Below, piece after piece: positions 1 through 32,811 of a DNA stretch of 32,811 nucleotides (the first letter of the stretch is position 1; each line of letters opens with the position of its first letter). The position numbers and the translations under genes were made by a program. Source of the stretch: an uncultured bacterium (lineage in GTDB: Bacteria; Vulcanimicrobiota; CADAWZ01); NCBI GenBank assembly GCA_902790465.1, contig CADASF010000021.1, positions 1 through 32,811 of the forward strand. The letters run 5' to 3'. Below the pieces are notes generated by a model. The model had not been told where the DNA came from, did no database searches, and was given only the letters and a program-made list of their open reading frames with translations.

Positions 1-384
1 TTTTTGTAAGAAAGAATTTGCTAAAATTTTTGGGTAGTTCTTTTGACATTGTGAAATTATCCTTATTTTTATTATAATAAAATCTGAATAAAAAATCAAT
101 TTTTATTAATAAACTCCTTGGTTACAAGGAGAAAAAATATTTATAATTCCATTGTATTTTCCTAATGTTAAAATTTCTACCTTAATATTATTAAAAAAAA
201 TCAATTTTTGTAAATTTTTTTGTTAAAAATTGTTGCTAACTTGTTAATTCAGCTGTTACAGCAATCTTCTAAATTTTAGATATTTACAGCAATTTTCAAA
301 AATACGATACAATGTTAATATTTTTTATTTTGTAGCTGATTTGAATTTCTTTTCTGCAAATAAAAAATCCCATTTTAGAAATCC
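1..384. other. A/T-rich intergenic stretch, no gene seen
   Basis: No open frame with a ribosome-binding site is visible on either strand. A small hairpin (CTCCTTG/CAAGGAG, loop GTTA, 114-131) is present but is not followed by a clear T-run, so I do not call it a terminator. Two near-identical 13-mers (TTACAGCAATYTT) lie at about 256 and 285. Nothing else stands out. Confidence 0.6.
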
Positions 385-440
385 GTTTAATATAAAAAAA
401 ACGGAATCTGAATTCAGATTCCGTTTTTTTTATATTAAAC
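385..440. terminator. Perfect 56-nt palindrome, bidirectional terminator after secF
   Basis: Positions 385-412 and 413-440 are exact reverse complements. The core stem is CGGAATCTGAA/TTCAGATTCCG, flanked on each side by a run of A (left) and T (right), so either transcription direction gives a stem followed by U residues. It starts 12 nt beyond the secF stop codon and most likely ends the tgt-secD-secF transcript. It would also stop any plus-strand transcript entering from the left. Confidence 0.85.
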
Positions 441-451
441 AGTTACTTGAT

Positions 452-2224
452 TTATCTTCTTCTTCTGCGTACGATTCTCTTTCTTCTTGAAGGTTTTTCT
501 TCTTCATCTTCATCGTCCTCATCAGACTCTTCTTTTACTGCTTTTCTTGGTTTGTCAATATAATCATCCTCATTTTCTGGAGGAAGTTCTTGTGAAGATT
601 CTTCTGCAAGTCTTTTTGCAATTTTCTTTCTTCTTCTCTCTTCACTTGCTTCTTTCATTGCCTCTTTTTTCTTTTCAGCATCACGGTCTTCACTATACTT
701 TATCTTAGCTTCAAATACAGAAAGTAATGAAGGAACAAGGAATATTGAAGAATAAGCTCCAGCTGTACAACCGATCAATAGAGCAAAAGCAAAATTCCTC
801 AATGTAACTCCACCGAAGAAGTAAAGTGCAAACAAAGTAATCAAAACAGTCAATGTTGTATTGACACTTCTTGTCATTGTTTGGTTACAAGAAGCATTTG
901 CAACTTCATTAAAAGATTTACCGACAAGGAATTTTAAATTTTCTCTTATTCTATCGAAAATAACGATTGAATTCATGACAGAATATCCGATAATCGTCAT
1001 CATCGCCGACACAAATGGAGAATCGAATTCAAGATTCATAAGAGCATATATACCAAACATCAAGACCAAATCATGGAAAAGACCGATATCAGCAACAATA
1101 CCATAATGCCACTTATTGTTAAATCTTATTGCAATATAAATCAACTGTAGAATAAGAGCAACAAGAACTGCTGTAAATGCTTTCTGAGAAAGTTCTTTAC
1201 CAATAGATGGACCTATACTTTCTCTTTTGAAAATATAGATATTTCCTGAATTTTTAGATATTATTGTAAGCAATTTTGTTCTATCTGCATCCTCTAAATT
1301 TCCACCCTTAGAAGTTGCAACACGAATAAATGCAGCATTAAATTGATCTTTAATTTCCTTTTTATCTGCATCCAACATTTTTTGTGGAACAGAAATGTTA
1401 ACTGAATCAAGAATCAAATCTTTATCAAATGTAGTGAGAATATCTTCAAAACCTTTTTGATCAGCAAAAACAACAATTCTCTTTATATTTTCACTATTTT
1501 CATCTTCTTTATTTTCAGTTTTTTCTTCTTGTTTAGCTTCTTTATCTTTTGCTAAATCTTCAGCATTTGCTTCTTCTGTTGTAAACCACTTTTCTGATGT
1601 TTCAACCCAGAAAGAATATTTTACTTTTCCATTTTCTTCAGAAATTGATTTTTCATCTACTCTCATCTTACCAAGAGTATTAAATAAATCAACTGAAAGA
1701 CCTTTAAGATCATCTTTGCTCAAAGAACCATTTTTCTTTGCCAAAACCATGTCAACTCTATTCATATCATTTGGATAATCCATAATTCTTGGATTGCCTT
1801 CTGGTTGAACAGTAGGAGTTTTTAACAACATATCTTTAAGTTCTTTTTCAATTTTAGGATCTTTTTCAACTGCAAGTCGTTTTTCTATATCGCTATTGTA
1901 ATCTTCAACAGATTTTTTGATAATATCTGGAATTCTATTCTTATCTACAGATTCTGGGAAACCAATTTCAAGCATTGTTCCACCAGTAAATTCAAGAGAA
2001 TAATTTATTGTGTGAGTTAAAAACTTATAACAAATTACTCCAAAAAGAACAAGACAAATTACTCCTGATACACTCAAAAATAAATTTTTGTTTTCAATTA
2101 TCTTTATTGGATTTTTACGAAATCTCTGTGTATAAATAGAAAGACCGAGAAGAGCAACAACGATAAAAGCCATTATTATCCAATTAGCAGTGGGTGTCTT
2201 AGAAAAAATTTCAGCTAAATTCAT
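452..2224 (-). CDS. secF: Protein translocase subunit SecF, enlarged and atypical
   Basis: SecF works with SecD in the inner membrane, using the proton gradient to pull exported proteins out of SecYEG. The family marks are FTGGT (about 79-83), GPSIGKEL (338-344) and GYSVMNSIVIFDRIREN (413-429). At 590 residues it is far longer than the usual 300 or so. There is an extra predicted membrane segment at 14-32 before the canonical TM1 (48-68). The periplasmic domain (about 70-335) is greatly expanded and includes a Lys/Glu-rich linker (218-246). The cytoplasmic tail (about 515-590) is highly charged and ends in an Arg-rich run. In the TM4 motif the normal Asn-Asp pair is Met417-Asn418, so the conserved Asp is missing; the downstream Arg (TR in TMTRSVNTT) is kept. 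Start ATG has GGAGG nine bases upstream. It follows secD by 15 nt. Confidence 0.93.
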   Translation of the reverse strand: MNLAEIFSKTPTANWIIMAFIVVALLGLSIYTQRFRKNPIKIIENKNLFLSVSGVICLVLFGVICYKFLTHTINYSLEFTGGTMLEIGFPESVDKNRIPDIIKKSVEDYNSDIEKRLAVEKDPKIEKELKDMLLKTPTVQPEGNPRIMDYPNDMNRVDMVLAKKNGSLSKDDLKGLSVDLFNTLGKMRVDEKSISEENGKVKYSFWVETSEKWFTTEEANAEDLAKDKEAKQEEKTENKEDENSENIKRIVVFADQKGFEDILTTFDKDLILDSVNISVPQKMLDADKKEIKDQFNAAFIRVATSKGGNLEDADRTKLLTIISKNSGNIYIFKRESIGPSIGKELSQKAFTAVLVALILQLIYIAIRFNNKWHYGIVADIGLFHDLVLMFGIYALMNLEFDSPFVSAMMTIIGYSVMNSIVIFDRIRENLKFLVGKSFNEVANASCNQTMTRSVNTTLTVLITLFALYFFGGVTLRNFAFALLIGCTAGAYSSIFLVPSLLSVFEAKIKYSEDRDAEKKKEAMKEASEERRRKKIAKRLAEESSQELPPENEDDYIDKPRKAVKEESDEDDEDEEEKPSRRKRIVRRRRR

Positions 2225-2239
2225 TGTATCATTCCTCCC

Positions 2240-3499
2240 TTATTCACCGTATGCTTTTCTATTTGTGTTAATATTATTGAGGAAAAAGGCATCTAAAAAT
2301 ATCTTTGTTCCAGCAGTATTTGTTATAAGACTCCAAAATGTACCTATCATCAATGTCAAACCAAATCCCTTCATTGTTGTTGCCCCAAGTGCGTAAATAA
2401 TCCAAGCACCAATAAATGTGGTAACATGGCTGTCAAAAATAGATACAAAAGCTCTATTAAAACCGATATCTATTGATTTTTCAAGACTTTTACCTTCCCA
2501 AAGTTCTTCTTTCATTCTCTCAAATATAAGAACATTTGCATCAACCGCCATACCTATCGCAAGAATAAATCCAGCAATACCAGGAAGTGTCATTACAAAT
2601 CCACCTATACACATAGTTGCAAGACTTACTATTGTATAGATAATGAGAGCCAAATCAGCTGTGAATCCTGGAAGTCTGTAATAAATCAACATAAAAATAC
2701 CAACAATTACAAGTCCAACTATTCCAGCAGCAAGACTTGAAGTTAAAGAAGCCTGACCTAACATTGGGTCAACAGTCATACTTTCAAGTATTTTGACTTT
2801 TGCTTTAAGAGAACCTGAATTCATCAATACTTTTAAATTTTCACATTCTTCTGGAGTCATAGTTTCACCACTGATTGTACAACTACCACCTAAAATAGCA
2901 GACTGAACAACAGGAGAACTTATCTCTTTATTATCGAAATATATAGCGATAGGTTTTTTGATATTTCTTTTGGTAATTTCACCAAATTTCTTAGCACCTT
3001 CACTGTTGAACTCTATTGAAACATAAGATTTTCCAGATGGTTCTATACCTGTTTTTGCAGAATTAGGCTTTAAAGAAGCACCTGTCAAAACAGTTTTCCA
3101 TCTGTTTGTTCTAACATCTTGTTCCTTAAATTCCAAGACACCAACTTTTTTTACAAGTTCTTCTGCTCTTTTTACATCGGTCTCTTCTGGAATCTCGATA
3201 ATAAGACGGTCATTTCCTTCTTTTTGGATCAATATCTCTTTATTGCCTTCTGGATTTAGACGTTTTTCAAATACTTGAATAGAATTAGCAATGATGTCCT
3301 CAGTAATTGGCTCATCTTTACCAGTAGCATAATTCTGCATTGGCAATAACTGTACAGCTATATGTGTACCTGATCTCAAATCAAGACCAAGTTTTATATT
3401 GACTTTTTTAGTATTTGGATTGTATATTGAGATGCATCCAATAATTGTTATAACAATAACAATTGCCAAATAAATCCAATTTTTGACTTGCTTAGTCAT
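2240..3499 (-). CDS. secD: Protein translocase subunit SecD
   Basis: This is the partner of SecF in the proton-driven SecDF export machine. The 419-residue product has an N-terminal membrane segment (about 8-25), the family motif LGLDLRSGTHIAVQL (38-52), a periplasmic P1 region, and a five-helix C-terminal membrane block from about 253. It keeps the conserved membrane Asp320 in GMAVDANVLIFERMKEE. I prefer the ATG at 3499, preceded by GGGG at about 6 nt, over an upstream in-frame ATG at 3544, which has no ribosome-binding site and adds 15 residues. Between tgt and secD there are only 56 nt, so yajC, often found here, is absent. Confidence 0.95.
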   Translation of the reverse strand: MTKQVKNWIYLAIVIVITIIGCISIYNPNTKKVNIKLGLDLRSGTHIAVQLLPMQNYATGKDEPITEDIIANSIQVFEKRLNPEGNKEILIQKEGNDRLIIEIPEETDVKRAEELVKKVGVLEFKEQDVRTNRWKTVLTGASLKPNSAKTGIEPSGKSYVSIEFNSEGAKKFGEITKRNIKKPIAIYFDNKEISSPVVQSAILGGSCTISGETMTPEECENLKVLMNSGSLKAKVKILESMTVDPMLGQASLTSSLAAGIVGLVIVGIFMLIYYRLPGFTADLALIIYTIVSLATMCIGGFVMTLPGIAGFILAIGMAVDANVLIFERMKEELWEGKSLEKSIDIGFNRAFVSIFDSHVTTFIGAWIIYALGATTMKGFGLTLMIGTFWSLITNTAGTKIFLDAFFLNNINTNRKAYGE

Positions 3500-3555
3500 A
3501 AATTTCCCCTTTCCATAAAAGTAAATTAATATTATTTTTTTCAAAAGATTTGTCT

Positions 3556-4707
<1,152 letters not shown>

Positions 4708-4718
4708 TTATATATACC

Positions 4719-4768
4719 AAATCTCAGATTTTTGAGCAATAATTTAAAAGCCCTAAAATCTGAGATTT
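4719..4768. repeat. 14-bp inverted repeat upstream of tgt
   Basis: AAATCTCAGATTTT (4719-4732) and AAAATCTGAGATTT (4755-4768) are perfect complements with a 22-nt spacer. It lies in the gap between the phosphoribosyltransferase-like gene and tgt. On the minus strand it is followed by TATATAATAC (about 4707-4714), a possible -10 element for tgt, with no convincing -35. It may be a weak terminator for the upstream gene, or an operator at a tgt promoter; the sequence does not decide. Confidence 0.55.
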
Positions 4769-4793
4769 AAAAAATCAAATATATTAAAATATG

Positions 4794-5459
4794 TTATTTC
4801 TTTCCTATACTACCTGTCAATGTCCTTATTGGAATCATGTTATATGGATGTGAAGATAGATATTCTATATTGTCATCTATTGTTGCTATAACTCCAATTC
4901 CATTGACTCTACCACCTTTTTTGTGAACGGCATCTATTATTATTCTCAATGTATATCCAGAACCTATAAATTCATCCAATATATATACATTTTTATTATT
5001 AAAATCAACATCTGAAGAAAAATCGACCTTTTTAACAGTAACAGTGCCATCTGGATTTTTTACTTTATCTCTTCTTGCTTCAACAGCTGTCATCTCTTTC
5101 ATTGTATAGACAAATCTCGAAATTAATTCACCAGCATGATCAACAACCAAAACAATATCTGTATTTTGCCATGGCATCATTGCGAGTGAAGCACAGATAC
5201 CAGCATATTCAGATTGAGTTCTGAAATCATTCCTTTTCTCAGGAGAAAGACTAGCAAAATATTTAAAATCTGTCTTTGGATGAAGTAAAACGGTTGCTGA
5301 ATAACCATCAAAACAACCTAATTTTTTCTCATCTGAAGGATGTACACCAACTAAAGAAATTCTCAAATCAAAAGAATCAGAATCCTTTTTAAAAACTGTA
5401 CCACCCTCAATATAACCTGGCATAGACTGTATAATTTTTGGTATATAAATTGACTCCAT
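4794..5459 (-). CDS. Phosphoribosyltransferase-like protein
   Basis: The C-terminal half carries a type I phosphoribosyltransferase signature: a hydrophobic strand then DEFIGSGYTL (162-171), matching the PRPP-binding pattern D-[DE]-x-x-x-[GS]-G-x-T, followed by a helix and another hydrophobic strand (VNGIGVIATI). The first 150 residues do not match a family I recognise. DIVLVVDHAGELISRFV (101-117) could be the strand and loop that precede the active site. The substrate is unknown; a nucleobase salvage or a regulatory PRTase-fold role are both possible. I chose the ATG at 5459, with GAGGG 8 nt upstream, over an in-frame TTG at 5474 that would overlap this site. The 221-residue product is encoded 24 nt after the preceding membrane-protein gene, so the two are probably co-transcribed. 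Confidence 0.6.
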   Translation of the reverse strand: MESIYIPKIIQSMPGYIEGGTVFKKDSDSFDLRISLVGVHPSDEKKLGCFDGYSATVLLHPKTDFKYFASLSPEKRNDFRTQSEYAGICASLAMMPWQNTDIVLVVDHAGELISRFVYTMKEMTAVEARRDKVKNPDGTVTVKKVDFSSDVDFNNKNVYILDEFIGSGYTLRIIIDAVHKKGGRVNGIGVIATIDDNIEYLSSHPYNMIPIRTLTGSIGKK

Positions 5460-5483
5460 TATTAAAGCCCTCAATTAAAATTA

Positions 5484-6011
5484 TTAAATATCAATTGGCG
5501 ATTCTCCAACTTTCTTCTTAGCTGCAATCGTAATTTTAAGAATCTCATCATATTGACTGAAAAAAACAGAATCAATATAAACTCTTATATCTTTCCTATT
5601 TCCTTTACTATCAGGAATTACACCATTGAAAGTCAAACATTTATAACCCATAAAATTAGATTTATAATATGTCAAATCACGCCAGTGAGTTATAAAATGA
5701 ATACTTCCTTTTGAAAATTCACAATAAACAGGAGTTAAGACAACTGTTTTTCGATAATTTCCATTTATTGTAACAATAATAGATATGATTATCAATACAA
5801 AAGAACCTATTAATGTTGATAAAATAACAATACGCCCCTCATCTACATTAGGAACTTTATCAAAAAGCATCATTCCTCTGACAAAAAAAACAAGGTAAAT
5901 TAACAATAACAAGCCCATCATAATTAAATATTTAGAAGGATTAGATTTATATATTTTTTTCATTTCTTTAGCTTTTGATGAGCCTGCTCTTCTAAAACCA
6001 CCTAATGACAT
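5484..6011 (-). CDS. Small membrane protein of unknown function
   Basis: This 175-residue product is not one I recognise. A basic N-terminus (1-26) is followed by two membrane segments (about 27-47 and 62-83) separated by a short loop, and then a soluble domain of about 90 residues with alternating hydrophobic strands, probably cytoplasmic by the positive-inside rule. The layout resembles small membrane proteins with a C-terminal beta-rich (PH-like) domain, but this is only a guess. It is the first gene of the minus-strand group, divergent from the isomerase-glycosyltransferase gene across a 145-nt gap, and precedes the PRTase-like gene. An AAGGA-type site lies upstream of the ATG. Confidence 0.6.
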   Translation of the reverse strand: MSLGGFRRAGSSKAKEMKKIYKSNPSKYLIMMGLLLLIYLVFFVRGMMLFDKVPNVDEGRIVILSTLIGSFVLIIISIIVTINGNYRKTVVLTPVYCEFSKGSIHFITHWRDLTYYKSNFMGYKCLTFNGVIPDSKGNRKDIRVYIDSVFFSQYDEILKITIAAKKKVGESPIDI

Positions 6012-6156
6012 AAATAATAAATTCCTTTTCTTAAAAACAAAAATAAAATAGTTTAATTATCTTCTTTCTTATATTATATAAATCCTTTTTAAAGGGAAAA
6101 TAAGATTAAATAAAGAAATTTTTAGAAATTATTTTATACCTTAGGGAATATATAAC

Positions 6157-7962
6157 ATGATAGATTACAACAACTATATAACTTCAGAAATTAGAGAGGC
6201 ATTTCAATCAACAGGGTTACTTTTTCTGATAAGAAAAGATATTGAACGCTCTGCTGAATTAATTTTAAATTCCATAAAATCAGGTGGAAAACTCATGATA
6301 TGTGGAAATGGCGGAAGTGCGGCAGATTCTCAACACATGGCAGCTGAATTAGTTGGCAGATTTGAAAAAGAAAGAAGTGGAATCCCTGCAATAGCACTTA
6401 CAACAGACACCTCAAACCTAACATCAATAGCAAATGATTATTCATTTGCAGACATATATAAAAGGCAAGTTGAGGCACTTGGCAGAAAAAATGATGTACT
6501 AATTGGTATAAGTACCTCTGGAAATTCTGAAAATATAGTTGAAGCATTAAAATTTGCAAAAGAAAAAGAAATAAAAACAATATCTTTTTCAGGTTCTTCA
6601 AATGGAAAAGTTGATCAATACTCTGATATAAAAATAAAAGTTCCTTCATCAAGAACATGTAGAATTCAAGAACTTCATGGAATAGTAATACATATAATAT
6701 GTGGAATAATAGAAAAAGAAATTGCTAAAATAAATGAAAAAACTGAAAATCAAGCAGAAACAAAACATGTTGTTACAGTGCCAAATATTTTAAAAAGCGA
6801 TAGAAAATCATTAAATATTGCAATATTTACAAATGCCTACAAGCCAATAATAAGTGGTGTTGTAAATTGTATCGATTTGATGAGAAAAAATCTACAAAAA
6901 AAGGGACACAATGTATATATATTTGCTCCTAATTTTCAAGATTATGAAGATCCAAAAGATGAACATGTTTTCAGATATCCATCCCTAAACCTAACAAATA
7001 AGGTAAAATTTCCAATTCCTTTGCCTTTTTATCCAAAAGCTGAAAAATTTCTCTCTGAAACCCCAATAGATATAATACATTGTCATCATCCATTTATATT
7101 GGGGGAAGAAGGTGTAAAATGGGCTACAAAATTAAATGTTCCACTATTTTTTACTTTCCACACTCAATACGAAATGTATTCTCATTATATTCCACTACCT
7201 CAAGATTTTGTAAAATCTGTTTCAAAAAGTGTTGTTTCTTCATTTACAAAGAAATGTTCTGTCATAATAACACCTGGAACAGCTATTGTTGATTTAATAA
7301 AAAAAGACTACGGCATAAATAAAAATGTCATATATATGAGAAACTCAATAGAATTAGATGATTTCAAAAATCCAAATAGACAAAAAGTCAGAGAAAAATA
7401 TGGAATAAAAGAAAACGAAAAACTTCTTATCTATGTGGGAAGAATGGCACCTGAAAAAAATATTCCATTTATGCTCGACTCATTTAAAAAGATATCAGAA
7501 AAAAATCCATCAAAATTATTAATAGTTGGAGAAGGTTCAGAAATTGAAAACTTAAAACAATACGCAAAAGATCATGGTCTAGAAAACAAGGCTATATTTA
7601 CAGGTAGAGTTGAATATAAAGAAATCCCTAATTACTACGGTGCTTCAGATTTATTTATAATGACATCTAAAACAGAAGTCAAACCACTTGCACTTCTAGA
7701 AGCAATGGCGACAGGTCTTCCAATAATTGCAGTTTCTGCTTGTGGAGCTTCTGACACTATACAAGATGGTATAAATGGATATTTAACATCTGAGAACATA
7801 GACGAATTTGCAAACAAAGTTTTAGAAGTAATAAATGACAACGAGAAACTAAAAAGAATGAGTGAAGAAAGTTTAAAAATAGCTGATTCATATTCAGCTG
7901 ACAAAATGACAGATAAACTAATAGAATTATATAAAGAAGAGATTATCAAAAAAAGCATATAA
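6157..7962 (+). CDS. Fusion: GmhA-like SIS isomerase + family 4 glycosyltransferase
   Basis: Residues 1-190 match phosphoheptose isomerase (GmhA, sedoheptulose-7-phosphate to D-glycero-heptose-7-phosphate): CGNGGSAADSQHMAAELVGRF (49-69), GISTSGNSENIVEAL (117-131) and IQELHGIVIHI (170-180). The catalytic Glu and His expected from E. coli GmhA correspond to Glu64 and His179, both present. After a linker (about 190-216), residues 218-600 are a GT-B glycosyltransferase of family GT4, closest in style to diacylglycerol glucosyltransferases and MGDG-type enzymes: FTNAYKPIISGVVNCI, the FHTQYEMYSHYIP segment, YVGRMAPEKN (426-435) and the E-x7-E motif (Glu507, Glu515). The reading frame is continuous and the linker has no stop or frameshift sign. 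Both activities point to cell-envelope glycan or glycolipid synthesis. An AGGGA site precedes the ATG. The specific donor and acceptor cannot be told from sequence. Confidence 0.85.
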   Translation: MIDYNNYITSEIREAFQSTGLLFLIRKDIERSAELILNSIKSGGKLMICGNGGSAADSQHMAAELVGRFEKERSGIPAIALTTDTSNLTSIANDYSFADIYKRQVEALGRKNDVLIGISTSGNSENIVEALKFAKEKEIKTISFSGSSNGKVDQYSDIKIKVPSSRTCRIQELHGIVIHIICGIIEKEIAKINEKTENQAETKHVVTVPNILKSDRKSLNIAIFTNAYKPIISGVVNCIDLMRKNLQKKGHNVYIFAPNFQDYEDPKDEHVFRYPSLNLTNKVKFPIPLPFYPKAEKFLSETPIDIIHCHHPFILGEEGVKWATKLNVPLFFTFHTQYEMYSHYIPLPQDFVKSVSKSVVSSFTKKCSVIITPGTAIVDLIKKDYGINKNVIYMRNSIELDDFKNPNRQKVREKYGIKENEKLLIYVGRMAPEKNIPFMLDSFKKISEKNPSKLLIVGEGSEIENLKQYAKDHGLENKAIFTGRVEYKEIPNYYGASDLFIMTSKTEVKPLALLEAMATGLPIIAVSACGASDTIQDGINGYLTSENIDEFANKVLEVINDNEKLKRMSEESLKIADSYSADKMTDKLIELYKEEIIKKSI

Positions 7963-7981
7963 ATTCCAAGAGAGGTTCAAA

Positions 7982-8431
7982 ATGCCTATAAAAAATATAG
8001 CAGAATATATATTTCCACTGATTTTGATAATAGCTGCTACATTATTGAGTTTAAATGAAAAACGCAATAACAACATAAATACAGATTCACAAAATAGAGT
8101 AAGAAATATCAGAAGAAAAGTTGGAATATTTATGATGTATCTTACTGCTATATTAATAGCAATAGGAATATATAAACTGCAACATAATAATTTTGATTTT
8201 TTTATGTGGGGATTCGCTTCTGCAAATCTTATTGGAATAATGGTCATAGGAACTTGGGATATAATAAGTGAATTGGGAAAACTTAGAAAAAATATAGCAA
8301 AAGAATGTGAGACAGATTACAATAACCTCATAGAAGAACTAAAAAAAGCTGAAATCAGAGAAAAAGCAAAAAAGAAAAGTAAGAAAAAGAAAGAGAGAGA
8401 CAAAAAAAACATTGACAGTGAAGAAAAATAA
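7982..8431 (+). CDS. Small three-helix membrane protein, unknown function
   Basis: The 149-residue product has three likely membrane segments (about 5-22, 47-64, 71-90) and a long, highly charged cytoplasmic tail (from about 93) ending in a Lys-rich run and an acidic end. I do not recognise a family. A GAGAGG site lies just before the ATG. It follows the isomerase-glycosyltransferase by 19 nt, so it is probably transcribed with it, and the def promoter -35 box lies within its last codons. Confidence 0.6.
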   Translation: MPIKNIAEYIFPLILIIAATLLSLNEKRNNNINTDSQNRVRNIRRKVGIFMMYLTAILIAIGIYKLQHNNFDFFMWGFASANLIGIMVIGTWDIISELGKLRKNIAKECETDYNNLIEELKKAEIREKAKKKSKKKKERDKKNIDSEEK

Positions 8432-8440
8432 AGTTATAAT
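8412..8440 (+). promoter_or_regulatory. Perfect consensus sigma70 promoter for def
   Basis: TTGACA (8412-8417), a 17-nt spacer and TATAAT (8435-8440) match the housekeeping consensus exactly. The -35 box overlaps the end of the preceding gene and the -10 box lies nine bases beyond its stop codon region. A start at about 8447 would give a leader of roughly 40 nt before the def ATG. It should drive def, fmt and the secreted repeat protein independently of the upstream pair. Confidence 0.8.
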
Positions 8441-8486
8441 TGACCAAGCGGTTAAAAAATAAAATTAAAATTGAGGGGCAAAAAAT

Positions 8487-8999
8487 ATGGCTTTAAGACC
8501 TATAAGAATTCTTGGCGATGATGTATTGAGAAAAAAAGCCAAAAAAGTAGAAAAAATAAATACATTTATAAAAAACCTATTAGATGACATGGCTGATACA
8601 ATGTATAAAAATAAAGGTGTTGGTTTAGCTGGAAATCAAGTAGGTATATTAAAAAGAGTTATAGTTGTAGATGATGGAGATGGACTTTTACAACTCATAA
8701 ATCCTGTTATTCTTGAAAAAGAGGGAACACAAATAGATGAAGAAGGTTGTTTAAGTCTTCCTGACATATATGGAGATGTTGAGAGGGCTGACAAAATAAA
8801 AGTAAAAGCACAAAATAAACAAGGTAAATACATCGAATTTGAAGCAGAAGGATACCTTGCAAGAATTATTCAACATGAAGTAGATCATCTTGAAGGAAAA
8901 TTATTTTCAGATACAGCAACTAATCTACATGAAGATAAACCAGGTCAAGAAAATACAGAAGAAACATCTGAAGAAGTGGAGATAAAAGATGAAAATTAA
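8487..8999 (+). CDS. def: Peptide deformylase
   Basis: The enzyme removes the formyl group from the N-terminal Met of new proteins, using a bound metal. All three family motifs are present: GVGLAGNQVG (44-53), EEGCLSLP (85-92, metal ligand Cys88) and QHEVDH (129-134, ligands His130 and His134, catalytic Glu131). In motif 1 the usual second Ala is Gly. At 170 residues it is of normal length, with a short acidic C-terminal tail after about 150 that is not part of the fold. GAGGGG precedes the ATG. It overlaps fmt by 11 nt, so translation of the two is probably coupled, which fits their paired roles. Confidence 0.96.
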   Translation: MALRPIRILGDDVLRKKAKKVEKINTFIKNLLDDMADTMYKNKGVGLAGNQVGILKRVIVVDDGDGLLQLINPVILEKEGTQIDEEGCLSLPDIYGDVERADKIKVKAQNKQGKYIEFEAEGYLARIIQHEVDHLEGKLFSDTATNLHEDKPGQENTEETSEEVEIKDEN

Positions 9000-9933
9000 T
9001 TTCTTTGGTTCAGAAAAATTTTCTCTCTCCATTCTTGAAAAATTATTTGAATCAGGATTTGAAATTGTATCTATTACGACAAAACCAGATGCTCCAAAAG
9101 GGCGTGGGAAAAACAATGCTCCAACAGTTGTATCCGATTTTGGCATAGAACATGGAATAAAAGTTCTAAAGCCAAATAAATTAAAATCAGAAGAATATAT
9201 CCAAGAACTAAAAAATTCAAATGCAGATTTAGCAGTTTTATGTTCGTATGGAAAAATACTTCCAAGAGATGTATTGGAATTGTTTCCAAATGGTTGTATA
9301 TGTATTCATCCCTCTTTATTGCCAAAATACAGAGGAGCAACTCCAATAGAATCAGCTTTAAAAGCAGGAGAAAAAGAGACAGGTGTTTCAATATTCTACA
9401 TGGATGAGGGTTGTGATACAGGGGATATAATAATACAAGATAAAATACAAGTTTTAGAAGATGATACAAGAGAGAGTTTAAGAGAAAAATTAGCCCCATT
9501 GGCTTCAGATATGACTTTAAAAGCAGTTAAATCAATAGAAAATGGAACAGCTCCAAGAATTAAACAAATTGATTCTGATGCTTCATATACAAAACTTATA
9601 AAAAATGAAGATATGGAAATAAATTGGAATACAACATCTGAAGAAATAAAAAATCAGATAAGATCGATTTGGACAGAACCTGGAGCAAGGACAACTTTTA
9701 GAGGAAAAAATTTAATTATTGGACCTGTTCAAATAATTGATGAAATATCAAATTTAGAACCAGGAAGTGTAGTAAAAACAATAAAAAACAAGGGAATTTG
9801 TATAGCTTCAAAAAATGGAACAATTCTTTTAGGTGATGTAAAACCTGAAGGTAAAAAAATAATGACTTCATGGCAATTTGCCTGTGGATGTCAACCAAAA
9901 ACTGGTGAAATACTGGGAAAGGTAAAAAAATGA
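8989..9933 (+). CDS. fmt: Methionyl-tRNA formyltransferase, catalytic Asn replaced by Cys
   Basis: The enzyme formylates initiator Met-tRNA with 10-formyl-tetrahydrofolate. The N-terminal hydrolase domain shows FFGSEKFS (5-12), SYGKILPRDVL (87-96), HPSLLPKYRGATPI (107-120) and MDEGCDTGDI (138-147). The C-terminal domain follows from about 205 and includes a typical LLGDVKPEGKK strand region. Length (314) is normal. In the catalytic motif the family has Asn-x-His (Asn106, His108, with Asp144, in E. coli). Here it reads Cys105-Ile-His107, with Asp143 kept. The Cys codon is TGT at 9301-9303; two base changes are needed to reach an Asn codon, so a simple read error is unlikely. The frame is otherwise intact. 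It ends in an ATGA overlap with the next gene. Confidence 0.93.
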   Translation: MKINFFGSEKFSLSILEKLFESGFEIVSITTKPDAPKGRGKNNAPTVVSDFGIEHGIKVLKPNKLKSEEYIQELKNSNADLAVLCSYGKILPRDVLELFPNGCICIHPSLLPKYRGATPIESALKAGEKETGVSIFYMDEGCDTGDIIIQDKIQVLEDDTRESLREKLAPLASDMTLKAVKSIENGTAPRIKQIDSDASYTKLIKNEDMEINWNTTSEEIKNQIRSIWTEPGARTTFRGKNLIIGPVQIIDEISNLEPGSVVKTIKNKGICIASKNGTILLGDVKPEGKKIMTSWQFACGCQPKTGEILGKVKK

Positions 9934-11588
9934 GAAAAACAACTATTTTTACATTAATAACATTCATTGTATCTATATGTATTTGTTTTTCAACAGTAAA
10001 TGCTCAAAATGATAAAAAACAAAATACAAACAATGAAAAAAAGACAGTAACAGCTCCTATAGTAAAGCCAAACAATGAATTATTAAAAACTTGTAAAGAC
10101 AGAATACAGGCAATTTCCATGGCAATAGAATTATGGGCAAATGATCACAATGGAAAATTGCCAACAAAAGAAGAATTTATCTCTGATGAATTTTTCAAAT
10201 ATGTAGAAAAAACAGGCATTGGTATTGGTCAAAAAAATATGTTTTGTTGTGATGAAGAAAATACATACCAATATTTTCCATTAGGCAACAACTATATGAT
10301 AAAATGTCCAAATCCATGGCTTCACAATGCTTCTGCATATTATTTCAATAAAAACGAAGGAACTGTTACAGCTAAGGGAACTCCAGTTGAAGACAACAAA
10401 ATAAAAGAAGTAAGAGAAGCAAATAAAAAGACAATATTTAATACAACTGGAATAAAAAAGAATGCAGAAGAACGCAAAAAAGCTGAACAAATAGCTAAAG
10501 AGAAAGCTAAAAAAGAACAAATAGCTAAAGAAAAGGCTGAAAAAGAGAGAATAGCCAAAGAAAAAGCTGAAAAAGATAAAGTAGCTAAAGAGAAAGCTGA
10601 AAAAGATAAAGTAGCTAAAGAGAAAGCTGAAAAAGACAAAGTAGCTAAAGAGAAAGCTGAAAAAGACAAAGTAGCTAAAGAGAAAGCTGAAAAAGATAAA
10701 GTAGCTAAAGAGAAAGCTGAAAAAGATAAAGTAGCTAAAGAAAAGGCTGAAAAAGACAAAATAGCTAAAGAGAAAGCTGAAAAAGACAAAATAGCTAAAG
10801 AGAAAGCTGAAAAAGATAAAGTAGCTAAAGAGAAAGCTGAAAAAGACAAAATAGCTAAAGAAAAGGCTGAAAAGCCAATGACTTTAAAAGAAAAAGCCCA
10901 AAAAGAACAAGCTCTAAGAGACAAAGTTGTAAAAGGTCAATGGGTAAATCCAACAGCTAAAAAAGATACAAATAAAGTTCAAAAAACACCTGAACAAATA
11001 GCTAAAGAAAAAGCTCAAAAAGAACAAGCTCTAAGAGACAAAGCATTAAAAGAAAAAACAGCAAAAGAACAAGAAGCAAGAGATAAGGCATTAAAAGAAA
11101 AGGCTGAAAAGGAAAGAATCGCAAAAGAAAAAGCTCAAAAAGAGAGAAAGAAAAATCCAAATGAGCTAACTCCTACAGAAAAAGAAGCAATAATATCTGT
11201 CATAAAAGAATTTTATGATGCCTATGCTTCAAAAGATTTAGATAAAGTAATGGAAATGCAGAAAAATTCAGTTGAAGAATCTGCAATAGAATATGAAAAG
11301 CAAGGCAAAGGAAAAGCCCAAGATGTCAGAGATGCCTATAGAGCAGCAACAAAGGAAATAATGGAACATAAACAGTTTAAAATGCTTCCAATAAACCTCT
11401 CTGATATAACATTTAGAAAAAAAGGAAAACTTTGTAGAGTAACAAGTGTTGTTCCAATCATAGCAACAGAAAGACTTGAAATTGTAGAAGATGGAAAATA
11501 TTTCTTTGTTAGATTGAGAATTGGAGAATTTGTTTTTGAATCTGAAGATGAAAATACTTGGAAAATAAAAACAATGTATCTATATTAA
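9930..11588 (+). CDS. Secreted Lys/Glu-repeat protein with pilin-like and NTF2-like ends
   Basis: Residues 1-25 look like a signal peptide with cleavage after VNA. Residues about 51-133 (CKDRIQAISMAIELWANDHNGKLP, then CPNPWLHN) resemble the globular part of type IV pilin/pseudopilin-like proteins, where a short helix, an N/D-N-G-x-x-P turn and a Tyr/Cys-rich end recur; the pilin membrane helix and prepilin site are missing. Residues 186-315 are thirteen 10-residue units of the type DKVAKEKAEK, probably a long, rigid, highly charged helix, followed by looser repeats to about 408. Residues about 412-552 (EKEAIISVIKEFYDAYASKDLDKVMEM, ending WKIKTMYLY) fit an NTF2/SnoaL-like fold. The start overlaps the fmt stop (ATGA), so it is translationally coupled. 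The likely place is the periplasm or cell surface. A TolA-like spacer role is conceivable, but no TolA membrane anchor or domain is seen. Confidence 0.75.
   Translation: MRKTTIFTLITFIVSICICFSTVNAQNDKKQNTNNEKKTVTAPIVKPNNELLKTCKDRIQAISMAIELWANDHNGKLPTKEEFISDEFFKYVEKTGIGIGQKNMFCCDEENTYQYFPLGNNYMIKCPNPWLHNASAYYFNKNEGTVTAKGTPVEDNKIKEVREANKKTIFNTTGIKKNAEERKKAEQIAKEKAKKEQIAKEKAEKERIAKEKAEKDKVAKEKAEKDKVAKEKAEKDKVAKEKAEKDKVAKEKAEKDKVAKEKAEKDKVAKEKAEKDKIAKEKAEKDKIAKEKAEKDKVAKEKAEKDKIAKEKAEKPMTLKEKAQKEQALRDKVVKGQWVNPTAKKDTNKVQKTPEQIAKEKAQKEQALRDKALKEKTAKEQEARDKALKEKAEKERIAKEKAQKERKKNPNELTPTEKEAIISVIKEFYDAYASKDLDKVMEMQKNSVEESAIEYEKQGKGKAQDVRDAYRAATKEIMEHKQFKMLPINLSDITFRKKGKLCRVTSVVPIIATERLEIVEDGKYFFVRLRIGEFVFESEDENTWKIKTMYLY
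10485..10874 (+). repeat. Thirteen tandem 30-bp coding repeats
   Basis: Each 30-bp unit encodes ten residues of the pattern [DE]-[KQR]-[VI]-AKEKA-[EK]-K. The first three units vary (EQI, EQI, ERI); the next ten are DKV or DKI and differ at DNA level only by few bases (GTA/ATA, GAT/GAC, GAG/GAA). This near-identity suggests recent unit duplication, and the copy number is likely to vary between strains. More divergent units continue past 10874 within the same gene. Confidence 0.95.
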
Positions 11589-11595
11589 GTGAATG

Positions 11596-11627
11596 AAAAA
11601 TCCCCTTCAAAATTGAAGGGGATTTTT
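11596..11627. terminator. Bidirectional terminator between convergent genes
   Basis: AAAAATCCCCTTCAA (11596-11610) and TTGAAGGGGATTTTT (11613-11627) form a perfect 15-bp stem. A-tract on one side and T-tract on the other make it work in both directions. It starts 8 nt after the secreted-repeat gene stop and lies about 20 nt beyond the end of the minus-strand coiled-coil gene. Confidence 0.9.
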
Positions 11628-11646
11628 CATTTAGACTATCAAAAGA

Positions 11647-11916
11647 CTAATTTTCAAATGCTGGTTTTAATCCAGTTTCTTTACAATATAATACATAAGA
11701 TTCATAGAGTCCATTTAACTCATCTTCGAGTTGTTGACGATCAGCTTTTAAATCGCCCATCTTCTCAGACATCTTTGCAATCTTATCTTCCATTTTTTCT
11801 ATTTCGATATTTTTTAATTCATATAATTGTCTTATTCTATCATAAGACATTTCCATTTTTTCTTTTATAAGTTCTCCAGTCATTGTTTTCAATGTTACTT
11901 CGTTACCTTCTCCCAT
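11647..11916 (-). CDS. Small coiled-coil protein, unknown function
   Basis: The 89-residue product is nearly all helical and charged, with heptad-like hydrophobic spacing from about 25 to 75 (YELKNIEIEKMEDKIAKMSE and onward), so it is probably a dimeric coiled coil. There is no signal peptide. I chose the first in-frame ATG at 11916; GGAGG is 14 nt upstream, longer than usual. An in-frame TTG at 11937 would add seven residues but overlaps that GGAGG. A better-placed ATG at 11950 lies in another frame and reads a 9-residue peptide that stops 4 nt before 11916 (separate entry), so the true start could be a coupled restart or a frameshifted longer form. The gene sits between the bidirectional terminator and adk. 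Confidence 0.6.
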   Translation of the reverse strand: MGEGNEVTLKTMTGELIKEKMEMSYDRIRQLYELKNIEIEKMEDKIAKMSEKMGDLKADRQQLEDELNGLYESYVLYCKETGLKPAFEN

Positions 11917-11920
11917 TTTT

Positions 11921-11950
11921 TTAATTATTTCCTCCAAGAACCCAAGCCAT
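11921..11950 (-). other. Nine-codon leader reading frame before the coiled-coil gene
   Basis: AAAGGAG lies 8 nt before an ATG at 11950, an ideal spacing, opening MAWVLGGNN and a TAA stop four bases before the ATG of the coiled-coil gene. Removing one A from the short A-run after its GGAGGA would join it in frame to that gene as MAWVLGGIIKKMGEG. Either it is a translation-coupling leader or the gene carries a one-base shift, natural or from the assembly. Confidence 0.45.
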
Positions 11951-12061
11951 GTTTATATCTCCTTTTTGTCTTTCTTATTTTTTAGAACCTTCTTGCAAAA
12001 AATTGCAATAGCAGATAACAAACCAAATTATTTAATCAGTATATTAATATAAATTTCTTTC

Positions 12062-12697
12062 TTATTTTTCCAACATTTTTTTAATTTCATTCCAAACATC
12101 GTCTATTGGCACAGAAGCATCAACTTCAAATAAAATATTTTTATCTGAAAAATATTTTACAAGAGGTTCTGTCTGCTCTGTATATACTTTCAATCTACTT
12201 ATAATAACTTCCTCTTTATCATCATCACGAATTATAATTTCTCCACCACATTTTGGACAAATATCTGAACCCAACAATTCAACATTATAAACAGAAGCAC
12301 ATTTTTTGCAAACTCTACGAGAAGTAAGACGTTTTACTACTTCAGACTGTTCTAATGATAAATTTATTGCATGATCTATTTTTAAATTGTGTTTTTTTAA
12401 CATCAAATCAAGTTCTTCTGCCTGAACAAGATTTCTAGGAAAACCATCAAGTAAAAAACCTTTTTTACAATCATCTTCTGCAAGTCTTTCTGCCATGATA
12501 GCCAATATGACATCATCTGGAACAAAATGTCCTGCATTTATATAAGATTCAGCCTCAAGTCCAACTTTTGTTTTTTCCTGTATTGCATGTCTCAACATAT
12601 CGCCAGTAGATATATGTGGAATATCAAAAAATTTGCTAATAAAAGCACTTTGAGTTCCCTTACCAGCTCCTGGCATTCCAAGAATAACAAGATTCAT
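12062..12697 (-). CDS. adk: Adenylate kinase, zinc-binding LID type
   Basis: It interconverts ATP + AMP and two ADP in the cytoplasm. The P-loop GMPGAGKGTQ (7-16), STGDMLR (30-36), DGFPRN (84-89) and the long LID domain are clear. The LID has four zinc-ligand cysteines (130, 133, 147, 150), as in Gram-positive enzymes. At 211 residues the length is normal. I chose the ATG at 12697, with AAGGCGG upstream, over an in-frame codon at 12760 that would add a 21-residue hydrophobic stretch and overlap the promoter. In many genomes adk directly follows secY in one operon; here a terminator and a separate promoter lie between them. No map, infA or rpmJ follows. Confidence 0.96.
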   Translation of the reverse strand: MNLVILGMPGAGKGTQSAFISKFFDIPHISTGDMLRHAIQEKTKVGLEAESYINAGHFVPDDVILAIMAERLAEDDCKKGFLLDGFPRNLVQAEELDLMLKKHNLKIDHAINLSLEQSEVVKRLTSRRVCKKCASVYNVELLGSDICPKCGGEIIIRDDDKEEVIISRLKVYTEQTEPLVKYFSDKNILFEVDASVPIDDVWNEIKKMLEK

Positions 12698-12731
12698 ACC
12701 AAAACCGCCTTTTAAAATGTTATTAAATATT

Positions 12732-12760
12732 ATTATAACACAACAAAAAAATATTAGCAA
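12732..12760 (-). promoter_or_regulatory. Promoter for adk
   Basis: On the minus strand TTGCTA (12755-12760), a 17-nt spacer and TATAAT (12732-12737) form a good sigma70-type promoter (4/6 and 6/6 matches). The start would be about 12725, giving a leader near 28 nt before the adk ATG. This agrees with the terminator placed between secY and adk. Confidence 0.7.
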
Positions 12761-12788
12761 TAATTTTTTTATAATATTATTTCAAATT

Positions 12789-12820
12789 TCCAAAATAAAA
12801 TAAATTTATTTTATTTTGGA
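12789..12820. repeat. Perfect 32-nt A/T-rich palindrome
   Basis: Positions 12789-12804 and 12805-12820 are exact reverse complements: TCCAAAATAAAATAAA, then TTTATTTTATTTTGGA. It lies between the secY terminator and the adk promoter. It could be a second, weak transcription stop or a protein-binding site. Being almost all A/T, it could also arise more easily by chance than a mixed sequence. Confidence 0.6.
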
Positions 12821-12875
12821 GTTTGCAAATCAATACATAACCATCAAGGGGCTCTGTGAAAAAAGTCATAAAAAA

Positions 12876-12900
12876 AGCTGTTGGATATTTTCCAACAGCT
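12876..12900 (-). terminator. Rho-independent terminator after secY
   Basis: AGCTGTTGGA (12876-12885) pairs with TCCAACAGCT (12891-12900) over a 5-nt loop. Read on the minus strand, the stem is followed by seven T. It lies 16 nt past the secY stop and ends the spc operon. Confidence 0.88.
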
Positions 12901-12915
12901 ATAAAAAAGCAATTA

Positions 12916-14232
12916 CTATTTTTTCATAAATCCCTGATAATGTTTCATAACTGAACGAGCTTCAAGTTGTTGCATTGTATCGAGGGCGACACCAACAATA
13001 ATAAGTAATGATGTACTACCTAAATAAAAACTTGTGATACCAGTCAAAACCATTATGATATTTGGTGCTATAGCTATCAATCCAAGCAATATTGCAGAAA
13101 TAAATGTTATTCTACTCATTATCTTATTTAAGAATTCAACAGTATTCTTACCAGGTCTTATACCAGGAATAAATCCACCAAACTTTTTCATATTATCTGC
13201 TATATCAGCAATATTAAATGTAATAGCTGAATAGAAATATGTGAAGAAAATTACAAGTAGGAAATATATAAAATTATATAAAAATCCTGAATGAGACATA
13301 AGTTTTGAATATGTAACCGCAATTCCTCCAAGTGGAGAAGAAGGGTCTAATTTCAAAAACTGGATAATTGTTGCTGGCAAATAAAGAACAGATATTGCAA
13401 AAATTATGGAAATAACTCCAGCATTATTTACCTTTATAGGAATAAATGTACTCTGACCACCAGTTACTCTTCTACCTACAACCTTTTTAGCATATTGAAC
13501 AGGAACTTTCCTAATAGCTTGAGTCAATGCAACTATAGCTACTATGAGTAAAAGAGTAATAATAGCAAACATTGTCAACTGCAAGTATGTTTGTATCTGA
13601 TTTGAAGATGCTTTTGCAAGTTTAAATGTATTCATAAGATAATCTGGATATCTCAAAACGATACCAGCAAAAATTATCATAGAAGTACCATTTCCGACAC
13701 CATACTCTGTCATTCTCTCACCAAGCCAGACAAGACACAAAGTTCCAGCAGTCAAAGCCAAAACAACAATGGTTCCATATAAGATACCAGTATAATAAAA
13801 TACTTTAGCTCCACTTGAAGAGGTGTATCTCATAAGACTTATGACTAATACAAGAGCTTGAAGAAAAGCAAGACCAACTGTTCCATAACGAACATATTGA
13901 TTTATCTGTCTGCGTCCCTGTTCTCCACCTTCTTTTTGAAGTTCATGGAGTTTTGGAATAACGACTGTCAAGAGTTGCATAATAATCGAAGCATTAATGT
14001 ATGGAGTAATACCCATAGCAATGATCGAGAAGTTATTTAAAGCACCTCCAGTGAACATTCCTAGGAATTCAAAAAGCTCACCGCTGTGAAGCATCTGTTG
14101 CCATAAAGTTCTGTTTACTCCTGGAACAGTGATATAAACCATCATAACAAACACTGCAAAGCCACCAAAGACTACAAGCAGTCTGTTACGCATTACTCTA
14201 TCGTTCCAAGCGGAGATAAATGATTCAAACAT
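12916..14232 (-). CDS. secY: Preprotein translocase channel subunit SecY
   Basis: This is the pore of the SecYEG complex in the inner membrane. The 438-residue protein has ten membrane segments and family marks: GGALNNFSIIAMGITPYINASIIMQLL (plug and TM2 region), KEGGEQGRRQINQYVRYGT, GERMTEYGVGNGTSMIIFAGI and RPGKNTVEFLNKIMSRIT. The N-terminus is short, as usual. Its ATG shares one base with the rplO stop (TAATG), so translation is coupled. It is the last gene of the spc operon here. SecE and SecG are not in the window; SecD and SecF are. Confidence 0.97.
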   Translation of the reverse strand: MFESFISAWNDRVMRNRLLVVFGGFAVFVMMVYITVPGVNRTLWQQMLHSGELFEFLGMFTGGALNNFSIIAMGITPYINASIIMQLLTVVIPKLHELQKEGGEQGRRQINQYVRYGTVGLAFLQALVLVISLMRYTSSSGAKVFYYTGILYGTIVVLALTAGTLCLVWLGERMTEYGVGNGTSMIIFAGIVLRYPDYLMNTFKLAKASSNQIQTYLQLTMFAIITLLLIVAIVALTQAIRKVPVQYAKKVVGRRVTGGQSTFIPIKVNNAGVISIIFAISVLYLPATIIQFLKLDPSSPLGGIAVTYSKLMSHSGFLYNFIYFLLVIFFTYFYSAITFNIADIADNMKKFGGFIPGIRPGKNTVEFLNKIMSRITFISAILLGLIAIAPNIIMVLTGITSFYLGSTSLLIIVGVALDTMQQLEARSVMKHYQGFMKK

Positions 14233-14675
14233 TAAATCACCTCGACCTTGCCACCTGCTTTTTCAATGGCAGCCTGAGCCGTTTTAGTAAACTTGTTCAA
14301 TTTTACCTGTACTGCTTTTTTTATTTCACCAGTTCCAAGAACTTTAATAGGTGCATTCAAATCTTTAATACAACCTGAAGCATAAAGAGCTTCCGCTGTT
14401 ATAATTTCACTATCACTGGCACAATTTTCAAGAGTATCAAGATTTATTGTAACATATTCAATTCTGTTACGGTTTCTGAAACCTTTAAATTTTGGAAGAA
14501 TTCTATACCATGGTGTCTGACCACCTTCGAAAGCAGGAGCTTTTGTACCGCCAGATCTCTTTCTCTGACCATTTTCACCTCTTCCAGATGTTTTGCCATG
14601 ACAACCTGGACCTCTTCCTACTCTTTTTCTTCTTTTTGTTGAACCAGGAGCTGGATACAAATCGTCTAACTTCAT
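14232..14675 (-). CDS. rplO: Ribosomal protein L15
   Basis: L15 is a late-assembling protein of the large subunit. The N-terminus MKLDDLYPAPGSTKRRKRVGRGPGCHGKTSGRG and the following GQ(K)R-rich, glycine-rich extended arm are typical, and the globular domain from about 70 ends in KAGGKVEVI. At 147 residues the length is normal. GGGAG precedes the ATG. In most bacteria rpmD (L30) lies just upstream; here there is an 89-nt gap with a hairpin instead. Confidence 0.97.
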   Translation of the reverse strand: MKLDDLYPAPGSTKRRKRVGRGPGCHGKTSGRGENGQRKRSGGTKAPAFEGGQTPWYRILPKFKGFRNRNRIEYVTINLDTLENCASDSEIITAEALYASGCIKDLNAPIKVLGTGEIKKAVQVKLNKFTKTAQAAIEKAGGKVEVI

Positions 14676-14701
14676 AATTTTAAACTCCCTTTATCTTTTG
14701 C

Positions 14702-14745
14702 AAATTTCGCAGAAATGTGTTTATAAGTTCATTTCTGCGAAATTT
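14702..14745 (-). repeat. 16-bp hairpin where rpmD would normally be
   Basis: AAATTTCGCAGAAATG (14702-14717) and CATTTCTGCGAAATTT (14730-14745) pair perfectly over a 12-nt loop. It fills the rpsE-rplO gap, the usual location of rpmD. There is no T-run directly after it on the minus strand, so it is more likely an RNA-processing, stability or pausing element than a terminator. Confidence 0.7.
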
Positions 14746-14764
14746 ATAGATTTTTAATTTTTAC

Positions 14765-15265
14765 CTACTGAAGAATTTCATTTGGTGATTTTCCACGAAG
14801 TGCGGAAACTTCATCAATCTTTTTCAATTCCTTCAATGCCTTAATTGTACAGTAAACAATATTTACTGCATTATCTGAACCAAGAGATTTTGTGAGAATA
14901 TCCTTAATTCCAGCCTGTGTAACAACAGCACGGACAGCTCCACCAGCGATGACACCAGTACCAGGAGCTGCAGGTCTAAGCATAACCATTGCAGAACCAA
15001 ATTTTACTGTTGTTTCATGAGGAATTGTTGTTCCAATAATAGGAATAGATACAACATTCTTCTTTGCTTCTTCAGCACCTTTTCTTATAGCTTCTGGAAC
15101 TTCACTTGCTTTTCCAAGTCCTGCTCCAACAAGACCAGCACCATTTCCAACTACTACAAGAGCACTAAAAGAAAATCTCTTTCCACCTTTAACAACTTTG
15201 GCAACTCTGTTGAGTTTTACGACAGTTTCGGTAAATTCTTTATCTCCAGTTTCTATTCTTGCCAT
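14765..15265 (-). CDS. rpsE: Ribosomal protein S5
   Basis: S5 shapes the decoding region and mRNA entry of the small subunit. The 166-residue protein has the double-stranded-RNA-binding N-domain ([39 protein letters not shown]) and the C-domain motif [18 protein letters not shown]. It ends shortly after the conserved RGKSPNEI. It follows rplR by 12 nt. No missing part is seen. Confidence 0.97.
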
Positions 15266-15277
15266 AATTAACCTCCA

Positions 15278-15637
15278 TTAGAATTGAATACCGGCTTCGC
15301 GCATACTGTCAGCCAAAGCAGCTATTCTTCCGTGATATTTGTAACCGCCTCTGTCAAAGACCAACTGGGTAATTCCTTTTTCTTTCATACGTTCTGCCAT
15401 TATGGTTCCGACTTTTTTGGCTTTTTCTGTCATTGTCAATCCTTCTTCAAAACCCTTTTCAAAAGAGCTTGCAGAAACAAGTGTGTGACCAGCTTCATCA
15501 TCTATAAGCTGTACATAGACATGACGAAGACTTCTGAATACAGAAAGACGTGGGAGCTCGGCAGTGCCGCTTAAATGTTTGCGGAGTCTCGCATGTCTTT
15601 TTTGTCTTAAAAAATTACGGGAGATTTTATTAATCAT
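15278..15637 (-). CDS. rplR: Ribosomal protein L18
   Basis: L18 binds 5S rRNA in the central protuberance. The basic N-terminus (RQKRHARLRKHLSGTAELPRLSVFRS) and the C-terminal FDRGGYKYHGRIAALADSMREAGIQF are diagnostic. Length 119 is normal. An AAGGATG site precedes the ATG. It sits between rplF and rpsE, the standard spc order. Confidence 0.97.
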   Translation of the reverse strand: MINKISRNFLRQKRHARLRKHLSGTAELPRLSVFRSLRHVYVQLIDDEAGHTLVSASSFEKGFEEGLTMTEKAKKVGTIMAERMKEKGITQLVFDRGGYKYHGRIAALADSMREAGIQF

Positions 15638-15658
15638 AACCGCACATCCTTCTTAAAT

Positions 15659-16216
15659 CTATTTTGCAGCCTTACCGGCTTTTCCGAGTTTTTTGATTAT
15701 AACTTCATTTGCATATCTAAAACCTTTGCCTTTATATGGCTCTGGAGGTCTGATAGCTCTGATATCTGCTGATACTTGACCAATTTGCTCTTTGTCAATG
15801 CCACTTACTTTTAAGTGAACAATACCTTTTTCAGCAGCTATTTCAAATGTGATTCCATCAATAGGTTCTATTACTACTGGATGTGAATAACCACATGAGA
15901 TTTCGATTCCTTTACCCTTTGGAACAATTTTATAACCTGTTCCAACGAGATCGAGCTGTTTTGTATAACCTGTAGAAACACCAACAATCATATTGTTTAA
16001 TAGTGTTCTTGTCAATCCATGAAGAGCTCTCTCTTCTTTAGTATCTGTTGCTCTCTCAACTTTTATAGAACCATTGTCAATAGATATTTTCATATCTGGA
16101 TGGAAAGTCTTTGAGAGTTCACCTTTTGATCCTTTGACGCTTACATGATTTCCGTCAGAAATTTTTACAGTTACGCCGGACGGAATTGTAATTGCTGCTT
16201 TGCCTATTCTTGACAT
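15659..16216 (-). CDS. rplF: Ribosomal protein L6
   Basis: L6 has two related domains that bind 23S rRNA near the sarcin-ricin loop. The start MSRIGKAAITIPSGVTV and the C-terminal signature PPEPYKGKGFRYANEVIIKK-like region (about 151-175) are clear. At 185 residues it is of normal length. It lies 15 nt after rpsH. Confidence 0.97.
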   Translation of the reverse strand: MSRIGKAAITIPSGVTVKISDGNHVSVKGSKGELSKTFHPDMKISIDNGSIKVERATDTKEERALHGLTRTLLNNMIVGVSTGYTKQLDLVGTGYKIVPKGKGIEISCGYSHPVVIEPIDGITFEIAAEKGIVHLKVSGIDKEQIGQVSADIRAIRPPEPYKGKGFRYANEVIIKKLGKAGKAAK

Positions 16217-16231
16217 CTTACCAATTCCTCC

Positions 16232-16636
16232 TTACCAAACATAACCTAATACTTCGCCACCAACACCATTAAGTTTGGCGTTTTTACCTGTCATGACACC
16301 TTTAGATGTTGACATTATAACAACTCCAAGACCACCTAGAATACGAGGGATCTCTGCTTTTGGTGCATAAATACGAAGTCCTGGTTTACTAACTCTTTTG
16401 ATTCCAGTTATAACTCTTTCACGAGCTGGACCGTATTTCATTTTAATTCTTATAACTCCCTGAGCAGCGCCTTGAGGATTTATAAGCTGATAATCCGCAA
16501 TAAAACCTTCTTCTTTCAAAATCATAGCAATATGCTCTTTGATTTTGGAAGCAGGAACGTCAACCTGTTCATGATATGCAACATTTGCATTTCTTACACG
16601 AGTGAACATATCGGCAATAGGATCTGTCATTCCCAT
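16232..16636 (-). CDS. rpsH: Ribosomal protein S8
   Basis: S8 binds the central domain of 16S rRNA, and in E. coli it represses the spc operon by binding its mRNA. The 134-residue protein starts [17 protein letters not shown] and ends with the signature [27 protein letters not shown] chose the ATG at 16636: GGAGG lies 9 nt upstream. An earlier in-frame start at 16672 would add 12 unrelated residues and overlap this site. The 268 nt before it, back to rpsN, are non-coding and structured (separate entry). Confidence 0.97.
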
Positions 16637-16733
16637 AAAAATATTCCTCCACAAAGTGATTTGACTTGACATTTCCCTTAGAAAAGAGATTCTTGGTTTG
16701 CCGAAATTAGCAGTTTATAGTTTATTATATCTG

Positions 16734-16840
16734 CACAATCCCATAACCAAGCATGACTTTCCGTGTGTCTCACGGTAGTTTCGCTATTTAGGTCATATAC
16801 TTTCGTATATTTCCATTTCTTGGCTTGTGTTTACACACAA
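16734..16840 (-). ncRNA. Candidate structured leader RNA upstream of rpsH
   Basis: On the minus strand, in the direction of the operon, the following pairings can form: CACAA with TTGTG (16825-16829 with 16734-16738); CCAAG with CTTGG (16819-16823 with 16747-16751); ATGAC with GTCAT (16792-16796 with 16753-16757); a hairpin ATATAC-GAAA-GTATAT (16795-16810) with a GNRA tetraloop; and CCGTG/CACGG (16761-16775). Together they make a closed, multi-branched fold. The outermost strand at 16825-16830 can instead pair with 16835-16840 (ACACAA/TTGTGT, loop of four), so two folds exclude each other. Downstream, TATAAT occurs before rpsH without a clear -35. I could not match it to a known riboswitch or ribosomal leader. 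It could be an autoregulatory site (for S8 or another protein), a riboswitch, or a processed RNA. Confidence 0.5.
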
Positions 16841-16904
16841 AGGAAGAACCAACTTATAGTTGATTCAAAATTTTGTAAAAAAAACTTTTCAAATAAAACT
16901 TACC

Positions 16905-17090
16905 TTACCAACTGGATTTTGTTACTCCAGGGATCTCACCTTTATGAGCTAGAGTTCTGAAACAAATTCTGCACATGGAGAATTTTCTCAAATAGCCCTT
17001 AGGTCTTCCGCAAATCTGACAGCGATTTACTTTTCTTACTGAAAATTTAGGCTGTCTATTTGCTTTTACGATCATAGAAGTCTTAGCCAT
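16905..17090 (-). CDS. rpsN: Ribosomal protein S14, zinc type
   Basis: This is the short 61-residue zinc-binding form. The four cysteines lie in [21 protein letters not shown] (24-44), two CxxC pairs. The C-terminus [11 protein letters not shown] is typical. It excludes groups that carry only the 100-residue zinc-free form. GGAGG precedes the ATG. It follows rplE by 30 nt. Confidence 0.97.
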
Positions 17091-17120
17091 AATTCCTCCA
17101 AAATTTTCACTTCCATCAAA

Positions 17121-17663
17121 TTAATTTTCTTTTAATGGACAACCGAGAAGTTTAATAAAATATCTTGCTTCTTCATCTGTTTTAGCGGTAGTAACAATAT
17201 TTATGTCCATACCTCTAACTTTGTCAACTTTATCATATTCGATTTCTGGGAAAATTGTCTGCTCTTTGAGACCGAAAGCATAATTACCTCTGCCATCAAA
17301 AGATTTAGATGATATTCCTCTGAAATCACGGATACGTGGAAGAACAACATTGAATAACTTGTCAAGGAAAGTGTACATTCTTGCCCCTCTAAGTGTTACT
17401 TTACATCCAATTTTGCTTCCTGCACGAAGTTTAAAAGCAGCGATTGATTTTTTTGCTTTTGTAACAACTGGTGCCTGACCGACGATCTGACTTAAATCTT
17501 TTACAGCTGATTCCAAAGCCTTTGGATTTTGGAGAGCTTCACCAAGTCCGATACTTACGACTACTTTCTCAAGTTTTGGCACCATATTGATATTTTTATA
17601 TTGAAATTTTTCTTGCATACGAGAAATTATTTCCTTCTCGTATTTTTCTCTTAGTCTAATCAT
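17121..17663 (-). CDS. rplE: Ribosomal protein L5
   Basis: L5 binds 5S rRNA and contacts P-site tRNA. The 180-residue product has the typical N-terminus ([18 protein letters not shown]), the [25 protein letters not shown] segment, and the signature [35 protein letters not shown] lies 7 nt before the ATG. It is separated from rplX by 151 nt, a longer gap than usual. Confidence 0.97.
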
Positions 17664-17713
17664 AATATTTCACCTTTGACAAGTTGGTTAATGTATTTTT
17701 TATTACTTTTAAA

Positions 17714-17791
17714 AGAAGTATGGTAGCTTTTACTTCTCATCTCAAATTTTTACTCAATATGACCGCAACTTCATTATGAGAAATTGCGGTC
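17714..17791 (-). promoter_or_regulatory. Two hairpins in the rplX-rplE gap
   Basis: GACCGCAA/TTGCGGTC (17761-17768 with 17784-17791) gives an 8-bp stem. AGAAGTA/TACTTCT (17714-17720 with 17731-17737) gives a 7-bp stem nearer rplE. Neither is followed by a T-run, and no good promoter is visible. The gap is 151 nt, where ribosomal genes usually lie almost end to end, so a regulatory or processing role is plausible. Confidence 0.4.
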
Positions 17792-17814
17792 TATTTATTG
17801 TAAAAACTCATTTG

Positions 17815-18180
17815 TTATATCTTAGCTCCACATTTTCTGCAAACTCTGATATATTTTGGGGTGTATTTACCCTCTACTTGTTTCTCTTCTGAGAGTTGTT
17901 TTTTAACTCTTACAGCTTTATCACACTTAGGGCATACAAGCATAACCTTACATGAATCTATAGGCATAGCTTTTTCAATAATTCCACCCTGTGGATATTT
18001 TGGAGGTCTTGCCTTCATATGACGTTTTACTGTATTGCAACCGTCAACAACTACTTTTCCTTCACGAGGCATGACCTTAGAAATTTTACCTTTTTGACCT
18101 GAATCTCTTCCAGAAAGAATAACGACTGTATCGCCTTTTCTGACATGGATTTTTGCTGGTCTTTTTACTGCATTTGCCAT
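17815..18180 (-). CDS. rplX: Ribosomal protein L24
   Basis: L24 is an early assembly protein of the large subunit. The KOW motif lies at IHVRKGDTVVILSGRDSGQKGKISKV (11-36), followed by VDGCNTVKRHMKARP. The 121-residue length is slightly long because the C-terminal half has two CxxC pairs, CPKC and CRKC, likely a zinc ribbon. AAAGGTGG precedes the ATG. Confidence 0.96.
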   Translation of the reverse strand: MANAVKRPAKIHVRKGDTVVILSGRDSGQKGKISKVMPREGKVVVDGCNTVKRHMKARPPKYPQGGIIEKAMPIDSCKVMLVCPKCDKAVRVKKQLSEEKQVEGKYTPKYIRVCRKCGAKI

Positions 18181-18213
18181 AATTTTACCACCTTTGAAAA
18201 CGCCATTATCTAA

Positions 18214-18582
18214 TTAGAGAACTTCAGGAGCGAGAGAACAAATTTTCATAAAATCTTTGTCTCTTAACTCTCTTGCTACTGGACCAAAAATACGAGTTCC
18301 TCTTGGTGCAAGATGGTCATCAATAATAACGGCCGCATTGTCATCAAATCTGAGATAGGAACCATCTGGTCTTCTTATTTTCTTTTTGGTGCGAACTACA
18401 ACAGCCTTCACCACATCACCTTTTTTAACACCTGCACCTGGGATAGCTTCTTTAACTGAAGCCATGATGATGTCCCCAATATGTGCAAATTTATGATGGA
18501 AGCCTCTTTTAACTCTGATACACATAATTTCTTTTGCACCTGAGTTATCGGCAACTCTTAATCTGCTCTGTTGCTGAATCAT
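18214..18582 (-). CDS. rplN: Ribosomal protein L14
   Basis: L14 lies at the subunit interface. The 122-residue protein has [22 protein letters not shown] and the signature [37 protein letters not shown]. Length is standard. GGAGG lies 9 nt before the ATG. A promoter-like site and a leader with hairpins lie in the 146-nt gap before it. Confidence 0.97.
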
Positions 18583-18679
18583 TTACATTATCCTCCACAA
18601 GCACTTACTAGCTTGAACGATTTTTCTGTTTCTGCTACTTCTTTAAAACAAGGAAGCAGCCTGCTCTATCTGAAATAAT

Positions 18680-18708
18680 ATAATAGCATATTATTTTAAA
18701 TATTGCAA
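18680..18708 (-). promoter_or_regulatory. Internal promoter upstream of rplN
   Basis: On the minus strand TTGCAA (18703-18708), a 17-nt spacer and TATTAT (18680-18685) give a plausible sigma70 promoter (4/6 and 5/6). A leader of about 90 nt would follow; GCTGCTTC and GAAGTAGC in it form an 8-bp stem with one G-U pair, and CAAGC/GCTTG a second. This could split rplN-to-secY (spc) from rpsJ-to-rpsQ (S10), as in E. coli where the two are separate operons. Confidence 0.6.
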
Positions 18709-18728
18709 GCTGTTTCACAACAATTTTT

Positions 18729-18986
18729 TTATTTTTGGCGTTCGATTATTTCAACAACTCTCCAGCAAACATCTTTGCTTAAAGGTCTTGTTTCCATGAT
18801 CTTTACTGTATCGCCTTCATGACACTCAAGTTCATCATGAGCTTTAAATTTTGCTCTTCTTTTGATGATTTTTTTGTAAACAGGATGTGCAAACTGACGC
18901 TCACACAAAACAACTACTGTTTTGGTCATTTTGTCGCTGACAACTTTGCCAATCCTGACTTTTCTTAAATTTCTTTCTTCAGCCAT
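18729..18986 (-). CDS. rpsQ: Ribosomal protein S17
   Basis: S17 is a primary 16S rRNA-binding protein with an OB fold. The 85-residue product shows [19 protein letters not shown] and the signature [23 protein letters not shown]. Length is normal. It follows rpmC by 31 nt and is the last gene of the S10 group before the promoter-containing gap. Confidence 0.97.
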
Positions 18987-19017
18987 AGTTATAAAATACC
19001 CTTTCTCGGCATGTCAA

Positions 19018-19227
19018 CTAATTTTTGACAGTTTGCTTTTCTGTTATGATTGTTTTTATACGAGCAATCATACGTTTGTTCTGTCTAATTTTTGAAAAAT
19101 CCCCTGAATGAGATGTTGCAAGTTGGAATCTTATATTGAAAATCTCTTCTTTAAGATCTGCAATTGTCTTATTGAGCTCTTCTGGTTCCATTGAACGGAA
19201 TTTTTTCAGCTGTTCTCTAATTTTCAT
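19018..19227 (-). CDS. rpmC: Ribosomal protein L29
   Basis: L29 sits at the peptide exit tunnel. The 69-residue protein is a helical hairpin: [20 protein letters not shown], then [19 protein letters not shown] and [18 protein letters not shown] chose the ATG at 19227, with GGAGG 8 nt upstream, instead of an in-frame codon at 19251 that adds eight residues not found in the family. It overlaps the rplP end by 11 nt, indicating coupling. Confidence 0.96.
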
Positions 19228-19660
19228 CTGATTCGCCTCCAAACTCTTCACGTTCTAATATTTTTGTCTTTACAGGTAATTTGTGAGAAGCAAGTCTAAG
19301 AGCTTCTTTTGCAACTTCTCTATCAAGTCCTGCTAGTTCAAATAGAATTCTTCCAGGTTTTACAACTGCAACCCAGTAATCTGGTGAACCTTTTCCTGAA
19401 CCCATACGAGTTTCTGCAGGTTTCTTTGTGATTGATTTATCTGGGAAAATTCTTATCCAAAGTTTTCCGCCTCTTTTGATATATCTATTGATAGCAATAC
19501 GAGCGGCTTCAATCTGACGGTCTGTTATCCAACAAGGCTCTGTTGTCTGAAGTGCAACTTCTCCGTGAAGAAGATCACAACCTCTGTAAGCTTTGCCTTT
19601 CATTCTTCCACGCTGTGTCTTACGATATTTAACTCTTTTTGGCATAAGCAACATGAACAT
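19217..19660 (-). CDS. rplP: Ribosomal protein L16
   Basis: L16 binds near the A-site tRNA and the peptidyl-transferase centre. [22 protein letters not shown], the [22 protein letters not shown] segment and [12 protein letters not shown] are diagnostic. Three in-frame ATGs open the frame (19660, 19654, 19645); the first has AGGAGG about 10 nt upstream, so I use it, although MLLMPKRV at 19654 also fits the family. It follows rpsC by 5 nt. Confidence 0.96.
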
Positions 19661-19665
19661 AATAA

Positions 19666-20358
19666 CTATACCTCCTTGGCGACAGCTTCGACATCTTCTA
19701 CTGGTACAGCCATTTTAACTGGTTTACGAGTAGGAAGTACATCGCCGCGGTAAATCCAAACTTTTACGCCAATCTGACCATAAGTCGTAAAGGCTTCTTT
19801 TGTTGCATAGTCAATGTCAGCTCTGAGAGTGTGAAGAGGAACTTTGCCCTCAAAAACTCTTTCACTACGAGCAATTTCAGCTCCACCGAGACGACCACTG
19901 CATTCGACCTTAATTCCAAGAGCTCCAGCTTTAATTGTTCTCTGAAGTGCCTGTTTCATTGCTCTTCTGAAAGCAACACGACGAATGAGCTGATCTACGA
20001 TATTTTCTGCAACGAGTGCTGCATCGAGTTCTGCATTCTTGATTTCCATTACGGTAATCTTTATTGGTTTGTTTCCGATGAGTTTTGCAACAGATTTCTT
20101 CAAATCTTCAATTCCAGCACCTTTTTTGCCTATTACAAGACCTGGTTTTGCGGTTTTGATGATTATGTCTATTCTGTCTGCACGCTCAATCTCAACTTTA
20201 GAAACGGCTGCACCTTTTAGTTTGTTCATGACAAACTTACGAATTTTTATATCTTCGTGAAGCCATTCTGCATATTTTTTTCTATCATTAAACCAACGGC
20301 TATCCCAACCTCTGGTTATTTTAAGTCTTAGCCCTATAGGGTGTATCTTCTGACCCAC
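19666..20358 (-). CDS. rpsC: Ribosomal protein S3
   Basis: S3 forms the mRNA entry with S4 and S5. The start is GTG ([22 protein letters not shown] follows), immediately after the rplV TAA and with a GAGGGGG site. The KH domain with [16 protein letters not shown] and the C-domain [12 protein letters not shown] and [13 protein letters not shown] are present. Length 230 is normal. Confidence 0.97.
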
Positions 20359-20739
20359 TTAATTCACCCCCTCGCTTTCCTTTACAACGAATGTAATATG
20401 ACTTGTTCTATTGTGAATACCACTTGCTCTACCTTGTGCACGAGGGAGCCAACGTTTTGCTGTAGGGCCTTGATCTACCCAAGCACCACAAATTACAAGA
20501 CTATCTCTGTCCATTTTAAAATTATTCTCAGCATTTGCTACAGCTGAATTCAAGACTTTTTCAAGAATACGTGCAGCACGCTTTGGTGTGAATTGGAGAA
20601 TTGTTAAAGCCTCTCCAACTGCTTTTCCACGAACGGCGTCCATGACTAGTCTGAGCTTGCGTGGGGTACAATGGACAAACTTCGCTACAGCTCTGACTTC
20701 TCTGCCTTCAACAGCCGTATTATTTGATTTATTACTCAT
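20359..20739 (-). CDS. rplV: Ribosomal protein L22
   Basis: L22 lines the peptide exit tunnel. The 126-residue product has [23 protein letters not shown], the region [30 protein letters not shown], and the tunnel loop with [20 protein letters not shown]. Length is standard. GGAG lies 10 nt before the ATG. Its TAA abuts the GTG of rpsC with no gap. Confidence 0.97.
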
Positions 20740-20784
20740 TTTTTATTTACTCCATCCAAACACTTTTAAGGCAACCAAAATCAA

Positions 20785-21075
20785 TTACTTTACAGATGAT
20801 GATTTTTCGTTGGCAGCCTTTGCTCCATGACCTCTGTAACGACGTGTCAAGGCAAATTCTCCAAGTTTGTGACCAACCATTTGATCTGAAATGTAAACTG
20901 GGACATGTTTTTTTCCGTCATGAACAGCTATTGTATGACCGATCATTTCAGGAATTATTGTACATGAGCGTGCCCATGTTTTTACAACTTTCTTTTCCCC
21001 TTTTTCATTAAGGGCAGTTATTTTCTTTTCGAGGTTCTTATCAACATAAGGACCTTTTTTTACTGATCTGGACAT
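20785..21075 (-). CDS. rpsS: Ribosomal protein S19
   Basis: S19 lies in the head of the small subunit beside S13. [46 protein letters not shown] and [20 protein letters not shown] are diagnostic. Length 96 is slightly long because of a short C-terminal tail. It follows rplB by 14 nt. Confidence 0.97.
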
Positions 21076-21089
21076 TTACTTAACTATCC

Positions 21090-21917
21090 TCACTTCCGAT
21101 TTCTTCTATTGACGATCATCCAATCCCAACTCTTAGACTTACGTGTCTTATGACCATAAGCTGGTTTGCCCCAAGGTGTACAACTTGGACGACCTGGTGT
21201 TGATCTTGCTTCACCACCACCATGTGGGTGATCACATGGGTTAGTTGCAAGTCCTCTGACATGTGGACGGATTCCAAGCCAACGTGAACGGCCTGCTTTA
21301 CCTACTGAAATATTTTCATGTTCCAAATTTCCAACCTGTCCGATTGTTGCACGGCAAGCGATGTGGATAAGTCTTACTTCACTTGAAGGAAGTCTTAGAC
21401 GAGCATAATTTCCTTCTTTTGCAAGTAACTGAGCTGCTGCACCAGCTGAACGAATAAGCTGAGCACCTGTTCCTGCACGAAGTTCAACATTATGAACGAG
21501 AGTTCCTAATGGGATATCTCTGAGTGGCATACAATTGCCAACTTTTATGTCGATTTTTTCGCCAGAGAGAATTTTATCTCCAACTTTGATTCCAAGAGGA
21601 GCAATTATATATCTCTTTTCGCCATCTGCATAGCATACGAGAGCAATATTTGCACTTCTATTTGGATCATATTCTATAGATTGTACCTTTGCCGGTATAT
21701 TGTCTTTATCTCTTTTCCAATCTATGATTCTATAGCGTCTCTTTACTCCGCCACCTCTATGGAAAGCAGTAACTCTTCCATCTCTGTTGCGTCCGCCAGT
21801 TTTTCTCAATCCAACGGTGAGACTCTTTTCCGATTCCGAACGTGTAATCTCGGAGAAATCAGATACCGACATAAACCTTCTTGATGCTGAAGTTGGTTTG
21901 AAATATTTTAATGGCAT
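21090..21917 (-). CDS. rplB: Ribosomal protein L2
   Basis: L2 is needed for subunit joining and peptidyl transfer. The 275-residue protein contains the C-terminal signature with the functionally important His in [21 protein letters not shown]-like order, and the RNA-binding [22 protein letters not shown] segment. I start at ATG 21917, [10 protein letters not shown], preceded by an AGGAGG repeat; the open frame extends eight residues upstream across that site. The 96-nt gap to rplW holds a 5-bp hairpin and poly-A/T tracts. Confidence 0.97.
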
Positions 21918-22013
21918 CTGTCCTCCTCCTTTCTTGAACAAAAAATTTTAAAATTTTATATAAAAACTTTTTCAAAAACTTTTTTAGCAGACTAATTATC
22001 TGCAATAATAAAA

Positions 22014-22313
22014 CTAACTTTCGAGAAGTGCTGCACCGTTGATTTCGATCTTGTCTTCCTGATGGACTTGTACAATAGCCTTTTTCCAATCAGATTTCTT
22101 TCCAACATATCTTCCTCTACGGACTGTTTTACCTTTTACAATCATTGTTGTAACGCGAAGAACTCTTACTTTAAAAATCTCTTCGACAGCTTCTCTGATT
22201 TGAATCTTGTTAGCGTCTTTTGCTACTCTAAAAGTATATTTGTTATCTCTGTTGAAGAGTTGCATTGACTTTTCAGTAACTATAGGTCTTATAATAATAT
22301 CTCTGGCTTCCAT
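22014..22313 (-). CDS. rplW: Ribosomal protein L23
   Basis: L23 sits at the tunnel exit and docks SRP and trigger factor. The 99-residue product shows RDIIIRPIVTEKSMQLF, YTFRVAKDANKIQIREAVEEIFKVRV and KTVRRGRYVGKKSDWKKAIVQ. Length is standard. Its ATG shares one base with the rplD stop (TAATG). Confidence 0.97.
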   Translation of the reverse strand: MEARDIIIRPIVTEKSMQLFNRDNKYTFRVAKDANKIQIREAVEEIFKVRVLRVTTMIVKGKTVRRGRYVGKKSDWKKAIVQVHQEDKIEINGAALLES

Positions 22314-23029
22314 TATGAGAGAACCTCCTCAACATGTTCCAAAGCCGCTTTATCAAAAATTACATTGTCATAAGCGAGAAGGTCATAAACATTTATTCCC
22401 TCTGGTCTTACAACCCTGACACCCTCAATATTGCGTCCAGATTTGCAGACTTTATTGAAAGCATCAAGCGACTTATTATATTCTTCCATAGCTTTTTCAT
22501 AAGCAGTTACATCTTCATTTTCTGCAAAAGCTATTGGTTCTTCTGGCTTGTCGGCTACTTTTATGACAAATAATGATTTGCCTGAAAGTTTTAAATTGTT
22601 GATTAAACCGACGAAATTTTTTGTATTTGGTGTTTCAAAATCAAATGCTTCTACTACCATCATTTGATTTTCTGCTAATTTTGCAGAAAGAGCTTCTCTC
22701 AAAACAAGAGAACGCATCTTCTTATTCATCTTCTTTGAATAATCTCTCGGCTTTGGACCGAATGTTATTCCGCCACCCTTCCAAATTGGTGAACGTCTGC
22801 TACCATGACGAGCACGACCTGTTCCTTTTTGCTTCCAAGGCTTTTTGCCTCCACCACGAACTTCGCCTCTTGTCTTTGTAGAAGCACATCCACAACGTTT
22901 ATTGGCGAGCTGTTTTACAACAGCAAAATGAAGATGTGTTTCATCAGGTTCTACTTCGAATACATCGGCATTAAGCTCGATCTTACCTACAGCAGTTCCT
23001 TCTTCATTATAAATATCCAACTGTGCCAC
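22313..23029 (-). CDS. rplD: Ribosomal protein L4, with an insertion
   Basis: L4 has a globular domain and a tunnel-reaching loop. The loop signature GGGKKPWKQKGTGRARHGSRRSPIWKGGG (about 61-89) and the C-terminus RPEGINVYDLLAYDNVIFDKAALEHVEEVL are clear. At 238 residues it is about 30 longer than usual: an acidic stretch of roughly 30 residues (from KPEEPIAF to NKVCKSG, about 165-196) is inserted in the C-terminal part. In E. coli L4 represses the S10 operon; no matching leader was identified here. Confidence 0.96.
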   Translation of the reverse strand: MAQLDIYNEEGTAVGKIELNADVFEVEPDETHLHFAVVKQLANKRCGCASTKTRGEVRGGGKKPWKQKGTGRARHGSRRSPIWKGGGITFGPKPRDYSKKMNKKMRSLVLREALSAKLAENQMMVVEAFDFETPNTKNFVGLINNLKLSGKSLFVIKVADKPEEPIAFAENEDVTAYEKAMEEYNKSLDAFNKVCKSGRNIEGVRVVRPEGINVYDLLAYDNVIFDKAALEHVEEVLS

Positions 23030-23062
23030 GAGACACCTCCGTAAACAACCGCTAATCTAAAA

Positions 23063-23692
23063 TTACTTTTTATTTATTACTGATTCCTTGATCATGAGTA
23101 ATCCCTTCTTTGCTCCAGGGACTGCTCCTTTGACTATAATAAGATTCTTTTCACCATCAACTCTTACAACTTTAAGACCCTGTGCAGTAACTCTTTCATT
23201 ACCCATGTGTCCTGGTTTACGAGTTCCTTTAATTGTTCTTGCAGCATCTGTTGCACCGCCACTGCAAGGTTTACGATGGCTCATAGAACCGTGTGTTTTT
23301 GGTCCACCATTGAAATGATGGCGTTTAATACCACCAGCAAATCCTTTACCAATTGATGTACCAACTACATCTACATACTGACCTGCTTCAAAAATAGAAG
23401 CCTTTATTTCCTGTCCTATTTCAAATCCCTTTGTATCATTAGCACGGAATTCTCTTAGAACTCTCATTGGACTTACATTTATTTTCTTGTAAAATCCAGC
23501 TACTGGTTTTTTGACTTTGTTTTCTTTAATTTCGCCAAAACCCATTTGAACAGCTGTGTAACCGTCTTTTTCCTGTGTTCTGATCTCTGTTACTTTACAT
23601 GGACCAGCAGAAATGACTGTTACTGGAATAGCCTTTCCAGTTTCGTCAAAAAGTTGCATCATACCAACTTTGCGACCAATAATCCCTTTCAT
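23063..23692 (-). CDS. rplC: Ribosomal protein L3
   Basis: L3 is one of the first assembly proteins of the large subunit. The 209-residue protein starts [19 protein letters not shown] and has the signature [30 protein letters not shown]-like segment (with CSGGATDA) and GHMGNERVT. It follows rpsJ by 40 nt, and a GGAGG site precedes its ATG. Confidence 0.97.
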   Translation of the reverse strand: [209 protein letters not shown]

Positions 23693-23732
23693 AAACTCCT
23701 CCTGCTCTGTTTCCTATGCGACCGACAACACA

Positions 23733-24044
23733 TTAACCTTTGATTTCTATATCTACACCAGCTGGAAGCTCCATTTTTTCAAGAGCAGCTACTGTCTTTT
23801 GTTCTGGATCGATATATATATCAAGAAGGCGTTTGTGTGTTCTTATCTCGAAATGCTCTCTTGATTTCTTATCAATATGAGGGGAACGCAATACACAATA
23901 AACATTCTTTTCTGTAGGTAGCGGAATAGGACCTGATACATTAGCTCCTGATTTCTTTGCTACTTCTACTATTCTTGCAGCCGATTCATCAAGAATACGA
24001 CTTTCATAAGCTTTAAGCCTTATACGAATTTTCTGTTTAACCAC
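23733..24044 (-). CDS. rpsJ: Ribosomal protein S10
   Basis: S10 is in the small-subunit head and also works in antitermination with NusB. The 103-residue product starts at GTG ([18 protein letters not shown] follows) with AGGAG 9 nt upstream. The signature [29 protein letters not shown] is complete. It is the first gene of the S10 group and has its own promoter; tuf, often just before it, is absent. Confidence 0.97.
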
Positions 24045-24143
24045 TTTTAAACACTCCTCTGCGGAATATAACTTTATTTCAATTTATTATTCAAAATCCG
24101 AATTCAACGGAATTGAAAAATCTTATTAATCAAATGTCATTTT

Positions 24144-24172
24144 ATTATATTGAATATGGATAAAAAAATCAA
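24144..24172 (-). promoter_or_regulatory. S10 operon promoter
   Basis: On the minus strand TTGATT (24167-24172), a 17-nt spacer and TATAAT (24144-24149) lie in the fusA-rpsJ gap. Matches are 4/6 and 6/6. A start near 24137 gives a leader of about 90 nt before the rpsJ GTG. The same TTGATT-N17-TATAAT pattern precedes the gene at the right edge. Confidence 0.75.
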
Positions 24173-24236
24173 GTCTTTTTCAACTTTTTTTTGAAAATTT
24201 ATTTTTTGATATTTTTTCATAATCAATTCAATAAAT

Positions 24237-26339
24237 TTACACAGTATATCCTAAAACTCTGGTCATGATCTCTGACTGAATATTTGGAGGTACTTCTCCA
24301 TATCTCATAAATTCAGATGAGAAAACAGCCCTTCCTTGTGTCAACGATCTCAATTCTGTAGCATATCCAAACATATTTGCAAGTGGAACTGATGCTTCAA
24401 CCTGCTGAATTCCGATTTGGGTGGATTCCATCTTTTCAACTCTTCCTCTTCTTGAATTCAAATCTGCAATAACTTCACCTAAATATTCTTCTGGTGTTTC
24501 AACATCTACTTTCATGATAGGTTCCATTAAAAATGTCTCATTCTTAGCCATGGCTTCTCTAACCGCCATAGATGACGCTACTTTAAACGCCAAATCTGTA
24601 GATTCCATTTCTCTAAATGTACCACCAACTAATTTAGCTTTTACACCGATTACAGGATAACCGATCATGACTCCAGTTTCAAGTGCATCCTTAACACCCT
24701 GCTCAACATAAGGAATAAATGTTTTCGGAATTTCTTCATTTTTAAGTTCATTCTCAAAAATAATCTTTGAAGGCTCGTCTGATGGTTCCAAAGTAATTTT
24801 TACATGACCAAATATAGTTTTTCCACTTATCTGTTTTTCAAATATACCTTCTCCCTCACTTATTTTTCTCATAGATTCTCTATAAGATACCTGAGGTTTT
24901 CCAACAGAAGCATCAACTTTGAATTCATTTATTATTCTGTCAATTATTATTTCAAGATGAAGTTCTCCCATTCCAGAAATCAAAATCTGACCAGTTTCTT
25001 CATCTGTTGAAACTTTAAATGTCGGGTCTTCTTCTCCAAGTTTTGTAAGTGCATCTGACAATTTTTCCTGTTCAGCTCTTGTTGAAGCTTCAATAGAGAC
25101 AGAAATAACAGGTTCTGGAAAAACTATTCTTTCCAAAATAATTGGATTTTTATCATCACAAAGTGAATCACCTGTTGAGACATTTTTAAGACCAACAACA
25201 GCATAGAGATCACCTGCTGAAGCAGAATCGACATCTTCTCTGTGATCGGCATGAAGTCTTATGATTCTATTAAATCTTTCTCTCTTTTTAGTCCTGACAT
25301 TATAAACTGTCGATCCAGCAGAAATAGTTCCTGAATAAACTCTTATATAAGTCAATTTACCAAAAGGATCAGATTGAATTTTATAGACTAAAGCTGAAAA
25401 TGGTTCTTTAGAGGAGGCATGGCGTTCTATTATTTTATTTGTAACAGGATGAATACCTTTTACAGGTGGAACATCAAGTGGAGAAGGTAAATAATAGACA
25501 ACAGCATCGAGAAGTGGCTGAACACCTTTATTTTTTAGTGAACTTCCACATAAAACAGGGACAAATGAAAGAGAAATAACACCTTTTCTAACGGCTTCTC
25601 TTATTTCATCTTCCGAAATTTCCTCACCAGAAAGATATTTTTCTGTAATTTCATCTGACTGTTCAGAAACAGTATCAATCAATGCCTCCCTATATTTCTC
25701 GGCTTCATCTCTCAAATCTTCAGGGATTTCTGTTTCTTTTATCTCCAATCCCAAATCATCATTATAAATAAGAGCTTTCATGGTGATCAAATCAACCATG
25801 CCTGAAAAAGATGATTCATTTCCTATAGGAATCTGCAAAAGAAGTGTTTTTAATCCAAGTCTTTCTTCTATTTTCTCTGCAGCTCCAAAAAATGATGCTC
25901 CTACTCTATCCATTTTATTTATATAGGCAATTCGAGGGACAGAATACTTATTAGCCTGTCTCCAAACTGTTTCTGACTGTGGCTGAACTCCACCAACTGC
26001 ATCAAAAACAACAATAAGACCATCCAAAACTCTCATAGACCTTTCTACTTCTGCAGTAAAATCGACATGCCCAGGAGTATCTATTATATTTATGCGACAA
26101 TCTTTCCAATTACAATAAGTAACAGCAGAAACGATTGTTATTCCACGCTCTTTCTCCTGAACCATCCAATCAGTAGTAGTTGAGCCTTCATCAACTTCAC
26201 CTATTTTGTGAACTCTTCCAGTGTAAAACAACATGTGTTCTGTTGTCGTAGTCTTTCCAGCATCTATGTGAGCAGCTAAACCTATATTTCTCAAAAACTT
26301 TAAATTGGAAGAATCAATACTTTCATCATCATTTTTCAT
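24237..26339 (-). CDS. fusA: Translation elongation factor G
   Basis: EF-G is the GTPase that drives translocation on the ribosome. GTP-binding motifs are AHIDAGKTTTTE, the switch region RGITI, DTPGHVDF and NKMDR; the domain IV tip and C-terminal ELRSLTQGRAVFSSEFMRYGEVP are typical. I start at ATG 26339 (MKNDDESID, 700 residues), with AGGTGA upstream; an in-frame TTG at 26348 would add three residues. The switch I region reads STTTDWMVQEKERGITI, as in ordinary EF-G. It follows rpsG by 147 nt, and no tuf follows. Confidence 0.97.
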   Translation of the reverse strand: MKNDDESIDSSNLKFLRNIGLAAHIDAGKTTTTEHMLFYTGRVHKIGEVDEGSTTTDWMVQEKERGITIVSAVTYCNWKDCRINIIDTPGHVDFTAEVERSMRVLDGLIVVFDAVGGVQPQSETVWRQANKYSVPRIAYINKMDRVGASFFGAAEKIEERLGLKTLLLQIPIGNESSFSGMVDLITMKALIYNDDLGLEIKETEIPEDLRDEAEKYREALIDTVSEQSDEITEKYLSGEEISEDEIREAVRKGVISLSFVPVLCGSSLKNKGVQPLLDAVVYYLPSPLDVPPVKGIHPVTNKIIERHASSKEPFSALVYKIQSDPFGKLTYIRVYSGTISAGSTVYNVRTKKRERFNRIIRLHADHREDVDSASAGDLYAVVGLKNVSTGDSLCDDKNPIILERIVFPEPVISVSIEASTRAEQEKLSDALTKLGEEDPTFKVSTDEETGQILISGMGELHLEIIIDRIINEFKVDASVGKPQVSYRESMRKISEGEGIFEKQISGKTIFGHVKITLEPSDEPSKIIFENELKNEEIPKTFIPYVEQGVKDALETGVMIGYPVIGVKAKLVGGTFREMESTDLAFKVASSMAVREAMAKNETFLMEPIMKVDVETPEEYLGEVIADLNSRRGRVEKMESTQIGIQQVEASVPLANMFGYATELRSLTQGRAVFSSEFMRYGEVPPNIQSEIMTRVLGYTV

Positions 26340-26486
26340 GTTATTCAATCACCTTTACAAAAAAATAAGAACTGTCGGAAATATGACCAAACACTTAAAC
26401 GACAGTTCTAAACTTCTAATAAATCTCACAAAAATAAAGAAGCAGAAACAAATTTAATTAAATTATTATCTGCTTCTATAATTTTA

Positions 26487-26957
26487 CTACCATTTGTAGT
26501 GAGAGAATGCTTTGTTGGCTTCAGCCATTTTGTGAGTATCTTCTCTCTTCTTTACTGATGCTCCCTTGCCTTCTGATGCATCAAGAAGTTCTGCAGCGAG
26601 CTTATCTGTCATTGTCTTTCCGCCTCTCTTGCGAGAATTTCCTACGATCCATCTCATGGCAAGAGCACGTTTGCGTTCTGGTCTAACTTCTGTTGGAACT
26701 TGATATGTAGCACCACCGACTCTTCTTGGTCTTACTTCGACCTGTGGAGATACTGTTTCCATAGCAAGTTTAAAAACTTTTACAGGGTCTTTACCTGTTT
26801 TTGCAGCAATGATGTCAAGAGCACCATAGAAAATCTTTTCAGCTGTGCCTTTTTTGCCATCAAGCATAAGTTTATTCATGAAGCGAGCGATTGTTTCATC
26901 TCCATATACAGGATCAACAATTATTTTTCTTTTTTCAACTTGACCTTTTCTTGGCAT
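26487..26957 (-). CDS. rpsG: Ribosomal protein S7
   Basis: S7 initiates assembly of the small-subunit head and, in E. coli, represses the str operon. The 156-residue product has [30 protein letters not shown], the [27 protein letters not shown] signature and the C-terminal [20 protein letters not shown] precedes the ATG. It lies 23 nt after rpsL. Confidence 0.97.
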
Positions 26958-26980
26958 TTATAATTCCTCCGCTGATTACC

Positions 26981-27403
26981 TTACTTTGCGTCTTTAGGTC
27001 TCTTTGAACCATATTTAGATCTTGACTGACGACGATTGTTTACTCCAGCTGTATCCATAGTACCTCTAATGATATGATATCTGATACCTGGGAGGTCTCT
27101 TACTCTTCCACCTCTGATCAATACGACAGAGTGCTCTTGAAGGTTATGACCAATACCTGGAATATAAGCAGTTACTTCGATACCGTTTGTAAGTCTAACT
27201 CTTGCAACTTTTCTAAGAGCTGAGTTTGGTTTCTTTGGGGTTATTGTCTTAACCTGTGTGCAAACTCCTCTTTTTTGTGGGGCTCCACCTAAATTGAATG
27301 TTTTCATTTTTAGAGAATTATAGCAAAATCCCAATGCTGGGCATTTGCTTTTCTTCTTTGGCGTTGTTCTGCCTTTTCTTACGAGTTGATTAATTGTAGG
27401 CAT
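26981..27403 (-). CDS. rpsL: Ribosomal protein S12, with an N-terminal insertion
   Basis: S12 contacts the decoding centre and is the streptomycin target. The core is very conserved ([30 protein letters not shown] and [24 protein letters not shown]). The Lys of [10 protein letters not shown], where many resistance changes map, is the ordinary Lys. Between CPAL and PQKRGVC there is an insertion of about 13-16 residues ([17 protein letters not shown], about 25-41) that most bacteria lack. At 140 residues it is longer than the usual 124. It is the first gene of the str operon, and GGAG lies 8 nt before the ATG. Confidence 0.97.
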
Positions 27404-27722
27404 GTTACTACTCCATATTAGTATTTATTTTTTTATTTACATACCTTTTTTACACTAATTGTAAAAAGGATAGTTTTTTATTTTATATCATTGAAATCAA
27501 AAAAAGTCTTCAATGCGTTTTTATATTTTATCATTCTAAAAATATAATGTCAAGTAGAAAAATAACTAACTGGCAAAAATTATCAAAAAATATAAAAAAA
27601 ATATGATAAAATCAAGAGATAAAAATTTCAAAGGACAAATTCAAAGGACAAAAGCAAAAAAATATATAATTATAAAAAATATATCTTAAAATTAATCATG
27701 ACGGAAATTGGAGTATTTAAAT
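27404..27722. other. Divergent intergenic region between rpsL and the coiled-coil ATPase
   Basis: It holds the str-operon promoter (separate entry) and about 115 nt of rpsL leader. A hairpin CCTTTTTTACA/TGTAAAAAGG (27444-27469) lies in this leader; on the plus strand it is followed by a T-rich run. Nearer the ATPase gene, a TATGAT-like -10 is visible around 27602 but no convincing -35. Ends of the region are A/T-rich. No further gene is seen. Confidence 0.6.
27525..27553 (-). promoter_or_regulatory. str operon promoter
   Basis: TTGACA (27548-27553), a 17-nt spacer and TAAAAT (27525-27530) on the minus strand match the consensus 6/6 and 5/6. A start near 27518 leaves a leader of about 115 nt before rpsL. 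The same pair of boxes precedes the gene ending at 30958. Confidence 0.85.
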
Positions 27723-30700
27723 ATGGACATAGAAAATAACGATGCCGTAATGAAAATTGAAGCAGAAGCTGAATTAAAATTACTTAGAGCAGTAATTGGA
27801 AACAGCCCTAAAAGAGATGAAATTATAGATGCTTTTTCAAAAGGCAATTTAACAGAAGGACTAAATGGCATATATGTAGCTGTTTTTCAATGTTTAAATG
27901 ACAGCGAAAAAATAACATCTAAAAAATTATCCCAAATGATTGATCCAGAAATGGCAGAATATCTATGTTCGGGAAGTCCAAGCATTGAAGAGACAGATAC
28001 TGCTTTAAAAGTTTTAAGAAGCAGACAAATTAACAAAAATAATATCAATCAAAGAATAAATGATCAAAAAGACAAAATAAGATTAATTTCCGACAAATTA
28101 GACCAAGGTGAAATAACTGCAGAAATTTGGAGTAAAGCTGTAAGTGAAATAATGCAGTTACAATATGGCGAAGAAAAAAACAGCAAAAATTCAGAAACTG
28201 TGATGTTACTCGAAGAAATATCACGACTTGCTGAAGAAAACAAATCCCATTTACAAGAGATTGACACATTTGAAGAAAAAGAAAAAAAATTTAAAACTGA
28301 AATAAAAAATAAAAATATGGAACTCTCAGATTTAAAGAGAGAAATAAGAATAAAAGATTCAGCTATAAATGTACAAAACAGCAAAATAGATGAATTAAAC
28401 AAAATACTGAAAGAAGAGAGAAAAAGACTAAAAGATGAAAAGAAGAAAAATGCTGACAATCAAGAAAAAATTGCAGAAGTTGACAGTTTAACAGAAGAAT
28501 TAGAAACAACAATAAAGAAAGTTGACGAATTGACAGCTTCTTTAAAATTGAGCGATAATGCAGTTCAAGAACAGAGTGAAAAAATAAAAAAACTAAATGA
28601 AGAACTAAAGAAAAAAGATGAAGATGAAAAAATAAAAATACAACAGAGTAAGAAAACTTTTGAACAACAAATAAACAATCTAAATGAAATAATAAAAAAT
28701 TTGAAAGATGAAATAAAAGAGAGAATAGAAAAAGATGAAAATAAAAATACAGCCATAGAAGAATTGATAAAAGACAACACAAATCTGAAAGAAAAAGTGC
28801 AAAAATTGGAAGATGAATTAAAAAATAGAGATGAAGAAGATAAAACAAAAGATAATGATGACAACTCAGAAAAAATAGAACAACTTGAAAATAAAATAAA
28901 AGAACTTGAAAAAGAACTTGAACTTAAAGATGAAGAAGCAAAGACTATACAAAAAGATGAAGATTCACAAAAAGAAATTGAAAGACTAAATGATAAAATA
29001 AAAGAACTTGAACAAGAACTAAAAATCAAAGATGAAGAAGCAAAAACAATAAAAGAAGATGATAAGAAAACAAAAGATGATGAAAGCTCACAAAATGAAA
29101 TAGATGAATTAAAAGAGAGAATAAAAGAACTTGAACAAGAACTAAAAATCAAAGATGAAGAAGCAAAAACAATAAAAGAAGATGATAAGAAAACAGAAGA
29201 TGATGAAAACTCACAAAATGAAACAGACGAACTAAAAGAGAGAATAAAAGAACTTGAACAAGAACTAAAAATTAAAGATGAAGAAGCAAAAACAATAAAA
29301 GAAGATGAAAATTCTGAACAAGAAGCATTTGAACAAGAACTGAACAATCTAAATGAAATAATACAACATCTTGAAACTGAATTAAAAACAAGAGATGAAG
29401 AAGATAAAATAAAAAATAGTGAAAACAATCTACTAAAAGATAAATATGAACAAGAAATCAAGGGATTAAATATAAAAATACAAAAACTTGAATCCGAATT
29501 AGATACAATAAATGAATTAAATGACATAAGTATAACTGCAAATAATGACTCCAAAATAGAAAAACTTGAAGATAAAATAAAATCTCTTGAAGAAGAATTG
29601 AAAAAAAGAGATGAACTTGAAGCTGAATTTGATGAAAGAGAAATTGAATTTGCAGAAAATATTAGAAATCTAATAAAAGAAAATCAAGAATTACAAGAAA
29701 AAGCAAAAACTCTTGAATCAAAAGAAGAGGAAATAAAGAAATTACATGAAGATTTGAAAAAAGCAGAAAAGAAAAACACCCATGTAATTCATGAAGTTGT
29801 AAACAAACAAGAATTAAGTCAAGAAAGCACATTCAATTTTGAAGATGACGAACTTTTAGATATAGTATTGCAAAACATAAGAGAAGGCTATCCTTCTTTA
29901 AATAATCCTATGAAAATAGGAGTTGATCAAATACAGATAAATAGAAGACTTGGCGGATTACAGGGAATAACAGCAATATGTGGCAATTCACAATGTGGAA
30001 AAACCTCTCTTGCTCTTCAATTTTCTCTTGAATCTCTAATGAACAATGAAAGCGGATTCGTTCTTTTCTATACATCTGATCATCTACCAGAAGAGATGTA
30101 TTGCAGAATGACTTCTCAACTTTCTGGAATAGATTTGCAAGAAATCCAATATGGCTCTATAAATTTTGAAGATGAACAGATAGTTGACATTATAAATCAG
30201 GCATGTACATTGATATCATCATTCAAAAATAGGCTAAAAATAATAAGTGCAGAACATTTTCCAAAATCTGTTGAAGAACTAAAAAGCCAAATAGAATCAA
30301 TGGTAAAATTTACAAACGGCGGAAGAGGTCTAATTGTAATAGATTCAATGAGAGGAATGGTTGCCGAATTAAAAGATGATGAGCAACATATTATAAATAC
30401 ACTTAGAAAAATGATAAATACATATTCTCTCACTACAATAATTACGAAATATGGCAAAAAAACAGATAAAGATGAAGCAATAAATTCGGCTGACACTGTC
30501 CTTGAATTCCAAGCAGATAGAGTTGTAAAAAATAAAGACACAGGAGAAAATGATCTTATCATACAGGCAATGTCAAGATATACAGAGCCATTCCAGATAC
30601 AGATGACATTCTCTCCAAAGACATGTTTCTTCAATGCAAGAAATAAAAAATTCAAAGCAAGAGTTGTTATGAGTGATGAAGTTACAAATATTGGAAATAA

Positions 30701-30803
30701 GATTGTCAAAAAAGTACCACTTCCACAAGCTCAATATACACCTAAACCATTGATGACAGAAGAGGCAAAACCACAACAGCAAAATTTATACGAGATATTG
30801 TAA
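27723..30803 (+). CDS. DnaG/DnaB-like domain + long coiled coil + DnaB-like ATPase
   Basis: This 1026-residue protein has three parts. Residues about 12-150 resemble the helicase-interaction fold shared by the DnaG C-terminus and DnaB N-terminus: a helical bundle opening with EAELKLLRAVIGNSPKRDEI, a middle IYVAVFQCL, and ending ALKVLRSRQINKNNINQRI and QGEITAEIWSKAVSEIMQLQ. Residues about 155-700 are a highly charged coiled coil, including a 41-residue repeat. Residues about 715-1010 are a RecA-type ATPase of DnaB style: LGGLQGITAICGN, Walker A GNSQCGKT (754-761), Walker B GLIVIDS (Asp874), then ADTVLEFQADRV and an end strand like the DnaB C-terminus. I do not see a classical DnaB arginine-finger sequence. 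The ATG at 27723 has GGAG at 9 nt; an in-frame TTG lies at 27708. The role may be a replication or DNA-motor accessory; this is inference. It is divergent from rpsL and alone in its unit. Confidence 0.75.
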   Translation: MDIENNDAVMKIEAEAELKLLRAVIGNSPKRDEIIDAFSKGNLTEGLNGIYVAVFQCLNDSEKITSKKLSQMIDPEMAEYLCSGSPSIEETDTALKVLRSRQINKNNINQRINDQKDKIRLISDKLDQGEITAEIWSKAVSEIMQLQYGEEKNSKNSETVMLLEEISRLAEENKSHLQEIDTFEEKEKKFKTEIKNKNMELSDLKREIRIKDSAINVQNSKIDELNKILKEERKRLKDEKKKNADNQEKIAEVDSLTEELETTIKKVDELTASLKLSDNAVQEQSEKIKKLNEELKKKDEDEKIKIQQSKKTFEQQINNLNEIIKNLKDEIKERIEKDENKNTAIEELIKDNTNLKEKVQKLEDELKNRDEEDKTKDNDDNSEKIEQLENKIKELEKELELKDEEAKTIQKDEDSQKEIERLNDKIKELEQELKIKDEEAKTIKEDDKKTKDDESSQNEIDELKERIKELEQELKIKDEEAKTIKEDDKKTEDDENSQNETDELKERIKELEQELKIKDEEAKTIKEDENSEQEAFEQELNNLNEIIQHLETELKTRDEEDKIKNSENNLLKDKYEQEIKGLNIKIQKLESELDTINELNDISITANNDSKIEKLEDKIKSLEEELKKRDELEAEFDEREIEFAENIRNLIKENQELQEKAKTLESKEEEIKKLHEDLKKAEKKNTHVIHEVVNKQELSQESTFNFEDDELLDIVLQNIREGYPSLNNPMKIGVDQIQINRRLGGLQGITAICGNSQCGKTSLALQFSLESLMNNESGFVLFYTSDHLPEEMYCRMTSQLSGIDLQEIQYGSINFEDEQIVDIINQACTLISSFKNRLKIISAEHFPKSVEELKSQIESMVKFTNGGRGLIVIDSMRGMVAELKDDEQHIINTLRKMINTYSLTTIITKYGKKTDKDEAINSADTVLEFQADRVVKNKDTGENDLIIQAMSRYTEPFQIQMTFSPKTCFFNARNKKFKARVVMSDEVTNIGNKIVKKVPLPQAQYTPKPLMTEEAKPQQQNLYEIL
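28977..29310 (+). repeat. Tandem 123-bp coding repeat in the coiled coil
   Basis: The 41-residue unit around ELKERIKELEQELKIKDEEA is repeated almost three times at exact 123-nt spacing (the GAACTTGAACAAGAA start is at 29004, 29127 and 29250). A more degenerate unit lies just upstream. The high DNA identity implies recent duplication, and 41 residues is not a whole number of heptads, so the coil phase must shift once per unit. Confidence 0.85.
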
Positions 30804-30809
30804 AAAAAA

Positions 30810-30890
30810 CTAAATAGAATAGATGTCATTGCGAGGGAGCTGGGGTCAGTTCAAATCTCAATCAATTCTTTATTAACTAACACAACGAGT
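30810..30890. repeat. Intergenic repeat, copy A
   Basis: CTAAATAG (30810-30817) and ATTAACTAACACAACGAGT (30872-30890) flank about 54 nt. The same ends occur at 32379-32386 and 32416-32434 with about 29 nt between them. The insert contains GTCATTGCGAGG, a word seen in many REP-like intergenic elements. It lies between the coiled-coil ATPase gene and the terminator of the next gene. Confidence 0.6.
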
Positions 30891-30912
30891 TGATTTACGA
30901 AAATTATATAAA

Positions 30913-30947
30913 AAAATGGGGGCTGTGAAAAAAACAGCTCCCATTTT
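30913..30947. terminator. Terminator after the PLP-enzyme gene
   Basis: AAAATGGGGGCTGT (30913-30926) pairs with ACAGCTCCCATTTT (30934-30947), 14 bp with one G-U, loop of seven. Read on the minus strand it is followed by a run of T, right after the stop at 30958. It can also stop plus-strand transcripts from the coiled-coil ATPase gene. Confidence 0.85.
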
Positions 30948-30957
30948 CACTTTGCAA

Positions 30958-32238
30958 TTATAATTTTTCGACTTCTGAGAGTGCCTTCAATACTCCAAAT
31001 TGAATATGTGAGAATGAAAGACCTCCCTGTAAATATGCACTATATGGAGGTCTCAATGGACCATCACACGACAATTCAATAGAAGAACCTTGTACAAATG
31101 TTCCACCTGCCATAATTATTGGATCTCTATAACCTGGCATATCAACAGCTTCTGGAACAGCAAAACCATCTACAGGAGAAGCAGACTGTATTCCTTTACA
31201 AAATGCTGTCATTATTTTAGGATCACCAAATTTTATTCCCTGTATAATATCTGTTCTCTTATCTGTTGGCTTCGGCAATACTTCAAAACCGAGAGAATTC
31301 AACATTTCAGAAGCCCAAACAGCTCCTTCTATAGCTCCACTTACTATTGTAGGAGCTTCGAAGAATCCCTGATACATCAATCTTCCAATACCAAGTGCAG
31401 AACCTTCATCTGTTCCAATACCTGGTGATGTCAAATAAGAAGCAGCTCTCTCTATTAACTCAGCCTTCCCTGCTACATATCCACCTGCAGGAGATATTCC
31501 ACCACCTGCATTTTTAATAAGTGATCCACCTGTAATATCGGCACCAATAGCAGTTGGCTCGCATTTTTCACCAAATTCTCCATAACAGTTGTCAACCATT
31601 ACAATTATATTTGGATCTATATTCTTGACAAAATCAATGGCAACTTTCATTTTTTCAAGATTCATGCTCGGTCTCCAAGTATAACCTAAAGACCGCTGAA
31701 TATATACCATTTTTGTCTTTTTGGATTTCAATGCTTTTTCTATCTCTTCAAAATCAAAAGAAGCATCTTCTTTGAGTGGAATTTCGTCATATTCTATTCC
31801 CCACTCTTTCAATGAACCATACCAACCTTCTCCACCTTTTATCACAGGAATCATTGTATCATAAGGAGTTCCAACTATAGAAATCCATCTGTCATTTGGT
31901 CTCAATATTCCAAAAAGAGCAGAAGAAAGAGCATGAGTTCCTGATACAAACTGTGCCCTTACTAAAGCCTTTTCTGTTCCAAAAACTTCTGCATAAATTT
32001 TATCAAGAGTTTCTCTACCCTCATCTCCAAAAGCATAACCTGTCGAATTTTTCAAATGGTAATCAGATACATTGTTATGTTTAAAAGCATTTAAAACTCT
32101 GAGCTGATTATATGCTCCAAGTTCTCTAACTTCTTTTCTTCTTTTTTCTGTTGCAATCTCAGCTTTTTCTGCTAAATCAAGTAACTTTTGGCTTATATTC
32201 CATTCTGAAGCCAAAAGATTTTTAGTTTCTGTCAACAT
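30958..32238 (-). CDS. PLP enzyme, methionine gamma-lyase / aluminium-resistance family
   Basis: This 426-residue protein fits the fold type I PLP enzymes often annotated methionine gamma-lyase family or aluminium resistance protein (YnbB-like). Marks are GYAFGDEGRETLDKIYAEVFG, QFVSGTHALSSALFG, the cofactor Asp216 in VMVDNCYGEF, and the PLP lysine in GGSLIKNAGGG (Lys242). The C-terminal ELSCDGPLRPPYSAYLQGGL is also typical. Classic MetB/MGL-type cystathionine enzymes look different, so the exact reaction is uncertain (carbon-sulfur lyase or alkyl-transfer are candidates). I chose the ATG at 32238 (GGGG at 9 nt) rather than 32253, which lacks a ribosome-binding site. A strong promoter lies upstream; it is transcribed alone. 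Confidence 0.88.
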   Translation of the reverse strand: MLTETKNLLASEWNISQKLLDLAEKAEIATEKRRKEVRELGAYNQLRVLNAFKHNNVSDYHLKNSTGYAFGDEGRETLDKIYAEVFGTEKALVRAQFVSGTHALSSALFGILRPNDRWISIVGTPYDTMIPVIKGGEGWYGSLKEWGIEYDEIPLKEDASFDFEEIEKALKSKKTKMVYIQRSLGYTWRPSMNLEKMKVAIDFVKNIDPNIIVMVDNCYGEFGEKCEPTAIGADITGGSLIKNAGGGISPAGGYVAGKAELIERAASYLTSPGIGTDEGSALGIGRLMYQGFFEAPTIVSGAIEGAVWASEMLNSLGFEVLPKPTDKRTDIIQGIKFGDPKIMTAFCKGIQSASPVDGFAVPEAVDMPGYRDPIIMAGGTFVQGSSIELSCDGPLRPPYSAYLQGGLSFSHIQFGVLKALSEVEKL

Positions 32239-32273
32239 AAAACAAAACCCCATTTATTCAAAATAATCGCCTA

Positions 32274-32302
32274 ATTTTATAATATAAAACAGTTATTGTC
32301 AA
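32274..32302 (-). promoter_or_regulatory. Promoter for the PLP-enzyme gene
   Basis: On the minus strand TTGACA (32297-32302), a 17-nt spacer and TAAAAT (32274-32279) repeat the str-operon promoter pattern. A 9-bp inverted repeat CAACTCTAA/TTAGAGTTG (32300-32308 with 32323-32331) overlaps the -35 edge and may be an operator; regulators binding there would occlude the promoter. Confidence 0.75.
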
Positions 32303-32330
32303 CTCTAACCTATCGTGAATATTTAGAGTT

Positions 32331-32434
32331 GGCATACTTCCCCATAAATTTATGGGGCTTACTGTGTGTTTCAGTGAGCTAAATAGAGCCTGTTTGGGTA
32401 GATTTTAAAATTTTGATTAACTAGCACAACGAGT
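32331..32434. repeat. Intergenic element with hairpins, copy B ends
   Basis: It contains a 18-nt palindrome (CCCCATAAA/TTTATGGGG, 32340-32357), a hairpin CTTACTG/CAGTGAG (32358-32378, one G-U), then CTAAATAG (32379-32386) and ATTAACTAGCACAACGAGT (32416-32434). The last two match copy A at 30810-30890. GGC and GCC at the ends can close it. Its outline (closing stem, two arms) is like the rpsH leader candidate, but sequence similarity to that is slight. Confidence 0.5.
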
Positions 32435-32636
32435 AAAATTAATAATTTATTTTTTCCATTTCTTCTTGTAGTCCTTTCAAAACAAAAACAAAAAAATGAA
32501 CAAAAATGCAGTTTTTTAAACAATATTTAGGCATAAATTTTAATATTTCAAAAATATAATAGGATTAAAGAATATTTTGAAGGGCTGCAAAAAAAATATT
32601 TATTATCTGCTTTCACAGCCCCTTCATAATTAAAAC

Positions 32637-32665
32637 TTGATTTTTAATTATTACTATATTATAAT
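32637..32665 (+). promoter_or_regulatory. Promoter for the right-edge gene
   Basis: TTGATT (32637-32642), a 17-nt spacer and TATAAT (32660-32665) lie just before GAGAGGAAAGAT and an ATG. The start would be about 32672, so the ribosome-binding site would be almost at the 5-prime end: a very short or nearly leaderless message. Confidence 0.7.
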
Positions 32666-32679
32666 AAGAGAGGAAAGAT

Positions 32680-32811
32680 ATGGCTAAAATAAATAAAGAA
32701 ACCAAAAAGAAGAAAAAGAAAAAGAATGTTGAGAAAATATCTTTAAAAGAACAAGTCCCAAAAGATATTCAAAAAGATATTCAAAATTTTATTCTTATGG
32801 ACGATGAATTT
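32680..32811 (+). CDS. Lysine-rich N-terminus of a gene cut by the window edge
   Basis: An ATG at 32680, preceded by GAGAGG at normal spacing and a good promoter, opens 44 codons without a stop to the edge. The peptide begins MAKINKETKKKKKKKNVEK, then ISLKEQVPKDIQKDIQNFIL and MDDEF. The basic start and a following amphipathic stretch suggest a cytoplasmic or nucleic-acid/membrane-associated protein; nothing further can be said from the visible part. Confidence 0.6.
   Translation, partial: MAKINKETKKKKKKKNVEKISLKEQVPKDIQKDIQNFILMDDEF

Follow-up and report, generated by a model that had tools for sequence, protein, structure and literature searches.

A conserved structured element between rpsN and rpsH in the ribosomal operon of one bacterial genus, a candidate control RNA

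The window analysed here, a stretch of 32,811 nucleotides of DNA from an uncultured bacterium, carries the S10-spc ribosomal operon on its minus strand. In this operon the spacer between rpsN and rpsH is a real, conserved and structured element, found in one genus. Lying untranslated and structured on the coding strand just ahead of a ribosomal protein gene, it has one of the properties of ribosomal leaders (r-leaders), and we regard it as a candidate control RNA of this known, r-leader-like kind. The best explanation, which we favour tentatively, is that the spacer is a cis-acting element of the spc-operon mRNA that controls rpsH and the later genes, most likely through feedback by a ribosomal protein.

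The spacer and its neighbours

On the minus strand rpsN ends at 16905 and rpsH starts at 16636; the identities of their products, S14 and S8, were obtained from NCBIfam. The features of the locus are listed below, with H1 to H6 denoting the predicted hairpins and pair probabilities given for the window and for the congener G001.

16637..16904, minus strand: rpsN-rpsH spacer, whole element, 268 nt
16905..17090, minus strand: rpsN (type Z S14), gene directly upstream of the gap; NCBIfam NF005974, 116.5 bits
16232..16636, minus strand: rpsH (S8), gene directly downstream of the gap; NCBIfam NF001109, 178 bits
16846..16866, minus strand: hairpin H1 (GAAUCAACU/AGUUGGUUC), resembling a terminator whose T tail is weak; mean pair probability 0.89 in the window and 0.92 in G001
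16824..16841, minus strand: hairpin H2 (UUUGUGU/ACACAAG); mean pair probability 0.90 in each species, invariant
16795..16810, minus strand: hairpin H3 with a GAAA loop (AUAUAC-GAAA-GUAUAU); pair probability 0.98 in each species
16761..16775, minus strand: hairpin H4 (CCGUG/CACGG); pair probability 0.99 in each species
16692..16751, minus strand: long hairpin H5 (CUUGGUU/AACCAAG and inner UGGGAUUGUGCAG/CUGCUAAUUUCG) with a variable apical loop; probability 0.83-0.97 across the two species
16674..16689, minus strand: hairpin H6 (UCUCUU/AAGGGA); pair probability 0.87 in the window and 0.81 in G001
16646..16650, minus strand: Shine-Dalgarno sequence GGAGG of rpsH; predicted mostly paired, with partners that differ between the two species

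The sequence-only reading of this DNA had pointed out the 268-nt gap, and its length and position are confirmed. The accompanying statement that the ribosomal genes mostly lie 5-40 nt apart is only partly true, as gaps of 151, 146, 89 and 72 nt are found in the same operon. A genome search shows that the spacer is present as a single copy in its own genome.

No tRNA was found in the spacer. At the gathering score, Rfam covariance models gave 0 matches in the whole window; at a lax threshold there was one match, in rpsH on the opposite strand, scoring 16 bits where the gathering score is 57. The earlier remark that the gap matches no familiar riboswitch or ribosomal leader class agrees with the Rfam scan of the gap. 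A housekeeping RNA inside the gap (RNase P, 6S, SRP or tmRNA) was also considered, and the gap matches none of these in Rfam. Compared with phage DNA, the gap gave a single 35-nt match with an E-value of 0.3, and a search of viral contigs found neither the exact motif nor relatives of rpsH.

Indels of 4, 2 and 3 columns between the window and G001 exclude a reading frame through the gap that is common to both species. Two tiny ATG frames lie inside the gap on the minus strand (16793-16816 and 16725-16754, 7 and 9 codons). The former has the same length in G001, where its stop changes from TGA to TAA, and has no clear ribosome site; the latter ends elsewhere in G001. A 65-aa frame on the opposite strand was judged spurious. 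It had split the gap in the survey of intergenic stretches, and the identity figures for the full gap are therefore taken from whole-gap alignments and not from that survey.

Predicted structure

Folded on the transcribed strand, the gap has an energy of -65.5 kcal/mol and a z-score of -3.68, and 0 of 200 shuffled sequences folded as well. This energy is ordinary for the genome, and hairpins are common in this organism's spacers as a whole. The control set, 36 other co-directional gaps of 150-420 nt taken from other stretches of the same genome, has a mean z-score of -2.67. The z-score was dropped as evidence because 13 of these 36 gaps reach -3.3 or lower. Conservation, and not fold energy, is the evidence for the putative element.

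The base-pair probabilities give six hairpins, located at gap positions 39-59, 64-81, 95-110, 130-144, 154-213 and 216-231 (H1-H6), and all six recur in the fold of G001. The GAAA-loop hairpin and the CCGUG/CACGG hairpin proposed from the sequence alone are among the structures that exist in the window and recur in the congener. H4 consists of five pairs in the window and 7 bp in G001. H1 shows two one-sided changes between the species with the pairing kept in both; it was marked as terminator-like in the window and in G001, but it has three G-C pairs and its T tail (TTCCTTTG) is interrupted, and it resembles a weak terminator in both species.

A closed multi-branched form had been proposed as well, and this part is not confirmed. 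It needs an outer stem between the poly-U stretch and the Shine-Dalgarno sequence (gap positions 22-33 with 250-261), which has a mean probability of 0.95 in the window sequence, loses one C-G pair in G001 and is absent from the ensemble of that species. The Shine-Dalgarno sequence lies about 23 nt past the last hairpin of the gap. Its bases 2-5 have unpaired probabilities of only 0.02-0.04 in the window and 0.06-0.08 in G001, and the first base is unpaired with probabilities of 0.29 and 0.46, respectively. The partner with which it pairs is not conserved between the window and G001.

Conservation in the congener

All conservation figures come from two species, the one in the window and a single congener, G001, in which the rpsN-rpsH gap is 271 nt long. 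The two gaps are identical in 245 of 265 aligned columns with 9 gap columns, and a second alignment gave 94.3% identity over 262 columns with 15 gap columns. Between H2 and the start codon, identity covers 98 of the 100 paired columns and 98 of the 106 unpaired ones.

For comparison, 14 other intergenic stretches outside the window have a mean identity of 75% between the window genome and G001; these are the stretches that could be aligned, so this mean is biased upward. The maximum among them is 90%, in a stretch that is partly coding, with a reading frame that from its protein sequence is presumably xseB-like. The other operon spacers of at least 40 nt are 78-93% identical between the window and G001. 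At the fourfold-degenerate sites, summed over the operon, 1108 of 1262 (about 88%) are identical between the two, and the coding sequence outside the window has 86.5% identity between the window genome and G001.

The two species differ at three of the 59 modelled base pairs, each of which is still paired. The changes are A-U to G-U, G-U to A-U and, with both sides altered, A-U to G-C in the GAAA hairpin H3. Covariation is accordingly thin, with one double change between two species only. The sequence-only reading had asked for compensatory changes in related genomes as support for its proposal; the gap is present in G001 with pair-preserving changes, in just two species.

Distribution in the family and the phylum

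The distance between rpsN and rpsH was surveyed at 72 rpsH loci, of which 63 gave a gap length. The nine loci left out are those where the gene-end or gene-start pattern failed, and the 63 include three repeat records of contigs already counted. In the four genomes of the family (the window genome, G001, G002 and G003) the gap is 268, 271, 411 and 363 nt long. It is 44 nt in the sister family and 2-106 nt at all other measured loci.

The spacers of G002 and G003, which represent the other two genera of the family, also fold well, with z-scores of -3.40 and -3.58. Neither has recognisable sequence or structure in common with the window element. A covariance model of the core built from the two species was searched against the other family genera and 98 phylum genomes, and besides the training sequences only matches at noise level were found. 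The element is thus recognisable in two of the four family genomes, in one genus. One match, in G005 (14.7 bits), was rejected; it adjoins no ribosomal gene recognised in its reading frames.

Transcription

Scans of the window, G001 and G003 found a promoter-like sequence in the spacer upstream of rplN, namely TTGCAA-17-TATTAT, in which TG precedes the second hexamer. The same TTGCAA-N17-TATTAT was seen by eye in the rpsQ-rplN gap of G002, and hence it is present in all four family genomes. In the window, this rpsQ-rplN spacer occupies 18583-18728 on the minus strand. The E. coli spc promoter sits at the corresponding place, upstream of rplN.

A promoter scan of the coding strand of the rpsN-rpsH gap gave no match in the window, G002 or G003. 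Two 9/12 matches were found in the gap of G001, one of them starting in rpsN, and neither is common with the window. As no promoter match in the gap is common to both species, the element probably belongs to the long transcript. Scans for terminators in the window and in G001 found none at the end of the element. Elsewhere in the operon, the rplX-rplE gap of G003 (L070 6304-6332, minus strand) contains a near-consensus promoter, TTGACA-17-GATAAT, matching at 11/12 positions.

Proposed function and alternative explanations

Within the polycistronic spc-operon mRNA, the element would set the translation of rpsH and of the genes behind it, or the continuation of the transcript into them. The most likely route would be a feedback loop in which a ribosomal protein binds the element, as at the intercistronic ribosomal protein operators of E. 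coli, and S8 itself would be the first candidate ligand. Control of ribosome access would be the simplest route, because the Shine-Dalgarno sequence, about 23 nt behind the last hairpin, is for the most part predicted to be paired. By this analogy the spacer may be described as a lineage-restricted cis-acting mRNA element, and as a ribosomal protein feedback site with S8 as a first guess for the ligand. The long gap at the same place in all four family genomes (268-411 nt) speaks for such an element, while the fact that only two members are recognisable in the searched genomes, i.e. the family and 98 phylum genomes, speaks against it. For a mimic of 16S helix 21, an S8 descriptor gave no match in the gap, which carries no weight as it also missed the E. 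coli control site; a 16S search gave no match in the four family genomes.

A broader form of this proposal is that the spacer is an undescribed multi-hairpin spc operator upstream of rpsH whose place is fixed family-wide, with each genus replacing its sequence and fold, which would amount to a rapid turnover of ribosomal protein control RNA at one address. We consider this less likely than not.

The sequence-only reading had pointed to the logic of a switch, and we find a switch with two alternative folds, responding to a metabolite or to temperature, very improbable. The competing pairing described in that reading, of ACACAA (16825-16830) with UUGUG (16734-16738), has a probability of 0.000 in both species, and forcing the pairing costs 11.9 kcal/mol (-53.6 versus -65.5). 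Complementarity of this kind is at chance level in the gap, where there are 57 perfect 5-nt complementarities and 23 segments with multiple partners, compared with 65.9 +/- 10.9 and 27.2 +/- 7.5 in shuffles. A pair of mutually exclusive helices does fit a switch, as GACC (16791-16794) and AACC (16695-16698) are both possible partners of GGUU (16745-16748). Of the two, the GGUU-GACC helix is 2.1-2.7 kcal/mol worse, reaches a probability of 0.23-0.53 before the downstream arm is made, and has a G-U to A-U replacement that keeps the pairing as its sole change. However, shuffled sequence normally contains stems replaceable at such a cost. Among stems of 6 bp or more, 2 of 7 in the window gap and 6 of 8 in that of G001 can be replaced at no more than 3 kcal/mol; the shuffles average 4.08 of 5.10, and each of 60 shuffles has at least one. 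There is thus no excess of alternative folds in either species, and no Rfam class was matched. Of the two roles originally suggested, the switch by competing pairs is rejected, and the gap may be an autoregulatory site.

The main rival to a feedback element is a structured spacer acting in mRNA processing, in mRNA stability or in pausing, with no specific ligand, in an operon that is cut into segments by hairpin-bearing spacers before rplN, rplE, rpsH and rplO. Long gaps are indeed found at these four junctions in each of the four genomes of the family, and in two of them also before rplX, whereas the rplE-rpsN, rpsH-rplF, rplF-rplR and rplR-rpsE junctions measure 12-30 nt across the four and most other junctions are short. 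For the junctions before rplE, rpsH and rplO, 11 of the 12 z-scores fall between -3.3 and -6.8, and that of rplX-rplE in G002 lies outside this range at -1.9. Both the window species and G001 have a terminator-like hairpin after rpsN, and a hairpin with a T run was seen by eye at the same place in G002 and G003. Such a spacer should, however, let its loops and linkers drift. This is what the 89-nt rpsE-rplO gap does (14676-14764 in the window), whose one long hairpin keeps its stem but not its loop in G001. From H2 onward in the rpsN-rpsH gap, in contrast, the linkers are nearly as conserved as the stems, and we judge this explanation to be possible but rather doubtful. A separate small non-coding RNA gene, or a mobile-element relic, between the two ribosomal genes would agree with the compact conserved block of about 200 nt that follows a variable T-rich stretch, and with one weak model match in the right end of an element in G003 that, from its sequence, we take to be IS605/TnpB-like. 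Yet the gap lacks both a promoter match common to the two species and a terminator at its end, it is single copy, and the resemblance to IS605 does not rise above noise (14.9 bits, E 0.66) and scores below an unrelated-looking match of 20.1 bits, so that this origin appears improbable. Homology to a TnpB omega RNA or an IS605 right end was dropped, as a second copy of the G003 element has lost the shared CCUAAA segment. At least two near copies of these right ends are present in G003 (L129 1440-1640, minus strand, and L176). Finally, the other long gaps in the operon and in the genome would be compatible with a functionless, expanded spacer, but the conservation here exceeds that of other intergenic DNA and of fourfold sites, and a spacer of this sort is quite improbable.

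Relation to known systems

In E. coli, the spc operon has an S8 operator, an intercistronic RNA site that controls ribosomal protein genes including rpsH, according to PMC10931766; the site is also treated in PMC4176348. The feedback element proposed here would resemble this operator in being an intercistronic RNA site in the same operon (PMC10931766). It differs in place, as the E. coli site is at the start of rplE, two genes upstream, and the window element lies before rpsH. It differs also in form, with about 230 nt and several hairpins, while the E. coli site resembles 16S helix 21.

The junction used by E. coli is occupied in the window by the rplX-rplE spacer (17664-17814, minus strand). 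It is identical to that of G001 in 92.5% of 146 aligned columns and contains a strong hairpin (z-scores of -5.4 and -5.1 in the window and G001), and we regard it as a second candidate element. At the rpsE-rplO junction, the window has no rpmD (L30) gene, unlike E. coli.

The S7 site in the rpsL-rpsG spacer of the E. coli str operon is another feedback site in an intercistronic spacer between ribosomal protein genes, with other genes and another sequence than the window element; PMC10931766 notes that long uS12-uS7 distances occur in many species without an obviously conserved structure. Eckert and Weinberg 2020 (PMC7247131) present ribosomal leader candidates that are likewise structured RNAs upstream of ribosomal protein genes; these are backed by evolutionary covariation, while the window element rests on two species. 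In the text of that paper, uS8, uS14, uL5 and uL15 are absent as terms, and the names may appear there without the u. A limited search of the literature on r-leaders, S8/spc and rpsN/rpsH leaders, covering titles and the starts of abstracts, returned no element in this gap.

Overall, we see the spacer as a sound candidate and not as a surprise. In our view, the map of ribosomal protein feedback sites is sparse outside the model bacteria. E. coli has its S8 site elsewhere in the spc operon. If the element binds S8 or a neighbouring ribosomal protein, an uncultured gut lineage would have solved the same control problem in a new way, and if the ligand of the element is not a ribosomal protein, the element would be an orphan RNA with strong conservation.

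Follow-up and report, generated by a model that had tools for sequence, protein, structure and literature searches.

A divergent, order-specific DnaB-like paralog with its linker predicted to be expanded into a coiled-coil stalk

Main finding

Judged from its sequence and predicted fold, the protein described here is a divergent, order-specific paralog of DnaB in which the linker between the two domains has been expanded into a coiled coil. It is encoded within a window of 32,811 nucleotides, the whole stretch of DNA analyzed. The window constitutes one entire contig (G000:C21), and the assembly to which it belongs has 121 contigs totaling 3.05 Mb. Three parts are recognizable in the protein, as the preliminary description had proposed: a helical N-terminal domain, a heptad coil of ~550 residues, and a RecA-type ATPase domain. 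The most distant ortholog, a 510-amino acid protein of genome G004, has both domains joined by a linker of only ~45 residues, as in DnaB. Because of this short linker, a single DnaB-like protein whose linker has been expanded is a simpler reading than a union of two unrelated modules. As to function, we tentatively favor an ATP-switched oligomeric scaffold or tether acting in replication or repair over a helicase.

The gene for this stalk protein spans positions 27723–30803 (+ strand) and encodes 1,026 amino acids. Translation from 27708 (TTG) would give the longest open reading frame, but GGAG precedes the ATG at 27723, and the same-genus ortholog, which can be aligned from the first residue, matches this start. 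Canonical DnaB and canonical DnaG are encoded separately in the same genome.

The N-terminal domain

Residues 1–148 (27723–28166, + strand) form a helical domain, ending in a long helical hairpin, of the fold shared by the DnaB N-terminal domain (DnaB-N) and the helicase-binding DnaG C-terminal domain (DnaG-C). A profile of the aligned ortholog N domains was compared by hhalign with 19 DnaB N domains and 10 DnaG C domains from the same phylum, giving scores of 32.3 against DnaB-N (P = 1.4e-4) and 30.1 against DnaG-C (P = 3e-4). The best scores among 200 column shuffles were 17.4 and 23.6, respectively, and the reversed profile reached 9.4 and 10.9. With G004 left out, the scores were weaker, at 22.7 for DnaB-N (best of 100 shuffles, 20.1) and 22.0 for DnaG-C (best of 100 shuffles, 15.4). 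The G004 domain itself matched PF00772 (cut-off 23 bits), scoring 23.6 bits when genomes were searched and 21.3 bits in the protein scan. AlphaFold2 modeled the window domain with a pLDDT of 83.9 as seven helices, the long hairpin among them. When this model was used as a Foldseek query, the top eight of 350,542 PDB chains were all DnaB N-terminal or DnaG C-terminal domains, at weak E-values of 0.26 and above. The best match was 2r6a_C (141 residues), which we take to be the DnaG helicase-binding domain in a DnaB–DnaG complex; the DnaB chain 2r6a_A has 454 residues.

Simpler searches were less revealing. The window N domain alone retrieved nothing meaningful from Pfam, NCBIfam, or PHROGs, plain HMMER searches of PDB sequences with the domain or its profile returned no DnaB or DnaG match, and the N-domain HMM recovered only the family itself from the genomes of relatives, leaving their DnaB and DnaG proteins unmatched. 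Taken together, the shuffle-controlled profile comparison, the fold search, and the PF00772 match of G004 identify a DnaB N-terminal domain in the family, an identification that is weak for the window sequence alone. The fold proposed in the preliminary description is thus borne out, and the region does not align solely to other coiled coils.

Since the DnaB-N and DnaG-C folds are homologous (PMC12593628), similarity cannot separate the two identities, and the profile scores are nearly equal. Read from end to end, the protein has its domains in the same order as DnaB. DnaG carries zinc-binding and TOPRIM primase domains, neither of which was found in the stalk protein by Pfam and NCBIfam scans; unlike in DnaG, the DnaG-C-like domain stands at the N terminus and is followed by an ATPase.

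The ATPase domain and its motifs

The RecA-type, DnaB-like ATPase domain comprises residues 703–985 (29829–30677, + strand). KaiC (PF06745) was its best single Pfam match (43 bits, cut-off 26.6), and DnaB_C scored 36.8 bits, above its cut-off when the domain was scanned alone. DnaB, not KaiC, came first in both profile and fold searches: hhalign matched the domain to DnaB with P = 2e-12; the eleven best PDB matches of the five-member profile were all replicative DnaB (6.6e-14 to 1e-7), followed by RecA, XRCC3, and KaiC; and a fold search ranked DnaB first despite a weak AlphaFold2 model (pLDDT 56.5). KaiC also has tandem CI and CII RecA domains, in contrast with the single RecA domain and DnaB-type N domain seen here. 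The DnaB-like character ascribed to the ATPase in the preliminary description therefore holds.

Aligning the five members of the family with seven DnaB proteins of the same phylum clarified which parts of the motor have been retained. The Walker A motif GNSQCGKT (residues 754–761, with Lys760; 29982–30005, + strand) and the Walker B residue Asp874 (motif H2; 30342–30344, + strand) lie where the preliminary description had placed them, as does the gene itself. Arg952 (30576–30578, + strand), part of an invariant Ser-Arg pair, aligns with the arginine finger of DnaB. Along with these elements, the domain order, the N-terminal fold, and the RecA core are held in common with DnaB (SF4; PF00772 plus PF03796). 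Beyond its ~550-residue linker and its coexistence with canonical DnaB in the same genome, the stalk protein differs from DnaB in lacking, in all five members, the H3 glutamine, the entire H4/DNA-loop segment (DLRESGxIEQ), and the lysine adjacent to the arginine finger. In addition, the catalytic glutamate of motif H1a is replaced by aspartate (Asp786; 30078–30080, + strand) in all four members from family f1, whereas G004 keeps the glutamate. The ATPase domain is followed by a C-terminal tail (30678–30800, + strand) whose first part is lysine-rich (NIGNKIVKK) and lies after an FKAR/FKAT motif kept in 5/5 members.

The SF4 helicases are defined by motifs H1, H1a, H2, H3, and H4, and loss of the H1a glutamate is expected to permit nucleotide binding without hydrolysis (PMC5204125). 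We read the domain as nucleotide-binding and probably oligomeric, and DNA unwinding by the stalk protein appears unlikely given the loss of the H3 glutamine, the H4 segment, and the finger-adjacent lysine and the change of the catalytic glutamate to aspartate. The same losses bear on whether the protein could still be a genuine ring helicase whose stalk is extended, the RecA ring translocating on DNA and the coil keeping the N-terminal collar at a distance. The helicase-like motor of the preliminary description fits the intact Walker A, Walker B, and arginine finger and DnaB as the nearest solved relative, and it is weakened by the missing H3 and H4. An 80-nm linker, moreover, would tear apart the two-part ring of DnaB. 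We regard a ring helicase as very unlikely.

The coiled-coil stalk

Between the two domains, residues ~150–700 (28170–29822, + strand) have the hallmarks of a coiled coil. Over residues 151–700, the signal at the 3.5-residue heptad period reached z = 12.6 relative to composition shuffles; 51% of residues are charged, with no proline and a single glycine. A coiled coil rises 0.1485 nm per residue, and a stalk of 550 residues would thus make a rod of ~82 nm (roughly 80), if continuous.

The stalk contains a tandem repeat (28949–29308, + strand) with a 123-bp (41-amino acid) unit in 2.9 copies at 90% matches, and the same-genus ortholog has an independent array with a 114-bp (38-residue) unit, likewise in 2.9 copies. 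The 41-residue array is recent, and the stalk has been expanded partly by tandem duplication. The ortholog is split at its 114-bp array, with its halves on contigs C67 and C29 (L101 1–327 and L015 11426 to end); because the contig breaks there, the exact repeat number may be wrong in these metagenome assemblies. Stalk length ranges from about 550 residues in the window through 445 in G003 and ~290 in G002 to none in G004, so rod length is not conserved. Variable length and growth by tandem repeats are as expected of a spacer.

A long rod between terminal domains is also the design of SMC proteins and other long coiled-coil ATPases. The stalk protein might accordingly be a structural component of chromosome or cell architecture, in which the rod bridges, the RecA head clamps as a dimer or oligomer in an ATP-dependent manner, and the N domain merely dimerizes. 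The long heptad coil and its variable length would suit such a role, as would the purifying selection described below, and NCBIfam gave weak SMC matches, which are confined to the coil and of the low-complexity type. SMC proteins, however, build an ABC head from both ends and possess a hinge, whereas the head here is of the RecA/DnaB type and formed by the C terminus only. The N domain has a replisome fold, and both the DnaB ancestry and a neighboring exonuclease gene (see below) point to the replication fork instead. A structural role is therefore unlikely in our assessment.

Distribution and selection

With a family profile from which the coil had been removed, we searched five genomes of the order and 144 from elsewhere in the phylum. 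Orthologs with the same domain order were present in 5/5 genomes of the order, consistent with the conservation anticipated by the preliminary description, and 0/144 other genomes contained a member above the level of ordinary DnaB matches. Beyond the phylum, a single-sequence scan of genome contigs retrieved the same-genus record only; the restriction to the order consequently applies within the phylum. Within that scope, the stalk protein is real, conserved, and very lineage-restricted, belonging to one poorly sampled order. The preliminary description knew of no named family with this order of domains. The literature that we searched likewise contained no protein of such architecture.

Between two species of the genus, dN/dS was about 0.17 for the N-terminal domain and 0.14 for the ATPase, compared with about 0.03 for DnaB. 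The stalk gene is under purifying selection, and the protein is thus functional but faster-evolving than the core replisome. These data also speak to a possible origin from a phage or plasmid, as the leftover of a replication gene trapped in the chromosome. DnaB-like paralogs and fusions of AEP with helicase are characteristic of mobile elements (PMC5862659). However, phage and plasmid records held no match to the stalk protein, and an IMG/VR scan returned 18 loci (L083–L100) of DnaB-type or other RecA-type proteins, none with a coil. With purifying selection, presence throughout the order, and a fixed site beside rpsL in four genomes, such a remnant is highly improbable.

Genomic context and a proposed role

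In all four genomes of family f1, the stalk gene and rpsL, the first gene of the str operon (26981–27403, − strand, in the window; outside the protein and part of its context only), are divergent neighbors. In G004, the stalk gene is located elsewhere. The adjacency to rpsL hints at nothing specific. The preliminary description saw the gene as standing alone beside the str operon, which is contradicted by two related genera: in G002 and G003, a gene for a DnaQ-like DEDDh exonuclease (L011 7360–7977 and L012 1255–1863; RNase_T matches of 2e-20 and 1e-18) lies between rpsL and the stalk gene and is co-directional with the latter. The exonuclease and stalk genes adjoin in G002 and are separated by 58 bp in G003. 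In the genus of the window, the exonuclease gene is absent from the locus, and a search elsewhere yielded no close match, only a more distant DnaQ relative. PADLOC assigned the exonuclease and AEP proteins to generic DEDDh, PDC-S48, and PrimPol models, and the window protein had no match among its defense models.

Our preferred reading, an ATP-switched scaffold or tether without helicase activity, builds on what the protein has kept, namely the elements that serve ATP binding and subunit–subunit contact (Walker A, Walker B, and the Ser-Arg finger). An oligomer may form through the N domain, the coil, and the RecA domain, with ATP binding and slow hydrolysis switching it between states rather than pulling DNA. 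The N domain would dock either on DnaB or DnaG, as the helicase–primase hub, or on other copies of itself, and the ~80-nm rod would therefore keep the ATPase end and its lysine-containing tail distant from the fork. The preliminary description had proposed that the protein could tether or load a helicase or primase. In the two genera that encode it there, the DnaQ-like exonuclease could be similarly positioned away from the fork.

In favor of the scaffold or tether, we count the colinearity with DnaB, the coil-free intermediate in G004, and the DnaB profile and fold matches at both ends, followed by the motif losses in 5/5 members, purifying selection, presence in 5/5 genomes of the order, and the separate canonical DnaB and DnaG. 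The upstream exonuclease gene in G002 and G003 and the variable, repeat-grown stalk are counted on the same side. Against it we count the lack of the exonuclease gene at the locus in the genus of the window, the pLDDT of 56.5 for the ATPase model, an N-domain match unseen by plain HMMER in the PDB and in the DnaB and DnaG proteins of relatives, and the uninformative position beside rpsL.

A related AEP-primase-like fusion

The RecA domain closest to that of the stalk protein in the tree belongs to a second protein found in the same five genomes, an AEP-TOTE primase-like domain fused to DnaB_C (G000:C12:8494–10521, covered by L020 and L121; L014 5983–8025; L102 2712–4733; also L109 and L110). 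The two RecA domains group with support of 98/84 on long branches, and their profiles match with P = 1.8e-15. Outside the order, the fusion occurs in one other genome (G012), at 33% identity. It differs from the stalk protein in having an N-terminal primase-like domain instead of DnaB-N, in the absence of a long coil, and in a decayed Walker A in family f1, where all four genomes lack the Thr/Ser (GKH, GKN, or GKG) and retain the KNR finger. The motif is intact (GKT) in G004 and G012. This decay falls on the same branch as the coil gain and the Glu-to-Asp change of the stalk protein.

Such a pattern might arise if the two proteins were partners in a mixed RecA ring, with the stalk protein binding ATP and the AEP protein supplying the arginine finger. 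Their grouping in the tree, their profile match, their joint presence in 5/5 genomes of the order, and the shared split in family f1 against the GKT of G004 are compatible with this arrangement. The two genes are never adjacent, the gene context of the AEP fusion is not conserved, and the comparison involves five genomes and long tree branches. We consider the mixed ring quite unlikely, and very doubtful its extension into a new lineage-specific machine in which such a ring is joined by the rod to the DnaB/DnaG hub of the fork.

As a separate observation, the AEP fusion gene of G004 is divergent beside a tuf-secE-nusG-rplK operon (L014 4181–8025), an arrangement reminiscent of the stalk gene and rpsL in the other family.

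Broader implications and other genes of the window

DnaB and DnaG share a docking fold, and how helicase and primase modules came to be duplicated and reshuffled has yet to be settled (reviewed in PMC12593628). A single order here shows the DnaB linker going from ~45 residues to a rod of ~550 residues, with helicase motifs lost from the motor. A stalk protein bound to the fork would represent a replisome tether of a new kind; one that is not would exemplify a DnaB-type ATPase recruited to another role.

Elsewhere in the window, inspection by eye suggested two further unusual open reading frames. One (6157–7962, + strand; 601 amino acids) appears to fuse a phosphoheptose-isomerase (SIS/GmhA-like) domain to a GT4-type glycosyltransferase. 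The other (9930–11588, + strand; 552 amino acids) holds many near-identical 10-residue repeats (KEKAEKDKxA) that seem to be flanked by a secreted-like N-terminal part and a C-terminal domain.
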